In this document: positions 1 to 64,000 of the stretch, piece by piece
How positions within the stretch are numbered: position 1 is the first letter of the stretch
How the letters are laid out: the number at the start of each line of letters is the position of its first letter
NCBI GenBank assembly: GCA_029265815.1
Contig: JAJUGU010000010.1
Location: 1 to 64,000 of the forward strand
From: Anaerolineaceae bacterium
GTDB taxonomy: Bacteria > Chloroflexota > Anaerolineae > Anaerolineales > Anaerolineaceae
DNA: 64,000 bases
Direction: 5' to 3'
Program-made: the position numbers and the translations under genes
The notes under the pieces: model-generated
What the model saw: the letters and a program-made list of their open reading frames with translations, nothing else
Told to the model about the DNA's origin: nothing
Databases searched by the model: none

Positions 1-702
1 CGCCTCATCTGATAAAACCGATTCATTACCTGCTCCATCTTCAGCGGTGATGGCATAGTAATAGATCTGCCCGTTGGTCAGCCCGGTATCGGTGTAGGCG
101 GTGCCCGTTACCAGTGTGCCGTTGATCGGAGTCGTGAGTAGCACGGGCGAAGTCGTACTGCGGTAGATGTTGTATCCCACGACACCTTCCTCAACTGGGT
201 TCGCTGCCCAGCTCAGGTCAATCTCAGTGTCTCCGGGTGTTGCCGTTAAACCCGTTGGCTTGGATGGCGCGGTTGAATCCGCCGGTGTGGCGCTCACCTC
301 GTTAGATATGCTTGATTCGTTAGGGGTATCGTCTACTGCAGTAATCACGTAGTAGTAGGTAGTTCCATTGGATACTGTGTCATCGTGATATGTAGTAGCA
401 CTTTCAGAGATCAGCAAGCCGCCATTGATTGGGGTTGGTGAATAGACTCCCGTTTCTGTACCACGGTAAATGTTATATCCCGCCAGATCAGGTTCTACGT
501 TCGCCGTCCAGCTCAGGTCAACGTATCCATCGCCAGGAGTAGCCGAAAAACCTGAAGGAGCGGCAGGTGGAGTTAAATCTTCACCCAGAACTAATCGAGT
601 TGGAAGCATCAGAGCGGAAACGACAAGAAAAAGAATCGTAAATATTCGAATGAGAATGTCGAAGAAAATTACTCTTTTAACCCCGTGAAAACTCGCAGCC
701 AT
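1..702 (-). CDS. Fibronectin type III repeat surface protein (3' end outside window)
   Basis: The reading frame is open for 234 codons from an ATG with a strong GGAGG Shine-Dalgarno to the left edge, so the C-terminus is missing. Residues 10-40 form one long hydrophobic segment after a basic start, which is a signal or anchor sequence. Two fibronectin type III modules follow, about residues 45-140 and 145-234. Each shows the GFSATPGD/GLTATPGD opening, the DLSW strand, the GYNIYR strand and a TYYYVITA/IYYYAITA strand ending in NE(S)-x-SNE or SDE. The modules are closely similar, so the protein probably grows by module duplication. Such proteins are secreted or surface attached and act in adhesion or polysaccharide binding; the ligand cannot be read here. 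A c-di-GMP riboswitch lies in its leader, which fits a sessile or adhesive role. Confidence 0.85.
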   Translation of the reverse strand, partial: MAASFHGVKRVIFFDILIRIFTILFLVVSALMLPTRLVLGEDLTPPAAPSGFSATPGDGYVDLSWTANVEPDLAGYNIYRGTETGVYSPTPINGGLLISESATTYHDDTVSNGTTYYYVITAVDDTPNESSISNEVSATPADSTAPSKPTGLTATPGDTEIDLSWAANPVEEGVVGYNIYRSTTSPVLLTTPINGTLVTGTAYTDTGLTNGQIYYYAITAEDGAGNESVLSDEA

Positions 703-796
703 TGAAACCTCCGTTTAGATAAAAGAACGGTAGGATGAATGGCAGTATCCCCCTGGTAATGATTCAAAAATATTGCCGTGACCCTATCCAACAAAT

Positions 797-880
797 GGCT
801 TTCGGTAGCCCGACAATCTTAAATAAAGATTCCCGGCTTTGCGCCCCCATATCACTATGGGTTTGCCCTTTCGAGCCCCC
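797..880 (-). ncRNA. Class I c-di-GMP riboswitch (GEMM-I) aptamer
   Basis: Read on the minus strand, the RNA has the conserved class I core: GGGCAAACC, then a hairpin with stem CCAUA/UAUGG and GNRA loop GUGA, then GCGCAAAGCC, a second arm, and the closing CGGGCUACCGAA. From the published Vibrio Vc2 aptamer, the ligand-contacting positions G20 (middle G of GGGCAAACC), A47 (first A of GCAAAGCC) and C92 (first C of ACCGA) are all present. A G at position 20 favours c-di-GMP over 3',3'-cGAMP. The element ends about 95 bases before the start codon of the FnIII protein. The expression platform between is not resolved; I see no strong terminator, so translational control is possible. Confidence 0.85.
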
Positions 881-913
881 GGCGATGTTTTTTTTCTTTA
901 TTAGGTTCATTAA

Positions 914-942
914 AATTTACATTAATCAAAAATGAAAGTCAA
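914..942 (-). promoter_or_regulatory. Sigma-70 promoter for riboswitch and FnIII gene
   Basis: On the minus strand TTGACT (942-937) and TAAATT (919-914) are separated by 17 bases. The predicted start falls about 25 bases before the c-di-GMP aptamer, so the aptamer is transcribed at the 5' end of the message. Confidence 0.6.
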
Positions 943-974
943 GTAAAAAACCTGTGAATGTCATGCTGTGCTTA

Positions 975-1002
975 TTGTAATTTCATTTTTTATTGCTATG
1001 AT
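975..1002 (+). promoter_or_regulatory. Probable promoter of the FecR-like lipoprotein
   Basis: TTGTAA (975-980) and TATGAT (997-1002) are separated by 16 bases, about 45 bases before the start codon at 1048. It is divergent from the riboswitch promoter at 914-942. Confidence 0.45.
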
Positions 1003-1047
1003 TAGTTTATCAAGTTAATAACCGTCCATAGAAACAAAGGGGTACTT

Positions 1048-1803
1048 ATGACATCCAGAAATGTTCACACATTTAAGGTCATATTGATCCTCGCGGTTAC
1101 CATTGTTACACTCCTGATGGCACTTACCGGGTGCGGCAAACCCACCTGGACACCGCCTCCAACAAGCACTTCGATGCCTACCGCCACTGATACCCCGACC
1201 CCATCTCCAACAACTGTTGTCATCACCGAAAATTCTGTTATCACCCTCCCTGATGGATCCACCATAGTTCTCAAACCTGGCGCAGAGGTTGAAATCACAG
1301 AATTGCCTGGTTTACCAGAAGATGCTATTGAAGTAAGAATCCTCATCAAGAAGGGTGAGATTCTGGTTGCACCGCCACAATCTGATCCAGGCTGGCTTAA
1401 TGTGATCAGTACAAAAGGATATGTCGCGCGCATTAAGGGCTGTGCAATGATCGTCAGTTTCAGCGAAGTCAAAGATTCGTTTGAACTACAGTGCATAGGC
1501 GGAGAATGCGAGATCGGCAAAGACGATGAACACATGATCTCTGCGGCTACCAATAAAAAATGGCTTTACCAGGGTGGGATCTACTTTGAACCAACCGGCA
1601 TTGATTTTAATAGAATCTATACTGCATACGGTAAGATCATACCCGCCTGTGTCAAGGCAGCCGAATTGATGCCTGTTACCGGCAGTACTCCTCTAGCGAT
1701 TACACCATCGGCTACAGGAGATATCGCGGCCACAGCCACAGCTGCCTGTGCAGCATTCAACCAACTGTTCCCTGCAACACCTTGCCCTAACACCTTACCC
1801 TAG
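1048..1803 (+). CDS. Lipoprotein with FecR-like domain
   Basis: A 251-residue exported lipoprotein. Residues 10-28 are hydrophobic and end in the lipobox LTGC, with Cys29 as the lipidated residue. A Pro/Thr-rich linker follows to about residue 50. The body (about 52-200) starts with NSVITLPDGSTIVLKPGAEVEI, continues with a stretch of the type RILIKKGEILV and a strand of the type STKGYVARIKGC; this order of strands is like the FecR domain, in which a dose or scaffold function is known from sigma-regulator proteins. Here there is no sigma factor beside it, so its role is open. The shared Cys residues (KGCAM, QCIGGECEIG) may form disulphides outside the cell. A GGGG Shine-Dalgarno precedes the ATG. 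Confidence 0.6.
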   Translation: MTSRNVHTFKVILILAVTIVTLLMALTGCGKPTWTPPPTSTSMPTATDTPTPSPTTVVITENSVITLPDGSTIVLKPGAEVEITELPGLPEDAIEVRILIKKGEILVAPPQSDPGWLNVISTKGYVARIKGCAMIVSFSEVKDSFELQCIGGECEIGKDDEHMISAATNKKWLYQGGIYFEPTGIDFNRIYTAYGKIIPACVKAAELMPVTGSTPLAITPSATGDIAATATAACAAFNQLFPATPCPNTLP

Positions 1804-1824
1804 GATTGACATTTAGTGATTTAG

Positions 1825-1857
1825 CACCCCCTGAATCAACAGACAGGGGGTGTTTTG
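1825..1857. terminator. Bidirectional terminator hairpin
   Basis: CACCCCCTG (1825-1833) pairs with CAGGGGGTG (1844-1852) across a 10-base loop, between two convergent genes. The U-rich tail (TTTT) is short on the plus strand. Confidence 0.6.
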
Positions 1858-1861
1858 GAAT

Positions 1862-2668
1862 TTACGCTGAGATCATCTTCTCTACCAATCTACGCCCGGC
1901 AACCAACTCTGCTCTCGGATCATGATCCAGTGTATGGTTTTCGATACTAAGAACACCGGAATAATCGATTTTCTTCAGCGTTTCAACACAATCCATTACA
2001 GGTACGCAGCCTTTACCGTACCCACAATTAATATGCTCGTCTCCCGGTAAAACATCCTTCAGGTGAACATGAAACAGATGCTCTTTTAATTCGGTAATCG
2101 CCTTCACTACATCATAATGACGCGTAGCCCACCACCCGGTATCCAAAGCGCTTCCAAGCCGGCCGCGGCCAGTGTCACCAATTTGCTGCAGAATTTGCAG
2201 TGGCGTTTCCTCTACTTCATTTTCTATGGCCAGTCTGAGATTATACGCCTCCAGCCTGTCGATCACAAAGGTCCGATCAGAAAGCAGCAGTGCGGTTGTA
2301 CCGCTGAGCATTGGTGCACCGATGACAGAAGCCAACCGGCAGGCTGAGTCAAATTCCTCACGTGTTGTTCCAAATTCTCCAGCCAGACTAGAAATTGTTA
2401 TTGCCTGACGATTAATAACACGGCGGGCAACATCGATATGCTCAAGGGTTGCCCACTGCCAATTTAATTCGGCGGGCTGCCAAACATCCATACAAGAAAA
2501 CCCAAGTTCCTTCACCTGTGTGAGAAGGTCATTGAAACGCTGTTCAAAAGTTTCGATGGGCTGGAAGTACTGATTAAGCGCTGCAACACACGCATCCCAT
2601 GAACCAGATGGCTGATAACCGATCTGGCTGCTGACAAAACTTGAACCATGCAGGGCGATTTTAAACAT
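1862..2668 (-). CDS. Sugar phosphate isomerase/epimerase-like TIM-barrel protein
   Basis: 268 residues with the pattern of the xylose-isomerase-like/AP endonuclease 2 TIM-barrel superfamily. Metal-ligand candidates sit at the ends of the barrel strands: Glu149 (LAIENE), Asp176 (ALDTGWW), His200/His202 (HVHLKD) and Glu243 (SIENH). In this superfamily such residues bind a divalent metal that drives ketose/aldose isomerisation or epimerisation. It is the last gene of the operon that starts with the binding protein at 7,249, 52 bases after the glycosidase, so it probably acts on the imported or released sugar. The exact substrate is not readable; inosose- or erythrulose-type isomerases are alternatives. 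Confidence 0.7.
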   Translation of the reverse strand: MFKIALHGSSFVSSQIGYQPSGSWDACVAALNQYFQPIETFEQRFNDLLTQVKELGFSCMDVWQPAELNWQWATLEHIDVARRVINRQAITISSLAGEFGTTREEFDSACRLASVIGAPMLSGTTALLLSDRTFVIDRLEAYNLRLAIENEVEETPLQILQQIGDTGRGRLGSALDTGWWATRHYDVVKAITELKEHLFHVHLKDVLPGDEHINCGYGKGCVPVMDCVETLKKIDYSGVLSIENHTLDHDPRAELVAGRRLVEKMISA

Positions 2669-2720
2669 AACAAATCCTCATTGGTCAAACTGAGTTCTAC
2701 CGTTCGTGTAAAAGCAGATA

Positions 2721-4064
2721 TTAACCAATCTGGCCGCCACCCGGATGTGAGTAAGGCTCATTCTGTTCACCCGCTACAGCCACTGGCGGCTTAGCTGCCA
2801 GCAAAGAATCGAACAGAGGAAGGCTGCCTGTGGTCACCGCATTCTCTGCAAAAAGAAACATCGCTGCTGACCAGGCCTGGTGAGGGAATCCCATCGGGTG
2901 CCCGGTTTCGCCGTGCATCCATTCATTGAATTCCCATTCAGATGTCGTCCCTTGTTTTCCAGCAACAGCTAACCGCACCAGCAGTCTTTCAGCTTCAGAT
3001 TGCCACTTCCGGCGAACCAGCGCTCCAATATGAAAGCCGCCAACCATTGGCCAGATGCCTCCGTTATGATACTGGTGCGGCAAGTTCAAGTTGCGGCTGC
3101 GGAAGTATTCACGCCATGATGTTTCACCAGGATAAATGGGCGGATGGATGGCCTTGGTAGGATATGGTTCAGCCATCCCCACCTGGAGCATATAGCGCAG
3201 AATGTGCTCAGAGCGATGTCCATCGGCTATTCCCGTCAAGATCGCCAGCAGGTTGCCGAGGCTATCACACCAATCGCCATACTCACGGAAAGCCACCCAG
3301 GGCAAGTAGAATGGCCGGCTGGAAATGGTGCCGATATTGTAATAGAGCATAAACCATTCCAGACGAATGGCCTTCAATTTTTCGAGATGATCAGCAAAAT
3401 GAGAAGCCACCCAGCAGCGGTCGATCCAGAAGAGCAGATTTAAACGTTCATGAATGGATTCAGCGCTGTTATGACAGGGAGCTTCCACCGTCAAATCAGG
3501 AAACTCCTTATGCAATTCTTCGAAGGCCAAGGTTGCAGCATAATAAAGCACGTTATCGTATAACGTGTTGTAACGCACAGAGATTAGATCCATCCAATTG
3601 CCAGCCTCGGGGATTTCTAGCAGGCCACACTCGTTCATATCCTGATAATGCAGCCAGGTCAACGCTCTGTTGATTTTTGGCCAGGCTTTTTCTAATGAAT
3701 ACCTGTCTCCGGTTGCCTTGTAGAGTGCGTATTGCCCGAGGATGTACCAGAGATTGGCGTCACACGCACCGGCGTTTTCTGTGCTGATATAACCGGTCTC
3801 TGGATTCACGTTTAAAGGGACAAGTCCCCAGCAAGACTGTCGATCTCCAAGGGTATCTAACGAAGCACGACCAGCCGCTATCAGATCCGAATCACCGCTG
3901 GCCAGTGCACCCAATAGCGTGACTGAACTGTCGCGCCCCCATATCTGCGGATATCCTGCAGGATCTGCTGAAGCCTTAAAACCGTAGGGAGTTGCACAAT
4001 TATGCAAAATTTCAAGAGCATGTTTTTTAGCTTCTTTCACCAGGTTCTGATCTTCTTCGTTCAT
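2721..4064 (-). CDS. Glycoside hydrolase with six-hairpin fold (GH100/GH63/debranching-like)
   Basis: 447 residues without signal peptide, hence cytoplasmic. Motifs recall (alpha/alpha)6 glycosidases of the amylo-1,6-glucosidase, GH63 and GH100 type: WGRDS at 42-46, GLVPLNVN near 80-87, NWMDL at 156-160, HNGGIWPM at 333-340 and an acidic EFNEW stretch near 378-382. In related enzymes an Asp after the WMD/RD motifs is the general acid and a C-terminal Glu the base. I cannot decide the substrate; sucrose, glucosylglycerate and alpha-glucans are candidates. The gene follows the second permease by 22 bases in a sugar-import operon, so it most likely splits an imported oligosaccharide or glycoside. 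Confidence 0.65.
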   Translation of the reverse strand: MNEEDQNLVKEAKKHALEILHNCATPYGFKASADPAGYPQIWGRDSSVTLLGALASGDSDLIAAGRASLDTLGDRQSCWGLVPLNVNPETGYISTENAGACDANLWYILGQYALYKATGDRYSLEKAWPKINRALTWLHYQDMNECGLLEIPEAGNWMDLISVRYNTLYDNVLYYAATLAFEELHKEFPDLTVEAPCHNSAESIHERLNLLFWIDRCWVASHFADHLEKLKAIRLEWFMLYYNIGTISSRPFYLPWVAFREYGDWCDSLGNLLAILTGIADGHRSEHILRYMLQVGMAEPYPTKAIHPPIYPGETSWREYFRSRNLNLPHQYHNGGIWPMVGGFHIGALVRRKWQSEAERLLVRLAVAGKQGTTSEWEFNEWMHGETGHPMGFPHQAWSAAMFLFAENAVTTGSLPLFDSLLAAKPPVAVAGEQNEPYSHPGGGQIG

Positions 4065-4086
4065 TTCAACACCTCAGAAATATCTA

Positions 4087-4917
4087 TTACCCTTTGATCG
4101 ACCCGCCCAGCATACCGCGGATAAAATAGCGTTGGAAGAGAATATACACCAGCAGAATCGGGCCAGCAACAATCAATGAACCGGCTGCCATAAGTGGAAT
4201 ATCTGCCGAATAACGTCCCTGGAAAAACGCTAACCCTACAGGCAGGGTACGCATAGTCTCTTTTTGTACCATTACCAGCGCTAGAAGAAACTCGTTCCAT
4301 GTCCACATAAATACGAGCACCACCAGGGTGAGTACAGCCGGCCTGCTCAACGGCCACAGGATCCTCCACAGCACCTGCCAGCGATTGCAGCCATCAATCG
4401 CAGCCGCATCAACCAGTTCCTGTGGAGCATTACGGTAGAAACTGCTCATCCAAAGCGTACCAAAAGAAACACTCAACCCAATCTGTGGAAGAATCAATGC
4501 CCAGTAAGTATCCGTGAGGCTTATTTTATCCATGAAATGATAGAGTGGGATGATCACCGCTTCAAATGGAACCATATATCCTAATAAGAACAGTGGAAAA
4601 AGCACTTTTCTCCCGGGAACGGGAAGCATACCAAATGCATACCCTGTCAAAGTAGAAAAGAAAACGCTGACAATGACCACCACCACAGTAACCAGTACGC
4701 TATTTTGAAAAAAATAATTAAATCGCCCGGTCGTCCAGGCTTTTTCAAATGTATCCAACTTCCAATGAGCTGGCAATGCAAAAGGACCTTTAATAACCTC
4801 GGTATCAGTTTTAAAAGCACTTAACATCAAACCAACCACCGGTAAAAGAATAATAAAGAGGAAAAGGCTGAGAATGATATAGTTTGGGATCAAACGCATC
4901 CGGGCTCGACGGGTCAT
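4087..4917 (-). CDS. Carbohydrate ABC transporter permease, MalG type
   Basis: 276 residues with six predicted membrane helices and an N-terminal basic start. The cytoplasmic EAA loop is seen as ELVDAAAIDG followed by a P-ending helix (WPLSRP), the site that docks on the ATPase. Sequence style is that of CUT1-family MalG/UgpE permeases for oligosaccharides. Its start overlaps the stop of the upstream permease by 4 bases (ATGA), which implies coupled translation. No ATP-binding gene occurs in this operon, so a shared MsmK-like ATPase encoded elsewhere must energise the system, as is common for CUT1 transporters. Confidence 0.9.
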   Translation of the reverse strand: MTRRARMRLIPNYIILSLFLFIILLPVVGLMLSAFKTDTEVIKGPFALPAHWKLDTFEKAWTTGRFNYFFQNSVLVTVVVVIVSVFFSTLTGYAFGMLPVPGRKVLFPLFLLGYMVPFEAVIIPLYHFMDKISLTDTYWALILPQIGLSVSFGTLWMSSFYRNAPQELVDAAAIDGCNRWQVLWRILWPLSRPAVLTLVVLVFMWTWNEFLLALVMVQKETMRTLPVGLAFFQGRYSADIPLMAAGSLIVAGPILLVYILFQRYFIRGMLGGSIKG

Positions 4918-5813
4918 TTCTCCTCCTCAGCCCTTGACTGCAAGCGAAGAATGGACACTGAAATAACAAAGATAATCACTGTCATCACCGTAGCCACTGC
5001 CGCGGCGAACCCAATACGATTTTGCTGAAAAGCTGACCGGTATACGAGAAACCCCGTGACCAGCGTGGAATCACCCGGACCTCCGCGGGTGGTTACAAAA
5101 ACAAGATCGAACACGCGCATGGCGGCAATCATCGTTGTCACCAGTGCGACCCCTAATTCTGCCCTTAAATTTGGAATGGTTATGTATAGAAATTGTTTTA
5201 ACCCGTTAGCACCATCCAGTTCGGCTGCTTCGTATTGATCTTCTGGAATACGCTGCATACCAGCCAAAAAAAGGATCATGCAAAAACCATATTGCACCCA
5301 GGTACCTATCGATCCCACTGACGGGAGCGCAAGGTTAAAATCACCCAGCCACGATTGCGTAAGAGCATCTAAACCCAGCGAGCGTAATCCCATATTTAAC
5401 GGCCCAAAAACCGGATTAAATATCCAGCGCCATGTAACACCCACAACTACCATGCTCAAGATCTGTGGTAAGAAAAGCCCTGCGCGGAAGAAAGTCATCC
5501 CGGGCATCGGCCTGCGCCCCAGCAGTGAAGCCAAGGCTAAACCAATGAGAATGGGAATGATGCTGTAAAAAATAATGAAAGTAAGATTATTGAGAAGTGC
5601 TTGAAGAAATTGTGAGTCATTGATCAGACTGACATAATTTTCTAATCCTATGAATGTCCGGTTACTGCTAAATCCATCCCACTGGTAAAAACTTGTCCGG
5701 ATCGTTTCCAGAATCGGGTAGAAAACAAAAATCAGATAAATGACCAGCCCTGGCAAAATATAAAGCCAGCCGTGAAAACGGGATTCACCCGGCCAGCGGT
5801 GCTGTACCTGCAT
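4914..5813 (-). CDS. Carbohydrate ABC transporter permease, MalF type
   Basis: 299 residues, six predicted membrane helices, opening with a hydrophobic segment of the type GWLYILPGLVIYLIFVFYP that is typical of CUT1 MalF/UgpA/LacF proteins. The EAA loop reads DQYEAAELDGAN followed by IPNLRA. It is the second gene of the operon, 74 bases after the binding protein, and a strong hairpin (5,840-5,869) lies in that gap and may lower permease expression relative to the binding protein. It forms a heterodimeric channel with the MalG-type partner at 4,087-4,917. Confidence 0.9.
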   Translation of the reverse strand: MQVQHRWPGESRFHGWLYILPGLVIYLIFVFYPILETIRTSFYQWDGFSSNRTFIGLENYVSLINDSQFLQALLNNLTFIIFYSIIPILIGLALASLLGRRPMPGMTFFRAGLFLPQILSMVVVGVTWRWIFNPVFGPLNMGLRSLGLDALTQSWLGDFNLALPSVGSIGTWVQYGFCMILFLAGMQRIPEDQYEAAELDGANGLKQFLYITIPNLRAELGVALVTTMIAAMRVFDLVFVTTRGGPGDSTLVTGFLVYRSAFQQNRIGFAAAVATVMTVIIFVISVSILRLQSRAEEEK

Positions 5814-5839
5814 GAGATTTCTCCGTTAGGCTGAATGAT

Positions 5840-5869
5840 ACCCGCTCTCACGATATTGTGAGAGCGGGT
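5840..5869 (-). repeat. Intercistronic stem-loop between binding protein and permease
   Basis: A perfect 12-base inverted repeat, ACCCGCTCTCAC and GTGAGAGCGGGT, with a 6-base loop. There is no U-run after it on the minus strand, so it is better read as an RNA-stabilising or partly attenuating hairpin than as a full terminator. It would allow more binding protein than permease to be made. Confidence 0.7.
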
Positions 5870-5887
5870 TATTGAGGTATGTGAAGA

Positions 5888-7249
5888 CTAATTTCCGGCA
5901 AGGAAGGCGGCGTAATCCACTTCAACCGCAGCGGTGAATTCTTCAGGAGTTACGGTCTTGCCAAATAACTTCTGTAACTCGGCAACGATCGTATCGTAGA
6001 AGGTTGGTGTTGCCCAATCGATGTAATGGCCGACCGCGTTTTCTCTGTTGATGGTATTCCAGGCATTCAGGGCATCAGTAGAAAGGGTGCCTTCTTCAAC
6101 TACCGCACTTGCGGGCAGCGGCATGGCAGGCAGTGTGCCAGTCTGGAACCAGAGTTCCGCTGCGCGTTCACTCACCATCCAATCCAAATATTCTGCCGCA
6201 AGATCAGCATGTTCGGTGGTTTTTCGGATCGCAAATGGGATTCCCACACCGCCAATGGCCATGCGGGTGTTACCTTCATTTGAAGGCAGCAAGAAGAAAC
6301 CAAAGGTCTGGTCGGTATCCGTAAGGAATTCACCTACCTGCCAGGAACCAGTAATCGTCATGGCGCCTTCGCCAGCCTTGAAAAGTTTATTACTGTCATC
6401 ATATCCAATGCCCGAGAACCCATCGGTAAAGTACCCCTTATCTACCCAGTCTTGCATGATGCGAGCGGCTTCTTGATTTTCAGGGGTGTCAAAACTGACG
6501 TTATTGACCCCATAAACAAAGTCATTGATATATTCAGAGGTGACAAGTATATGCTGCACAGCGCTGAATTCATGAATGGCATTCCACCCGTCCAAAGACC
6601 CAAAAGAAATCGGGGTGATCCCTGCAGCTTTAATCTCAGCTAAAAGTGCTTCAAATTCATCGAACGTAGTAGGCACTTCCCATCCATTGGCTTCAAATAG
6701 TCCCTTGTTATAAAAGACGCCAACAACTTCAGCTGTGGGGCTGACACCATACAGGTTGCCCTGACCGAAGGTTTTTCCGTCGGGGGTGAAGCTGTTGCGG
6801 CTCGCGACGGATGTTGAGAAGCGCTCATCCCATTTATATTGTGCAGCATAATCATTGAGCGGTAGGAGCAGGTCAGCCTGGACCATCGCTCCCATGTCAC
6901 TGCGTCCTTGATTAACCTGGGCAACATCGGGGCCGTCACTCTGGGCAAGAGCCAGTTTTAAGGTGACCTTAAGATCATCAAGCGTTTTTACAACACGCTC
7001 GATTTTGACACCTGGGTGCGACGCCTCGAATTCAGCATTGAGTGTTTCCATGACCTGTGATTCCACATCACGATAGAATTGATCCCAGACAACCAGCGTA
7101 ATTGTTTCTGCTGCCGGTTCAGTCGCCTCAACTGGCTCTGTAGCGGCCTGAGGAATCTCAGTGGCAGGGGCTGCTGTTGGCTTCGCACAGGCAGCAAGCA
7201 GCAGCGAGAATACAAGTAATACAGAAAACACAGGGAATAATTTTTTCAT
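5888..7249 (-). CDS. Sugar ABC transporter substrate-binding lipoprotein (family 1)
   Basis: 453 residues. The signal sequence ends in the lipobox LAAC with Cys21, followed by a Pro/Thr/Glu/Ala-rich linker to about residue 48. The mature part starts with TLVVWDQF and contains DVAQVNQG, a strand-turn unit of the type YGVSPTAEVVGVFYNKGLF, and GAMTITGSW, all typical of family 1 extracellular binding proteins for oligosaccharides. It is tethered outside the membrane and hands substrate to the two permeases. First gene of the operon, with an AAAGGAG site before the ATG and a near-consensus promoter at 7,327-7,355. The substrate is not determined; the glycosidase and isomerase downstream point to a plant-derived glycoside. 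Confidence 0.9.
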   Translation of the reverse strand: MKKLFPVFSVLLVFSLLLAACAKPTAAPATEIPQAATEPVEATEPAAETITLVVWDQFYRDVESQVMETLNAEFEASHPGVKIERVVKTLDDLKVTLKLALAQSDGPDVAQVNQGRSDMGAMVQADLLLPLNDYAAQYKWDERFSTSVASRNSFTPDGKTFGQGNLYGVSPTAEVVGVFYNKGLFEANGWEVPTTFDEFEALLAEIKAAGITPISFGSLDGWNAIHEFSAVQHILVTSEYINDFVYGVNNVSFDTPENQEAARIMQDWVDKGYFTDGFSGIGYDDSNKLFKAGEGAMTITGSWQVGEFLTDTDQTFGFFLLPSNEGNTRMAIGGVGIPFAIRKTTEHADLAAEYLDWMVSERAAELWFQTGTLPAMPLPASAVVEEGTLSTDALNAWNTINRENAVGHYIDWATPTFYDTIVAELQKLFGKTVTPEEFTAAVEVDYAAFLAGN

Positions 7250-7326
7250 ATGGCTCCTTTTAAATTTTCTTTTTAAATATTCTGTACCTTTTCATTTTTT
7301 CCATCATCAATACGGAAAGTACACCT

Positions 7327-7355
7327 ATTTTATTGAACCGCCTTATGAAAGTCAA
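7327..7355 (-). promoter_or_regulatory. Promoter of the sugar-uptake operon
   Basis: On the minus strand TTGACT (7355-7350) and TAAAAT (7332-7327) have a 17-base spacer. It lies in the divergent gap shared with the PfkB gene, whose promoter is 28 bases further on. GTACAC (7319-7324) and GTGTAC (7400-7405) form a wide inverted repeat around both promoters and could be operator half-sites. Confidence 0.6.
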
Positions 7356-7382
7356 CTATGAAGATTTCGGATTTCCTTCAAT

Positions 7383-7411
7383 TTGATTGCTTAAAGAAAG
7401 TGTACTAGAAT
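7383..7411 (+). promoter_or_regulatory. Promoter of the PfkB-family kinase
   Basis: TTGATT (7383-7388) and TAGAAT (7406-7411) with a 17-base spacer, 22 bases before the start codon at 7434. It is divergent from the sugar-uptake promoter. Confidence 0.6.
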
Positions 7412-7433
7412 TGTCAACATAACGAGGTGCCTC

Positions 7434-8351
7434 ATGACTGAACATTTGGACATACTAGGGATCGGAACTGCAGCCGTGGATGATCTCTTGTATGTAGATC
7501 ATTTTCCGGTTCCCGACAGTAAAATCACGATCAAAGATTCCATTCGCCAGGGTGGAGGTCAAACCGCGACAGCCATGGCCGCTGCAGCACGCCAGGGAGC
7601 CAGAGCGGCTTTCTGCTGCCGGTTGGGGCTGGATGAACTTTCGGATTACACGATCAGAGAATTGGAAAAAGAAGGAGTCAATTGTTCTTTCTGCATCCGC
7701 GACTCTGAAGGAAGCCCGTATCATTCAATCATCATCGTAGATCTCTCTACCACGACCCGCACCATCCTCCACAGTGGAGGAAATGTCGCTCCTCCAGCTG
7801 ACTTGATCACCCCTGAACTGATCAAACACGCAAAAATATTGTTCCTGGATGATAATACCCGGATGGCGGGAATCAAAGCTGCGCAGATTGCCAGATCAAT
7901 GAGAATCCCGATTGTGGCAGATATTGAAGTCGACCCGCCCTCCGAAGCTAAAGATCTGATTCCACTTGTCGATCATCTGATCATTAATGCAGAACTTGGT
8001 CAAATTTTGAGCGGCGAAAACCAGTGCGACAAGATGGCAACCTCTCTATGCTCCGAGGGCCGAACTTGCTGTGTGGTCACAGCCGGAAAACTGGGGTGCT
8101 GGTTCAGTCAAAACGGTCAAGAAGCACAGCATATACCGGCATTCGAGGTGAATGTGATTGATACAACCGGCTGCGGTGATGTGTTTCATGGAGCATATAC
8201 TGCAGCCATTGCCCGCGGTCATGATATTCGCCAGGCTGTGGTTATTGCCAGCGCATCTGCTGCCCTTAAGGCTGCTAAACCTGGAGGAAGATTAGGAATC
8301 CCCTCTTTAGTAGAAGTGGAAGACTTTATTCGACATGTTTCATACTCTTAA
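7434..8351 (+). CDS. PfkB-family carbohydrate kinase
   Basis: 305 residues of the ribokinase/PfkB fold. The N-terminal signature has the substrate-binding glycines (RQGGGQTATAMAAAARQGA) and the C-terminal signature is DTTGCGDVFHGAY, where GCGD replaces the usual GAGD anion hole and keeps the catalytic Asp. It transfers phosphate from ATP to a sugar or sugar-like alcohol. The gene is transcribed divergently from the sugar-uptake operon, and a shared intergenic region suggests common control, so it probably phosphorylates the imported sugar or its breakdown product. The substrate cannot be named. Confidence 0.85.
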   Translation: MTEHLDILGIGTAAVDDLLYVDHFPVPDSKITIKDSIRQGGGQTATAMAAAARQGARAAFCCRLGLDELSDYTIRELEKEGVNCSFCIRDSEGSPYHSIIIVDLSTTTRTILHSGGNVAPPADLITPELIKHAKILFLDDNTRMAGIKAAQIARSMRIPIVADIEVDPPSEAKDLIPLVDHLIINAELGQILSGENQCDKMATSLCSEGRTCCVVTAGKLGCWFSQNGQEAQHIPAFEVNVIDTTGCGDVFHGAYTAAIARGHDIRQAVVIASASAALKAAKPGGRLGIPSLVEVEDFIRHVSYS

Positions 8352-8481
8352 TGTGTTAATCCTTCGATGTTAAAATCTAAACGATCTAAAACATCTACCT
8401 GACAGTTAAAGGCCTGATTAAAAAAAGAGATACAGGAATGCAGAATTTGAATATTTAACCCTCAACGATCGGAGTTTATTT

Positions 8482-9531
8482 ATGCGTGAAGTCTGGAATG
8501 ATATCGAGAAATGGCAGCAAGAGGCAAAAACAACAACCCTCGCAACTGTGGTCTATGTGGGGGGGTCTTCTTTACGCCCCGCCGGATCGAAGATGGCAAT
8601 CAGCAGTACCGGTGAAATTTCTGGATCGGTAACTGGCGGTTGCGTTGAAGGTGCAGTATTCGAAGAAGCCAGATCTGTGGTGAAAACTGGAACTCCCCGG
8701 TTGGTTTCTTATGGCGTTTCAAATGAACAGGCCTGGGAAGTAGGCCTTTCCTGTGGTGGATCTGTGAGGATATTCATTGAATCCATGGCCACACCTCCCT
8801 GGAAAACCATTCTGCCCGCTTTGAAAGAAGCAATCGACCATAACCAGGCTGTCGCTCTGGCAACTGTCACATCTGGCACGGGATTGGGTAATAAGATGCT
8901 TCTTCGTAAAGACGGAAGCCAGGTGGGTGACCTTGGAGAACCTTCATTGACCAGTGATGTTGCCAGCCAGATCACCTCAAACTGGGAGGTTAGAGATGCC
9001 CATGAAATTACCTTTCATACAGCATTAGAGACGGCCGCCATTTTTGTTGAATTTATCCTTCCCCGGCCGCGTTTGGTTATTGTTGGTGCATCTCATGTTG
9101 CCATTCCCCTGGTATCGCTGGCCAAGACTCTCGATTATCACACCATCGTCCTCGATGCACGCTCAGCTTTCGCAACCCGCGAGCGGTTCCCACACGCTGA
9201 TGAATTGATCATTGGTTGGCCTGCAGAAGATCTTAAGAAACTTTCTCCAGATGCTTCAACCTGCATTGTTTGCCTGAGTCACGATGATAAACTGGATAAC
9301 CCGGCCTTAATGGAAGCTCTTAAAAGCGATGCACGTTATATCGGAGCGCTGGGTTCGAAAGTGACGCACGCCAAGCGTTTAGATGCGCTAAGGGAAGAAG
9401 GCGCTTCTGAAGAACAACTTAAGCGTATTCACGCACCCGTTGGATTAAAGATCGGAGCCAAACATCCGGCTGAAATTGCACTTTCGATCATGGCAGAGAT
9501 CATCGCCTCGCAGCATGGATATGCAGGATGA
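8482..9531 (+). CDS. XdhC/CoxI-family molybdoenzyme accessory protein
   Basis: 349 residues. The N-terminal XdhC domain shows VVYVGGSSLRPAGSKM, GSVTGGCVEG and GLSCGGSVRIFIE; the C-terminal half is an NAD-binding-like Rossmann domain beginning RLVIVGASHVAIPL and ending with IGALGSK and GLKIGAKHPAEIA. In the family, XdhC binds molybdenum cofactor, helps its sulfuration and passes it to molybdenum hydroxylases such as xanthine dehydrogenase. It overlaps the next gene by 4 bases (ATGA), so the two are co-translated. No hydroxylase subunit gene is nearby, so its client enzyme must be elsewhere in the genome. Confidence 0.9.
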   Translation: MREVWNDIEKWQQEAKTTTLATVVYVGGSSLRPAGSKMAISSTGEISGSVTGGCVEGAVFEEARSVVKTGTPRLVSYGVSNEQAWEVGLSCGGSVRIFIESMATPPWKTILPALKEAIDHNQAVALATVTSGTGLGNKMLLRKDGSQVGDLGEPSLTSDVASQITSNWEVRDAHEITFHTALETAAIFVEFILPRPRLVIVGASHVAIPLVSLAKTLDYHTIVLDARSAFATRERFPHADELIIGWPAEDLKKLSPDASTCIVCLSHDDKLDNPALMEALKSDARYIGALGSKVTHAKRLDALREEGASEEQLKRIHAPVGLKIGAKHPAEIALSIMAEIIASQHGYAG

Positions 9532-10145
9532 ACAACGAAAATCATCCTTCCGGGAAGCAAATCGCTGCGGTCATCCTGGCCGCGGGCGGTTCAAGCCGCA
9601 TGGGTCAACCCAAACTGCTGCTGCCCTGGCAAGGTGAAGCATTGATCCGCTGGCCGGTAAAAATCGCTCTCGCTGCCGGCCTATCACCTGTGATTGTGGT
9701 CACCGGAGCATCGGCAGATGAGGTCGAAGAAGCGCTCAACGGGCTGCCTGTGGAAATCATTCACAACCCTGATTGGGAAAAAGGCCAGAGCACATCCTTG
9801 CGCAGTGGAATGGCCGCGCTACCTGATACTGCTGAAGCCGCAATCTTATTTTTAGGTGATCAACCAAAGCTTCCCGGTGATCTAGTCGAGAAAATGATTG
9901 CTGAATTCCGTGCCCACGCACCTGCCACTCCGATTTTCATCGCTTCCTTCCACGGAAAACGGGGAAACCCGGTCCTCTTTGACCGTTCTGTTTTTCAAGA
10001 TTTACAACGCATAGAAGGAGATACCGGTGGAAGGACGATTTTTAATCAATATCCGGTTCAATATATTCCGGTGGAAAGTGAAGACGTGCTGACCGACATC
10101 GATTCGCCTGAAGATTACCAGAAGTTTATCGAAAGCCACGAGTAG
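9528..10145 (+). CDS. MobA-like nucleotidyltransferase (molybdenum cofactor cytidylyltransferase type)
   Basis: 205 residues with the nucleotidyltransferase opening AAVILAAGGSSRMGQPKLLLP, the nucleotide-binding loop of this family, and LGDQPKLP for the metal-binding Asp. Members next to XdhC are of the MocA type, which attach CMP to molybdopterin to give the MCD form used by xanthine dehydrogenase-family enzymes; MobA (GMP) is an alternative. The translational overlap with xdhC-like gene supports the MocA reading. The C-terminal DIDSPEDY is common in the family. Confidence 0.85.
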   Translation: MNNENHPSGKQIAAVILAAGGSSRMGQPKLLLPWQGEALIRWPVKIALAAGLSPVIVVTGASADEVEEALNGLPVEIIHNPDWEKGQSTSLRSGMAALPDTAEAAILFLGDQPKLPGDLVEKMIAEFRAHAPATPIFIASFHGKRGNPVLFDRSVFQDLQRIEGDTGGRTIFNQYPVQYIPVESEDVLTDIDSPEDYQKFIESHE

Positions 10146-10181
10146 TGCATCATCATTTACACTTTTTCAAAGGAACTCTTC

Positions 10182-10949
10182 ATGCGTGTGATTAAAGAAC
10201 TTATCAATGTATTAGTCCCTGGCCAGATCATATCGATCCAGGTGGGAATGTCGCGCACAGCCGTGCTGGCTGAGACTGCTGAAGGTTTACGCTGTGGTCT
10301 GGCCGCCAGTCTGGCCAATCTCGAATTTGATACGCGCTACAGTCCAAGGGTTGCCAGAGCCGGGCATCTGCTGGAAATGAGCAGAGATGAGATCATCAAT
10401 CTGATCGAATCTCCCAGCCAGACTGAAGCTTCCATCGCACTGGCAGCCATCAATGCTTTTCTTCCCAAAATAAAATTGCCCAAATCAGACTTAAATGCCA
10501 CTGAATACATCAGAGAACATGCAGAAGGAAAAAATATCGCACTGATCGGCCATTTTCCATTTATTGAGGAGATGAAACCCATTGTAAAAAACCTGTGGGT
10601 ACTCGAATTGAACCCACAAGGAGATGATCTACCCGCTGACGCTGCACCGCAGATCATTCCGCAGGCTGATTTTTTGGCCATCACAGCCACAACCCTGATC
10701 AACCAGACCTTTGAGAATTTGATCGCTCTCTGCCGCCAAGAAACAACTGTCATCATGCTTGGACCCACCACACCACTTTCACCAGTCCTGTTTGCCAATG
10801 GGGTGAATATCCTTTCTGGAAGCGAAGTGTTGAATCCTAAGGCAACAATGCTCAGTGTCGCCCAGGGTGCTTCAATGCATCAACTTAAAAAAGATGGTCA
10901 TATCCGCTACGTAACCATAGCCAAGGACGATTTTAAGATACATTCTTAG
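10182..10949 (+). CDS. DUF364/DUF4213 protein (putative metal- or cofactor-binding)
   Basis: 255 residues. The N-terminal part resembles DUF4213 (AVLAETAEGLRCGLAAS) and the C-terminal part is the Rossmann-like DUF364 domain (IALIGHFPFIEEM, then LELNPQGDDLPADAAPQIIPQADFLAITATTLINQTFENL in pieces, then VIMLGPTTPLSP). Literature on a solved homologue suggests heavy-metal chelation, without a proven reaction. Cluster position 36 bases after the MobA-like gene suggests a role with molybdenum cofactor or a related metal centre. A terminator follows, so the three genes form one unit. Confidence 0.7.
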   Translation: MRVIKELINVLVPGQIISIQVGMSRTAVLAETAEGLRCGLAASLANLEFDTRYSPRVARAGHLLEMSRDEIINLIESPSQTEASIALAAINAFLPKIKLPKSDLNATEYIREHAEGKNIALIGHFPFIEEMKPIVKNLWVLELNPQGDDLPADAAPQIIPQADFLAITATTLINQTFENLIALCRQETTVIMLGPTTPLSPVLFANGVNILSGSEVLNPKATMLSVAQGASMHQLKKDGHIRYVTIAKDDFKIHS

Positions 10950-10984
10950 GTACCCCCCTCTTATAAAACAACGCAATGAAAAAC

Positions 10985-11016
10985 TCCGGTGGTTTGAGCC
11001 ACTGGAGAGTTTTTTC
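10985..11016 (+). terminator. Rho-independent terminator of the XdhC cluster
   Basis: CTCCGGTGG (10985-10993) pairs with CCACTGGAG (11000-11008), one G-U pair, six-base loop, followed by AG and six T. Confidence 0.8.
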
Positions 11017-11030
11017 ATCTGATCGAATGA

Positions 11031-11282
11031 TTATTTCTTACCACGGCGGATCAGAACGAGTATCAGAAGCAGGATCACAGCCCCAACAAAGGCTGCAACA
11101 ATATCGCCCAGTATTCCACCACCCAGGTTGATACCGAGCAAACCAAACAACCATCCACCCAGGAAACCACCCAGAATGCCAACGATTAGTTTCCCCAGCA
11201 ATCCCATTCGGATGCCCTTGATTGCCCAATCAGCGAGAAAACCTGCAATAGCCCCAACCAGTATCCAGGCAATAAAATTCAT
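11031..11282 (-). CDS. GlsB/YeaQ/YmgE-family small membrane protein
   Basis: 83 residues, almost wholly hydrophobic with three predicted membrane helices and glycine-rich turns (GAIAGFLADWAIKG, GILGGFLGGWLFG, GGGILGDIVAAFVGA). This matches the transglycosylase-associated YeaQ/YmgE family, small stress-related inner membrane proteins of unknown biochemical role. The charged tail RRGKK ends the last helix on the cytoplasmic side. It stands alone, convergent with the XdhC cluster and sharing the terminator zone. Confidence 0.85.
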   Translation of the reverse strand: MNFIAWILVGAIAGFLADWAIKGIRMGLLGKLIVGILGGFLGGWLFGLLGINLGGGILGDIVAAFVGAVILLLILVLIRRGKK

Positions 11283-11432
11283 TGTGACCTCCTTTTTCTA
11301 CTGAAAATATTTTAGCATTTTTCATCAAATTAATTCAACTCTATGCCAAATTTCAACTTCCACAGTTCAGCAAGCGACGTATGCATTTGTCAGGAGTTTT
11401 ATCCTTGATTTTATGTATTCCGTCCTATTTCT

Positions 11433-11460
11433 TTGAAACCTGCCAAAAATGTGCTATAAG
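11433..11460 (+). promoter_or_regulatory. Promoter of the terC-like gene
   Basis: TTGAAA (11433-11438) and TATAAG (11455-11460), 16-base spacer. It leaves a leader of about 80 bases that contains a stem-loop just before the ribosome binding site. Confidence 0.6.
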
Positions 11461-11498
11461 AAATATGGCACCAATTACCCGTATATGCCTCTGAAGTG

Positions 11499-11530
11499 CA
11501 TCCTGCCGCGGGCTGCAGGATGTCTGTTTT
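11499..11530 (+). promoter_or_regulatory. Leader stem-loop before terC-like gene
   Basis: CATCCTGC and GCAGGATG form an 8-base stem with a GC-rich loop, followed by TCTGTTTT. This has the shape of a weak terminator placed 10 bases before the GGAAGGAG ribosome binding site. TerC-family genes are often under metal riboswitches, but the Mn riboswitch core sequences are not present here. Confidence 0.5.
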
Positions 11531-11546
11531 ATAGGAAGGAGTGAAA

Positions 11547-12416
11547 ATGGATTTCTCGATTATTGCTATTGTTTTACAACTCATTTTTCTGGAAGGGATC
11601 CTTTCCATCGATAATGCTGCCATCCTTGGTGCAATGGTGACGCCCCTTCCCGAACACGATCCCGTTCCCTGGCCAAAAGGCATGCAAAAGTTCGGTCACG
11701 CTGTGAACAAATTACTTGGCCCACAGCGTGGTGCAGCTCTTAGGGTTGGCCTCATCGGTGCTTACCTTGGCCGTGGTTGTATGTTGTTTGCAGCCAGTTA
11801 CATCATCCAAAATCCCTGGTTAAAGCTGGTTGGTGCTGCTTATCTCATTAAACTCGCTGTAGATGACCTCAGCGCACACAGCTATTCGGGTAATGATGAA
11901 GAAGTCGGCAAGCCTCTCAAGCAGCGCTCCTTCTGGTCAACCGTTCTCTCTATTGAATTGATGGACCTGGCATTCAGCCTAGATAATGTTGTAGCCGCCG
12001 TATCACTTTCAGATAAGATCTGGGTGGTTATCCTGGGTGTGTTTATCGGTATTCTGGTGATGCGCTACGCCGCCGGCTTATTCAGTTATGTTGTTGAAAA
12101 AGCGCCCGTTCTCAAAACAGCTGCTTACATCCTCGTTCTAAACATTGGTGTCGAATTACTGCTCGAAGATCTTGCCCATATTGAATTCAGCGACTGGGCA
12201 CGCTTTGGTATTTCTATCGCCACCATCCTGCTCTGCCTGGCTTATGAGCGCTTCAAGTTCATGAAGGTTTTCCGGCCGCTGATCATATGGATCAGTCATG
12301 GATTGGCCATTGTAAATTACGTCCTCAGCTGGGCGCTGGAACCACTCGTTGCGTTGGTCAATCAGCTTAAGAAACTCTTCCCAAAGCGCCAGGAACCCAC
12401 ACCCGCAGGCTCTTGA
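11547..12416 (+). CDS. TerC/DUF475-family integral membrane protein
   Basis: 289 residues from the ATG at 11,547; a GTG at 11,541 lies inside the AGGAG site and is a poor start. Eight or so hydrophobic segments are predicted. The two family signatures with acidic residues in membrane helices are seen: LEGILSIDNAAILGAM and ELMDLAFSLDNVVAAVSL. The paired D-N residues are the likely metal path in TerC/Alx transporters, which export Mn(II) or protect against tellurite. A charged cytoplasmic loop separates the two halves. The gene is monocistronic, with its own promoter, leader hairpin and terminator. Metal specificity is an inference from the family. Confidence 0.85.
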   Translation: MDFSIIAIVLQLIFLEGILSIDNAAILGAMVTPLPEHDPVPWPKGMQKFGHAVNKLLGPQRGAALRVGLIGAYLGRGCMLFAASYIIQNPWLKLVGAAYLIKLAVDDLSAHSYSGNDEEVGKPLKQRSFWSTVLSIELMDLAFSLDNVVAAVSLSDKIWVVILGVFIGILVMRYAAGLFSYVVEKAPVLKTAAYILVLNIGVELLLEDLAHIEFSDWARFGISIATILLCLAYERFKFMKVFRPLIIWISHGLAIVNYVLSWALEPLVALVNQLKKLFPKRQEPTPAGS

Positions 12417-12438
12417 CAAGCATAAATAAAAACAAAAA

Positions 12439-12475
12439 ACACCCCGGCCGGTTAATTTTCGCCGGGGTGTTTTTA
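12439..12475. terminator. Bidirectional terminator
   Basis: ACACCCCGGC (12439-12448) pairs with GCCGGGGTGT (12461-12470), followed by TTTTT; an A-rich stretch before it serves the minus strand. It separates convergent terC-like and GNAT genes. Confidence 0.85.
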
Positions 12476-12495
12476 TTACAACGGGTACACCCAAA

Positions 12496-12933
12496 TTAAA
12501 GGTTCTTTTCCATCCATACCACCTGAGTGGTACCAAAATAATGCGATGGAAGGCCGCTGACCTTGTATCCGGCTTTCTCAAAATATTTAGTGGTATTTAG
12601 CCGTGCAAGGCAGCCAATTTTCTTGTAGCCTTGCGAGCGGGCAACATTTTCGACATGGGTCATCAATTGTTGACCAATACCCTGATGTTGTCGTGAACTA
12701 ATAACCGCAAGGTGTGAAAACCATGCCACATGAGATTCATTTTCAAATAACTTTACACAACCAATAATTTCTCCACTCTGATCGTCAACCGCCATAAAGT
12801 GCTGGGAAATTGGTTCATAGTCATCCTTTTCTGTTCCTCTCGGCTGACCCCAGGGCTCTCGTAAAACCTTGAACCGTAAATCATAGTAAGCTTTGAACTC
12901 TTCGCGAGTTTTTGGGCTCTTGATCTGAATCAT
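12496..12933 (-). CDS. GNAT-family N-acetyltransferase
   Basis: 145 residues. The acetyl-CoA binding motif is seen as QHQGIGQQLMTHVENVA (the Q-x-x-G-x-G/A turn) about residues 82-98, after strands of the type HVAWFSHLAVI. The start MIQIKSPKTREEFKAYYDLRFKVLREPWG is close to ElaA/PhnO-like GNAT proteins. The substrate is unknown. It is preceded by AAGGAGC and a promoter whose -10 lies in a perfect 8-base dyad, so it may be regulated at initiation. Confidence 0.85.
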   Translation of the reverse strand: MIQIKSPKTREEFKAYYDLRFKVLREPWGQPRGTEKDDYEPISQHFMAVDDQSGEIIGCVKLFENESHVAWFSHLAVISSRQHQGIGQQLMTHVENVARSQGYKKIGCLARLNTTKYFEKAGYKVSGLPSHYFGTTQVVWMEKNL

Positions 12934-12968
12934 TTTGACGCTCCTTAATAATGATATCAGGGGATTTC

Positions 12969-13003
12969 AATTAGATTATATATCTAATTAAAACACCTGC
13001 CAA
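12969..13003 (-). promoter_or_regulatory. Promoter with overlapping dyad before the GNAT gene
   Basis: On the minus strand TTGGCA (13003-12998) and TATAAT (12980-12975) with a 17-base spacer. AATTAGAT (12969-12976) and ATCTAATT (12982-12989) form a perfect inverted repeat around the -10, a position suited to a repressor. Confidence 0.5.
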
Positions 13004-13019
13004 TCCTGGCTTGAATGAA

Positions 13020-13532
13020 TTACATTTCAATAACCAAACCGTTTACTTTTTGCACCACCTTGACCGTAGTAGAACCAGCGAGGGCTTTTTCAGTGAAACA
13101 CATCTGACGTGCAAGGCGGATCAGAGTCAAAATCTCATCAGGTTGTTCTTCGGTATCGATCAATATCTCGACCTCAAATCCATCACAGAAACCTTCAGCA
13201 TCTCCTTTAAGCACCGATCCCTGTTCATGAAAATGAGCGGTGACGCGCACGCGTTCGTTACTGATCCTCAGTCTTTTTTTGGCCGCAACCTGCGACACAT
13301 GCGAGATCAGTCAAAGAGCCATGCCACTGACAAAATAAGTCAGCGGTGTGGGAGCGGTTCCCTCTCCTCCAGGCATGTAATTGCCTTCATCGCTGATCAA
13401 CGCATATGACCTACCAGTTTCAGGCTGCCCTGCGATGACCTGTTTGCGCCATTTTTCGATGGAACTGGCTTCAGCAACCACTACGATGTCTCTATAACCG
13501 GCTGCTGGTTTTTCATCAGTTGACGCTACCAT
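13020..13532 (-). CDS. OsmC-family peroxidase/redox protein with in-frame UGA at the catalytic position (probable selenoprotein)
   Basis: Read through the single UGA at 13,313-13,311, this is one open frame of 170 residues with a consensus Shine-Dalgarno AAAGGAGG before the ATG. The N-terminal part (to residue 73) carries GGEGTAPTPLTYFVSGMAL, the helix that in OsmC/Ohr proteins leads into the peroxidatic cysteine; the UGA falls exactly there, at residue 74. The C-terminal part keeps the second, resolving cysteine as Cys145 in RQMCFTEKAL. Both halves are in the same frame with only four sense codons between the UGA and the next possible start (a GTG). A hairpin with GGU in its loop lies 20 bases after the UGA (see SECIS entry). 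OsmC-like proteins with Sec are known from environmental sequence surveys. If Sec is not inserted, this is a pseudogene split by a nonsense codon. It follows the PfkB kinase by 11 bases in the ABC operon. Confidence 0.75.
13260..13311 (-). promoter_or_regulatory. Candidate bacterial SECIS element
   Basis: On the minus strand, starting with the A of the UGA, ACUGAUC (13311-13305) pairs perfectly with GAUCAGU (13266-13260). Inside it CGCA and UGCG form a stem with the loop GGU (13290-13288); a G-C and a U-G pair can extend this stem. The GGU lies 20 bases after the UGA. In Escherichia coli fdhF the SelB-bound hairpin has the similar GCAGGUCUGC apex 18 bases after its UGA. A short stem with G in the first loop positions at this distance is the accepted bacterial SECIS pattern. 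The element sits inside coding sequence, as expected for bacteria. Confidence 0.7.
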
Positions 13533-13543
13533 TATGACCTCCT

Positions 13544-14431
13544 TTACTGAATTCGCTTCGCCTTTTGTTTTTCAAGTATCGTTGCCACCTGCTGGCAGGT
13601 ACCTCGCCACGGCCCTGGCAATTCTTGCTTCAGAGAAGTGATCACGCCAGCCCAATCACATGCCGTTTGAGGGTCCTGTGATAATCGCATCGAACAATAA
13701 GTTGAAAAACAGGTGTCACCACGGCCGGTTCTACCAGCCAGAGACCTGGGATTGAAAGGAGCAAAATAAAACTTACCATCTACATAAGCGGTAATTCCTG
13801 AAGATTGCGTCAGCACGATTTCTGTCGGCCCCAATGTGTGCAATTTTTCTGCTGCAGACTCGATCTCGGTTTCACCGGTGATAAATTCCGCTTCGGCTTT
13901 ATCCACTTTCAGATAGGTAACGTATTTCAGCCCTTCAGCCATTTCAGCCCAAGGTTTGAATTCCAATCCATCTTCCACCGGCACACGCACAAAACCCTGA
14001 ATATCCAATGCAACTGGCGCCCGTTTGGATAGTGCTGCCAGCAACTGTAAATCGACCTCGCCGGCATAAAGCGGAGAAAGCATGATCATGCGTGTCTTAA
14101 AATCCGGAATCTCATCAAGAGTATATTTTCCGCCATAACCAATGGGTTTACAGATGCGGCGTTCCATATCCGCAGATTGATAATAATTGGCAATCCCCGA
14201 CGTTCCATCTGCCGGAGTAGTAAAAATTTCAACGCCTTCCTGACGAAGCTCTTCCAGGCGCGGAAAATCATCTGGATGCAGGCGTGTAATTACAGCGACT
14301 TTTAATCCCAGGCGCCGAATCACCACACTGCCATAGTAAACCCCTCCCCCTGATGCTATCTCCTCTACCCCATCAATGATCAGTTTGTCTTTGGCAAAAT
14401 TGCCGATCATTATAATATCAAATTCATTCAT
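13544..14431 (-). CDS. PfkB-family carbohydrate kinase
   Basis: 295 residues from the ATG at 14,431, four bases after the stop of the ATPase gene; a start at 14,479 would overlap that gene and adds an unlike N-terminus. The protein opens FDIIMIGNFAKDKLIIDG, has the ASGGGVYYGSVVIRRLG substrate loop and the C-terminal GRTGRGDTCFSTY, in which the GRGD turn holds the catalytic Asp. Fold and motifs are of the ribokinase/PfkB family. Its place between an ABC ATPase and the OsmC-like gene suggests that it phosphorylates the transported solute. The substrate is unknown. Confidence 0.8.
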   Translation of the reverse strand: MNEFDIIMIGNFAKDKLIIDGVEEIASGGGVYYGSVVIRRLGLKVAVITRLHPDDFPRLEELRQEGVEIFTTPADGTSGIANYYQSADMERRICKPIGYGGKYTLDEIPDFKTRMIMLSPLYAGEVDLQLLAALSKRAPVALDIQGFVRVPVEDGLEFKPWAEMAEGLKYVTYLKVDKAEAEFITGETEIESAAEKLHTLGPTEIVLTQSSGITAYVDGKFYFAPFNPRSLAGRTGRGDTCFSTYCSMRLSQDPQTACDWAGVITSLKQELPGPWRGTCQQVATILEKQKAKRIQ

Positions 14432-14435
14432 GGTT

Positions 14436-15512
14436 TCATTCAACCGGCAGTGCCTGGATACAGCCTTCGGCAAAACCAACGGTTACCTGCTCACCTTCCG
14501 GGAAGAGGTCCATCACATGCGGGTCGGTCTCAATTCCGGTGATGGTTTGACCCAAAATTTCGACATCATATTCAATGACATCTCCAAGAAATACCGCGCG
14601 TCTGATCGTGCCTTTAAATAACTCGCCTGATTTTTTAATTCGAGTCATTTCCGGCCTGATGATCAATGTCACCTGTGAGTCTGCGACAAATTCACCTTTA
14701 ATATTTTTCAATGTAATGACTTCACCCAGGGCTTTAACGGTCAGATTGCGGTCGTGTTGCTTTTGAACAACCGCGGAAACAAAATTCGCCCTGCCGATAA
14801 AATTCGCAACGAACCGGCTTTTCGGATAGCGATACATCTCAACTGGCGTTCCAATTTGCTCAATCACCCCCTCGTTCATCACAACGATTCTGTCTGAAAG
14901 GGTCATAGCCTCGATCTGATCATGAGTGACATAGACGCTGGTGATGTTTAATTCTTTCTGAATGCGGCGGATCTCGGTGCGCATTTCTTCTCGCAGCTTA
15001 GCATCCAAATTCGAGAGGGGTTCATCCATTAACAACACTTTTGGTTCCATAACCAGAGCACGCGCCAGTGCCACGCGCTGCTGTTGCCCACCCGAAAGCT
15101 GGGTCGGAGCCCGATGTCCGTACCCCTCCAAATGAACAAGCTCAAGCACGCGATTGACCTTTTTTTCAATTTCTGATTTGGGTAGACGTTTGACGTTTAA
15201 ACCATAAGCAATATTTTCAGAAATGTTTAGATGCGGAAAGATCGCATAACTCTGAAATACCATCGACATATCCCGTTTATGCGGAGGAAGGGAATTGATC
15301 TCCTCTCCATCAAGGATGATTTTGCCAGTGGTAGGGAATTCAAATCCGGCGATCATGCGCAGGGTGGTTGTCTTTCCGCAGCCGCTGGGGCCCAGCAAGG
15401 TAACCAGCTCACCCTTCTTAATTTCCAAATTCACGTTTTGAACCGCAGTCACTTCACTGACGCCACCACGGGGAGGAAACACTTTCGTAATGTTTTCGAG
15501 GGTAAGGTACAT
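14436..15512 (-). CDS. ABC transporter ATP-binding protein, FbpC/PotA type
   Basis: 358 residues. Walker A is GPSGCGKTT (about 40-48), the Q-loop is VFQSYAIFPH, the signature is LSGGQQQRVALARAL, Walker B is VLLMDEPLSNLD and the switch His is in YVTHDQIEA. The C-terminal part (about 240-358) is a TOBE-like regulatory domain. It is of the iron/polyamine/putrescine import class (FbpC, PotA). It powers the fused permease encoded just upstream (24 bases apart). Confidence 0.92.
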   Translation of the reverse strand: MYLTLENITKVFPPRGGVSEVTAVQNVNLEIKKGELVTLLGPSGCGKTTTLRMIAGFEFPTTGKIILDGEEINSLPPHKRDMSMVFQSYAIFPHLNISENIAYGLNVKRLPKSEIEKKVNRVLELVHLEGYGHRAPTQLSGGQQQRVALARALVMEPKVLLMDEPLSNLDAKLREEMRTEIRRIQKELNITSVYVTHDQIEAMTLSDRIVVMNEGVIEQIGTPVEMYRYPKSRFVANFIGRANFVSAVVQKQHDRNLTVKALGEVITLKNIKGEFVADSQVTLIIRPEMTRIKKSGELFKGTIRRAVFLGDVIEYDVEILGQTITGIETDPHVMDLFPEGEQVTVGFAEGCIQALPVE

Positions 15513-15536
15513 CGTTTTTACCTCATATAAAATGAA

Positions 15537-17804
15537 TTAGAATCCCTGGCTCATATCCACGGACCCTCTGCCCTTGAACATCCTGTTGACCAGCAAATTG
15601 AGCACAAAAATTGCGACCAGGACAAATACGATAATGACCGTAGAATAAGCGGCTGCAATGCTCACTCCACCCTGCTCCCATTCGCTCAATATTGAAGCAG
15701 TCACGATTCTCCATTTGGCACTGACCAGGAAGATAATCGCTGAAAGGCTGGTCATGTGCCTGGTAAAGCTGAAGATCAACCCTGCCAGCAAAGCCGGAAG
15801 GATCAGCGGAATTGTTACTTTTCTGAAGGTATACTGAGCATCAGCACCTAAAATATTCGATGCCTCTTCAATTGATGGGTCGATCTGCTGTAAGGCCGCT
15901 ACACCTGAACGGACAGAGGCTGGAAGACTGCGCACGATAAAAGCAGCCATGATGATATATGCTCCTCCAACCATAGCAAACGGCACATCCACAAAAGAGA
16001 GAGCACAAGGCACTGCCAACCCCAACACCCCAATACCTACTCGCAACGCCTTTCCACTAAGTCCTTGCAACAGAACCACTCCCGCAAATGCCAGCACGAT
16101 CGCGAGCAAAGCTGGAGTCGGCTGTAATATCACCTTAATATGATCCGCAAATTGGACGGTCGCGTTGCTCCAGAATCCACGTTCAATTGATCGACTAAAG
16201 GCTGCAATAGGCTTGGTGAGCATGGTTGCCCAGTTGGTTGACATTACATATATGCCAATGATTGCAATCGCCAGTGGTTTGGCAAATTTTCGTTGGCTGA
16301 TCATCAAGACAACCGCGATGGCCAGATAAATTCCGCCCAGCGTAAAATACATCGTGCGAGGTTCCAGTTTAGTAAGAGTCACCCCGATGGCAGTTCCCAC
16401 TACCAGGATAATGATTCGCTCATATCCGCGCTTTCCAATCACCTGTGCATAGAATAATGCCAGCAACGCGTAGATCACGATTGCCAGTGCAAGTGGTGGT
16501 TTATTAAAAGCCATCACAAACCCGATTCCCAGAATTGTGCCTGGAACTGCACCACCGAGGTTGGAAGCAAAATCCAATGCATCCTTGCCAGTAAATTTCT
16601 TGCGTACCACCAGCCAGGCAATCACCATTCCCAGCAGCGCTGCCACAGGTGTTGCCAGCACGCTCAGGAATGTGGTATCCAGAATTGCTTCGACACCACG
16701 CGTCAGCGTCATAGACCAGTGTTTCAAAGTTGGTGTGAAATCAACCCCCCATGCCGAACTGAACGAACCATAGATAATGGTAGCGTATAGGAGAATGATA
16801 AAAGCAATGATTTGGTAAGTAATAATATTGACAACCCAGCGAATGATTGGATCCTTTTCGCGAATTTGAGATCCGGCGGGCTTTCCAGTTACAGAAATAT
16901 AAGTGCGCCGGTTGACGTAATAGCGTTGAATGAGGAAAATCACCAGGGTTGGAATGATCAAAACCAGAGACAAAGCCGAAGCTTTTTGATAGTTATATTC
17001 ACCAATTACCGCAAGATAGATTTGAGCAGAAAGAACCGTCTTATTACCCGCAATGAACAATGGATTTCCCAGATCAGCGAGGGATTCCACAAAAAGCAAT
17101 AAAAACGATCCAGCAATCCCCGGGATTAAAAGCGGCAGGGTGATCGTTCTGAACAGGTAAAACCGACCCGCGCCCAGGCTGGCTGCAGCCTCTTCCATAG
17201 CCGGGTTCAGGCGTTCCAGCATTGCTTTAAGCATCAGGTATGACACTGAAAAGAAAGTGATCGTTTGAACAATGACCAGTCCATCCAGACCATAGATATC
17301 ATTCATCCCTTTAACAAATTCAATCCCCAGCAATTCATGCGTGATCAGGCCGCTGCGCCCAAAGAGCAGGATCATGCTTAAAGCCAATGCAAAAGGTGGG
17401 GATACCGTGGGTACCAGGGCCAGCCAATGGACAATTTTTTTACCAGGTATTTGACAGCGGACCACCGCATAGGCAAAAATAAATCCCACTATTGTACCCG
17501 CGGTGGCTGTCAGCAGCCCCATCAGCATCGTGTCGGTAAATGCTCTTCTCAATGCGGGACCGTAGTAAGCATCGAAATATCTACCAAAATAGGTCAGGTC
17601 AAATGCGCCTTCCTTGGAGATAAATCCGCCTATCATCGAACGATATAATGGGAAGACAACAAAAATAAAAATGAAAATTCCAGACAACAACAGGCCGATG
17701 AAGAGTACGGGGTCTCTGCCAATGAGCGCAAATTCACGGATTCGTCGTTTGATTCCTGAAGCATTACTGGCCGGATAAACCAGATTGGATGGATTTGCTT
17801 GCAT
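15537..17804 (-). CDS. Fused double ABC permease, FbpB type
   Basis: 755 residues, roughly twice a normal permease. Two homologous channel halves are joined in one chain, each ending in an EAA loop: NPAMEEAAASLGAGRFYLFRTITLPLL near residue 195-220 and DPSIEEASNILGADAQYTFRKVTIPLI near 640-665. A long middle region with several extra hydrophobic helices (about 430-560) makes it longer than Fbp permeases of about 530-560 residues. In this family a single fused protein replaces the permease dimer. Substrates of related systems are Fe(III), 2-aminoethylphosphonate and sugar phosphates. The kinase gene downstream makes iron a less obvious choice. Confidence 0.88.
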   Translation of the reverse strand: MQANPSNLVYPASNASGIKRRIREFALIGRDPVLFIGLLLSGIFIFIFVVFPLYRSMIGGFISKEGAFDLTYFGRYFDAYYGPALRRAFTDTMLMGLLTATAGTIVGFIFAYAVVRCQIPGKKIVHWLALVPTVSPPFALALSMILLFGRSGLITHELLGIEFVKGMNDIYGLDGLVIVQTITFFSVSYLMLKAMLERLNPAMEEAAASLGAGRFYLFRTITLPLLIPGIAGSFLLLFVESLADLGNPLFIAGNKTVLSAQIYLAVIGEYNYQKASALSLVLIIPTLVIFLIQRYYVNRRTYISVTGKPAGSQIREKDPIIRWVVNIITYQIIAFIILLYATIIYGSFSSAWGVDFTPTLKHWSMTLTRGVEAILDTTFLSVLATPVAALLGMVIAWLVVRKKFTGKDALDFASNLGGAVPGTILGIGFVMAFNKPPLALAIVIYALLALFYAQVIGKRGYERIIILVVGTAIGVTLTKLEPRTMYFTLGGIYLAIAVVLMISQRKFAKPLAIAIIGIYVMSTNWATMLTKPIAAFSRSIERGFWSNATVQFADHIKVILQPTPALLAIVLAFAGVVLLQGLSGKALRVGIGVLGLAVPCALSFVDVPFAMVGGAYIIMAAFIVRSLPASVRSGVAALQQIDPSIEEASNILGADAQYTFRKVTIPLILPALLAGLIFSFTRHMTSLSAIIFLVSAKWRIVTASILSEWEQGGVSIAAAYSTVIIVFVLVAIFVLNLLVNRMFKGRGSVDMSQGF

Positions 17805-17862
17805 GCTCCTCCTCGGAGTAAATATCTGGGCGGCATACGCCGCCCAGATATTTGTTCACACC

Positions 17863-18987
17863 TTATTGTTTCAAGTTTTCAGCGTTGGCAATTTCGTTGG
17901 TGAATTTATCAACAAGGGCGGTCTTGTTTTCTCCTGCCCACTGGAAATCATAATCGATCAGGTTGACTTCGAGCAATTCAGGGTGAGAGAGTTCAACACC
18001 ATTGATGGTGGGAGCCTGGTAAGCATGATATTTGGGTCCCAAGGACTGGCCTTCAGGGGTCAGTTCCCAGTCATACCATAATTTTGCAGCCTGGATATTC
18101 TTGGCGCCCTTGAGGATGGCCATACCACCAATTTCATAACCGGTTCCTTCGGCAGGGAAGGTCAGTTCAAGCGGGCACTGATTGTTCTCAATCTCATTCA
18201 CAATATCGTGCGAGAAAACAATCGCGACCGCTGCTTCACCCTGGCAAACGAATTTGGCAGGTGCAGCGCCACTCTTGGTGAATTGAGAGATCTGGCCAGC
18301 ATATTGTTTGATGTATTCCCAGCCAGCTTCTTCACCGCGGATCTGTAAAATGGTCGCTAAGGCGGTGTAGGATGTACCTGAGGTCGATGGATGGGCAACC
18401 ATGACCTGGCCAGTGAACTCGGGTTTCAACAAATCGTCCCACGAGGTCGGGGCTTTGGCTTCGGGATGAGCAGCCAGCCACTCGGTATTAGTGGCAAATC
18501 CAAGCGTTCCAACATAGACACCAACCCATTGATTGTCGGGGTCCTTCATCAGTTCAGGATCACGCAGGTTAACATAATTCGGTGAATCGTAAGCTTCGAG
18601 CAATCCCTTTTCCTTTGCGGCAACAAAACTGTCGATGGGACCTCCCCACCAGATATCGAAGGTAGGTGCATCTTTCTCAGCTTCAATACGGGCTAACGCT
18701 TCACCAGCGGACATACGAACATAGTTCACGGTGATTCCGTATTTGGCTTCGAATTCCTGCTTCATTCCCTGGCACCATTCTTCCTGAGGGGTGCAGAGAA
18801 CATTCAATTCTGTGTCGGTGATCTCAACGGGAGCTTCAGTTGCGACAACAGGTGCCTCAGTAGCGACAACAGGTGCCTCTGTTGCAACAACTGGTGCCTC
18901 AGTGGGTGTAGCAGCCTGACACGCTGCCAGCACTGTGACCGCGAGTAACGCGACGGCCATTAACAGTCCAACTTTCTTGGATATCAT
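17863..18987 (-). CDS. ABC transporter substrate-binding lipoprotein, FbpA/AfuA type
   Basis: 374 residues from the ATG at 18,987, which has a GGAGGAG site seven bases before it; the frame is open further upstream to 19,089 but without signal-peptide sense. The lipobox is LAAC, followed by a linker with four copies of an ATEAPVV unit. The mature domain contains TFDIWWGGPIDSFVAAKEKG, PSTSGTSYT and EGTGYEIGGMAILKGAKN, typical of family 1 iron-type binding proteins. Family members bind Fe(III), phosphonates, thiamine or hexose phosphates (AfuA). First gene of the five-gene operon. Confidence 0.88.
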   Translation of the reverse strand: MISKKVGLLMAVALLAVTVLAACQAATPTEAPVVATEAPVVATEAPVVATEAPVEITDTELNVLCTPQEEWCQGMKQEFEAKYGITVNYVRMSAGEALARIEAEKDAPTFDIWWGGPIDSFVAAKEKGLLEAYDSPNYVNLRDPELMKDPDNQWVGVYVGTLGFATNTEWLAAHPEAKAPTSWDDLLKPEFTGQVMVAHPSTSGTSYTALATILQIRGEEAGWEYIKQYAGQISQFTKSGAAPAKFVCQGEAAVAIVFSHDIVNEIENNQCPLELTFPAEGTGYEIGGMAILKGAKNIQAAKLWYDWELTPEGQSLGPKYHAYQAPTINGVELSHPELLEVNLIDYDFQWAGENKTALVDKFTNEIANAENLKQ

Positions 18988-19017
18988 TTTTTTCTCCTCC
19001 TGGGAAAAATATGAGTT

Positions 19018-19050
19018 AGCTGTTTCCACTGGATTGTGGCTGGAAACAGC
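19018..19050. repeat. Inverted repeat in the leader of the binding-protein operon
   Basis: GCTGTTTCCA (19018... reading plus) and TGGAAACAGC form a perfect 10-base inverted repeat with a 12-base centre. On the minus strand it lies a few bases after the predicted transcription start, so it would be either an operator or a 5' stem-loop of the message. Confidence 0.6.
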
Positions 19051-19059
19051 AATAAGATT

Positions 19060-19089
19060 ATTATGCAATGTTATTGTAGCTGTTGTCAA
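19060..19089 (-). promoter_or_regulatory. Promoter of the ABC / kinase / OsmC operon
   Basis: On the minus strand TTGACA (19089-19084) and CATAAT (19065-19060) with an 18-base spacer, about 75 bases before the start of the binding protein. Confidence 0.6.
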
Positions 19090-19090
19090 G

Positions 19091-19122
19091 TAAACCTCCA
19101 GTTGGAAAAGTCAGGAGGTTTA
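19091..19122 (-). terminator. Possible terminator hairpin after the thioredoxin/CcdA-like gene
   Basis: TAAACCTCC (19091-19099) and GGAGGTTTA (19114-19122) form a perfect 9-base stem with a 14-base loop. There is no clear U-run, and the next promoter starts directly after it, so it may insulate the two units. Confidence 0.4.
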
Positions 19123-19199
19123 TCATAATTTTAGAAAGGAATCAAACAGGCAAACGCAGCTAGCATTTACCTGTTTCATACGTTTAGATGCACAAGAGG

Positions 19200-20603
19200 T
19201 TATTTCTTGCGTTTTTTCTTGAACTCTGATCCAATATGGATGTCCAGACGTGGGAATATCACACGGTGAAGTAGCAGGATGATGCCGGTAGCAAGAAATG
19301 CAACCCCAAAGACTATCAGAGATTGTCCAAGGTCGCTCATCACACTTGGCTTGATAAGCATGACGATTGCCAGGGTAAACATCAACACTCCGCCAATCAA
19401 TTTAAGGATTCGTCCGTGTTTTTCTTCCAGTTTGCTTGACTTGAGAGTAAATACCGCTGCAAAGAATATTCCTAATTCATCTAATTGATAAACTATCATA
19501 TAAACAAGAAGCAGCAACACAAAGGTTAGTGCAGGTACGCTCTGTGAGGCAACCAGGTTCGTCCACAACACCGGGAACCCTGCAGTACAGGAAAATTCCA
19601 CCAGCGAAACGCCAGCAGCCAGAATGACCGTGCCACCGATCAGCCCCCAGATGGAATCCCCGGCATCCATCACCTTGCGGATTTTTTGATAGATACCCGG
19701 TTTTTTCTCATCAGCAATGGTAAAGGACACCCCCTCTTTGTACCAGAAGTAGTCTTTTATGTTCACCAGTGCAAAGAATAAAGCAACCAGTGCCACTACG
19801 ATCTGAATCCACCCCACAAAACTTACAACTGAGAGGACGGTAAATAATCCAGCGATGAAAAGGGCATAGATTCCTGCTGTAACGGTCAGGAACACCAGCC
19901 CGACAATTATAATCTTCTTGCGCGATCCGGTATGAAGAGTGATCGCCAGCAACATGCTGAGCACCCAAACTGAGCATGGATTGAAACCATCAACAAATGA
20001 AATTAGCAGCGTGCTGAGGAATAAACCCTGATGCGAAAGATCGATTTCCCCAAATAATGGGAGTTTGATCGTTTTTGCTGAATCATTTGCAACAGGATCA
20101 GGTGCCTCTGTGGCTGTCACCTCTGGGGTGAAGGTTGGCTGCACGGTTTGCTCCACGGCAGGCAAAAGAGAGGCCGCTTTATCTGGGCAGGCAGTAATTA
20201 AACACTCTTCAATGGCCGAAGTAACTTCCGCTTGAATTGTGTCTGACCATCCTTCCCAGTACTTTTCGCCGATGAAAATGGTTGGCACATAACGTGGGGT
20301 AAACCCGTAGATCTCACTGACTTTTCCGAATAAAGCCTGATTTTCTTCCGAATTGTACACTTCGAACATGCGTAATTCGATCGACGGATTTTCTTGCACC
20401 AACCCTTCTAGATAAGGTTTGGCTTTCGCACAATGCGGGCAGCCATCACCCCAGAAAAAGTAAACCACCACTTTTTCTTCAGCTTGAGCTTCTACAATAT
20501 TTACAGCAGCATTTTTCTCCCCCGGGATTGCAGATGCAACTGCTGGGCTTACAAACAACCAGAGAAGCGAGATGATCAATCCAATGATGAGAGTTTTGCG
20601 CAT
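19200..20603 (-). CDS. Thioredoxin domain fused to CcdA/DsbD-like membrane domain
   Basis: 467 residues. A signal segment (1-25) leads to a thioredoxin-like domain with active site CPHC at 55-58 in FFWGDGCPHCAKAKPYLEGL and the cis-Pro loop RYVPTIFIG. A Pro/Thr-rich linker (about 155-180) connects to a membrane part with six or seven helices. This part carries FNPC at 207-210 and SCTAGFP at Cys339, a pair of membrane cysteines like those of CcdA/DsbD, which move electrons from cytoplasmic thioredoxin across the membrane. Domain order (thioredoxin first) differs from classical DsbD, where it is last. The likely role is to keep external thiols reduced, or glutaredoxin-like disulphide exchange; partner proteins are unknown. 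A tail of basic residues (KKKRKK) ends the chain. Confidence 0.8.
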   Translation of the reverse strand: MRKTLIIGLIISLLWLFVSPAVASAIPGEKNAAVNIVEAQAEEKVVVYFFWGDGCPHCAKAKPYLEGLVQENPSIELRMFEVYNSEENQALFGKVSEIYGFTPRYVPTIFIGEKYWEGWSDTIQAEVTSAIEECLITACPDKAASLLPAVEQTVQPTFTPEVTATEAPDPVANDSAKTIKLPLFGEIDLSHQGLFLSTLLISFVDGFNPCSVWVLSMLLAITLHTGSRKKIIIVGLVFLTVTAGIYALFIAGLFTVLSVVSFVGWIQIVVALVALFFALVNIKDYFWYKEGVSFTIADEKKPGIYQKIRKVMDAGDSIWGLIGGTVILAAGVSLVEFSCTAGFPVLWTNLVASQSVPALTFVLLLLVYMIVYQLDELGIFFAAVFTLKSSKLEEKHGRILKLIGGVLMFTLAIVMLIKPSVMSDLGQSLIVFGVAFLATGIILLLHRVIFPRLDIHIGSEFKKKRKK

Positions 20604-20681
20604 TTTTACCTTTTATGCTCTGAATGATGTATTGAATGATTTCGACCCATTTTACCCGTTTTTAGTAACAATGGAACAAAA

Positions 20682-21608
20682 CTACAAACCGCGTGCCAGC
20701 ACCAACGCACCAACCAATCCTACCTGGTCACCAAGTTTTGCGGTTGTCAACACAAAATCCTTGAGGTATTCGGGAGACAGCACATTCTTTTCAAGCGATC
20801 GCATCACAGGATCGATTAATAATTTCCCTGATTTAACCACTCCCCCGCCCAGAATCACGATGGTTGGATTGAAGACATGCAACATATCCGCGATCGATCG
20901 CCCTAAAAATTCACCGGCGTAATTAAAAGCTTCAATACAAAGTTCATCCCCGTGCCGGGCTGCATCAGAAACCATACGCGCATTCAATGGTGTCGATTCG
21001 TGGGCAAGAATTGATGCACGCCCTTCGCCAATTTTCTCTTTGACGTATCTGGCGATGCTTGGGCCCGAAGAGATCGCCTCTAAATGGCCGCGGCATCCAC
21101 AGCCACACATCGGGCCATCAGGGAGCACGGTGACATGACCTAACTCAGCGCCGATTCCATGTGATCCAACAATCAACCGATCGTTGGATATGATACCGCT
21201 ACCCACACCTGTGCTGATGGTTAGGTAGATCAAGTCATGATGGCCCACACCAGCACCAAACTTCCACTCTCCGAGAGCGGCAACGTTGGCGTCATTTCCA
21301 AGTACAGTGGGGGTTTGAAAGCGCTTTTGAACGATCTCCACAATGGGCAAATAATCCCAGTCATCAATGTTAGGCGCTTTGTAGATGACACCCTTTGCAG
21401 GATCAACCATCCCGGCAATTCCCAGTCCAATCCGGGCTACCTGATGGTCATCTGGCCAGACAGAAGCAATCAAATCTAACAGACGATCGATGGCTTTCTC
21501 TTCTCCTCTTGTGGGTATGGCTCTGATAACAGATGCTTCCATTCCAAAATCTGGATACAAGGCAGCCCTGAGCTGCGTTCCCCCAACATCTACCGCAATA
21601 TAGTTCAT
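20682..21608 (-). CDS. ROK-family sugar kinase (glucokinase-like)
   Basis: 308 residues. The opening IAVDVGGTQLRAAL is the phosphate-1 ATP motif, followed by LGNDANVAALGEWKFGAG with the catalytic Asp, STGVGSGII, and the ROK zinc motif CGCGCRGHLEAISSG. All features of a bacterial ROK glucokinase are there, with no DNA-binding domain in front, so it is an enzyme and not a repressor. It phosphorylates glucose or a related hexose. The gene is alone between the thioredoxin/CcdA-like gene (78 bases downstream) and rplS. Confidence 0.88.
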   Translation of the reverse strand: MNYIAVDVGGTQLRAALYPDFGMEASVIRAIPTRGEEKAIDRLLDLIASVWPDDHQVARIGLGIAGMVDPAKGVIYKAPNIDDWDYLPIVEIVQKRFQTPTVLGNDANVAALGEWKFGAGVGHHDLIYLTISTGVGSGIISNDRLIVGSHGIGAELGHVTVLPDGPMCGCGCRGHLEAISSGPSIARYVKEKIGEGRASILAHESTPLNARMVSDAARHGDELCIEAFNYAGEFLGRSIADMLHVFNPTIVILGGGVVKSGKLLIDPVMRSLEKNVLSPEYLKDFVLTTAKLGDQVGLVGALVLARGL

Positions 21609-21751
21609 GCAAACCTCGTACGAAAGTTACATTAAGAGTAGATTTATGAATACGATTGTACCAGAGAACACCAACCGATTTATGGTATGATTGATTGCCG
21701 AGATAAAATCTTAACTGATTTCATGATGAGCATTCGATTAATAAATTGGTC

Positions 21752-21779
21752 TTGTTGATTGCAAAAAGCGTGATATAAT
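21752..21779 (+). promoter_or_regulatory. Promoter of rplS
   Basis: TTGTTG (21752-21757) and a perfect TATAAT (21774-21779) with a 16-base spacer, 50 bases before the start codon. Confidence 0.6.
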
Positions 21780-21828
21780 CTACTTTCGCGCCGAGAAGGC
21801 TGCATGAATTTATAGAGCAGGTGTAAAA

Positions 21829-22176
21829 ATGAGCGACATTTTAAAAGCATACGAAGCCCCCGTTAATCCGAATATTCCCGATCTGCGAACTGGCGATACT
21901 GTAAGCGTGCACGTCAAAATCAAAGAAGGTAACCGCGAACGTATCCAGGAATTCAAGGGCGTTGTGCTCTACCAGCACAATAATGGAAATAATTCAACTT
22001 TTACCGTACGCCGCGTTGCCAGTAATGGCATCGGTGTGGAACGCACCTTCCTGCTGCGCTCACCACGCATTGAAAAAGTGGTAGTCGAACGGCACGGCAA
22101 GGTTCGCCGCTCACGCCTTTACTTCCTGCGTACACGCTCTGGTAAGAGTGCCCGCCTCAAACAGAAATTCGGTTAA
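21829..22176 (+). CDS. rplS: 50S ribosomal protein L19
   Basis: 115 residues, the normal length. Core strings [46 protein letters not shown] and RRSRLYFLR are those of L19, which sits at the 30S/50S interface. It is monocistronic here, with its own promoter and a strong terminator; the usual neighbours trmD and rimM are absent from this place. Confidence 0.97.
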
Positions 22177-22199
22177 ATCAATTTTCATTGCTTTCTTCA

Positions 22200-22231
22200 G
22201 GGTGCAACCAACGCCGTGGTTGCGCCCTTTT
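22200..22231 (+). terminator. Terminator of rplS
   Basis: GGGTGCAACCA (22200-22210) pairs with TGGTTGCGCCC (22217-22227), one U-G pair, followed by TTTTCT. Confidence 0.85.
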
Positions 22232-22257
22232 CTATATAATAAACAGGTGGAGTGATC

Positions 22258-22998
22258 ATGAAAAATCCTGTTATTGGGATCACTGTCTCTCAAAAGAATC
22301 TGCACTGGGAAAGATCAAATTACATTCCAACCGATTACACGAGAGCAATCCTTGCTGCAGGTGGAATTCCCCAGCTTATCCCTCTCGAATATCCATTGGA
22401 CCAGTTGATTGAACTGCAAGCCGAATGTGCAGGAATTCTATTAACCGGCGGTGAGGATATCGAGCCAGGCCTTTATCACCGATTAACCCATTGCAGTATT
22501 CAAACTACCTGTGCTGAACGTGACGCCACCGAATTCACCCTTACCCGGCTGGCCGCAGAAACTGGCTGGCCTATCCTTGGAATCTGCCGCGGACATCAGA
22601 TGTTGAACGTCGCTCTTGGTGGAACGCTGTACACCCACATCCCTGCCCAATTTAATACCGATATTGATCACCAGGCTTCCGAGTATAAAGATCACCATTT
22701 CCTCGCGCATACGGTCATAATCGAGAAAGACACATCCCTGAACACAATTTTAAGAACCGAATCACTCACAGTGAACACCCGCCATCATCAGGCCGTGAAA
22801 GATCTGGCAAATAATCTACGAGTGACAGCCCGGGCAACTGATGGTTTAATAGAAGGAATTGAACTCCCCGGACACCCGTTTTTCTTGGGAGTCCAGTGGC
22901 ATCCTGAATGCCTTCAGGATATTGAGAGCCATAAGCAAATTTTTACCAGGTTTATCGATGCTGCCAGAGAGTTTTCAGCAGGAGGAAAATTTGGCTGA
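22258..22998 (+). CDS. Class I glutamine amidotransferase-like, PuuD family (gamma-glutamyl-GABA hydrolase type)
   Basis: 246 residues from the ATG at 22,258; a GTG at 22,252 lies inside the GGTGGAG site. Peptidase C26 features: GILLTGGEDIEPGLY, the nucleophile elbow GICRGHQMLN and the catalytic His-Glu in VQWHPE. Family members hydrolyse gamma-glutamyl amides such as gamma-glutamyl-gamma-aminobutyrate. The next gene, murI, starts inside its last codons with a ribosome site in this reading frame, so the two are translationally coupled. No putrescine pathway genes are near, so the in vivo substrate is uncertain. Confidence 0.85.
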   Translation: MKNPVIGITVSQKNLHWERSNYIPTDYTRAILAAGGIPQLIPLEYPLDQLIELQAECAGILLTGGEDIEPGLYHRLTHCSIQTTCAERDATEFTLTRLAAETGWPILGICRGHQMLNVALGGTLYTHIPAQFNTDIDHQASEYKDHHFLAHTVIIEKDTSLNTILRTESLTVNTRHHQAVKDLANNLRVTARATDGLIEGIELPGHPFFLGVQWHPECLQDIESHKQIFTRFIDAAREFSAGGKFG

Positions 22999-23818
22999 TT
23001 CAAGTAACATTATCGGGGTACTCGATTCAGGTGTGGGTGGCTTAAGCGTATTGCGTGCGATTCGCAGTCTGCTGCCAGCACAACCAGTAATTTTTATTGG
23101 AGACCAGGCGCATGTTCCATACGGCACTCGTCAACTGGAAGAGGTGCAGGAATTTACTCACGAAATTGTACGTTTTCTTTTAGACCAGGGTGCGCGCTTA
23201 ATTGTGGTGGCCTGCAACACCGCTTCAGTCGCAGCATTGCAGAGCCTGCGGAAGGCATATCCTCATATCCCCTTTGTAGGAATGGAACCCGCGGTAAAAC
23301 CGGCTGCAGAACAAACCCACAGCGGAACGGTAGGCGTGTTGGCTACGGCTGCCACTTTTCAAACCAAAATGTACGCGTCAGTCGTGGAACGTTTTGCACA
23401 AGGGGTTAAGATCCTCGAGGATCCCTGCATTGGATTGGTTCCTGAAATTGAAAAGGGCAACCTGGAAGGTGATGAAACTCGCCGCATCCTAGAATCAGTT
23501 CTGAGGCCCATGCTGGATCAAGGAATCGATACCATCGTCATGGGCTGCACCCATTATCCTTTTGTCATCCCCCTTATCCAGGCCATTACCGGCCCAAATG
23601 TGCGGGTCATCGATCCTGCCCCTGCGATCGCCCGCCAGGTCAAGCGTATGTTGGAGATCAATGGGATTCTAAACCCGGGTGAGTCAACCGCCCCGGTTCG
23701 GTTCATCACTACCGCCGATGCGCAAAGATTTTCGCAGCTGATCCGACAATTACTTGGCGAAAATTATAATGTCGAATCTGCGCGCTGGAAGGACGGCAGG
23801 CTTGTTCTGATGCGCTAA
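22991..23818 (+). CDS. murI: Glutamate racemase
   Basis: 275 residues from a TTG at 22,991 with AGGAGG five bases before it; this overlaps the upstream stop by 8 bases. Longer starts further up have no ribosome site and would run through the amidotransferase. Conserved parts are IGVLDSGVGGLSVL, GDQAHVPYGTR, the first catalytic Cys in VACNTASV, and the second in MGCTHYP. It interconverts L- and D-glutamate for peptidoglycan, so the organism makes murein. Confidence 0.93.
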   Translation: MADSSNIIGVLDSGVGGLSVLRAIRSLLPAQPVIFIGDQAHVPYGTRQLEEVQEFTHEIVRFLLDQGARLIVVACNTASVAALQSLRKAYPHIPFVGMEPAVKPAAEQTHSGTVGVLATAATFQTKMYASVVERFAQGVKILEDPCIGLVPEIEKGNLEGDETRRILESVLRPMLDQGIDTIVMGCTHYPFVIPLIQAITGPNVRVIDPAPAIARQVKRMLEINGILNPGESTAPVRFITTADAQRFSQLIRQLLGENYNVESARWKDGRLVLMR

Positions 23819-23843
23819 GAAAGGTTTTGCCATGGAGAGACGA

Positions 23844-24875
23844 ATGCAAGAGATCAAGATAGCTCTGGTCGGATTCGGTAATGTGGGTAAGGCGCTGGCG
23901 CGCCTGCTTGAAAAAAAACAGGCTCTACTGAACACCAAATATGGTTTTTCTACAACGATCACCGGAATTGCCACCGCTCACCACGGTATGATGATTGCTC
24001 CTTCAGGCATCAACCTTAATCATGTGTTCGACCACCTCAATAACGGAAATTCGTTAGATGAACTTTGCATCACCCCTCTCCCCTCTTCCATCCTCGATTT
24101 CATTCAAACCGTTCAGGCTGATGTTCTTTTTGAAAACTCACCGGTGAATCATCACACAGGTCAACCCGCGGCTGACCATCTTAAGACTGCGCTTGAGTGC
24201 GGTATGCATGCCATTACTGCCAATAAAGGTCCAGTGGTGCACGCTTATAACACACTCACCAGTCTGGCAAGCGAGAAGCAGCGGCGGTTCCTGTTTGAAT
24301 CAGCAGTAATGGACGGCGCACCGATCTTTTCTCTCTTCCGCGGGCCGTTACCGGCTGTAGAACTTCGTGGATTTTTTGGAATTCTCAATTCATGTACCAA
24401 TCTGTTATTAGAGATGATGGAAGAAGGAAAAACTTTCGCTGAAGCCGTAGAATACGGAAAATCCATTGGCATCACCGAAACCGATCCCAGTGCTGATATT
24501 GACGGTTGGGACGCCGCCATTAAGGTTGCCGCGCTTTCCACAGTATTGATGGGTATTCCGCTTAAACCCGATCAAATCGAGCGCAGTGGAATCCGTGAAA
24601 TTTCCCCGCAGATGATCAAAGAAGCCCGTGATGCCGGCGAACGCTGGAAACTGGTATGCTCTGCCAGGCGCGAAGGCAACAGTGTCACAGCCAAAGTCGC
24701 TCCGCAACGGGTGAAATCCAGCAGTCCATTATTCACCATCAACGGTACCAGTTCCTTCGTGCAGTTCGAAATGGATACCTTGCCTGGCCTTGGGATTCTT
24801 GAAAGCAACCCCAGCCCTGAAACCACAGCCTACGGCTTGCTGGCAGATCTGATTAACGCCGTCAGGGGCGGTTGA
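23844..24875 (+). CDS. hom: Homoserine dehydrogenase
   Basis: 343 residues from the ATG at 23,844, which has GGAG six bases upstream; an ATG at 23,832 in the same frame is an alternative. The N-terminal Rossmann motif is IALVGFGNVGKAL and the family signature is seen as FESAVMDGAPIFS, FFGILNSCTNLLLEMM and ETDPSADIDGWDAAIK, where Asp and Lys residues bind and reduce aspartate semialdehyde. There is no C-terminal ACT domain, so feedback control by threonine is not expected at this enzyme. It lies 13-25 bases after murI and 16 bases before folK, in a housekeeping operon of mixed functions. Confidence 0.9.
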   Translation: MQEIKIALVGFGNVGKALARLLEKKQALLNTKYGFSTTITGIATAHHGMMIAPSGINLNHVFDHLNNGNSLDELCITPLPSSILDFIQTVQADVLFENSPVNHHTGQPAADHLKTALECGMHAITANKGPVVHAYNTLTSLASEKQRRFLFESAVMDGAPIFSLFRGPLPAVELRGFFGILNSCTNLLLEMMEEGKTFAEAVEYGKSIGITETDPSADIDGWDAAIKVAALSTVLMGIPLKPDQIERSGIREISPQMIKEARDAGERWKLVCSARREGNSVTAKVAPQRVKSSSPLFTINGTSSFVQFEMDTLPGLGILESNPSPETTAYGLLADLINAVRGG

Positions 24876-24891
24876 GCCGCTGGAATCCATC

Positions 24892-25398
24892 ATGCGAAAT
24901 CCTACGGTCGTATACCTTGCGCTTGGAACCAATCTTGGCCAACGATTGGAAAATCTGGACCAGGCATTGAAGCATCTCGCTTGCGAGATCAATATTCGTA
25001 AATGTTCAAGCATCTATGAAACCCCGCCCTGGGGGGTGACTGAGCAGCCTCGTTTTCTTAATCAGGTAATTCAGGGAACCACCTTGTTGCCTCCTCACGC
25101 GCTGCTTGATTTTTTGAAAAAGATCGAGAGGAAAATGGGGCGGGTTGAGATGGTACGCTTCGGACCGCGGGTAATTGACCTCGATATTTTGCTCTATGAC
25201 GAACGCCGCGTGAACACCCCAAGGCTGCAAATTCCTCACCCGCGCATGCACGAACGAGCGTTCGTGCTGGTGCCGTTGGTTGAAATCGAGCCCACTCTGG
25301 TCATTCCCGGCCAAAGGCAGACGATTGCAGATCTTCTCAATGGTCTTGACCAGAATGGAATTATCAGAGTCGACCTTGAAAGAAGGCAAAATGGTTGA
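24892..25398 (+). CDS. folK: 2-amino-4-hydroxy-6-hydroxymethyldihydropteridine pyrophosphokinase
   Basis: 168 residues. HPPK motifs: YLALGTNLGQRLENLDQAL, YETPPWGVTEQPRFLNQVI and GPRVIDLDILLYDE, the last carrying the two Mg-binding Asp residues, then IPHPRMHERAFVLVPLVEI. It makes the pterin diphosphate for dihydropteroate synthase. Its stop overlaps the start of folP by 8 bases. Confidence 0.95.
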   Translation: MRNPTVVYLALGTNLGQRLENLDQALKHLACEINIRKCSSIYETPPWGVTEQPRFLNQVIQGTTLLPPHALLDFLKKIERKMGRVEMVRFGPRVIDLDILLYDERRVNTPRLQIPHPRMHERAFVLVPLVEIEPTLVIPGQRQTIADLLNGLDQNGIIRVDLERRQNG

Positions 25399-26263
25399 GA
25401 TAAAGACTGTTAATCCTTTTTTAGAATTCGGAAAAAAAACTTACGTAATGGGCATTATCAATGTTACTCCTGATAGTTTTTCAGGAGATGGACTGCTTTC
25501 TCAGAAAGATACCGTAAAAGCAGCTATCGAGCAGGCACAGCGTTTCGTCGAAGCTGGTGCAGATATTCTGGATATCGGGGGAGAGAGCACCCGCCCTGGA
25601 GCGATCGAAGTCAGCGCACAGGAGGAAATGGATCGCGTACTGCCGGTGATCGACTCCATCAAGGATGTCGGAATAGAAATTGTACTTTCGATCGATACCT
25701 ACAAGGCGCAGGTCGCAGAAAGCGCCTTACAGCACGGAGCACATTGGATCAATGATGTATGGGGGTTACGGGCTGACGCAGATATGGCCGCCGTTGCCGC
25801 CAGGTATCGGGCTCCAGTGATCCTCATGCACAATCGCAGCAAGCCAGCTCACGCCGATATTCAAGCGCGTCTGGGTGGGCGGTATATTGGTGTCGCGTAT
25901 CAAAACCTTATCGAAGATGTCAAGCGTGAACTATTAGAGAGTGTTACGATCGCCCGTTCAGCGGGTGTGGAAGACAGGCAAATCATCCTTGATCCGGGCA
26001 TTGGTTTTGGTAAAACTGTGGAACAGAACCTGACGCTGATCAATCGATTGAGCGAGATCAAAGAACTAGGTTTTCCCCTGCTGCTGGGTCCGTCACGTAA
26101 ATCATTTATTGGATATACCTTAAACCTTCCCCCTGAAGAACGAGTTGAGGGTACTGCAGCGATTTGCGCAATTGGAATCGCTCGCGGTGCAGATATCATC
26201 CGTGTACATGACGTTGAGGTCATGGTCAGGGTCGCCAAAATGGCTGATGCGGTGGTTCGTTAA
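25391..26263 (+). CDS. folP: Dihydropteroate synthase
   Basis: 290 residues from the ATG at 25,391, preceded by AAGAAGG within folK. Signatures: MGIINVTPDSFSGDG and ADILDIGGESTRPGA, then SIDTYKAQVAE, WINDVWG, LDPGIGFGKT and LLGPSRKSFIG. It condenses pterin diphosphate with p-aminobenzoate. It ends the murI-hom-folK-folP run, two bases before the convergent GH127 gene. Confidence 0.95.
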   Translation: MVEIKTVNPFLEFGKKTYVMGIINVTPDSFSGDGLLSQKDTVKAAIEQAQRFVEAGADILDIGGESTRPGAIEVSAQEEMDRVLPVIDSIKDVGIEIVLSIDTYKAQVAESALQHGAHWINDVWGLRADADMAAVAARYRAPVILMHNRSKPAHADIQARLGGRYIGVAYQNLIEDVKRELLESVTIARSAGVEDRQIILDPGIGFGKTVEQNLTLINRLSEIKELGFPLLLGPSRKSFIGYTLNLPPEERVEGTAAICAIGIARGADIIRVHDVEVMVRVAKMADAVVR

Positions 26264-26265
26264 CC

Positions 26266-28206
26266 TTATTGGCTTAGATTAAAGAAAACGGTCATTTGTG
26301 TTCTTCCCCGATTTCCCCATAACAGGTAAGGTATCCAGGTATACACTTCTCCGGTAGTCGCTCTGCCTGTGATCACCATTGTCCCTCTAAGCCAATCAGG
26401 TTCAAACCGGCAGGTAAATGAGTGGGGGTCAATCTTTGCCGAGAAAATATCTGCCTGGTTGTCAATACTTTCCAGACAATACACCAGCGGTCCGCGCGAA
26501 AGCGCAACCATTCCCCCGCAGCCCTTAACACGTTTGTCTTGCAACCGCAGCCGAATGGGCATGCTCAGAGTGAGGGTAATACAGTCACCGTCTTGGATTT
26601 GCGCCACGAAACTAACATACCGCGCCTTCTCAAAATGCAATCCGACTGCAGAGTCTATTTCAGGTGAGAGATTTTCAACCGTTTTCAGCCGGTACTCAAC
26701 CTGATTCAAAGTAACCTTATAAGCGTCGGCCCAGGCAGGAATGCGGAACGTGCACTCCATTTCTTTGGGTTCTTTCATTGTGAAATTAATTGCGATTTCT
26801 CCTGACCACGGCATAGAGGTCGTTAGCGAGACCTTGACCCCAGGCTCTAACCGGTATTCGCCCGGAATGTACTGGTTAATGATTGTCTTGCCATTTTTCG
26901 TAATCAGGGCGTTGTCTTGTAATGACGCCCAGGCTCGTGAAAGATTTGAAGGACAGCAGGGAATGTCATACCACCCCTGGCGCTCCAACCCGCCGCGGCA
27001 CGCCAGGGGGTTGTTGTAAAAATATGACCGTCCATCCAGACCAATCCCAACAGAGGCTGCGTTGTAGAGCTGCCATTCATAAAGGTCGGCGTAGCGCGGC
27101 TCACCGGTAAGCAGATTCATTTCATTTGCCCAGAGCATGCTGCCCAAGGCAGCGCAGGTTTCAGCATAAGCGGTAACAGGATCGAGTTCGTAATCTCTTC
27201 CAAAACCCTCAATTAATGGCAGTGCGCCAATTCCGCCGGTAACATACATCCGACGTGCAACCATGTGCTCCCAGACCTTTGTGAGGCGGGGAAGATCTGA
27301 CCTGTCCTTCTCATCGCGGGCAAGCATCGCCGCCGCAGTTTGTAGATATGTAAAGCGCACCGCATGTCCGACGGGTACCATTTGTTGCGCAAGAGGCTTG
27401 TGTTGCTGAAGGTACTCTCCACGAAAAGCGCTGAGCGCCAGACGCAAAGCGGTAAATCGTGGAATCTCATGCTGGTTGTGCCCGGGAAGAGAGAACGCAG
27501 TGTGATCAGGGTGTTCATGGAAGTATTTCTTGCGCAAAGCTGCCACAGTATTCATTCTTCCTGCAGACCGTAGTAATTGCGCCAGAAAGTGCCCTGCAAA
27601 ATTTTGAATTTTGCCTCTGCGTGCAAGGAATCTTCGGGCCAGCTCAAAGTAATCGTGGGTGCCAGTACATCGGCTCAAACGGATAAGCGCAATCTCAATT
27701 TCTTCGTGACCATCTGTGAACAATGGACTTGCTTCCATAAACTCTGCAACCAGAAGGTCAGCTGTGCGTCTGACAATCTTGAGCAGGGTGTCTTTTGCGG
27801 TCGCTTCAAAGTGTGAGACCCCCGCTTCGATCAAATGCCCCATGCAATAAAGTTCATGTTCGATTTGCAGGTTTTGCCAGCGTGAAGAACCAAAATGAAT
27901 CTGATTATAGGTATACAAATACCCATCGTCACACTGGGCTTTACTGAGCAATTCAATGAAAGAATCAACAAGTGCCATTAACTTTGGGTCTGGATGATGA
28001 GCGAGAATCCGTGAAGCTGCATCAAGCCACTTGTAAGCGTCTGAATCCGCAAAAAAATACCCTTCGCGAAAGCCTTCTTTTAAGCCAGCAGCAATTCGAA
28101 AATTATCGATGCAGCGTGTTTTCTCAAGCTGTTCCCACTGATAGAAAATGGCTTCTTCAGAATTCATTGTGAGCCTGGAATTCCAGAAATCACCTGTGGC
28201 GATCAT
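26266..28206 (-). CDS. GH127-family beta-L-arabinofuranosidase-like enzyme
   Basis: 646 residues from the ATG at 28,206 with GGAGAAAGAAG before it. The start GDFWNSRL and the stretch FADSDAYKWLDAAS are typical of the DUF1680/GH127 family. The catalytic zinc site of GH127, three cysteines and one glutamate, can be read as YAETCAALG (Glu and first Cys) and CCPSNLSR (second and third Cys, one of which is the nucleophile). Activity in the family is removal of beta-L-arabinofuranose from plant glycoproteins and pectin side chains. There is no signal peptide, so substrates must be imported short glycans. The transporter genes are not adjacent; the gene stands alone. Confidence 0.88.
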   Translation of the reverse strand: MIATGDFWNSRLTMNSEEAIFYQWEQLEKTRCIDNFRIAAGLKEGFREGYFFADSDAYKWLDAASRILAHHPDPKLMALVDSFIELLSKAQCDDGYLYTYNQIHFGSSRWQNLQIEHELYCMGHLIEAGVSHFEATAKDTLLKIVRRTADLLVAEFMEASPLFTDGHEEIEIALIRLSRCTGTHDYFELARRFLARRGKIQNFAGHFLAQLLRSAGRMNTVAALRKKYFHEHPDHTAFSLPGHNQHEIPRFTALRLALSAFRGEYLQQHKPLAQQMVPVGHAVRFTYLQTAAAMLARDEKDRSDLPRLTKVWEHMVARRMYVTGGIGALPLIEGFGRDYELDPVTAYAETCAALGSMLWANEMNLLTGEPRYADLYEWQLYNAASVGIGLDGRSYFYNNPLACRGGLERQGWYDIPCCPSNLSRAWASLQDNALITKNGKTIINQYIPGEYRLEPGVKVSLTTSMPWSGEIAINFTMKEPKEMECTFRIPAWADAYKVTLNQVEYRLKTVENLSPEIDSAVGLHFEKARYVSFVAQIQDGDCITLTLSMPIRLRLQDKRVKGCGGMVALSRGPLVYCLESIDNQADIFSAKIDPHSFTCRFEPDWLRGTMVITGRATTGEVYTWIPYLLWGNRGRTQMTVFFNLSQ

Positions 28207-28485
28207 CAAATCTTCTTTCTCCTCGTATCAAAACCAGCAGAGATTCTAATTAAAGTCATATACTTTCATTATAGAATTGTTTTTGGTCTCACAACTGCTA
28301 TTGAAACTGTTAAATGGTTCCTGTCACCGACTGGAAAACCATGCAACGTTTATTATCAAGAGCATAAGTGTAGATCTAAAAGTACAATAGTCGTGGTTTG
28401 AAAAAATTGTACCCATTTTTGATAAGCCCCTGCTGAACAGGAATGAATGCAATAAGGTCTTATCGATCATACAGGAGAAATCGCA

Positions 28486-29883
28486 ATGGATAATTTTGAT
28501 GTAGTAGTGATTGGCGCAGGTCCCGGCGGTTACGTGGCAGCCATCCGTGCAGCCCAGCTCGGAATGCAAACAGCCATCATCGATAAAGAATGGCTGGGCG
28601 GGGTTTGCTTGAACGTTGGCTGCATCCCCTCAAAAGCTCTGTTGAAAAACGCAGAAGTTGCGCATACCCTGCGCGAACGTGGTAAAGATTTCGGTTTCAC
28701 AATCGAGAATCTACAATTAGATTATGCTGCTGCGGTAAAACGCAGCCGCCAGGTATCTGATCGACTCACCCGTGGAATTGGGTTCTTAATGAAGAAAAAC
28801 AACATCCCTGTGATCATGGGCACCGCAAGGTTCACAGCGCGAGACACGGTGGTCGTGACCGACAAACAGGGGCAAGAACGCGAGATCAAAGCCAGAAATT
28901 TCATTGTAGCCACCGGCAGCCAGCCTGTGGCCATCCCGGGTGTGACAGTTGATGGTCAAAAAGTCATCAGTTTTAGAGATGCCATCCTGCAAGAGAGACT
29001 ACCGGCTTCAGTGGTCATCATTGGTGCCGGTGCCATTGGTCTGGAGTTCGCCACAATTTGGAGTTCCTACGGTGTGCAGGTAACCCTGGTAGAGATGCTG
29101 CCGCGAATTGCCCCGCTTGAAGACGAAGAGATCAGCATCGAATTGCAGAAATCTTTCTCCAAGCGCGGAATCAAAATCATGACGGACACCCGGGTGATGT
29201 CAGTGGAAAAAAATCCAACCGGCGTTCTGGTAAAAGTTGCCGGTAAAGACGGTGAAGTTGTTCTCGAGGCCGAACAGGCATTGATGGCAATCGGTTTTAA
29301 ACCGAACAGCCTCAACCTTGGTCTGGAGGAGATCGGCGTTGAACTTACCGACCGAAAACACATTAAGGTTGATGAGCGAATGTCTACCAGTGTGCCTGGC
29401 ATCTGGGCTGTGGGTGATGTTACAGGCAAGCTGTTGCTGGCGCACGTGGCCTCCACCCAGGGCATTTTATGTGCTGAAGCCATTGGCGGTAAAGAGACAA
29501 AACCGATCGATTACACCATGGTACCCCGCGCTACATATTCCCAGCCGCAGGTTGCCTCCTTTGGCTACACTGAAGCTCAGGCCAGAAATATGGGCAAAAC
29601 AATCAAGGTGGGAAAGTTTCCCTTCCAACCCAACGGTAAAGCCCTCGGCCTCGGCGATTATGCCGGGTTTGTTAAGCTCATGATCGACGAATCTACAAAC
29701 AAGATCCTGGGCGCACACCTGATTGGTCCTGAAGTATCAGAACTGCTGCCTGAACTCACACTGGCGCAGCAAAATGACCTTCCGGTCAGTGCAGTTGCAG
29801 GCAACATTCACGCACACCCCACACTGAGCGAAGCCATCATGGAAGCTGCAGAATCGGCTGAAGGACACGCCATTCATATCTGA
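28486..29883 (+). CDS. lpdA: Dihydrolipoyl dehydrogenase
   Basis: 465 residues, standard length. FAD motif VVVIGAGPGGYVAAIRAAQLG, redox-active disulphide Cys41/Cys46 in CLNVGCIPSK, NAD motif VVIIGAGAIGLEFATIWSSYG, FAD-binding GIWAVGDVTGKLLLAH, and the C-terminal catalytic His in HAHPTLSE. It reoxidises lipoamide in 2-oxoacid dehydrogenase or glycine cleavage complexes. No other subunit of those complexes is beside it. AGGAG precedes the start. Confidence 0.95.
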   Translation: MDNFDVVVIGAGPGGYVAAIRAAQLGMQTAIIDKEWLGGVCLNVGCIPSKALLKNAEVAHTLRERGKDFGFTIENLQLDYAAAVKRSRQVSDRLTRGIGFLMKKNNIPVIMGTARFTARDTVVVTDKQGQEREIKARNFIVATGSQPVAIPGVTVDGQKVISFRDAILQERLPASVVIIGAGAIGLEFATIWSSYGVQVTLVEMLPRIAPLEDEEISIELQKSFSKRGIKIMTDTRVMSVEKNPTGVLVKVAGKDGEVVLEAEQALMAIGFKPNSLNLGLEEIGVELTDRKHIKVDERMSTSVPGIWAVGDVTGKLLLAHVASTQGILCAEAIGGKETKPIDYTMVPRATYSQPQVASFGYTEAQARNMGKTIKVGKFPFQPNGKALGLGDYAGFVKLMIDESTNKILGAHLIGPEVSELLPELTLAQQNDLPVSAVAGNIHAHPTLSEAIMEAAESAEGHAIHI

Positions 29884-29887
29884 TCGT

Positions 29888-29920
29888 AAACCGGATTTCC
29901 ATTCGAAATCCGGTTTTTAT
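29888..29920 (+). terminator. Terminator of lpdA
   Basis: AAACCGGATTTC (29888-29899) pairs with GAAATCCGGTTT (29905-29916), followed by T residues. Confidence 0.85.
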
Positions 29921-29981
29921 TATCTATTGGTGATCCAATAAAACCGTGCATAATAAAAGTATTCATTTATGGAGGAGATAT

Positions 29982-30254
29982 ATGTACACAGATCAGGATA
30001 TCGCCAACCTTGTGGCCAGGGTGCAGCAACTTGAACAACAAGCCGCGTCTCGACCCGCGGCTGCGTTCCCTCAATACGGAATTATCTCAAAAAACTTCCT
30101 TACGCGCGCTTTTTCAGCCTGGGGGTTATGTTTCGTAGCCAGTCTCTTGATCGGGATTGCCCTGAGCTGCATTGGAGTGATCATCGGTCTGATCATGGGC
30201 GCTACGGTAATTGATTGGATCAATCAACTACTGGGGAGCGTACCTCAACTCTGA
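29982..30254 (+). CDS. Small membrane protein of unknown function
   Basis: 90 residues from the ATG at 29,982, which has a perfect GGAGGAG site; a longer frame from 29,946 lacks one. Residues 5-24 could form a short coiled coil (DIANLVARVQQLEQQAASR). A hydrophobic region of about 40 residues (46-88) with two glycine-rich helices follows. I do not recognise a family. It is placed between lpdA and secA, and its stop is about 20 bases before the secA -10 box. Confidence 0.55.
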   Translation: MYTDQDIANLVARVQQLEQQAASRPAAAFPQYGIISKNFLTRAFSAWGLCFVASLLIGIALSCIGVIIGLIMGATVIDWINQLLGSVPQL

Positions 30255-30267
30255 AAGCCAACAAGCC

Positions 30268-30300
30268 TATGCTATAATCACCTCTTGATAAGAGGTGAAA
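30268..30300 (+). promoter_or_regulatory. secA extended -10 promoter and Shine-Dalgarno-sequestering dyad
   Basis: TGCTATAAT (TATAAT at 30,273-30,278) is an extended -10 box. Directly after it CACCTCT (30,279-30,285) is the perfect complement of AGAGGTG (30,291-30,297), the Shine-Dalgarno of secA. Transcripts from this promoter start about 30,285 and would lack most of the 5' arm, so their ribosome site is free, whereas read-through transcripts from the gene upstream would have it hidden. Confidence 0.55.
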
Positions 30301-33300
30301 ATGGTTTTAAACAAACTTGCCCACGTATTTGGGGGAGATCCGCACAAGCGTGAAATCGAAAAACTCTCGCTGATCGTTGAAAAGATCAATGAGTTAGAAG
30401 CACCGTATGAAGCACTCAGTAATGATGAATTGAAGGCAAAAACAGTTGAATTTAAACAGCGCCTTTCTGATGGTGAGACGCTTAACGACCTGCTGCCAGA
30501 AGCTTTTGCTGCAGTGCGTGAAGCCAGCAAACGCACTATTGGGTTGCGCCATTACGACATTCAGCTGATCGGCGGTATGACTTTACATTATGGCAAGATC
30601 GCCGAAATGCGCACCGGTGAAGGTAAAACCCTGGTAGCCACACTGCCGCTCTATCTAAATGCCCTGACTGGCCGTGGAGTCCATCTGGTCACAGTCAATG
30701 ATTACCTTGCGCGCCGTGACGCTCGCTGGATGGCGCCTGTTTATCAGATGCTTGGGCTGCGTGTTGGTGTATTGCAAATGGCAGCGCGGACTGAAAATGG
30801 GCGCAAGGCATTCATCGTCGATCTGGATCGGCCTAATGCACGCGAAGATCTACATCAGCTCGTGCTGGTAGACCGCCGTGAAGCCTACCAGGCTGATATT
30901 GTCTATGGAACCAACAGTGAATTTGGCTTTGACTATTTAAGAGATAACCTGACCATGACCCTGGCTGAGCGTGTCCAACGCGGCCATTACTTCGCAATCG
31001 TTGATGAGGTTGATAACATTCTTATTGATGAAGCACGTACTCCACTAATCATCTCTGGCCCGGCCGCTGATGAATCTGAAGGTTACATCCGCATGGCGCA
31101 GGTCGTTCGTGCTTTAAATCCAGAAGATTACGAAGTAAATGAGAAAGACCGTCAGGTAAGCCTTACTGAAATCGGTGACGCACATGTGGAGGAAATTCTC
31201 AACATGCCGCTGCGTAACCCAGACCGGCCAGAGGATATCACCCCCGAACAGGCAAGGATGTTAGGTTACCTGGAACAAGCCCTGCGCGCCCAGCACCTGT
31301 ATAAACGCAATAAAGACTACATCGTCCAGGGGGGTAAAGTCATCATCGTGGATGAGTTTACCGGCCGCCTGATGCCCGGAAGGCGCTGGTCAGAAGGCCT
31401 ACACCAGGCAATTGAGGCCAAAGAAGGCGTGCACATTGAACCTGAGAACGTTACCTACGCCACCATCACCATTCAGAATTACTTCCGAATGTACGAAAAA
31501 CTAGCCGGTATGACCGGTACAGCTCTTACAGAGGCTGAGGAATTCTCCAAGATCTACAAACTGGATGTGCTGCCTATTCCAATGAACCTGGAATATGTGG
31601 CTTCGCAGCAGAATTCTCCTCTGGTGGTAGTCGATACCAGAGACCGGCGTAATTACCCCGTACAATACTATGCTCGCAAGGATGACCCTTCTCGCGAACC
31701 AGTTTTTTGGCGCAGACAGGATTTTCCAGACATGGTTTATCGTACCCAAGAGGGTAAACTGCGCGCCATCGTGTCTGAAATCATGCATTACTATGCCATC
31801 GGTCGACCCCAATTGGTGGGAACGACTTCGGTCGAACACTCTGAACTTCTCTCGCTTCGATTGAACGCCGAGTCTTTGCGCAGGCTGGCACAGGTACTGG
31901 TCATCCGCAATGCGTGGATCGAAAAGAACAATAAATCACCTGAGTTGGAAATTGCCGAACTACAATTTCTCAACCGTCCCCTAAATGAATTAAATGTTGC
32001 AGAAATGCGTCCGGTAGCCCGGCAGGCAGGCCTTCCCTCAATCAACCCTGAAGATCCCGAGTTGATCGACCGTCTGCTCACGATTCTTGACCTGAATGAA
32101 ACTCACAAAGAACGCATCATATCTGTTCTGCAGGGTGGTATCCCGCACCAGGTGTTAAACGCCCGTAAACATGATGAAGAATCACAGATCATCGCGCGGG
32201 CAGGAGCTTTCGGCGCTGTAACCATCGCCACCAATATGGCAGGCCGTGGTGTGGATATCAAGCTCGGCGGTGAACTAAGCGAAGAAGTCCTCGCTGACGT
32301 GATTCGCGTACTGGAACGGGCCGGAGTGCATGAACCCTATGACATGTCAAATGATGCCCGGCGTGCCGAACTTGAAAAGCTTTCCATTGATCAGTATGGA
32401 ATCTACGAAGAATCAGTTAAAACCTTCATCAGATATCTTGATGACATGAAACGTGTCAGAGCGCTTGGCGGCCTGCATGTCATCGGTTCCGAACGACATG
32501 AAGCCCGCCGTATTGACAATCAGCTGCGCGGTCGCGCCGCCCGCCAGGGCGATCCTGGTTCCTCGCGGTTTTATCTGTCGCTTGAAGATGAACTGATGCG
32601 ACTTTTTGGCGGGGTTCAGATGGAAAGTCTGATGAGCCGCCTCAAGGTAGATCCAAGCCTGCCGATCGAAAGCAATCTGATCGGACGCATGGTCGAGCAG
32701 GCACAGGAAAGGGTCGAAGGCAATAACTTCGATGTTCGCAAACATCTTCTTGAATACGATGATGTCTTAAATTCACAGCGCAAGAGGATTTATGCAGAAC
32801 GTAACCGGGCTTTTGAAAAAGATGATCTTCACGATGACATCCTGGATATCTTGCGCACGGAACTTAATGAACGTATTCCAAAAGCTCTAAAAGATGAAGA
32901 AGGCCCCTGGAAACTGCTGGCTTATTTAGAAGAGGTTCAACCAACCATGGTGTTTGAGGCCGAAGGTGTTCGCGCGCCATCATACACGATGCACCTGATG
33001 CTAAATGAAATATCCCGCCGTATCGGCAACAACAAGGACGACGCACAATTGAAAGACATTCTCCTTGAACTGGCAAGAGAAACCATATCCATGGAGAATG
33101 AACACATTCTTCAATCGATTCGGGCATTAACCGAAAAGACTGAAGAAACAATTGACCAGATTCGCGCTGAACGCCTTGAGAGTGTAGATATCTTCTTCGA
33201 CGGTCTTGATACCAGCAGAGGAGAAGAAGGTGCACCGCAGCGCCGTCCCCAGGAAATGCTCGAGGAGTTATCCGGCCTGGTGCGCACGCCACTGCGGTTA

Positions 33301-34353
33301 TCATCAGATAAACTTCGCGCACTGCCTGACGGCGGTAGAGATGTGAAACAGCGTATCACAGACCAGATCACCCGGGCATTAAATTTCGTGGCTGTGTCTC
33401 GCACGATTACTGTGATCGAAAGACGCCTTGACGAAAGCTTAAACATGAGAGCTGGTGATCTTCAAGACCTTGAATGGTCTGAGGTTGCCAATGGCATCTT
33501 AACCCAGGCAGAAACCATTCTTAATAAACGTGCCGAGGCACTCTTATCGTCTCAGGGACAGGTCAGCCAGAATATCGACAGTATCCTCAGCCGCACCACA
33601 ACCAATGATACCGGTGAGAACAGACTGGTAGACCTGCTGACAGGCATGAGCACCGGAACAAAGATGGCAATAGATCCCAAAACTCACCAGCGTGGGATGA
33701 AACGGGTAATCCTGTTCAACTACATTTTCAGGGCGGCGCGTTTCATTCAAGATGAACCGGTGCCCTCTGTGACCGTGGATGTGTTGGAACATCTTGAAAT
33801 GATCCAGAAACGCCTTGAAACCGTATGGGGGAAGATTGAATATGAACGCTTCCGACTTTCCGGCATGTCGCTTCAGAATCTGGAAAATCCCATCAAAGAA
33901 GCCTGGCTGGCTGAATTGGGTCAAGACACTTCATCCCCTCTTCTGCTGCAACAGCCAGACGCCCTCGATTTACAGCAGCGAGAAGCTCTTGAAAGGCTGC
34001 TCGGGAGAAGGGTGCAGAACCAGATCCACCGCCATATCCTGTTGAGCGTCATTTCTGAATTGTGGGTAGATCACCTGACCCGCGTGGATGCCCTGCGTGT
34101 TTCAATCGGTCTGGAAGCCTTTGCTCAGAGGGATCCGCTCGTGCAGTATAAGGGACGCGCTTCTGAGATGTTTACAGAGCTCTTGAGTGATATCCGTGCA
34201 GGTGTGATCGGCCGCATGTTTCTCTTCCATCCCCGAAGGCCTGGCGGTCAAAGCAGTGGAAGTTCTTCACCCATCGGTGCATCAGCTCCTGCTCCTGCGG
34301 TGTCGCCCTCACAGGCTGTGCAGAGTGAAAAGAAGAAACGGAAACGTCACTGA
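30301..34353 (+). CDS. secA: Preprotein translocase ATPase SecA, enlarged form
   Basis: 1,350 residues from the ATG at 30,301 against about 850-950 in most bacteria. Walker A is MRTGEGKTL at 103-111 and Walker B the DEVD at 235-238. Two expansions are clear. About 90 extra residues lie between GTTSVEHSE (507) and HQVLNARKH (about 616) in the second nucleotide-binding half. About 300 extra residues lie between [14 protein letters not shown] (about 750) and the [12 protein letters not shown] two-helix-finger region (about 1,255). The C-terminus ends in a basic KKKRKRH tail without the CxC zinc motif that binds SecB. It drives protein export through SecYEG. The size fits SecA of Chloroflexota, as I remember it; the function of the inserts is unknown. 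Confidence 0.95.
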
Positions 34354-34399
34354 GTGGCTGACAATTGCTGATCTCAATGACCGGGAAGGTAAAACAGAT

Positions 34400-34420
34400 T
34401 GGAATTAGAATTCCTTTCTT
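34400..34420 (+). terminator. Weak terminator after secA
   Basis: GGAATT-AG-AATTCC followed by TTTCTT. The stem is only six pairs of low GC content, so termination may be partial. The rest of the gap to 34,652 holds the rpsA promoter region and its structured leader. Confidence 0.35.
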
Positions 34421-34561
34421 ATTAACCTTTTACAGATTAATCCGAATTATCAACCAATCATTCGGCCGTATTTGATCTACATCTTCGCAATAAACGCGGT
34501 CAATTTTAAAGATTGAAGCTGCTTTTACGTTGATTTTAAGAAATAATCTGTTTTTATGATG

Positions 34562-34627
34562 TATAATAATAAATCACAATTGCCCAGGGTGATTTGTTAA
34601 TATCATCTGGATTCCAATGGGCAAATC
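34562..34627 (+). promoter_or_regulatory. -10 box and structured leader of the S1-type protein gene
   Basis: TATAAT at 34,562-34,567. About 12 bases on, TTGCCCA (34,580-34,586) pairs with TGGGCAA (34,618-34,624), and inside it GGTGAT (34,588) pairs with ATCATC (34,602). The start codon at 34,653 has GGAG 12 bases away, a weak arrangement. In Escherichia coli rpsA is autoregulated through a structured, SD-poor leader; this looks comparable. Confidence 0.5.
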
Positions 34628-34652
34628 TTAATCGCTGGAGTACACATACCGT

Positions 34653-35891
34653 ATGGACCAAAATGATTCCCAAACCGGGACGGGGGTAAATCCCGAGAAC
34701 AACCAGAACGAAAATAATATGGCTTCTCTGCTGGAAAAGGAAGGCCTGGGGATTGATTTCCCAACTCAAGGGGAGATCCGTAAGGGTGTGGTAGCCAGTG
34801 TAACCCCAGGACAGATTCTTGTCAGTGTCGGTACAAAATCTGAAGGTATCATCACTGGAAAAGAATATGAACTCATTCCATCCGATGAACTTGCAAACCT
34901 TAAGATCGGACAGGAGATTCCAGTGTATGTGGTCAACCCAGAAGATCAGAATGGCAACCTCATCCTCTCCTATATGCGTGCACGCGAAGAAGAAGGGTGG
35001 AGTATCGTTGAAGCTCTTCTGGCGAATAAACAGGCGACCCACAGTACCGTCATTGGCTACAACAAAGGCGGTTTGATCGTCCCGATCGGCGGATTGCGCG
35101 GTTTCGTTCCCGCTTCGCAAATCAGTCTCACCCGCCGCGCCGGGGTGACCGGTGACACGCCCGAACAACGTTGGAGCAAGATGATCGGCAGCGAGATCGA
35201 CGTCTGCGTTATCGAAGTTGACCGCGAACGCCGCCGCCTCATCCTCTCTGAACGCCAGGCAAGCACTGAAACTCGCGAATCTGTGAAGGAACGCGTCCTC
35301 GAAGAATTGAAGGAAGGCGAAACCTATACAGGTCGAGTGACTAGCCTGGCTGATTTCGGTGTATTTGTCAATGTTAACGGTGCTGATGGATTGGTGCACA
35401 TGTCTGAAATTTCCTGGGACCGTATTCAGCATCCCAGCGAGGTCCTCAAAGTCGGTCAGGAAGTCAAAGTTAAAGTCATTAATATCGACCGCGAGAAGAA
35501 GCGCATCGGTCTTTCTATCCGCCAACTCCAATCAGATCCCTGGGATCAAAAAGCGGCGCAATTCCATGAAGGACAACTGGTGGAAGGAACCATCACCCGC
35601 CTGACCAAGTTTGGAGCCTTTGCCCGCCTTACAGATGACATCGAAGGTTTAATCCACATCTCTGAGATCAGCGAAAAACGCATCGAACACCCGCGCGAAG
35701 TCATTAAGGAGGGCGAAACCTACACCCTGCGTGTGATTAAAGTTGATCCCACTGTGCACCGTATCGGCTTGAGCCTCCGCCGGGTTGATTCAATGGCGTA
35801 TGCGGATATGGATTGGCAGAGTCTTGAAGACATTCTCTCTGAAGATGAGGATGAAGAAAAGAAATCTGACGAGACCAATTCCGATAAATAG
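34653..35891 (+). CDS. rpsA: 30S ribosomal protein S1-like, four S1 domains
   Basis: 412 residues. An acidic, Asn/Gln-rich start (1-25) is followed by four S1 RNA-binding domains at about 40-110, 125-200, 217-290 and 303-375. The third and fourth are the most typical: GETYTGRVTSLADFGVFVNV...GLVHMSEIS and GQLVEGTITRLTKFGAFARL...GLIHISEIS. The C-terminus is acidic and Lys-rich. Escherichia coli S1 has six domains; four-domain forms occur in Gram-positive bacteria, cyanobacteria and plastids. It helps the 30S subunit to bind messages. Confidence 0.92.
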   Translation: MDQNDSQTGTGVNPENNQNENNMASLLEKEGLGIDFPTQGEIRKGVVASVTPGQILVSVGTKSEGIITGKEYELIPSDELANLKIGQEIPVYVVNPEDQNGNLILSYMRAREEEGWSIVEALLANKQATHSTVIGYNKGGLIVPIGGLRGFVPASQISLTRRAGVTGDTPEQRWSKMIGSEIDVCVIEVDRERRRLILSERQASTETRESVKERVLEELKEGETYTGRVTSLADFGVFVNVNGADGLVHMSEISWDRIQHPSEVLKVGQEVKVKVINIDREKKRIGLSIRQLQSDPWDQKAAQFHEGQLVEGTITRLTKFGAFARLTDDIEGLIHISEISEKRIEHPREVIKEGETYTLRVIKVDPTVHRIGLSLRRVDSMAYADMDWQSLEDILSEDEDEEKKSDETNSDK

Positions 35892-35910
35892 ACTTAATGA
35901 ATTTGCTATG

Positions 35911-35941
35911 AGCGTGCCATTCTTAATGGCACGCTTTTTTT
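35911..35941 (+). terminator. Terminator of rpsA
   Basis: AGCGTGCCATT (35911-35921) pairs with AATGGCACGCT (35925-35935), 3-base loop, then seven T. Confidence 0.9.
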
Positions 35942-36051
35942 ATCAGAATTTATTGGGTCTTCCACAAATCGCCACAGATTCAAAATGAGGTTATACTATT
36001 GAAGATAAACATAGAAGACTGAATCATCACAACTTTGGAGTTGCTTTTTTG

Positions 36052-36534
36052 ATGACTGATATCCAACCATCAAAAGTTATTACACAGACAATCGAAACCG
36101 AACATTCTCCAGTCCCTTTACAAAAGGTGCGTATCCGTTTTGCATTGTTTGTTACCATTATTGGTTTCCTTATATTTTTAATCGGAGCAAAACCAGGGCT
36201 ATTTGGTATGGACCGCAGTCCTGTGGTTGGATTTATACAGATAACCGTCATGCTGATCGGCCTGGCTGTGGTGTGTTTGGGAGGATACGTCGCAATACAC
36301 CTTCTCTGGCGCAAAGAAATTCCAAGCATTGCAGCAGACATTGGACAAAGACTTGTTAGTACAGGATATGTGATCACCGTTTTTTCGGGGCTGGCAGATG
36401 TATTTGGTATCGGTTCTCACCCGCTACCGGGTGTACCCTTCTTTGGCGTGTGGCAGGCCAGAGGAATGGAAATCGGGTGTGCCGTGATTGCAATCGGTTT
36501 TATCCTCATGTACCCATATCACCAAAAACACTAA
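36052..36534 (+). CDS. Membrane protein of unknown function, four helices
   Basis: 160 residues from the ATG at 36,052 (a TTG lies one codon before, nearer to the GGAG site). The N-terminal 28 residues are polar, then four hydrophobic helices at about 30-50, 60-85, 105-125 and 138-155, joined by short loops (GLFGMDRSPVVG, HLLWRKEIPSIAADIG, GIGSHPLPGVPFFG). I do not recognise a family. It stands alone; no terminator is evident after it. Confidence 0.6.
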   Translation: MTDIQPSKVITQTIETEHSPVPLQKVRIRFALFVTIIGFLIFLIGAKPGLFGMDRSPVVGFIQITVMLIGLAVVCLGGYVAIHLLWRKEIPSIAADIGQRLVSTGYVITVFSGLADVFGIGSHPLPGVPFFGVWQARGMEIGCAVIAIGFILMYPYHQKH

Positions 36535-36828
36535 ACCACAGCTATAGAGTATCTATCATCTTATTAGTCATATCCCTGAAAAGATTATTTGAAAATCCAA
36601 ATGCCCTTTTCTGCCCGTGAGATAATGCCACGCATTGAAGATCGGCAATTTGTGGTATTTCAATGCATCCATCTGTAATATCGCAGGCTGTAAGGTTTCC
36701 ACCACTACTCCGTGTCAGCTGGCTGAGCCCAACTGTCTATTCACACAGGTTTTTCAATCACATAAATTTCCCTTATGCTAAAATTTTCATTATGCTATAT
36801 TTACAAAATATCAAACATTAGAGGTGTT
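36535..36828. other. Gene-free stretch before the M16 peptidase genes
   Basis: No open frame with coding character is visible on either strand. Close to the 3' end there are two extended -10-like boxes, TGCTAAAAT (36,777-36,785) and TGCTATATT (36,793-36,801), either of which could start the peptidase operon. I see no riboswitch or terminator hairpin. Confidence 0.5.
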
Positions 36829-38115
36829 ATGGGCGATCAAATTTTTCAAACACAGCTGGAAAACGGTCTTCAAGTCCTTCTTAAGGAAATCCACACAGCA
36901 CCCATTATCAGTCACTGGGTGTGGTATCGCGTGGGATCCCGTTACGAGGTTACCGGCAAAACCGGTATTTCTCACTGGGTAGAGCACATGCAGTTCAAAG
37001 GAACTCCCAAATTTCCTGCTGGAGTCTTAGACCGGGCAATTTCTCGCGATGGTGGGATGTGGAACGCTTTCACCCATCTGGATTGGACAACTTTTTTTGA
37101 AACCATGCCAGCCGATAAGATCGACCTCGCCCTCAATCTAGAAGCAGACCGCATGATCAATAGTGTTTATGACATCGAAGAAGTTAATTCAGAACGCACA
37201 GTGGTTATCTCAGAACGTGAAGGAAGCGAAAATGATCCGCTTTTCCGCCTGGATGAAGCTGTACAGTCAACAATGTTCGCCAGACACCCTTACAGGAATG
37301 AAGTCATTGGTAGCATTAATGATCTGCATGCCATCCAGCGTGACGATCTCTACGCGCATTATCAGCGATATTACAACCCGGCAAATGCAGTGATCGCCGT
37401 CGCCGGCGATTTCGAAACCAATGAGATGCTCGAAAAAATCACATCCCATTACGGTTCACTACCAGGTCGGGCTTTGCCAGATTTTGTAATTCCCCCAGAA
37501 CAACAGCCTGAGAAAGAACGCAGGGTAGATGTTACCGGTCCAGGTGAAACCACTTACCTGCAAATTGCCTACCGTGCCCCGGCTGCCGCTAACGATGACT
37601 TCTTTCCCTTCACAATCCTCGACAGTCTGATCACCGGGCCGACCAGTTTGAATATGTTTGGCGGCGGTGGAATATCCAATAAAACCTCACGCCTCTACCG
37701 CAGGCTGGTGGAAAAGGAATTTGCCATTAGTATTAATGGTTCTTTGCAGGCAACCGTTGATCCTTTCCTTTACAACATTGTGATCACGGTTCACCCCAAG
37801 CACACCCCTGAGGAAGTGTTGGAACAGGTAGATAAAGAAATCGACACTCTGTTACAGGTTCCGGTATCTCAAACTGAAATTGACCGTGCTGCAAAGCAAG
37901 CCCGTGCATTGTTTGCTTACGGCAGCGAAAATATTACCAACCAGGCATTCTGGCTTGGTTATTCTGAAATGTTCGATCAATACTCCTGGTTCCTCAATTA
38001 TGTAAAGCGGCTGGAGCAGGTGAATGCCGCTGATCTCCTAAGGATAACGAGGGAATACTTTCAGCCTGGTTTTCGAGTCGTGGGAATCTATCGCCCGGAT
38101 GGGGGACAGCGATGA
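36829..38115 (+). CDS. M16-family zinc peptidase, catalytic subunit
   Basis: 428 residues from the ATG at 36,829 with GAGGTG before it; earlier frames up to 36,775 lack support. The inverted zinc motif HxxEH is seen as HWVEH at 49-53 and the third ligand in the Glu-rich stretch EEVNSERTVVISERE near 120-134. The C-terminal half is the second, non-catalytic M16 lobe. Such proteins degrade or process short peptides. The next gene starts within its stop codon (ATGA) and codes for a partner without the zinc motif, as in heterodimeric bacterial M16B proteases. Confidence 0.92.
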   Translation: MGDQIFQTQLENGLQVLLKEIHTAPIISHWVWYRVGSRYEVTGKTGISHWVEHMQFKGTPKFPAGVLDRAISRDGGMWNAFTHLDWTTFFETMPADKIDLALNLEADRMINSVYDIEEVNSERTVVISEREGSENDPLFRLDEAVQSTMFARHPYRNEVIGSINDLHAIQRDDLYAHYQRYYNPANAVIAVAGDFETNEMLEKITSHYGSLPGRALPDFVIPPEQQPEKERRVDVTGPGETTYLQIAYRAPAAANDDFFPFTILDSLITGPTSLNMFGGGGISNKTSRLYRRLVEKEFAISINGSLQATVDPFLYNIVITVHPKHTPEEVLEQVDKEIDTLLQVPVSQTEIDRAAKQARALFAYGSENITNQAFWLGYSEMFDQYSWFLNYVKRLEQVNAADLLRITREYFQPGFRVVGIYRPDGGQR

Positions 38116-39416
38116 AAAATAATTCTACAACTTCTCACTCCATCCCAGGTCCTGAAGATATTCATCGTAAAGTGCTTTCTAACGGGATAACGGTGCTGTC
38201 CCGCAGCAATTACAGCAGCACTTCGGTTGTGATTTCAGGGTATGTTGCAGCAGGAAGCCAGCTTGATCCGCTAGACAAACTGGGACTTGCTTATTACACC
38301 GCCCTTGGTCTAATGCGCGGGACTAAAAAAGCTGATTTCCAGACAATTTATGACCGCCTTGAATCTGCCGGCGCAAGCCTTGGTTTTGGTGCAAGCGTTC
38401 ATAATACCAGTTTCGGCGGCCGCGCTTTGGCTGAAGATCTCCCCCTACTACTTTCAACCCTTTCAGACTGCCTGAGAAACCCGGTCTTCCCTAAACCCCA
38501 AATGGATCGATTGAAGGCGCAGCTCCTCACCGGGCTGGCGATCCGCGCACAAGATACAGCAGAAATGGCAGCTCTGGAATTCGATAAGCTGCTCTTCCCA
38601 GAACATCCTTATGGTAGACCAGAAGATGGGTATGTTGAAACGATCAACAATATCGACCGTAGTGACATTGTAAAATTTCATAAAAACTACTACAGACCAG
38701 CAAACATGGTTATCGTGGTGGTTGGAGCGATTGAAGCCCAACAAGTTGTAGACCTGGTTGAATCTATGCTTGGGGATTGGAAGCCGCAACCTGCAATCCT
38801 TTCACCGGATTTACCCATTATCCAACCTCCCATTAACACTATCGTTCAAAAGGTAAATATCCCCGGAAAAAGCCAGTCAGATATCGTGCTTGGAACGCTT
38901 GGCCCAAAGCGCAATGCACCAGAATACCTCGCAGCTTCACTTGGCAACAGCATTCTGGGGCAATTTGGAATGATGGGGAGAATTGGTGATTCTGTACGTG
39001 AAAAGGCTGGTCTTGCATATTATGCATCAACAAGTCTTAACGCCTGGATCGAAAACGGGTCATGGGAAGTATCAGCGGGGGTCAATCCTGAAAATGTGGA
39101 TCGAGCGATTGACCTGATCAAAAAGGAGCTGCGTAGATTCACATCAGAACTTGTTACACAGGAAGAGCTGGATGATAACCAGTCCAATTACATCGGTCGT
39201 ATGCCATTGTCACTCGAGTCGAATAATGGCGTTGCCAATTCCATCTTAAACCTCGAGCGGTTCAATCTTGGTCTCGATTATTTACAGAGATACCCCGATT
39301 TGATCCGTAAAATTACCCGTCAGGATATCCTCGAAGCAGCCCAGAAATATATTGATCCTGATCGTCTAATTATCGTTACTGCGGGTTCCAATGGGTCGTT
39401 GAAAGACAATCCATGA
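38112..39416 (+). CDS. M16-family peptidase, non-catalytic partner subunit
   Basis: 434 residues. The fold and length are those of M16 proteins, but at the place of HxxEH it reads GLAYYTALGLMRGT, so it cannot bind zinc. The Arg/Tyr pair used by partner subunits to bind substrate is present as VREKAGLAYYAS. With the subunit encoded just upstream it should form a 1:1 protease. Its stop overlaps the start of acpS by 4 bases. Confidence 0.9.
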   Translation: MKNNSTTSHSIPGPEDIHRKVLSNGITVLSRSNYSSTSVVISGYVAAGSQLDPLDKLGLAYYTALGLMRGTKKADFQTIYDRLESAGASLGFGASVHNTSFGGRALAEDLPLLLSTLSDCLRNPVFPKPQMDRLKAQLLTGLAIRAQDTAEMAALEFDKLLFPEHPYGRPEDGYVETINNIDRSDIVKFHKNYYRPANMVIVVVGAIEAQQVVDLVESMLGDWKPQPAILSPDLPIIQPPINTIVQKVNIPGKSQSDIVLGTLGPKRNAPEYLAASLGNSILGQFGMMGRIGDSVREKAGLAYYASTSLNAWIENGSWEVSAGVNPENVDRAIDLIKKELRRFTSELVTQEELDDNQSNYIGRMPLSLESNNGVANSILNLERFNLGLDYLQRYPDLIRKITRQDILEAAQKYIDPDRLIIVTAGSNGSLKDNP

Positions 39417-39793
39417 CAACCATAACCACTGGCATAGACCTGGTAGAGATCGAGCGCTTTCGCAGGTTGAACCCTGCGATCAAAAAAAGATTCCTGAACC
39501 GCGTCTTTACCGCACAGGAGTTATCTGACTGCGCTGGGAAAGATCAAAGCCTTGCTGGCAGGTTTGCCGCAAAAGAAGCAGCTGCCAAAGCACTCGGATG
39601 CGGTATCGGTGAAGTAAGATGGCAGGATCTAGAAATTTTAGAAGATGAGCAGCATAAACCAACGCTCGTTTTACATGGTAAAGCCAGGACAATTTCAACA
39701 ACACGCGGCTGGTCATCCTGGAGCGTCTCGATTGCTCACACAGGTGAACATGCTATAGCCTCTGTGACAGTTTTGATCGAGAAAGAAACTTAG
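39413..39793 (+). CDS. acpS: Holo-[acyl-carrier-protein] synthase
   Basis: 126 residues, the usual size. Mg- and CoA-binding motifs are GIDLVEIERFRRL (Asp) and GRFAAKEAAAKALG (Glu, Lys). It moves 4'-phosphopantetheine from CoA to apo-ACP for fatty acid synthesis. Coupled by ATGA overlap to the M16 partner gene. Confidence 0.95.
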   Translation: MTTITTGIDLVEIERFRRLNPAIKKRFLNRVFTAQELSDCAGKDQSLAGRFAAKEAAAKALGCGIGEVRWQDLEILEDEQHKPTLVLHGKARTISTTRGWSSWSVSIAHTGEHAIASVTVLIEKET

Positions 39794-39803
39794 GAAGCAC
39801 ACC

Positions 39804-40460
39804 ATGAAACTGCTGGCGGTCAGCGACGTTGAGGTCGGATTCCTGTACAGTCCGATGATTTGTGACAAATTTCAGGATATTGACCTGCTCTTCTCCTGCG
39901 GTGACTTGCCGTATTATTATGTTGAGTACATGCTGACCATGTTGAATATCCCCTGTTATTACGTACGCGGGAATCATTCGAGCGTAGTAGAATATGGTTA
40001 TTCTGGAACGCGTAAATCACCACTGGGAGCAGTAGACCTTCATAAACGCTGCGTTGAAGACGAGACTGGTCTGCTCGTTGCAGGGTTGGAAGGCTGCCTC
40101 AGATATAATCCCGGTGCTCATCAATACTCACAGGCCGAATATTGGAACATGGTATTTTATCTTGTCCCGAGGTTCTTTTTTAATAAGGCTTTTCTCGGCC
40201 GATATTTAGATGTTTTCATCTCCCACGCTCCGCCCTGGCACATCCATGATGAAGATGATCTACCCCACCGTGGGATCAAGGCATTCCGCTGGTTGATCAA
40301 TGTATTCCAACCCCAATATTTCTTGCACGGTCACATCCACGTTTATCGAATGGATACCGTCACCCAGACAACAATTGGCAAAACGACCGTTGCGAATGTT
40401 TTTGGTTATAAGGTGCTGCCGATCGAGACCCCCTCTGTTCGGTCCTGGCAGAGAAAATAA
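39804..40460 (+). CDS. Metallophosphoesterase
   Basis: 218 residues with the calcineurin-like motifs: a metal-binding Asp in LAVSDVEVGF (Asp-x-Glu in place of the usual Asp-x-His), CGDLPYYY, RGNHSS, SHAPPWHIHD and HGHIHVYRMD. The change of the first His to Glu is a feature of some subgroups. Substrate is unknown; phosphodiesters or nucleic-acid related compounds are possible. Ten bases separate the stop and the next ORF start region, so it is probably transcribed together with the DGNHR protein downstream. Confidence 0.85.
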   Translation: MKLLAVSDVEVGFLYSPMICDKFQDIDLLFSCGDLPYYYVEYMLTMLNIPCYYVRGNHSSVVEYGYSGTRKSPLGAVDLHKRCVEDETGLLVAGLEGCLRYNPGAHQYSQAEYWNMVFYLVPRFFFNKAFLGRYLDVFISHAPPWHIHDEDDLPHRGIKAFRWLINVFQPQYFLHGHIHVYRMDTVTQTTIGKTTVANVFGYKVLPIETPSVRSWQRK

Positions 40461-40470
40461 ATGGATAGAT

Positions 40471-41394
40471 ATGATCAATCTTGATGATTTTCAGCCCAAC
40501 ATCGTTCAGCAATCACGAATGGATTTTTCGCGCGCATACCGCAGAAGCTTTTGGCGGTCGATTTTTAGCTGGATCAGAAAAAAGAATAACGAACTGCTTC
40601 CCTTTGAGGAAGTTCTTAAACACCTGCCTACGCGTGGACAGAATTATATCGGCACAAAACAGATTGAAACCGACAAGATCATTGGGTCTGTAAGTCGGTA
40701 TCTCGACTTCGATAGAGCCTTTCTCCCTCGCCAGACACATACCCGTTCACGGTGGGAGAGCATTGACCGTGCGTATTTTAAACAAGTCATCTTGCCTCCA
40801 ATCGAAGTATATAAGCTTGGAGACTACTATTTTGTAAAAGATGGTAATCACCGCGTTTCCGTTGCTCGCGAACGTGGACAAATGTACATGGATGCATATG
40901 TAACCGAGATCCGCTTCTCCGGAAAGATCGATCAGGATACAGATATTGACTCGCTGGTTCTGGAAGAAGAATATAACCAGTTCATCCATGATACCAGGCT
41001 GGATATCCTTCTGCCTGGAGAAGATTTTCACTTTAGTATTCCAGGTCAGTATGATAAAGTTCAACAGCATATCAGCGTGCACCGCTGGTTTATGGGAGAA
41101 AAACTAAAGCGTCCGGTTACCGATGAAGAAGCCGTGATGGGTTGGTATAAGGATCTTTACAAACCGTTGATCGACATCCTCAATAAACATAAAATTCTAG
41201 AAAGGTTTCCAGGTCGAACAGGCATGGATCTGTATCTCTGGATCATTGAACACCACTGGTTCCTGGCCGAGGAACTGAAACAGAAGGTCAGTCTCGAAGC
41301 TGCAGCAACTCATTTTACTGAAAATTTTGCTCGACGTCCTTTTAGACATACACGGCAGATAATCAACTGGCTCAAGAAAAAACTACACTGGTAA
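40471..41394 (+). CDS. DGNHR-motif (ParB/sulfiredoxin-fold) protein
   Basis: 307 residues from the ATG at 40,471; longer frames reach into the phosphoesterase gene. Near residues 115-150 it reads PPIEVYKLGDYYFVKDGNHRVSVARE in short pieces: the DGNHR box is that of ParB/Srx-like nucleotide-binding domains. The first 40 residues are basic (RAYRRSFWRSIFSWIRKKN). The C-terminal part (about 190-300) is helical and contains WFMGEKL, VMGWYKDLYKPLIDIL and LYLWIIEHHWFLAEEL. The full domain order does not match chromosome-partition ParB. In that fold the DGNHR Arg binds nucleotide phosphates (CTP or ATP). Function is unknown; linkage to a phosphoesterase fits nucleotide chemistry. Confidence 0.6.
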   Translation: MINLDDFQPNIVQQSRMDFSRAYRRSFWRSIFSWIRKKNNELLPFEEVLKHLPTRGQNYIGTKQIETDKIIGSVSRYLDFDRAFLPRQTHTRSRWESIDRAYFKQVILPPIEVYKLGDYYFVKDGNHRVSVARERGQMYMDAYVTEIRFSGKIDQDTDIDSLVLEEEYNQFIHDTRLDILLPGEDFHFSIPGQYDKVQQHISVHRWFMGEKLKRPVTDEEAVMGWYKDLYKPLIDILNKHKILERFPGRTGMDLYLWIIEHHWFLAEELKQKVSLEAAATHFTENFARRPFRHTRQIINWLKKKLHW

Positions 41395-41399
41395 AAAAG

Positions 41400-41428
41400 A
41401 ATAGCCGCTGGTGATCAGCGGCTATTTC
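41400..41428. terminator. Bidirectional terminator
   Basis: AATAGCCGCTG (41400-41410) and CAGCGGCTATT (41416-41426) form an 11-base stem with a 5-base loop, between convergent genes. A or T runs flank both sides. Confidence 0.8.
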
Positions 41429-41448
41429 ATAGGTAATTCAGCAAAATA

Positions 41449-41700
41449 TCAGCCTAAAATTGACATTTTTTTTATCCCTAGCCAGAAGTGATCCGGCATG
41501 ATCATATGATCAGTCTGGACATCAATTCCTGCGTTTTTCGGTGGCGGTTCAAATTTCATCCCCGGATTCACGAAACATAGATCTGGTTTTTGCCCATACT
41601 TTTTCTGATAATATTCCGTGGCCCGGGTGATTTTTTCCATAAAATCCAGTCTGGGATCATTATCAAACCATAACATTCCAGTATTCATTGCTTTCTCCAT
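41449..41700 (-). CDS. Small conserved-looking protein of unknown function
   Basis: 83 residues if the ATG at 41,700 is used; three ATG codons in the same frame follow an AAAGGAG site closely (41,709-41,700), so the exact start is open. The protein is soluble, with a motif-like ending of the type PGMKFEPPPKNAGIDVQTDHMIMPDHFWLGI. The pattern DLCFVNPGM resembles the helix-strand style of DNA/RNA-binding or regulator proteins, but I recognise no family. It has a near-consensus promoter of its own. Confidence 0.6.
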   Translation of the reverse strand: MEKAMNTGMLWFDNDPRLDFMEKITRATEYYQKKYGQKPDLCFVNPGMKFEPPPKNAGIDVQTDHMIMPDHFWLGIKKMSILG

Positions 41701-41762
41701 AATCATCATCTCCTTTATCAATTGCAAGGAACGGGCCAGAACAATTATTTATTGATAATCAT

Positions 41763-41791
41763 ATAATAGCACAATTGTTCTATTTTGTCAA
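41763..41791 (-). promoter_or_regulatory. Promoter of the small protein gene
   Basis: On the minus strand TTGACA (41791-41786) and TATTAT (41768-41763) with a 17-base spacer, about 60 bases before its start codon. Confidence 0.65.
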
Positions 41792-41893
41792 ATGTTTACT
41801 TGTCACAAATTTTGCACCCTTCATATTGGCATTTTTATGGATTTTAAGGTATCCTTAATTTCGTCTTCATTTACATAATTTGCGGAGGCTCTG

Positions 41894-42451
41894 ATGATCA
41901 AAGAAACAGTAAAAGACGCTGAAAATCGAATGAAAAGCGCCTTACAGTCGCTCGAAGAGGATCTCGCCGGAATCAGGACTGGACGCGCTACCCCTGCATT
42001 GGTCGAAAAACTCCCCGTTGATTATTTTGGCATGCCTACTCCCCTGTTGCAGCTTGCCAGTATATCGGTTCCAGAAGCACGCGCCTTGCTGATCAGACCT
42101 TTTGACCCTTCAACGTTGAAGACAATTGAAAAATCGATCCTGGCATCCGATCTTGGGCTAACGCCCAACAATGACGGTAAAGCGATCCGCTTGAACCTCC
42201 CCCCGCTCACAGAAGAACGCCGCCGCGACCTGGTTAAAGTCGTGCACAACCGCCTCGAAGAAACGAGGGTTGCCTGCAGAAACATCCGGCGCGATGTGAT
42301 TAAAGATCTCAGAGACTTTGAAAAGGAAAAAATGATCTCCGCAGATGATTTAAAAAACGGCGAAGAAGAATTACAGAAATTGACTGATCGGATGATCGAA
42401 GAGATCGAGAAGATCGGGCAAAAAAAAGAAACTGAAATAATGGAAGTCTAA
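41894..42451 (+). CDS. frr: Ribosome-recycling factor
   Basis: 185 residues, the normal length. Signatures are MKSALQSLEEDLAGIRTGRATPALVEKLPVDYFG in pieces, LLIRPFDPSTLKTIEKSI and the helical ending QKLTDRMIEEIEKI. With EF-G it splits the post-termination ribosome. It begins the frr-uppS-cdsA-glpX run; in many genomes frr follows pyrH, which here lies 11 kb away at 55.2 kb. Confidence 0.96.
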   Translation: MIKETVKDAENRMKSALQSLEEDLAGIRTGRATPALVEKLPVDYFGMPTPLLQLASISVPEARALLIRPFDPSTLKTIEKSILASDLGLTPNNDGKAIRLNLPPLTEERRRDLVKVVHNRLEETRVACRNIRRDVIKDLRDFEKEKMISADDLKNGEEELQKLTDRMIEEIEKIGQKKETEIMEV

Positions 42452-42469
42452 TTGTTGCTCCCTCTTGCC

Positions 42470-43192
42470 ATGAGCAATAACTTTTCGAAAATTCCTCAAC
42501 ACATTGCCATTATCATGGACGGAAACGGCCGATGGGCTGAAGCCCGCGGTCTTCCAAGGTTGGAAGGACACAAAGCTGGAACCGAGAACCTGCGGCAGAT
42601 CATCCAGGGATGCGTCGATGCGGGTGTCAAATATTTAACCATCTACGCCTTCTCCACCGAAAACTGGGGGCGCCCCAGAGAAGAAGTTGAGGGGTTGATT
42701 TCAATCCTTGAATTGTTCCTTGACCGTGAACTGGATGAATTATGCGCGGAAGGCGTAAAAATTTGCCATCTCGGCCGGCTCGAAGCTATGCCGCTAAAAG
42801 TCCGCCGTAAAGTGGAACATTCCATGGAAATCACCTGCAGTAATTCGCGTTTGATCCTGAGTGTTGCCTGGAATTATGGTGGACGAGATGAAATTGTCTA
42901 CGCTATCCAAAAAATGATCAGAGAAAATGTGCAGCCACAGGATGTTACAGAAGAATTAGTCGGGCAATATTTGTTTACAAAAGACATGCCCGATCCGGAT
43001 CTGATCATTCGCACTTCCGGAGAGATGCGCATCAGCAACTTTCTGATCTGGCAGGCGGCTTATGCAGAATGGTATATTACGCCAACTTTTTGGCCAGACT
43101 TTAACAAAGAAGAGCTATTCAAGGCAATAGCTTCGTATGGACAACGCGACAGGAGGTTCGGAAAAATCTCCGGTTTAAATAATGAAGACTGA
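42470..43192 (+). CDS. uppS: Undecaprenyl diphosphate synthase (cis-prenyltransferase)
   Basis: 240 residues from the ATG at 42,470; an upstream TTG at 42,452, five bases after GGAAG, is an equally possible start. Motifs: IAIIMDGNGRWAEARGLPRLEGHKAG with the catalytic Asp, TIYAFSTENWGRP, and DLIIRTSGEMRISNFLIWQAAYAEWY. It makes the C55 lipid carrier for peptidoglycan. Its stop lies 11 bases inside the cdsA frame. Confidence 0.95.
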   Translation: MSNNFSKIPQHIAIIMDGNGRWAEARGLPRLEGHKAGTENLRQIIQGCVDAGVKYLTIYAFSTENWGRPREEVEGLISILELFLDRELDELCAEGVKICHLGRLEAMPLKVRRKVEHSMEITCSNSRLILSVAWNYGGRDEIVYAIQKMIRENVQPQDVTEELVGQYLFTKDMPDPDLIIRTSGEMRISNFLIWQAAYAEWYITPTFWPDFNKEELFKAIASYGQRDRRFGKISGLNNED

Positions 43193-44006
43193 TATAGGCT
43201 TACGCAAGCGCTTGATCGTCATTGACATCATGGTCCCTGTCCTGGCGTTTTTTACCATCATAGGTGGGTGGCCTTTTACGATATTCATTGCCCTGCTCTT
43301 GGGCCTGGCTGCTTTTGAGCTGTGGCGCCTCTTCCACAACGGTGGATACTCACCATCACTTCCTGTGATGGTTTTTTTCGTCATGGCCATGATCTTCCTG
43401 CGCCATGTTTATCAATTCCAATATGCAGATTTTTGGTTGATGCTTCTCATCTGCTTATCGATGTTTGTTCATGTACTTCAACAACAGAAAGGGATCAAAA
43501 CATCAGCTGTAGATTTTGCGATCACCATCGGTGGTACGGTTTATCTGGGATGGCTTGGTGGTTACGCGATTTCTTTGCGTGCCCTTGAAAATGGGGTGTA
43601 CTGGATTTTGCTTGTAATCCCTATCATTTCACTGGCTGATACAGGTGCGTACCTGATCGGTCGTGTGTTTGGCAGACATAAGATGCTTCCAATGGTCAGC
43701 CCAAAAAAGAGCTGGGAAGGATACTTTGGCGGCATCTTGACCGGAATACTTGGCGGATGGGGGCTGGCATCTTTGTGGCACATCAAAGTCGCTTCAATCC
43801 TCCCGATTTATGGAGTGATCTTTGGAGCTGTGATTTCAATTCTGGCTCCGATAGGAGATTTTGGTGAGAGCATGATCAAACGACAATTCAACGCCAAAGA
43901 TTCTGGAAAGTTCTTATTGGAACATGGCGGTTTTCTCGACCGCGTGGATTCTTCACTTTGGGCTGCCGCCATTGGTTATTACTTAATTTTGGTAATTGCC
44001 GGTTAA
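43182..44006 (+). CDS. cdsA: Phosphatidate cytidylyltransferase
   Basis: 274 residues, seven or eight membrane helices. The signature occurs as ADTGAYLIGRVFGRHKM, SPKKSWEGYFGG and, near the C-terminus, GDFGESMIKRQFNAKDSG...HGGFLDRVDS. It forms CDP-diacylglycerol for phospholipids. Overlap with uppS implies coupled translation. Confidence 0.93.
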   Translation: MKTDIGLRKRLIVIDIMVPVLAFFTIIGGWPFTIFIALLLGLAAFELWRLFHNGGYSPSLPVMVFFVMAMIFLRHVYQFQYADFWLMLLICLSMFVHVLQQQKGIKTSAVDFAITIGGTVYLGWLGGYAISLRALENGVYWILLVIPIISLADTGAYLIGRVFGRHKMLPMVSPKKSWEGYFGGILTGILGGWGLASLWHIKVASILPIYGVIFGAVISILAPIGDFGESMIKRQFNAKDSGKFLLEHGGFLDRVDSSLWAAAIGYYLILVIAG

Positions 44007-44031
44007 TAAATATTTTTTAATCGGAGGTAAT

Positions 44032-45018
44032 ATGGTTAATACAACTCCCACTCGAAACCTGGCGCTCGATCTGGTTCGAGTCACTGAAGCTGCCGCGTTG
44101 TCTGCCGGCAGATTTATGGGCAGAGGAGACAAGAACGCAGCTGATGCCGCAGCCGTCAATGGCATGCGGTTGATGCTCAACTCCATTGATATGGATGGAG
44201 TAGTGGTAATCGGTGAAGGGGAAAAAGATGAGGCCCCAATGTTGTATAACGGAGAAAGACTGGGGACTGGTAATGGTCCACTGCTGGACATCGCAGTGGA
44301 TCCCATTGATGGAACCCGCCCATTGGCTTACGGTTTATGGAATTCAATTTCCACCGTCGCGCTTTCTCCTCGCGGCACGATGTTCAACCCTGGACCGTTT
44401 GTTTACATGGATAAAATCGCTGTTGGACCTGAAGCAAAAGGTTGCATTGACATTGAAGCACCTGTTGCCGATAACTTGAAAAAAATTGCTAAAGCAAAAG
44501 GAACCAAGGTTGACATGCTTACCGTTGTCATCCTGGATCGTCCAAGACATGAAAAATTAATCAATGAGGTCCGAAGCACCGGTGCCCGCATTCGATTGAT
44601 CCCAGATGGTGATGTCTCAGGTGCATTGATGACAGCCATGGAAGACACATCCATCGACGTGCTGATGGGCATAGGCGGAACCCCTGAAGGTGTTCTAGCT
44701 GCGTGCGGTTTACGCTGTATGGGAGGCGAGATCGTGGGCAAGCTTTTTGCCCGTAATCCGCGTGAACTTGAGGTGGCAAAAGAAATGGGTGTGGATTTTA
44801 ACAAACCCTTATCAATGGATGACCTGATCAAATCGGATAAAGTATTCTTCGCTGCCACAGGTATTACCACAGGTGATTTATTGGATGGGGTTTCGTATTT
44901 CAAAGATGGTGCACGCACAGACAGCCTCGTGATGCGCAGTTTGACAGGAACTGTTCGGCGAATCATCTCCACTCATAAGATGAGTAAACTGGAAAGAATC
45001 AGCGCAATCCCTTATTAA
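44032..45018 (+). CDS. glpX: Class II fructose-1,6-bisphosphatase
   Basis: 328 residues from the ATG at 44,032 with CGGAGG before it. Metal-binding motifs are VVIGEGEKDEAPML and AVDPIDGTRPLAYG; GIGGTPEGVLAACG and TGITTGDLL are GlpX-type. It removes the 1-phosphate of fructose-1,6-bisphosphate in gluconeogenesis. It ends the frr operon before a strong palindrome. Confidence 0.93.
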   Translation: MVNTTPTRNLALDLVRVTEAAALSAGRFMGRGDKNAADAAAVNGMRLMLNSIDMDGVVVIGEGEKDEAPMLYNGERLGTGNGPLLDIAVDPIDGTRPLAYGLWNSISTVALSPRGTMFNPGPFVYMDKIAVGPEAKGCIDIEAPVADNLKKIAKAKGTKVDMLTVVILDRPRHEKLINEVRSTGARIRLIPDGDVSGALMTAMEDTSIDVLMGIGGTPEGVLAACGLRCMGGEIVGKLFARNPRELEVAKEMGVDFNKPLSMDDLIKSDKVFFAATGITTGDLLDGVSYFKDGARTDSLVMRSLTGTVRRIISTHKMSKLERISAIPY

Positions 45019-45024
45019 AAAAAT

Positions 45025-45056
45025 GAGAGGGCATCAGATCTGATGCCCTCTCTCTT
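45025..45056. terminator. Bidirectional terminator after glpX
   Basis: GAGAGGGCATCA (45025-45036) and TGATGCCCTCTC (45041-45052) with a 4-base loop; A residues before and T residues after. Confidence 0.85.
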
Positions 45057-45068
45057 ATCACTGATGAG

Positions 45069-45785
45069 TTATTTGATCTCGTATGTCACGTTGGCTTCCA
45101 CGGTGATCATCAACTGACCGGCAGCCACTGGTACACTGCTTGCATCCATTGCACCGCCAACACCCTTGGCAGCATAAACAGGGGTGGTGCCGCTGCTTAC
45201 CCAGACATTCACTGATTGCAGTTCTCCAAGTTTAACTCCGGCTGATTCAGCAATTGCCTTGGCCTGTTCGCGGGCATTTTCGATGGCCATATCACGCGCC
45301 TGTGCGATGGCTGCTTCTTTATCTAAGACATCAAAACTGATTCCGTTGATGGTATTAGCGCCCGAGCGCACAACCGCATCCAACAGTGAGCCGAGACTGT
45401 TAAGATCGTGGACGGTAACATACACCGTGTTCTCGACGACAAAGTAACGCCGCGTAACCTGACCATCCATGCCATAATCGGTCATAGGATAGACATTGAA
45501 GTTTGAAGTCTGGATATCTTTCTGCTCAACGCCCAGGGATTTTAAAGCGTCTGCAATTTCATTCGCCTGAATATTATTCTTGGATAACGCTTCAGAAACC
45601 TCATCTGCATCCACTCGCACACCAATATTAATATATGCCACATCAGGCACCATGTAGACCTCACCGGTTCCTGAAGCATTCAGGGTGCGAATCTGCGGAA
45701 CCGTGCTGACTACAGGGCCTGCACAGGCGGTCAGGCCAAGAATGGTGATCAATGCTGCGGTAATAATAAGTATTGTTTTTTTCAT
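45069..45785 (-). CDS. SIMPL-domain (DUF541) lipoprotein
   Basis: 238 residues from the ATG at 45,785, which has AAAAGGAG before it. The signal sequence ends in the lipobox LTAC. The mature protein has the DUF541/SIMPL pattern: RTLNASGTGEVYMVPDVAYINIGV, a helix rich in acidic and polar residues (VSEALSKNNIQANEIADAL), TSNFNVYPMTDYG and the Ala-rich segment AAIAQARDMAIENAREQAKAIAESAGVKLG. Related proteins form large ring assemblies and bind oxidised or signalling partners; the function is not settled. It sits on the outer face of the membrane. Confidence 0.88.
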   Translation of the reverse strand: MKKTILIITAALITILGLTACAGPVVSTVPQIRTLNASGTGEVYMVPDVAYINIGVRVDADEVSEALSKNNIQANEIADALKSLGVEQKDIQTSNFNVYPMTDYGMDGQVTRRYFVVENTVYVTVHDLNSLGSLLDAVVRSGANTINGISFDVLDKEAAIAQARDMAIENAREQAKAIAESAGVKLGELQSVNVWVSSGTTPVYAAKGVGGAMDASSVPVAAGQLMITVEANVTYEIK

Positions 45786-46052
45786 TTTTTCTCCTTTTGT
45801 TTTTCTTGTGATAAGACGTTGAAGAAAGAAGTTAGTTCCCGATTCGATCAACTTGTTTTGGATTAATTATTCTATCTTTCTTTGAAATCTGTATACCATT
45901 CCATCCCAAGACTGGTTTAATTTGTTCAAATTTGACATGCAAGTATAAAGATTCAAAAACTGTAGTCTCATAATAACTATACTTAGTAAAGCACCCTGAA
46001 TGTACATTCATTCAGGGTGTTGAAATTAATCTTTAGGCTAAGGTTGAACCAA

Positions 46053-47111
46053 TTACTCCAACTCGCGAATACTTACCTCTCCGACGGCAACTTCAATTTG
46101 GAGATCCAAAGTCGGACTGTCAGTTATTGCATTTTGATTGATGATGTTATCATTCACTCGCAAATACCCATCGGGCAGGTTGGTATGAACCAATCCTGTT
46201 TCCAGATTGATATTCACATCGCAACCTTTCGGCACGAAGATTACCAGTTTACCCACAGACAGTTCGATCTGTGCACTTCCATCACGAGTACATGGGAGAA
46301 CAATCGAGGCTTCACCAACAGCCTCCTCGAGTTTTAATTTTTGCATTTGAACCTTCAATAGATCAACGTTTACTTCACCAACTGCAATACTGGTCTGAAG
46401 GTCTACCGGGATATTGGAATTGACTGCGAAATCCCATTCCAGAGAAGAAGTGCCCAGTGGAACCGTGGTAGTACCGTGCGTGCTCAAGTCCAACAGGCTG
46501 CGGCCATTTTCAGGAGCGACGTAGTTTTGAACCAGGTCCAGGCCTTTTGGAAGACTGATGTTACCTGACAACAGCAAATCACTTTCTGCTTCACCCGTAA
46601 GGTCAAATTTTCCAACTGGCATTGAAATAGATATCTGCGCCTCAGTAGCTCCATCCAACGATTGTGCAACAGGAGCTTCTTTCACACCCATTCCAAAAGG
46701 TGAAGAAAGCGCGATCCAGATGATGCCTGCAACAAGGAGCAGCCCGAGCCCCACCCGCAGGATCGTATTCAAAGCCGTCCTGCTCCGTCCAAACGCCACA
46801 TCGAACCCGATGGCGATCAGAATTACGGGCCACAGTCGGATTAATAAAGCCCAGGCCCTCGCAGGAAAAATATTCAAATTCCCAAGCAACAAAACTGTGC
46901 CTAACCCCAGAAACACAAGCGGACCCACCCATCCATCACGCCGGTATAAACCATCCAGGCCTCCAACGATGAGGATCACCGGCCAATACAAAGCGATACT
47001 TTCCCAGGCTGAACCCTCGATCGTGCCAATGTTAACGAGGAAAAGAAGCACCCCGGCAGCAACCAGTAAGAGGGGGAAGAAAAGGCTCCTCGGCTTACGA
47101 TCTTCGATCAT
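46053..47111 (-). CDS. LiaF-like membrane protein (DUF5668, cell-wall stress response type)
   Basis: 352 residues. The N-terminal half has four to five hydrophobic helices in the LiaI/DUF5668 style, with repeats of the unit type LLFLVNIGTIEG...YWPVILIVGGLDGLYRRDG and LWPVILIAIGFDVAFGRS. The C-terminal half (about 165-352) is a soluble beta-rich domain with alternating strands, like the cell-wall-active antibiotics response domain of LiaF. In Firmicutes LiaF represses the LiaRS system. Here it is the last gene of a four-gene operon, two bases after the PspC-domain gene. No two-component regulator is near. Confidence 0.75.
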   Translation of the reverse strand: MIEDRKPRSLFFPLLLVAAGVLLFLVNIGTIEGSAWESIALYWPVILIVGGLDGLYRRDGWVGPLVFLGLGTVLLLGNLNIFPARAWALLIRLWPVILIAIGFDVAFGRSRTALNTILRVGLGLLLVAGIIWIALSSPFGMGVKEAPVAQSLDGATEAQISISMPVGKFDLTGEAESDLLLSGNISLPKGLDLVQNYVAPENGRSLLDLSTHGTTTVPLGTSSLEWDFAVNSNIPVDLQTSIAVGEVNVDLLKVQMQKLKLEEAVGEASIVLPCTRDGSAQIELSVGKLVIFVPKGCDVNINLETGLVHTNLPDGYLRVNDNIINQNAITDSPTLDLQIEVAVGEVSIRELE

Positions 47112-47113
47112 TC

Positions 47114-47569
47114 TTACTCCTTTTTTGTCGCCCGCAGCAGTAAAGCTACCCCTGCCAGTAAGACTAGCGCTGCGAGTATCACACCGTTATCCAACCATGA
47201 CAACCACGGAAGATTTAACTGCCGGAGGAAAAGATATGCCCCGCCCAGAATTAAGGCTATTCCAATGAAGCGTGCGGCGTTCACGTTTGGCTGTCTTACC
47301 GCCGACACGAACTCATCCCGCATCGTCTCAGCCCGTTCGCGCAATTCTTCTCCGTTGAGGGGCTGCGATTGGCCGGTGCTGGCTGCGCTTTCAGAATCAA
47401 CCACAATCCACAGAATGATGTAGACCAGCGGGCCAATCCCACCCAGGAGGGTAAAAATTACAAAGAACAGACGGACGAGGGTTACGTCAATATTCAAGTA
47501 TTTTGCCAGACCACCGCACACGCCCCCCAACATGCGGTCTGTCTGACTGCGATATAAACGATTTCCCAT
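47114..47569 (-). CDS. PspC-domain membrane protein
   Basis: 151 residues from the ATG at 47,569 after GGAAGG. The PspC domain (about 2-65) reads RLYRSQTDRMLGGVCGGLAKYLNIDVTLVRLFF and IIIYIILWIVV-like helices. A second half has two more hydrophobic helices (about 100-145). PspC senses membrane stress in phage-shock systems; fusion or pairing with LiaF-like proteins is seen in Gram-positive bacteria and Chloroflexota. It is co-transcribed with the LiaF-like gene. Confidence 0.85.
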   Translation of the reverse strand: MGNRLYRSQTDRMLGGVCGGLAKYLNIDVTLVRLFFVIFTLLGGIGPLVYIILWIVVDSESAASTGQSQPLNGEELRERAETMRDEFVSAVRQPNVNAARFIGIALILGGAYLFLRQLNLPWLSWLDNGVILAALVLLAGVALLLRATKKE

Positions 47570-47585
47570 ACGCACCTTCCTATGC

Positions 47586-48221
47586 TTACTTTTTCAATGA
47601 GCGAATCACCAGATACGCTCCGACTGCCACAAATCCCAGAGCCCAAATCCAACCAAGAATGGAATCCACCATCGCTCCCGATGTCACCATAATCAAGACG
47701 CCCAGACCAAGGCAGATACCGCCAGGGATCCACACCCATTTCTCATTCTTACCAGAGGGCAAGAAATTTATCAGTGCAAAAGTTGCCCCAACACCAAGGA
47801 AGAACAAAGAACCCTGCGCCCAGCCATTTCCCCGCATGCCAGCGATCACTGCCAGGGTAGCCAGCACACCGCCTGGAATAATTGGCCACCACTGCCCTTG
47901 ATTCAACAAAAGGACGACCAGAAAACTGAGTGCAATGAATCCAAGAAAGATTGATCCACCGAATCGGTTTGAAAACACAGGGAAAAGTTCACCGCAGGCG
48001 ATCAGGGTGCCTAAGCCCAGTAAAGTAAAACCTGGGATAGCTGCCCACCATTTCTGACGATTCTGAATCAGAACAAACAGGAATATTACACCTCCAGCAG
48101 CAAATAGCAATGCTATGAACAAACCACCAATGGGAATTTCGAAGATTTGTTGAAGCAGAAATACACCGCCAGCCAGAACGAGCAATATACCAAAGAAGAG
48201 CCTTTTTGCTTGACTTGACAT
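47586..48221 (-). CDS. Polytopic membrane protein, DUF5668-like
   Basis: 211 residues with about eight short hydrophobic segments in which the unit ILLVLAGGVFLLQQIF or similar recurs, including GFTLLGLGTLIACGELF and GGVLATLAVIAGMRG. It looks like repeats of the helical hairpins found in the N-termini of LiaF-like proteins. Third gene of the four-gene envelope operon; 34 bases after the preceding gene. No enzymatic motif. Confidence 0.65.
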   Translation of the reverse strand: MSSQAKRLFFGILLVLAGGVFLLQQIFEIPIGGLFIALLFAAGGVIFLFVLIQNRQKWWAAIPGFTLLGLGTLIACGELFPVFSNRFGGSIFLGFIALSFLVVLLLNQGQWWPIIPGGVLATLAVIAGMRGNGWAQGSLFFLGVGATFALINFLPSGKNEKWVWIPGGICLGLGVLIMVTSGAMVDSILGWIWALGFVAVGAYLVIRSLKK

Positions 48222-48255
48222 AAGATTATCCTTTCATCATCGACTTTTTAATTTT

Positions 48256-48768
48256 TTAACGGGGTCTTACCAGCGCTCGCACCCCAATCAATACGCCTGC
48301 AGCAACCAATAACAGAGGCCAGTAAACACCCAAAGCATTAAATGCACCAAAGAATGCGCCAAACACGATGAATAGAATCAAACTGGTCCCGATCGTATCA
48401 AACGACGATCTGAGCGAATAACGAGTTCGGCCACCCAGCAGCCAGGCCAAGACCATTCCGATGCCTGAGAATCCTGGAATCAGCGCCCACATGTATGCCC
48501 AGCTTCCCCAGTTGCCACTCATATTTTGATAATAAAGGATTCCTCCAATACCAGCGACGATGCAGGCAGGCACGGCGAGATCAGGAGCACCAACAATCAG
48601 TCCCAAAACAAGCAGCCCTGCGCCTACCAACATAACGGTAACCGGCCAGGCATAGTTAATGTGAATTAATTCTTTGAAACCTGGAACAACGTTGACAAGT
48701 ATGAAATATATACCTACCAATACCAGGAGAATCCCGATACCAAGTGTCGTCCTTTGATTTTTATTCAT
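48256..48768 (-). CDS. Polytopic membrane protein, DUF5668-like
   Basis: 170 residues from the ATG at 48,768 with GGAGG before it. Six hydrophobic helices; the first reads TTLGIGILLVLVGIYFILVN, close to the LiaI/DUF5668 N-terminus, and YWPLLLVAAGVLIGVRALVRPR ends the protein with the same kind of helix. It opens the four-gene envelope operon (48.8 to 46.1 kb). Function is inferred only from context as part of a cell-envelope stress module. Confidence 0.65.
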   Translation of the reverse strand: MNKNQRTTLGIGILLVLVGIYFILVNVVPGFKELIHINYAWPVTVMLVGAGLLVLGLIVGAPDLAVPACIVAGIGGILYYQNMSGNWGSWAYMWALIPGFSGIGMVLAWLLGGRTRYSLRSSFDTIGTSLILFIVFGAFFGAFNALGVYWPLLLVAAGVLIGVRALVRPR

Positions 48769-48855
48769 TTCAAACCTCCAAAACCATATCAAATTCTATT
48801 TGATTACCCTATATACGCAAATTACCAATTTTCGATGCAAATTCCTCAATCAACC

Positions 48856-48883
48856 TTGACAAAGTGATGCAACCCTTTATAAT
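48856..48883 (+). promoter_or_regulatory. Consensus promoter of the cysteine operon leader
   Basis: TTGACA (48856-48861) and TATAAT (48878-48883), both perfect, with a 16-base spacer. Start is expected near 48,890, about 28 bases before the leader peptide ATG. This is the strongest promoter sequence in the window. Confidence 0.8.
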
Positions 48884-48917
48884 ATGACAATAATTATCTA
48901 ATTAGGATATTGTTTTT

Positions 48918-48971
48918 ATGAACAAAGTGAGTCTCATTAATTGCTTGTGTTTACGGCGGGGAGCGATCTGA
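48918..48971 (+). CDS. Cysteine-rich leader peptide (attenuator uORF) of cysKE
   Basis: A 17-codon open frame with the sequence MNKVSLINCLCLRRGAI, which holds two Cys codons (TGC, TGT) separated by one codon. Its end, CGG CGG GGA, is also the first arm of an RNA hairpin. Nothing else about the peptide suggests a function as a protein. Ribosome stalling at the Cys codons when charged tRNA-Cys is scarce would cover that arm and allow the antiterminator, so cysK and cysE would be made. AGGA lies about ten bases before the ATG. Confidence 0.7.
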   Translation: MNKVSLINCLCLRRGAI

Positions 48972-49067
48972 TCACCGCCTGAAAAACTCATTCAACGGTC
49001 AACTTATCAGGCGGCGGAGGACGTCCCCGCACATTAGCGTGCAGCCCTCCCGGCCGCTTTTGTTTTT
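48955..49067 (+). promoter_or_regulatory. Transcription attenuator of cysKE (1:2, 2:3 and 3:4 pairing)
   Basis: Segment 1, GGCGG (48,955-48,959), lies in the leader peptide codons and can pair with segment 2, CCGCC (48,975-48,979). Segment 2 as CCGCCTGA (48,975-48,982) is also the perfect complement of segment 3, TCAGGCGG (49,007-49,014). Segment 3 continues into GGAGG (49,016-49,020), which pairs with CCTCC (49,046-49,050) and, with bulges, GCGGC pairs with GGCCGC, followed by TTTTGTTTTT: a terminator. This is the classical arrangement of amino-acid attenuators. The 12-base repeat AACGGTCAACTT (48,994) / AAGTTGACCGTT (49,070) encloses the terminator. Confidence 0.75.
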
Positions 49068-49104
49068 AAAAGTTGACCGTTTTAATTTTTAAAAGGATGT
49101 CATC

Positions 49105-50037
49105 ATGAAAATTGCAAATGATGTTATTGAATTGATCGGAAACACACCGCTGGTCAGGCTTAATCGACTGACGCAAGAAAGTCAGGCTCAAATCGTTGCC
49201 AAGCTTGAATATTTCAATCCATCTCACAGTGTCAAAGACCGCATCGGCGCCGCCATGATCGAAGCCGGTGAAAAAGCCGGGTTGATTAAAAAAGACACCA
49301 TCCTGGTTGAACCCACCAGTGGAAACACGGGTATTGCGCTGGCTTTTGTTGCGGCTGCCAAAGGTTATAAACTGGTGCTGGTTATGCCTGACTCCATGAG
49401 CCGCGAACGGCAAATTCTGCTCAAGGCTTACGGGGCAGACCTGGTATTGACCCCCGGTAGTGATGGCATGGCTGGCGCAATTCGTAAAGCAGAAGAGATT
49501 GCTGCATCTGATCCGCGGTATTACATGCCACAGCAATTCTCCAATCCGGCAAATCCTGAAATCCATCGTAGAACAACCGCCGAAGAAATCTGGCGCGATA
49601 CAGATGGCAAAGTGGATATCGTGGTAGCCGGGGTAGGCACCGGTGGCACAATCACCGGCATTGGAGAAGTGTTAAAAGCGCGCAAACCTGGCGTAAAGAT
49701 GATCGCGGTCGAACCAGATGCTTCGCCGGTTCTTTCTGGCGGCGTAAAAGGTACCCACCAGATACAGGGAATCGGTGCAGGATTCATCCCGGAAGTTCTC
49801 AACACCTCGATTTATGACGAAATCATCCGGGTCACCAGTTCAGACGCGTTCGCAACCGCGCGTGCTATGGCCACCCAGGAAGGACTACTGGTTGGAATTT
49901 CATCAGGTGCTGCTGTTTGGGCTGCGCTTCAGGTTGCTGCGCGGGAAGAAAACAAAGGGAAACTGATTGTCGTAATTATTCCCTCCTTCGGGGAACGCTA
50001 CCTGAGCACAGCCCTTTACGCAGATCTGGTTGCATAA
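49105..50037 (+). CDS. cysK: Cysteine synthase (O-acetylserine sulfhydrylase)
   Basis: 310 residues, normal length. PLP-binding Lys in [11 protein letters not shown], phosphate-binding loops [11 protein letters not shown] and [13 protein letters not shown], and the SSGAA motif near the C-terminus. It replaces the acetate of O-acetylserine with sulfide. First gene after the attenuator; followed 20 bases later by cysE, whose product makes the substrate. AAAAGGA precedes the ATG. Confidence 0.96.
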
Positions 50038-50057
50038 AGAAAGTGAAGGTTATCGCC

Positions 50058-50792
50058 ATGTTCAACTCAATCCGCGAGGATATTCAATCCGTTTTTAACC
50101 GCGACCCGGCTGCCAGGTCGACCATAGAGTTGTTGATTGCGTACCCGGGTTTACATGCCGTGTGGGCGCACCGCACTGAGCACTGGCTGTGGGAACACGG
50201 GGTAAAACTTTTAGCACGCTGGCTTTCTCACGTTACCCGCTTTCTTACCGGCATTGAAATTCACCCTGGAGCGAAAATCGGCCCGGGATTTTTCATTGAT
50301 CATGGAATGGGAGTAGTCATCGGAGAGACAACTGAAATCGGCCGCAATGTGACTCTTTACCACGGGGTCACACTGGGCGGCACAAGCCTTGAAAAAGGCA
50401 AGCGCCATCCCACTCTGGAAGATGAGGTGGTTGTTGGAGCCGGCGCAAAAATACTGGGTAACATCGTCATCGGTGCTCACAGCCGTATTGGTGCAAATGC
50501 GGTGGTGGTCAAATCAGTTCCGCCCAATTCTGTGGTGGTAGGTGTACCCGGTCAGATCGTCATGCGCAGCCGACCCGCAGCAGAAGGTCCCGATCTCGAA
50601 CACGGCAAGCTGCCCGATGCACTGGGAGAATCTATAGTCTCCCTGATGAAGCGACTTGAGATCGTGGAACATAAACTGCACATTCAGATGGATGAGAAAA
50701 GTGTTTACATGGGAGAGAACGGTCAAAAACACCCCATGTTTTTACATTCACCGGCTGTCGGAATCTGGCAGGGCGAAGATTTCATGATCTAA
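50058..50792 (+). CDS. cysE: Serine O-acetyltransferase
   Basis: 244 residues from the ATG at 50,058 with GAAGG before it. The N-terminal helical domain is short (about 60 residues). The left-handed beta-helix follows, with hexapeptide repeats from [22 protein letters not shown] to [22 protein letters not shown]. The His-containing catalytic parts DHGMG and [10 protein letters not shown] are present. The C-terminus has an extension of about 65 residues after the helix, partly coiled ([15 protein letters not shown]). It makes O-acetylserine for CysK. Confidence 0.94.
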
Positions 50793-50800
50793 ACCAACAC

Positions 50801-50833
50801 AAAAGCAGAGAAAGGAATTCATCCTTTCTCTGC
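50801..50833 (-). terminator. Terminator of the CAP/LysM gene, shared with cysE
   Basis: GCAGAGAAAGGA (50805-50816) and TCCTTTCTCTGC (50822-50833), a 12-base perfect stem. The T-run (rc of 50801-50804) is on the minus strand, so it mainly serves the CAP gene; cysE may also end here. Confidence 0.75.
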
Positions 50834-50870
50834 AAAAATAGTTATACTCAACCAATCGTGACCTGAAAGG

Positions 50871-51848
50871 CTATTTTTTCTTTCGCATCGGTTTGATGAA
50901 ATTAATCCAAACAACCGCAAAGAATCCGGCTGCACTGATGACCAGCAACCCCAATCCCAGCCATTGCCGGTCAATTTTAGGCAAAATATCCGCCAGATTG
51001 GGTCTGGGGGTAGGAGTGGGGGTTACGGTAGGCATTGGCGTGGTTGGCTGCACTGTGGCTGTTGGTGTTCGGGTTGGGCGAAAGACAGTTGGGGTTACAG
51101 TAGGTGTTACTGTAATGGTAGGCGTACCGCGGATGATAAGTTTATCACCCTCATAGATCGTGCTGGATGTTAAACCGTTTAATGCCTTGATCTGATCGGT
51201 GGTCACCCCGTACCATACAGCAATCGTATACAGCGTCTGGCCGTACTTAACAGTATGCACGATTGAACCGTCTTCTTGTGGGGTAGCGGTAACCACTGGT
51301 TCAATAAATTGTGTAGTGGGAACTGCAGTATAAGAGACTGCGCCGCTTGATCCAGATGAACCACTTCCGCAGTAAGCAGCATGAACGATATAGACCGTCA
51401 CCCCGCTCGAGTCAGTCATAATGCCAGCCCCGATATCGGTGTAATTGGCTTCTGTCATCGGCAACATGTGTTGGTAATCAGCCCACTGGCTTTGGATATC
51501 ACCGATGGTATGGCCTGAATACCCAGCCGCCCAGTTTTCGGTTGCCCACACAGTGGATCCACCACAGTAGCCAGCATTTGCAATTCTGGTACGAACATCG
51601 GGGTAACCATGGTATGTGAGGTGATCATAAATCCCCTGTGCCACCATCGTCTCAGCAGTCCATTGAGCCGTGCTCATCAAGATCGAATTGGTGGTTAATG
51701 CTGGTAAACCGTATGACGTACGAATATTGTTTACCAGCGCGATTAAGTCACTGGTGGTGACAGACTGCGCCCTGACTTCTGATTCTGGAACAAGAATTTG
51801 AGCAGTCAGCACCAATATCAAGGTGAGATTTAATAGAAATTTGCGCAT
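50871..51848 (-). CDS. CAP/SCP-domain protein with LysM and C-terminal anchor
   Basis: 325 residues from the ATG at 51,848. Signal peptide 1-28 ending at VRAQS. A CAP/SCP-like domain follows (about 35-160) with LVNNIRTSYGLPALT, TAQWTAETMV and the terminal signature ENWAAGYSGHTIGDIQSQW and DIGAGIMTDSSGVTVYIVHAAYCG. A LysM module (about 195-240) reads VKYGQTLYTIAVWYGVTTDQIKALNG. A Thr/Pro-rich wall linker (TPTVTPTV) and one C-terminal membrane helix with a basic tail end the chain. It should sit at the cell surface bound to peptidoglycan. The start codon lies in a perfect 11-base palindrome. Confidence 0.85.
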   Translation of the reverse strand: MRKFLLNLTLILVLTAQILVPESEVRAQSVTTSDLIALVNNIRTSYGLPALTTNSILMSTAQWTAETMVAQGIYDHLTYHGYPDVRTRIANAGYCGGSTVWATENWAAGYSGHTIGDIQSQWADYQHMLPMTEANYTDIGAGIMTDSSGVTVYIVHAAYCGSGSSGSSGAVSYTAVPTTQFIEPVVTATPQEDGSIVHTVKYGQTLYTIAVWYGVTTDQIKALNGLTSSTIYEGDKLIIRGTPTITVTPTVTPTVFRPTRTPTATVQPTTPMPTVTPTPTPRPNLADILPKIDRQWLGLGLLVISAAGFFAVVWINFIKPMRKKK

Positions 51849-51875
51849 CGTTGCGTAATTATACACGATGCGCAA
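51841..51875. promoter_or_regulatory. Palindrome over -10 box and start codon of the CAP gene
   Basis: TTGCGCATCGT (51841-51851) and ACGATGCGCAA (51865-51875) form a perfect inverted repeat with a 13-base centre. On the minus strand the centre contains TATAAT, nine bases before the ATG, which is in the second arm. A -10 box this close to the start predicts a leaderless message; the dyad is well placed for a repressor. Confidence 0.55.
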
Positions 51876-51899
51876 ATCTGTAAATATGTCAAGATGTAA

Positions 51900-52322
51900 T
51901 TAGTGCAGACTGCGATCTTTGAAATCCGTTCCCATTGCTTCAGCCACAAGCAGCAGATCCATCGCCGCGATCATACCAATGATCTGCCCTTTTTCATCAG
52001 CAACAGGCAAGTGGTGAATACGGTATTCCTTCATTTTTGCCGCGCATTCTGTTATCGGCATGGAGCTTGAGACGGTGATAACAGGAGTTGCCATGATGTC
52101 TTTGACCTTGGTCTTGGTTGGATTGTTGCCCTGGGCAACGATCTTGTCGCAAATATTAATCGAGGTTACGATGCCGTATTCCGGGCTTTCAGGTGTCTTT
52201 TCCACAATCAGGCTGGTGGCATAACGATGACGCATAATATTCAGCGCTTCGTATACTGTGGTTTCTGGGCTGACAAACACTACCAGGTTCTTCATCCAGT
52301 CCTTGACCGTTGTATGCTGCAT
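51900..52322 (-). CDS. CBS-domain pair protein
   Basis: 140 residues from the ATG at 52,322, which has GAGGAG before it. Two CBS domains cover the entire chain: VKDWMKNLVVFVSPETTVYEALNIMRHRYATSLIV (about 5-70) and VKDIMATPVITVSSSMPITECAAKMKEYRIHHLPV (about 72-130). Pairs bind adenine nucleotides and usually regulate other proteins. No fused effector domain exists, so the partner is unknown. Confidence 0.88.
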   Translation of the reverse strand: MQHTTVKDWMKNLVVFVSPETTVYEALNIMRHRYATSLIVEKTPESPEYGIVTSINICDKIVAQGNNPTKTKVKDIMATPVITVSSSMPITECAAKMKEYRIHHLPVADEKGQIIGMIAAMDLLLVAEAMGTDFKDRSLH

Positions 52323-52441
52323 TCCATTCTCCTCGCGCATCAGGGTACGCATTTATAGTGATGGTGTTTATTGCATCCGTCTATATCAATTTAGTATATC
52401 CACCGAAAAAAGTCAACTGCGGTTTGTCAAACATAATCTGG

Positions 52442-53218
52442 CTATTCATCAGAAGACCATTCCCATGATCGCAGTGTATCCAGTAATTTGTGTGCCGTCA
52501 GATCAAGTTGGATGGGTGTGATCGAGATATAGCCTGCCACCAGGTCGCCATAATCGGTACCCTCTTCAGGGACTCCTGTCGGCGCATCTCCACCGATCCA
52601 ATAATAAGGCCGGCCACGGGGATCTTCACGGCGCACCAGTTCATCGCGGTAGATTCGCAACCCCTGTCGGGAAACCCGCCAGCCTTTGATCTGGCTTCGA
52701 TCAATGCCTGGAATGTTTACATTTAACAATATATTATTTGGAAAAGAATGATTGATCAACGACAGTGTCACTTTTCTCGCAACTGCCGCCGCGAAAGAAT
52801 AATCCAACGGACCAGAGTGATATTCGGGCGCATCCAGAGATACAGCCACACTTTTCACGCCACTAATCGCGGCTTCCATTGCCGCTGTGACAGTTCCAGA
52901 ATATGTAAGATCATGCCCGATATTGGCATTGGGGTTGATGCCCGAGACTACCACGTCGATCGGTCCCTCAACCACACCCAACATCGCCAGAGCAACACAG
53001 TCTGAAGGAGCACCGTCGCAGGCAAGTGCCTGTGATCCGTCTGAGAGTACCACAGGCTTCGCTCTTAAAGGTCTGTTCAAAGTTTTCACATGCCCCGAAG
53101 CCGACCAGTTGCGGTCTGGCGCGAGAATCGACACTTTTCCGATTTTACGCAGCTCCTGCGCCAGAGCAAGCAATCCGGGAGCGTAAACACCGTCATCATT
53201 CGTAACCAAAATATGCAT
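52442..53218 (-). CDS. surE: 5'-nucleotidase SurE
   Basis: 258 residues from the ATG at 53,218. Signature MHILVTNDDGVYAPGLLALA with the metal-binding Asp pair, then NWSASGH, ACDGAPSDCVALA and SGINPNANIGHDLTYSGTVTAAMEA. SurE is a metal-dependent nucleotide 5'-phosphatase used in stationary-phase survival. The longer frame upstream to 53,338 does not look like the family. A TATAAT box on the minus strand (53,257-53,252) lies before the start. Confidence 0.93.
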   Translation of the reverse strand: MHILVTNDDGVYAPGLLALAQELRKIGKVSILAPDRNWSASGHVKTLNRPLRAKPVVLSDGSQALACDGAPSDCVALAMLGVVEGPIDVVVSGINPNANIGHDLTYSGTVTAAMEAAISGVKSVAVSLDAPEYHSGPLDYSFAAAVARKVTLSLINHSFPNNILLNVNIPGIDRSQIKGWRVSRQGLRIYRDELVRREDPRGRPYYWIGGDAPTGVPEEGTDYGDLVAGYISITPIQLDLTAHKLLDTLRSWEWSSDE

Positions 53219-53563
53219 AAGACCAATCCCATCAAGCAAGAAGATAAGTTGATTATACATATTCTTAATCGAACTTATCATCAGACAAAACAGGTTTAAA
53301 GCAGGAAGTTCAAACGGGTTGTTCGAGAATTTCCTCAACTTTTTCGTTCCTCAATCAGCCGAAGCGTTTATAGGCTAATGATCAATTTATTCAAATCGTC
53401 CCGGATTCCTTATTTTCAGGTTTTTATGATATAATTCGTCGGCTGTGGTGAAAACCATAGACTATCTCACGTGTTTCCCGATCTTTCCTGCGTGCTGCCA
53501 GAAGCAGTGATGGAAATGGCTAAAGGAAGCGCTAGAAAAAAACGCAAAGGAGTATTATCCCCC
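53219..53563. other. Divergent surE / rpsB regulatory gap
   Basis: Minus-strand -10 TATAAT at 53,257-53,252 for surE. On the plus strand, TGATATAAT (53,427-53,435) is an extended -10 box for rpsB. The leader starts with a hairpin CTGTGGT-GAAA-ACCATAG (about 53,442-53,459) with a GNRA loop. From 53,512 an open frame with Lys/Arg-rich codons runs in frame into rpsB, so the true rpsB start may be further upstream. No other gene is seen. Confidence 0.5.
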
Positions 53564-54484
53564 ATGAGTTCTATTATTTCCATGAAAGCCTTGTTGGAAA
53601 GCGGTGTGCATTTCGGACACCGCACAAATAAGTGGAATCCCTTGATGCGCCCCTACATCTTCACCGAGCGCAATGGAATCCACATCATCGACCTGCAGCA
53701 GACCGTGAAGCTGCTCACCACAGCCTACAACCTGGTTCGCGATACCGTCGCCCAGGGTGGGTTCATTATGTTCATCGGCACCAAACGCCAGGCACAGGAA
53801 ACCATCACCGAAGAAGCTGTGCGCTGTGGAATGCCTTATGTGACTGAGCGCTGGCTGGGTGGTATGCTCACCAACTGGTCCACCATGTTCAACCGCATTC
53901 AGGAACTGGAACGCCTTGAGCGCTTACGCGATTCTGGCGAAATCCATCGCCTGACCAAGAAGGAAGGCTTGCTGATTGAACGCGAGATTAAACGTCTCGA
54001 AACACGACTGGCTGGTGTGCGCAATATGAAACGGGTTCCTGACCTGGTCTTCGTTGTGGACGTGATGCGCGAACACACCGCAGTACATGAAGCCAATATC
54101 AAAGGCATCCCCGTGATTGCGCTGGTCGATACCAACTGCGATCCTCGGTCGGTGGATTACGTGATCCCCTCCAACGACGATGCAATTCGCGCTATCAAAC
54201 TGCTGGTCGGTAAGATCGCTGATGCAGTCATTGAAGGTAAATCAATGGTCAAAGAAGAAGACCTCGAAGCAGCCGCTGAAGCCCCCGCTGTCCGCGTTGC
54301 CACCGGAGTCCGCCCGCGTATCGATGAAGAAATTGAATTGGAAGATGAAATCCTGTTAGGTGCTTCTACGCTCGCCAAAATCGGCGAAAAATCGGAAGAA
54401 TTCATCGCCGATGCAATTGAAGAAGATGAAGTTGTAAATAATAAAAAATCCAAAAAAATCAACAGTGACGAGACCCTGGAATAA
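53564..54484 (+). CDS. rpsB: 30S ribosomal protein S2
   Basis: 306 residues from the ATG at 53,564; AAAGGAG lies 11 bases before it. [22 protein letters not shown] opens the S2 fold and [32 protein letters not shown] is the classical signature. The last 60-70 residues are an acidic and Lys-rich extension beyond the usual 230-260 residues. S2 sits on the 30S head. It is followed by tsf, as in nearly all bacteria. Confidence 0.95.
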
Positions 54485-54533
54485 TCATCATTCAGGCATC
54501 ACCTTGAATGAATAAGAAGGAAAAGAGAGAAAC

Positions 54534-55148
54534 ATGCAAATCACAACCGATATGATCAAGTCCCTCCGTGAATCGACAGGCGCCGGCATTCTCGATTGCC
54601 GCAAAGCCCTCGAACAGTCCAATGGTGATATGAACGCCGCTATGGATTTTCTGCGTGAAAAAGGCCTCGCCACTGCCACTAAACGCGCCACTCGCAACGC
54701 TTCAGAAGGAATCGTGGAACTGTACAGCCACGGAAACGGCCGTGTGGGTGTTATGGTTGAAGTCAACTGCGAAACCGATTTTGTTGGCCGTTCAGAAGCC
54801 TTCCGCAACCTGGCCCATGAAATCGCCCTCCAGATTGCTGCCACAAACCCTGAATTTATTCTCGAGTCAGATATTCCTCAGGAAGTGATCGACCGCGAGA
54901 CACGCATCGCCACCGCGAAAGCCAAGGAAGATGGAAAACCTGATGCCATCATCCCCCGCATTGTCGAAGGCGCTTTGAAAAAATACAAGGATGAATTCGT
55001 GCTGGTAAACCAGGCTTACATTCGTGATGAAACCATCACCCTCCAGGAACTGATCAATCAAAACATCGCCGCTCTTGGAGAAAACATCGTCATCCGTCGC
55101 TTTGCCCGTTACGCACTGGGCGAAACGACAGCGGAAGAAGCAGAATAG
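54534..55148 (+). CDS. tsf: Elongation factor Ts, short form
   Basis: 204 residues. Opening TDMIKSLRESTGAGILDCRKALE with the UBA-like domain and Asp-Phe pair in VNCETDFVGRSEAFRNLAHEIALQIAA. Escherichia coli EF-Ts has about 280 residues, Thermus about 196; this one lacks the second core subdomain and resembles the Thermus form. It exchanges GDP on EF-Tu. Confidence 0.95.
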   Translation: MQITTDMIKSLRESTGAGILDCRKALEQSNGDMNAAMDFLREKGLATATKRATRNASEGIVELYSHGNGRVGVMVEVNCETDFVGRSEAFRNLAHEIALQIAATNPEFILESDIPQEVIDRETRIATAKAKEDGKPDAIIPRIVEGALKKYKDEFVLVNQAYIRDETITLQELINQNIAALGENIVIRRFARYALGETTAEEAE

Positions 55149-55155
55149 TGCCCAA

Positions 55156-55183
55156 AAAAGACCAACCATCAGGTTGGTCTTTT
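55156..55183 (+). terminator. Terminator/attenuator between tsf and pyrH
   Basis: AAAAGACCAACC (55156-55167) pairs with GGTTGGTCTTTT (55172-55183). It can end rpsB-tsf transcripts while some read on into pyrH. Confidence 0.8.
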
Positions 55184-55188
55184 CTTAA

Positions 55189-55917
<729 letters not shown>

Positions 55918-55946
55918 TCCGGTCTTGAAAAGAATTAGTACTAGAT

Positions 55947-55975
55947 AGGCGTCCGGTTGGACGCCTTATTCTATT
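55947..55975 (+). terminator. Terminator of pyrH
   Basis: AGGCGTCC (55947-55954) and GGACGCCT (55959-55966), then TATTCTATT. The stem is strong and the tail is only partly T-rich. Confidence 0.7.
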
Positions 55976-55979
55976 CCTC

Positions 55980-56008
55980 TTGCCTTTCCCACTTCTCTCC
56001 GCTATAAT
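55980..56008 (+). promoter_or_regulatory. Promoter of the pheST T-box leader
   Basis: TTGCCT (55980-55985) and TATAAT (56003-56008) with a 17-base spacer, just before the T-box leader. Confidence 0.65.
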
Positions 56009-56019
56009 TCCTTCCATCA

Positions 56020-56284
56020 GGCTGTGACGGAGGAAAGTAGGCCGGTTGAAACCGACAGGGACGCGGGCACATTGATTGAGAGGTCCGCCCGGCAGACCCC
56101 GGCAGAAGTTCCCTCCTGAGCCGCACGGGTGAATGCGTTTGCTAGTAGCCTGTGCCGCCTTGCCCGGCGTTAGCGGGGCAGCCGATCGTCAACTGACTGT
56201 CGGACCAAGCGGGTCACATTGTGACCAATCAGGGTGGTACCGCGGGCCATTTCCCCGTCCCTTTATCAGGACGGTTTATTTTTT
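56020..56284 (+). ncRNA. T-box riboswitch (tRNA-Phe) of pheST
   Basis: The T-box sequence AGGGUGGUACCGCGG is found at 56,231-56,245. Stem I carries AGGAAAGUAGG on its 5' side and, on its 3' side, AGAAGUUCCCUCC: the AGUA/GAA bulge and the specifier UUC (56,109-56,111), a Phe codon. Hairpins between correspond to stems II/III. The terminator is CCGUCC (56,255) with GGACGG (56,269) followed by UUUAUUUUUU; the alternative antiterminator pairs the AGGG of the T-box with the CCCU around 56,258. Uncharged tRNA-Phe should turn on pheST. Confidence 0.92.
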
Positions 56285-56303
56285 AAATTTGCAGGAGTCA
56301 ACC

Positions 56304-57374
56304 ATGACCGAACCAAAAGTACTGGAAGAACTCGAACAGGTTAAAAATGCAGCACTGGCAGAACTTGAAAACGTCAAAGACGAGACAGAGCTGCTCACCT
56401 GGCGCAATACCTATCTCGGTAAGACCTCTGCCGTGATGAAAGCATTTTCCAGCCTTGGAACCCTTGTCCCAGATCAGCGTCCTCTTGTAGGACAGGGCGC
56501 TAACAGGGTCAAAACCATGCTGGAAGCGGCTCTTACTGAAAAGACCAACCTTCTCAAAGAGAGCGCCATGGCGCACTCCCTGGCAAGCCAGTCTCTTGAT
56601 GTCACACTGCCCGGGCGTGTCATTCCACGCGGAAGACTGCACCCCGATACCCAGATCTTGCGCGAACTTTACCGCATCTTTGGTGACATGGGTTTTCAGG
56701 TCTATCATTCGCGCGAGGTCGAATCAGACGAGTACAACTTCCAGCTGTTAAACTTTCCCGTCGGGCATCCCGCGCGCGATATGCAGGATACCTACTTCAT
56801 TGATGCACCCAACCGCGGCGACAACCCGCTGTTGATGCGCACACACACTTCGCCGGGACAGATCCGCGCCATGCGCGAGTTCTCGGCACTCAACCCCTCG
56901 GATCCTCCACCGGTGCGCATCATCGTGCCAGGTATGGTCTATCGATACGAGCAGACTGACCAACGCCATGAGACCCAGTTCGACCAGCTTGAAGGCCTTG
57001 CTGTGGGTGAAAGAATCCGATTTAGTGACCTAAAAGGCACACTCACTGAAATGGCGCGCCGCCTGTTCGGTCCGAATGCCCGTACACGCTTCAGGGCATC
57101 TTACTTCCCGTTCACTGAACCCTCAGCGGAGTTCGATATCCAGTGCTTCCAGTGTGACGGAAAGGGCTGCGGTGTATGTGGCGGCGGCTGGCTTGAGATC
57201 GGCGGCAGCGGCATGGTTCATCCAAACGTGCTGCGCAACGGTGGCTACGACCCCACGCGCTATTCCGGGTTTGCGTTTGGTTTCGGCGTACAGCGTATTG
57301 CCATGTTGAAATACGGCATCAATGACATCCGCTACTTCTGGGATAACGATCTGCGGTTCCTGGAGCAATTTTAA
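56304..57374 (+). CDS. pheS: Phenylalanine-tRNA ligase alpha subunit
   Basis: 356 residues from the ATG at 56,304 with CAGGAG before it. An N-terminal coiled-coil region (1-90) is followed by the class II catalytic core: HPDTQILRELYRIFGDMGF, LLMRTHTSPGQIRAM, PGMVYRYEQTDQRHETQFDQLEG, and YFPFTEPSAEFD. A Cys cluster of the type CFQCDGKGCGVCGGGW occurs near 285-300, often seen in this clade. Motif 3 ends as FAFGFGVQRIAMLKYGI. It works as alpha2beta2 with PheT. Confidence 0.96.
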   Translation: MTEPKVLEELEQVKNAALAELENVKDETELLTWRNTYLGKTSAVMKAFSSLGTLVPDQRPLVGQGANRVKTMLEAALTEKTNLLKESAMAHSLASQSLDVTLPGRVIPRGRLHPDTQILRELYRIFGDMGFQVYHSREVESDEYNFQLLNFPVGHPARDMQDTYFIDAPNRGDNPLLMRTHTSPGQIRAMREFSALNPSDPPPVRIIVPGMVYRYEQTDQRHETQFDQLEGLAVGERIRFSDLKGTLTEMARRLFGPNARTRFRASYFPFTEPSAEFDIQCFQCDGKGCGVCGGGWLEIGGSGMVHPNVLRNGGYDPTRYSGFAFGFGVQRIAMLKYGINDIRYFWDNDLRFLEQF

Positions 57375-57473
57375 ATTTGGAGGATGGAGATAAGAGAAGG
57401 AGCGTCGTCGCAATCTTTTCCGCCTGACTGCTCTTCGCCCACAAATCTCCACACTCATATACGGAGAAAAACA

Positions 57474-60014
57474 ATGAAAGCACCTATATCATGGTTGAAA
57501 GACTTTGTCGACATTGACCTTTCCATCTCAGAGCTGGCGCATTTGGTCACCATGGCCGGGATGGAAGTAGAAGAAATCCGTGTCATTGGACTGCCTATGC
57601 CAGAAACCGGCTCGACAAGTGCCAGGGTGACCGGTCTGGCATGGGACCCCAACAAGATCGTGGCAGCCGCCATCACCGAAGTCATGCCCCACCCTAACGC
57701 CGACCGCCTCACCTTATGCCGCCTGTTCGATGGACAGGGTGAACGCATCGTGCTGACTGGAGCGCCCAATCTTTTTGAATACAAGGGTAAGGGTGTCCTC
57801 CCTGTGCCGCTTAAGGTCGCTTATGCCAAAGAAGGCTCGGTGATCTACGATGGCCATCAGGAAGGATACGTGCTTACCACACTGAAACGCACCAAAATAC
57901 GTGGTGTTGAATCTGATTCGATGGTCTGTTCAGAAAAAGAATTAGGGATCTCAGACGAGCACGAAAGCATCATGTTCCTCGAACCAGATGTCATTCCGGG
58001 CACTCCTCTGGTGGATATCCTTGGGGATGCTGTACTGGATCTGAACCTGCTGCCCAGCTATGCACGCTGCGCAAGTATGCTGGGGCTGGCGCGCGAGATT
58101 GCGGCTATGACTGGCAAGAAATTAAAGCTGCCAACTTTGCCCCTCACCCCGCAGAATGGTAAGGCAGAGTTCGCATCTATCGAAATCACTGACCCGAACC
58201 TCAATCCGCGCTTCGTGCTGGGATTGATCCGCGACATCGAGATCAAGCCCAGTCCGTTTAAGATACAGCATCGACTTAAGTTGGCGGGGATGCGCCCCAT
58301 CAACAATATCGTAGATGCCACCAATTACACCATGCTCGAAATCGGCGAGCCACTGCACGCCTTCGATTATGATGTGCTCAAAAAGCGTGCCGGAAACAAA
58401 CCGGTGAAGATCATCACCCGCAGCGCAAAAGATGGCGAAACGCTTATCACGCTCGACGGAGTTGAACGCAAACTAGACAGTGGCACTATTCTGGTATGCG
58501 ATGAAGCCGGTCCGCTGTCTATCGCTGGTGTGATGGGTGGAATGGAATCTGAGGTAAACGAAAACACACGCAGCGTCTTGCTTGAAGGAGCTTCGTGGAA
58601 TATGATCCATATCCGCAGGACTACCAGAGCGCAGAACCTTCCCTCCGAGGCCTCCTTCCGCTTCACCCGCGGCGTTCACCCTGCCATGGCAGAAAAAGGC
58701 GTCAAGCGTGGTTTGGAATTAATGGCAGCCTGGGCAGGAGGCAAGATCGATCCGCTGCTGTTCGATAATTACCCCCTACCGCCATCTGCTGCTGAAGTAG
58801 AAATCACGCCGCAAGATGTCAAAAGATCACTGGGAATTGATTTAAGCATTGAAAAGATTGCGGAATACCTCAAACAGCTTGAATTTTCTGTCAAGATCAG
58901 CGGCAATACTGTCAAAGCCATTGCACCCGATCACCGCCTGGATATCGGTGAGGGTACCACCGGTAAGGCTGACCTGGTGGAAGAGATTGCCAGAATTTAC
59001 GGGTACGATAATATTCCCGAAACGCGCATTTCAGATCTGCTGCCCATTCAACGCAGCAATCTGCGATTGGTAAAAGAGGAACGGACGCGCGACCTTCTTG
59101 TCTCGCTGGGTTTGCAAGAGGTCATCAGTTACCGCTGGACGACCCCTGAACGCGAAGGCCGCCGACTTCCCCCTGGTTCCGAGGTGGATGACAAACCCTA
59201 TTTCCGTATCGCCAACCCGCTGGCGTATGAAAAAGCCTTCCTGCGCCATTCGGTGCTTACCAGCCTGCTTGATACTGCAGAGCGCAACTCACGTCGATAT
59301 CCGCGTCTGGCTTTCTTCGAAATTGGTCCGGTGTTCCTGCAATCCGAAGATCCCTCTGGCCTTCCGGATGAGCAGAATCGCCTGGCGATTCTGCTTGCCG
59401 GGCAGCGAAACCTGCAAGGCTGGCAGCCAGCCGACACTGGTACGATGGATTTCTATGATCTGAAAGGCATCCTCACCAGCCTGTTAAACGGATTGAACCT
59501 CGACCATGCTAAATTCAATGCCGCAAAGCACCCCACTTTCCATCCTGGTAAATGCGCCGTGATAACAGTGGAAGGTCAGCAGATTGGTGTAGTTGGTGAG
59601 ATCCACCCCAAAGTGCGTGAAGCCTACGACTGGGGAGATACCTTCAAATATCCCATCCTTGCGGCAGATCTGGATATGGATCTACTCATTAAGCTGATCC
59701 CCGATCTGACAAAAACCGCGGATGTCCCAGCCTTCCCGGCTGTGGTGGAGGATCTGGCGCTGGTGCTTGACGAAACCATCCCGGCTGACCGAGCAGTTGA
59801 ATTGATCCAACAGACCGGCGGCAAGCTGCTCAGCAGTGTGCGTTTATTCGATGTTTTCCGCAGTGAGCAGCTTGGAGCAGGGAAGGTAAGCCTGGCATAT
59901 CGCCTGACCTACCAGGCGATGGATCGCACACTGACCGACAACGAGGTCTCAACGCTGCGCAACAAGATCATTAAACGTCTTGAATATGAATTAGGCGCTA
60001 AATTGAGAAGCTAG
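57474..60014 (+). CDS. pheT: Phenylalanine-tRNA ligase beta subunit
   Basis: 846 residues from the ATG at 57,474 with CGGAG before it. Domains in order: B1/tRNA-binding EMAP-like domain (about 40-160), B3/B4 editing domain (about 215-400, with MRPINNIVDATNYTMLEIGEPLHAFDYD), B5 (about 410-490, VEITPQDVKRSLGIDLS), the class II-like core (about 500-740) and the ferredoxin-fold anticodon-binding domain at the C-terminus (about 755-846, PAFPAVVEDLALVLDETIPADRAVELI in parts). All expected domains are there. Confidence 0.96.
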   Translation: MKAPISWLKDFVDIDLSISELAHLVTMAGMEVEEIRVIGLPMPETGSTSARVTGLAWDPNKIVAAAITEVMPHPNADRLTLCRLFDGQGERIVLTGAPNLFEYKGKGVLPVPLKVAYAKEGSVIYDGHQEGYVLTTLKRTKIRGVESDSMVCSEKELGISDEHESIMFLEPDVIPGTPLVDILGDAVLDLNLLPSYARCASMLGLAREIAAMTGKKLKLPTLPLTPQNGKAEFASIEITDPNLNPRFVLGLIRDIEIKPSPFKIQHRLKLAGMRPINNIVDATNYTMLEIGEPLHAFDYDVLKKRAGNKPVKIITRSAKDGETLITLDGVERKLDSGTILVCDEAGPLSIAGVMGGMESEVNENTRSVLLEGASWNMIHIRRTTRAQNLPSEASFRFTRGVHPAMAEKGVKRGLELMAAWAGGKIDPLLFDNYPLPPSAAEVEITPQDVKRSLGIDLSIEKIAEYLKQLEFSVKISGNTVKAIAPDHRLDIGEGTTGKADLVEEIARIYGYDNIPETRISDLLPIQRSNLRLVKEERTRDLLVSLGLQEVISYRWTTPEREGRRLPPGSEVDDKPYFRIANPLAYEKAFLRHSVLTSLLDTAERNSRRYPRLAFFEIGPVFLQSEDPSGLPDEQNRLAILLAGQRNLQGWQPADTGTMDFYDLKGILTSLLNGLNLDHAKFNAAKHPTFHPGKCAVITVEGQQIGVVGEIHPKVREAYDWGDTFKYPILAADLDMDLLIKLIPDLTKTADVPAFPAVVEDLALVLDETIPADRAVELIQQTGGKLLSSVRLFDVFRSEQLGAGKVSLAYRLTYQAMDRTLTDNEVSTLRNKIIKRLEYELGAKLRS

Positions 60015-60025
60015 TGATCTTTTTT

Positions 60026-60055
60026 AAAAAGGAGAGCCTTCCGGCTCTCCTTTTT
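60026..60055. terminator. Terminator of pheST, bidirectional
   Basis: AAAAAGGAGAGCC (60026-60038) pairs with GGCTCTCCTTTTT (60043-60055), 4-base loop. Confidence 0.92.
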
Positions 60056-60056
60056 A

Positions 60057-60782
60057 TCATCCCTGGTTCTTTTTTCTCAGGGCTTCTTCCTGCTCTCTGC
60101 GGTGGGTGCCGTCGCAGAGCGGCTTTTTCTTTGAATTCCCGCAGCTGCAGAGGGTTACCCGATTGCGGGTTTCGAAATACTTCCCATCTGACCTTTCCAC
60201 AGGAATATACCCTGTTACCCACAGCGGTCCTTCGATTGGCCCTTCAGAGGTGATTTCGACAGTCTGTGCAATTTGAACCGGCAGATCAGCCTCCACGTCT
60301 TCACCATCAATGGTCATGGAATAGGTGTAGGTACCAGAAGGGCAACGGTCGATCATGGCCATGATCTCGGCGCGCACGGCGGGTTCCGCTGTGTTCGGGG
60401 TCATTTTTCTGATGTTGGTATTGCGGTTGCCACAGAAACCTGAATTCATACACAGCGAAAAGTCACTTTTGACCACGATTCCCTTGCCGCGTGCATCCAC
60501 ACGCCGGCGTTCTTCGAACGTATTTTCGGCAGCTGTCTCCGTTCCGTCGAAACTCTCCACAAAATGAGAGTTGTCACAGAACGGCTTGTCGGAGGAATGA
60601 CCACAGCGGCACAACTCGTAAGGACCCCGCTCTTTGAGATCGGTGTCTTTCTGCCAGTTAAGGGGTTCTCCGAACTCCGAGACGATCTGGGTTTTCTTTA
60701 CCAGGGGGATCTCACCCTCCACCCGGTAAGGGCCGTCTGGTTCGACGATGATCCGTCCTTTACTCGTCTTCTTTTCCTTCAT
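60057..60782 (-). CDS. Iron-sulfur protein with two CDGSH domains
   Basis: 241 residues. Two CDGSH-type [2Fe-2S] sites: LCRCGHSSDKPFCDNSH near residue 57-73, and LCSCGNSKKKPLCDGTH near residue 211-227. Both keep the C-x-C and the C-D-(N/G)-(S/T)-H ligands. Between them is a segment with four more Cys (SLCMNSGFCGN, DRCPSG; about 108-150), likely another metal- or cluster-binding unit of the DUF1271/ferredoxin-like kind. Tandem CDGSH proteins transfer electrons or clusters. It is the last gene of the operon kamA-aldo/keto reductase-CDGSH, so a redox partner role is possible. Confidence 0.88.
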   Translation of the reverse strand: MKEKKTSKGRIIVEPDGPYRVEGEIPLVKKTQIVSEFGEPLNWQKDTDLKERGPYELCRCGHSSDKPFCDNSHFVESFDGTETAAENTFEERRRVDARGKGIVVKSDFSLCMNSGFCGNRNTNIRKMTPNTAEPAVRAEIMAMIDRCPSGTYTYSMTIDGEDVEADLPVQIAQTVEITSEGPIEGPLWVTGYIPVERSDGKYFETRNRVTLCSCGNSKKKPLCDGTHRREQEEALRKKNQG

Positions 60783-60794
60783 GTTCGCCTCTGA

Positions 60795-61754
60795 TTATTC
60801 CTGATAATTACCCAGACAGGCAAAGATGCGGTCGATGTCCAATTCGGTCAGTTTTTCATACGCGATGGATGCACCAAGGTTTTCATCCAATTGTTCGAGC
60901 CGGGTAGCACCGGTGATCACAGACGAAACTTCTTTGCGCCGCAGGATCCATGCAATGGCAAGCTGTGCAGGGGTAATATCGAGGTCATGCGCCACTTCAG
61001 AAAGCTGTTTGACAATTTCGATGCGCTCAGGGGTAATGCGGTCACGAATCCAACCGTAGTCTTCAAGGGAGGCACGGCTGCCCCTGGGAATTCCCGCATT
61101 ATACTTGCCGGAAAGAATACCATAATAAAGTGGGCTGAAGGTTGTTAATCCCAAACCAAGTTCGCGGCAGACCGGCATCAGTGTATCTTCCACGCGTTTA
61201 CGGTGGAAAAGGTTGTACTGAGGCTGTTCCATGGTAGGTGGAATCAGACCATACTCACGCGCCACCCCGTAAGCCTGCATCACCTGGCTGGCTTCCCATT
61301 CTGATGTTCCCCAATAGAGGATCTTGCCTTGATGAATCAGGTCGGTCATTGTGCGTACAACCTCTTCTACGGGAGAATCAGGATCAAAGCGATGACAGAA
61401 ATACAAATCCAGGTAATCCGTTCCAAGGCGTTTCAGGCTAGCATGGATGGATTCGGTAATGTGTTTACGTGAAAGACCGCGCCCATTAGGCCCTTTAAAG
61501 GTTGGCCAAAAGACTTTGCTGGAGATGACCAGCTCTTCACGCGGCATATCTGAAATGGCTTTACCCATGACCAATTCAGCCTGGCCGTTGGCATACATAT
61601 CAGCGTTGTCAAAGAAATTGATGCCCTGGTCAAAGGCTTCTTTGATCAGGCTGATGGCTGTAGATTCATCGATCTGCCCACCGAATGTAATCCACGCCCC
61701 TAAAGAAATCTCACTTACCTTTAATCCAGAATGTCCTAAACGTCGATAGTGCAT
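60795..61754 (-). CDS. Aldo/keto reductase
   Basis: 319 residues with the (beta/alpha)8 AKR fold. MHYRRLGHSGLKVSEISLGAW opens it; the catalytic Asp/Tyr/Lys/His set can be read as DNADMYANGQAE (Asp, Tyr), VISSKVFW (Lys) and LYFCHRFDPD (His). The KCNAB-like subgroup is suggested by the NADPH-binding end TGATRLEQLDENLGA. The start is 3 bases after the kamA stop, so the two are co-translated. The substrate is unknown. Confidence 0.92.
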   Translation of the reverse strand: MHYRRLGHSGLKVSEISLGAWITFGGQIDESTAISLIKEAFDQGINFFDNADMYANGQAELVMGKAISDMPREELVISSKVFWPTFKGPNGRGLSRKHITESIHASLKRLGTDYLDLYFCHRFDPDSPVEEVVRTMTDLIHQGKILYWGTSEWEASQVMQAYGVAREYGLIPPTMEQPQYNLFHRKRVEDTLMPVCRELGLGLTTFSPLYYGILSGKYNAGIPRGSRASLEDYGWIRDRITPERIEIVKQLSEVAHDLDITPAQLAIAWILRRKEVSSVITGATRLEQLDENLGASIAYEKLTELDIDRIFACLGNYQE

Positions 61755-61757
61755 GGG

Positions 61758-63095
61758 TTACTCCTTATTTCCATCTCCAATACCTAATGGCTTCCATTTG
61801 TCTGAATCAGAGCGCAGGCGGTGCTGTCCTCCGCCGCGGTTGTGAAGCAGGTCAAAGTTCGCAGGTTTGATGAACATCTCTTCCCCGTCTAGCAGCCCGC
61901 TGACACCTGATTGACCTGGTTCGCCGCGTTTATTCTGACAATACTTGCAGGTTTTGGGATCATGAGCCTGATAATCCAACGGTTCTTCATAAGTGGTGAT
62001 GTAGCCTTCATAATTGCGCAGTACAATCTTGTGATCAGATGAACTGATGTGATAATTGGGCATTACCGGAATCTTGCCGCCGCCCCCCGGTGCATCCACG
62101 ACGTAAGTGGGAACAGCAAACCCGGAGGTGTGACCACGCAGACCCTCAATGATCTCGATACCCTTGGCGACCGGTGTTCTGAAATGCCCTGCTCCTTCCA
62201 CCAGATCACACTGATAAAGATAATACGGCCTTACCCTGATGCGTACCAGTTTCTGCACCAGGTCGCGCTGAATATGTACACAATCGTTCACACCTGCCAG
62301 AAGCACAGACTGGTTGCCCAGGGGGATACCCGCCCTTGTCAGCTTATCTGCAGCTTCAGCAAGTTCAAGCGTGATCTCATTGGGGTGATTGACATGAATG
62401 TTCATCCATAGCGGGTGGAAACGTTGCAGCATGTCGGTCAATTCGGTGGTAACGCGCATGGGCATGAAGACTGGCACGCGAGATCCAATGCGGATAATTT
62501 CGATATGTGGAATTTCACGCAGGCGGGTTAGTAAATCTTCGAGCAATTTTGGGGCAAGCGTGAGTGGGTCTCCGCCAGAAAGGAGCACATCTCTCACCTG
62601 CGGAGTATTCTTGAGGTACTCAATCTGTGCGTCGAACTCACTGCGTGAGAAAGTCTGGTTGGGGTCTCCCACGATCCGGGCGCGCGTGCAGTAACGACAG
62701 TAGGATGCACATTGTGTGGTTACCAGCATCAATACGCGGTCAGGGTAGCGGTGCACCAGCCCAGGAACAGGAGAATGGCGGTCTTCTGCCAGTGAATCTT
62801 CCATCATACCGGTAAAGACATCAATTTCGCCAGCAGTGGGAATGATCTGCTTGCGGATAGGATCATTTGGATCGTTCGGATCGATCAGAGAGACGAAATA
62901 AGGTGTCACATCCACACGGAAAAGGCCGGGGGTACTGAGCGCTTTACGTTCGCTTTCAGTAAGGGTTAGAACCTTCTCGAAGTCTTCCACTGAGTTCAGA
63001 CGGTTACTTAATTGCCAGCGCCAGTCATTCCATTTTTCATCTGGAATGTCCTTGAATATGGGTGAGCGCTTCGAGACGAACGGGGCTGGGGACAT
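61758..63095 (-). CDS. kamA: Lysine 2,3-aminomutase family radical SAM enzyme
   Basis: 445 residues. The radical-SAM cluster motif CxxxCxxC is CASYCRYC with Cys129, Cys133 and Cys136. SGGDPLTL binds SAM. PLP-binding Lys is in the DAPGGGGKIP region near residue 339. C-terminal features include CKYCQNKRG, a possible zinc site. Lysine 2,3-aminomutase converts L-lysine to L-beta-lysine, used in fermentation and as an osmolyte precursor. AblB acetyltransferase is absent here, so the fermentative role is just as likely. EpmB-like activity is less likely because of the length and C-terminal Cys. Confidence 0.88.
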   Translation of the reverse strand: MSPAPFVSKRSPIFKDIPDEKWNDWRWQLSNRLNSVEDFEKVLTLTESERKALSTPGLFRVDVTPYFVSLIDPNDPNDPIRKQIIPTAGEIDVFTGMMEDSLAEDRHSPVPGLVHRYPDRVLMLVTTQCASYCRYCTRARIVGDPNQTFSRSEFDAQIEYLKNTPQVRDVLLSGGDPLTLAPKLLEDLLTRLREIPHIEIIRIGSRVPVFMPMRVTTELTDMLQRFHPLWMNIHVNHPNEITLELAEAADKLTRAGIPLGNQSVLLAGVNDCVHIQRDLVQKLVRIRVRPYYLYQCDLVEGAGHFRTPVAKGIEIIEGLRGHTSGFAVPTYVVDAPGGGGKIPVMPNYHISSSDHKIVLRNYEGYITTYEEPLDYQAHDPKTCKYCQNKRGEPGQSGVSGLLDGEEMFIKPANFDLLHNRGGGQHRLRSDSDKWKPLGIGDGNKE

Positions 63096-63185
63096 AAGCT
63101 TCTCCTATCACCGGAAATTTGAATTAACTTTCTGATTTTGATTTTAAATGTTAATCAAAAGCAGGTCAACAGAATCACAGTTAAC

Positions 63186-63214
63186 AAAAGGCTGATGATA
63201 TTCGATCATCAGCC
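63186..63214 (-). terminator. Terminator of the permease gene
   Basis: GGCTGATGAT (63190-63199) and ATCATCAGCC (63205-63214); on the minus strand it is followed by TTTTGTTAA. Confidence 0.75.
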
Positions 63215-63240
63215 TCGAAAAATCATAAAGTAGATCTTGA

Positions 63241-64000
63241 TTAATCGATTTGATAAGGCACTTCAGTAATCACAATATTCTTCCGCTGCAATAGAACCTG
63301 CCGCAATGAATCCGCCGTGCGCATGTGTAGAAATCTGGTCCACCAGTGTTTTGGAATGAATTGAGGAACCACCAGGGTAATGATCTCGTTTGGCCCCAGG
63401 ATGGCTGAAATTTTATCGATATACTCCAACAGCGGTTCAAGGAACAATCGGTAAGGAGAATCGAGAACGACCAAACGGTAGCCTTCTCCCCAACGCTCCC
63501 ATTTTGCTTTCACTTTTGCTGTTTCTTCTGGGTCTATGGAGATATGAACCACAGTGATATCATCTGATAATGTGCTGGCAAAATGCAGCCCCGCGAGAGT
63601 GCCGTTATGAACACCGCTGATTGGCATGATCACACGATTGCGTTTGAATATTTTCTTTCTGGGTAGATTCTCTAACGAGAGCTGTTCAGCCAGATGTGTG
63701 TAATGATGGTTGATTTGAAAGAAGATAGTAACCAAAACAGGTATCAGGATGATAATGACCCAGGCACCATCTTTAAACTTGGTGACGGCAAAAATGACTG
63801 CCACGACCGCCGTGCATAATGCCCCAAATCCATTAATGATCATCTTGTGCACCCAGCCCTTATCAAAACGCAGTACAGATCCTCGTTCCACAACTTCTGC
63901 GTCATGGGCAAGATGCCCTGATTTCCACCACCGGCGCGCCATCCCGGTTTGTGAAAGGGTGAATGACAGGAAAACACCTATGGCATATAGCGGGATCAAG
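63241..64000 (-). CDS. APC-superfamily amino acid permease, C-terminal part (start outside window)
   Basis: Only about 253 C-terminal residues are in the window; the N-terminal membrane helices lie beyond the right edge. Two to three hydrophobic helices (IPLYAIGVFLSFTLSQTGMARRWW, then INGFGALCTAVVAVIFAVTKF, then DGAWVIIILIPVLVTIFFQI in parts) precede a cytoplasmic domain of about 150 residues. That domain starts VIMPISGVHNGTLAGLHFASTLSDDITVVHIS and resembles universal-stress-protein-like domains of potassium or amino acid permeases. The combination matches a known group of APC permeases with large C-terminal domains in Chloroflexota and Firmicutes. Substrate unknown. Confidence 0.8.
   Translation of the reverse strand, partial: LIPLYAIGVFLSFTLSQTGMARRWWKSGHLAHDAEVVERGSVLRFDKGWVHKMIINGFGALCTAVVAVIFAVTKFKDGAWVIIILIPVLVTIFFQINHHYTHLAEQLSLENLPRKKIFKRNRVIMPISGVHNGTLAGLHFASTLSDDITVVHISIDPEETAKVKAKWERWGEGYRLVVLDSPYRLFLEPLLEYIDKISAILGPNEIITLVVPQFIPKHWWTRFLHMRTADSLRQVLLQRKNIVITEVPYQID

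Follow-up and report, generated by a model that had tools for sequence, protein, structure and literature searches.

An OsmC-like gene interrupted by a single in-frame UGA codon raises the question of whether that codon specifies selenocysteine (Sec), ends the protein, arose as a nonsense change or sequencing error, or is read in this lineage as some other amino acid. The gene lies on the minus strand at positions 13532-13020 of the window, the 64,000-nucleotide stretch of an Anaerolineaceae contig that was analysed as a whole. Two open reading frames, at 13532-13311 and 13298-13020, share one frame here and are joined by a single TGA (13313-13311) that follows 73 codons. Translated with TGA as Sec (U), they yield a product of 170 residues that runs from an ATG start to a TAA stop (13022-13020), with Sec at residue 74 and a cysteine at residue 145 (codon 13100-13098). 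The Shine-Dalgarno-like sequence AAAGGAGGT stands ahead of the ATG at 13545-13537. Both this putative ribosome-binding site and the two same-frame OsmC-like pieces with one UGA between them had been reported in a preliminary description of the locus, and both are borne out by the sequence and its translation. The 170-residue product matches the Pfam OsmC family at 46.6 bits (cut-off 27.5) and the NCBIfam family NF041052, "OsmC-related (seleno)protein", at 120.6 bits (cut-off 95). Seven TGA codons in the window have at least 60 open codons upstream, counted from a start codon, together with at least 80 downstream; the TGA at 13313 is the only one of the seven that is followed by a GG-loop stem of more than 3 bp (6 bp). 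Judged by sequence comparison, minus-strand 13532-13020 is a genuine selenoprotein gene of the OsmC superfamily in Anaerolineaceae, and annotation software that treats all UGA codons as terminators would be expected to split it in two.

Homologues and the selenocysteine-decoding machinery

A search of 61 related genomes returned 15 matches above the NF041052 cut-off, ten of them with one in-frame TGA and five without. A scan of named genomes yielded 29 loci, of which 26 are titled Chloroflexi, Anaerolineae, Anaerolineaceae or Bellilinea, which bears out the Chloroflexota-like genome that had been suggested from the window; the others comprise two spirochaetes and one member of the Syntrophomonadaceae. 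One of the 29 loci, a UGA form, belongs to a cultured isolate, Bellilinea caldifistulae GOMI-1 (L066). When 396 genomes were drawn from the class, seven matches were obtained at 1e-15, six with an internal TGA and one without. After the removal of double copies, the final comparison set held 34 loci. Omitted from these 34 rows were second copies from genomes already in the set (L001, L022-L034, L080 and L081), matches below the NF041052 cut-off (L036-L050, plus others with no locus assigned), a weaker match with no internal stop from the 396-genome draw (L086), and L021, a diverged Cys homologue from a selA-positive genome (G020), even though it scores above the NF041052 cut-off. In the tree, a UGA form from a record titled Syntrophomonadaceae (Bacillota; L072) is placed close to those of Anaerolineaceae.

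The codon at the Sec position is TGA in 26 of the 34 loci, 25 of which come from other assemblies, and TGT or TGC in the remaining eight, which thus have Cys exactly where the others have UGA. The motif in the 26 UGA rows is UxxS in 23 and UxxT in three. Cys145, which had been described as a retained resolving cysteine, is present here and in every one of the 34 rows, and a further Cys at position 116 is found in 32.

All of the components of Sec decoding that the preliminary description had named were found in the source genome of the window (2.58 Mb, 99.43% complete). These are selA (565.5 bits), selB (340 bits), selD (356.8 bits) and tRNA-Sec (selC; 70.9 bits, anticodon tca (UCA) by ARAGORN), each of them above its cut-off. 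The same searches of 14 control genomes gave matches above cut-off for selB in two, tRNA-Sec in five, selA in one and selD in two. The selD gene of the source genome (L019; G000 C16:15924-16853) has an in-frame TGA of its own, which lies within the motif TCAGU; it is therefore probably itself a selenoprotein gene, and a second one in this genome.

Across the comparison set, selA scored above cut-off in 24 of the 26 UGA genomes versus none of the eight Cys genomes (Fisher 2.5e-6, with kinship ignored). The UGA genome G023 holds a 187-bit selA fragment along with tRNA-Sec, while G365, an assembly that is 67% complete, has no selA and a tRNA-Sec of 72.2 bits. Weak selA matches of 21.5 and 28.4 bits occur in two of the Cys genomes, and similarly weak second matches are found in selA-positive genomes too. 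At E <= 1e-9 and above cut-off, tRNA-Sec was detected in 21 of the 26 UGA genomes versus none of the eight Cys genomes, for four of which the best match of any strength was considered (below 43 bits, against a cut-off of 47) and for the other four only those at E <= 1e-9. SelB, searched in 20 genomes, was above cut-off in nine of the 12 UGA genomes examined versus none of the eight Cys genomes. Matches to the selB profile in the Cys genomes reach 195.9 bits, the three highest lying in frames of 400-433 residues, and are probably EF-Tu. The UGA genomes that gave no tRNA-Sec above cut-off at E <= 1e-9 (G008, G248, G160, G449 and G456) or, among the 12 examined, no SelB above cut-off (G023, G248 and G365) are for the most part incomplete or fragmented assemblies. 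Thus, a selA sequence or tRNA-Sec is present in all 26 UGA genomes and neither is found above cut-off in any of the eight Cys genomes, a split with a chance of 5.5e-8 if the genomes were unrelated. The reading of UGA as Sec is secure because close relatives without selenium machinery have an ordinary Cys at the same position. G020, outside the 34 rows, combines a diverged Cys homologue above the NF041052 cut-off with selA; Cys forms can therefore coexist with selA, which counts against a strict rule.

The hairpin downstream of the UGA codon

The apical SECIS hairpin occupies positions 13296-13282 of the minus strand and has a 6-bp stem, formed by the arms 13296-13291 and 13287-13282, with a GGU loop (13290-13288) that starts 20 nt after the UGA. 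In two distant rows, L084 and L085, the GGU stands one column earlier and is out of register, and both were omitted from a separate count over 24 rows. The stem is 95.5% paired over all 26 UGA rows and 96.5% paired over the 24. Within the 24 rows, compensatory changes on both sides are seen in two of the six pairs: one passes from G-C to U-A or A-U in four rows, and the other from U-A to A-U in four rows and to U-G in six. Three of the other pairs are invariant, and the pair adjacent to the loop is unpaired in five of the 24 rows. The 26-row count has both-side changes in three of the six pairs, one of which (columns 23-27) comes from L084 and L085, as do two cells of pair 18-32.

The apical stem gives a covariation score of 0.248 over the 24 rows versus at most 0.065 when the partners are slid. 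None of 500 shuffles reaches 0.248, a result that kinship among the rows can produce on its own; an equal number of pairs changed on both sides is seen in 103 of the 500. The same stem is only 16.7% paired in the eight Cys rows. Accordingly, RNAalifold found the apical hairpin in the UGA rows and no structure in the eight Cys rows. In the 3' arm, Ala is encoded by GCG in all 26 UGA rows versus none of the eight Cys rows, seven of which have Ala at that position; among the other Ala codons of the UGA genes, GCG accounts for 50 of 230. With its conserved and covarying apical stem, this element has the character of a SECIS hairpin with a G in the apical loop directly after the UGA.

The SECIS-like hairpin of the preliminary description had consisted of two stems, and both of them do fold in the window RNA. 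Its apical GGU stem is the one that is conserved, whereas the 7-bp stem at the base (arms 13311-13305 and 13266-13260; 13311-13260 overall, minus strand) is only 52.7% paired over the 26 UGA rows and was rejected as part of the conserved SECIS. Folding energy was likewise rejected as proof of a SECIS, as the energy of the window RNA is within the range of shuffled sequences (z = -1.46), 13 of 200 of which give an equally good fold.

The retention of this hairpin bears on the other readings of the codon. Were the UGA a true stop, the gene would encode a 73-residue piece and perhaps a second piece restarting at the GTG at 13298, which is indeed in frame and 12 bases downstream of the UGA. This is very improbable, however, given that the Cys homologues are single proteins, that the UGA rows, unlike the Cys rows, retain the hairpin together with its synonymous sites, and that the UGA accompanies selA and tRNA-Sec. 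A pseudogene or an error, that is, a nonsense change from TGT or TGC to TGA at the Cys codon of one genome, needs only a single base change, and relatives with TGT or TGC exist. Yet the same UGA recurs in 25 loci besides this one, with the protein conserved on both sides of it in keeping with the intact flanks remarked on earlier; the synonymous sites in the hairpin are conserved; and the invariant Cys145 lies downstream of the UGA. This explanation retains next to no probability, and because 25 of the 26 UGA loci are in other assemblies, sequencing error is excluded in practice. A reassignment of UGA in the lineage, for instance to Trp or Cys and with no bearing on selenium, would also leave the frame open, but is scarcely credible when TGA serves as an ordinary stop for 11 of the 45 window open reading frames of at least 200 residues, homologues without the UGA have Cys rather than Trp at the position, and the Sec machinery is present in the genome. 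All three were thus rejected, on evidence from the homologues, the TGA stops, the hairpin and the sel genes.

The reading of the UGA as Sec is the one that we retain, and what was initially termed a candidate selenoprotein is corroborated by the sel genes, the Cys homologues and the conserved apical stem. We place high confidence in the account as a whole, namely that of a predicted OsmC-superfamily selenoprotein into which Sec would be inserted at the UGA by way of SelB and the hairpin, and which likely engages in Sec74-Cys145 redox chemistry.

Proposed chemistry and relation to Ohr and other OsmC-like proteins

By analogy with established bacterial Sec decoding, and given the genes and hairpin described above, SelA and the selenophosphate provided by SelD would make Sec-tRNA-Sec, which SelB would carry. 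When the ribosome reaches the UGA at codon 74, SelB with its Sec-tRNA-Sec would bind the hairpin and Sec would be inserted. In the protein, the Sec74 selenolate would reduce a peroxide or similar electrophile, after which a selenenylsulfide between Sec74 and Cys145 would form and be reduced by a cellular thiol. Chemistry of this peroxide type is likely because Sec74 and Cys145 coincide in position with, respectively, the peroxidatic and the second redox Cys of Ohr. The protein most likely acts as an OsmC-type selenol/thiol peroxidase that relies on the Sec74-Cys145 pair.

Ohr reduces organic hydroperoxides with lipoylated partners, which reduce Ohr in turn, and its catalytic residues include the Glu of the NPEQ motif and an Arg close to the N-terminus. 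In the profile alignment, residue 74 falls on the Cys in the GYAAC stretch of Ohr, in line with the peroxidatic position that had been proposed for it, and Cys145 is matched to the Cys in CPYSNA. The NPEQ Glu is aligned with Leu64, and Leu is found at this position in all 34 rows, so the substrate or its binding mode probably differs from that of Ohr. The profile alignments to Ohr begin at residue 53 or later. Given the Leu in place of the Ohr Glu, the earlier designation of residue 74 as the catalytic peroxidatic cysteine is to be taken as positional homology rather than as a demonstrated activity. The Ohr family (TIGR03561, NF052637; PDB 3eer, 6mjn) shares the OsmC fold and both redox Cys positions with the present protein, which scores only 21.3 bits against TIGR03561 (cut-off 88.85) and 29 bits against NF052637 (cut-off 240). 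By the tests made, of which the TIGR03561 score and the NPEQ Glu go against membership, the protein is classed by its sequence as something other than an Ohr.

The closest solved relative, both by sequence (8.3e-11) and by fold (1.1e-8), is PDB 3cje, an OsmC-like protein of Jannaschia sp. that also has Leu at the position of the NPEQ Glu. It differs in having Cys at the Sec position, and shares 18% identity over the fold match. An AlphaFold model of the protein is of middling quality (pLDDT 71.6, pTM 0.69), and a Foldseek search with it matched OsmC and Ohr structures best, with 3cje first (E 1.1e-8) at a poor rmsd of 14.9. A search of PHROGs gave no match. The window also encodes a dihydrolipoyl dehydrogenase at 28486-29883 on the plus strand (568.2 bits; cut-off 408.8). 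By analogy with the lipoylated partners of Ohr, this enzyme is a possible reductant route for the OsmC-like selenoprotein.

Proteins of this kind are already known, and the Anaerolineaceae gene adds a new member. The score above the curated cut-off is what the product shares with NF041052 (OsmC_like_Se), from which no difference was shown, and that model matches 14 of 14 members of A1 at E <= 0.001. As the preliminary description had stated, OsmC-like selenoproteins are listed from metagenomes: the Sargasso Sea survey gives three sequences (PMC1088965) and the GOS survey five (PMC2398784), all with the motif UxxT, and such proteins also appear in tables in PMC9312934 and PMC13188914. As described in the two surveys, the Sargasso Sea and GOS form likewise belongs to the OsmC superfamily and has Sec in a redox motif and a bacterial SECIS; by the same published descriptions, it is set apart by its UxxT motif and marine metagenomic origin, in contrast to the mostly UxxS motif and Chloroflexota origin seen here. 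No report of an OsmC-like selenoprotein in Chloroflexota was found in the literature searched, which lacked most subscription papers. A selenoprotein that these sources trace to marine metagenome surveys is now placed in a group of which one member, B. caldifistulae GOMI-1, is in culture.

Exchange of selenocysteine and cysteine, and the gene neighbourhood

Four of the Cys forms (L063, L064, L065 and L069) constitute one group (100/100) that is placed among the Sec rows, on a tree with a weak backbone. The best tree has three Sec/Cys changes. A single clade of all eight Cys rows was not rejected (p-AU 0.095), nor was a single clade of the 24 Sec rows other than L084 and L085 (p-AU 0.086), so the Sec/Cys change may have gone in either direction. 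Independent Sec/Cys contrasts number one on supported branches and three on the best tree, numbers too small for a sign test. Downstream of Sec locus L056 and of the four-member Cys clade, all from the genus of the window, lies one and the same convergent gene, an indication that these loci are in orthologous positions.

A tentative reading, which we consider somewhat more doubtful than probable, is that Sec and Cys have been exchanged repeatedly in Anaerolineaceae in a manner tied to the whole Sec-decoding system, with a non-Ohr redox enzyme outlasting the use of selenium. If this is true, a lineage that lacks selA, SelB and tRNA-Sec retains a Cys form of the protein, which has no SECIS and no Ohr Glu, and one such Cys clade shares its genus with Sec forms and its downstream gene with one of them. 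A change from Sec to Cys here, should that prove to be the direction, would extend a short list of such changes. The occurrence of both a Sec and a Cys version of this protein in a single genus also provides a natural comparison, and the benefit of Sec to the enzyme is thus testable by setting the two side by side.

The GNAT and TerC neighbours of the gene in the window are common to five of the 33 other loci (L055 and L059-L062), and PfkB to three of those five. Over the short flanks compared (1.5-4 kb), no neighbour cluster occurs in more than six of the 34 loci, and gene neighbourhood was for that reason rejected as a clue to function. In the same five relatives, all of the genus, one gene family lies directly upstream of osmC, represented in L055 by malic enzyme. 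That upstream gene is absent from the window (13532-13546), where osmC comes directly after the PfkB kinase gene. XdhC-like and MocA-like molybdenum cofactor genes, both below their NCBIfam cut-offs, lie some 3 kb from osmC at 8482-10145 on the plus strand. Farther along the same strand, at 30295-34353, a SecA-like open reading frame of 1352 residues is matched in four and five stretches by the two best SecA models, which are 814 and 787 positions long.
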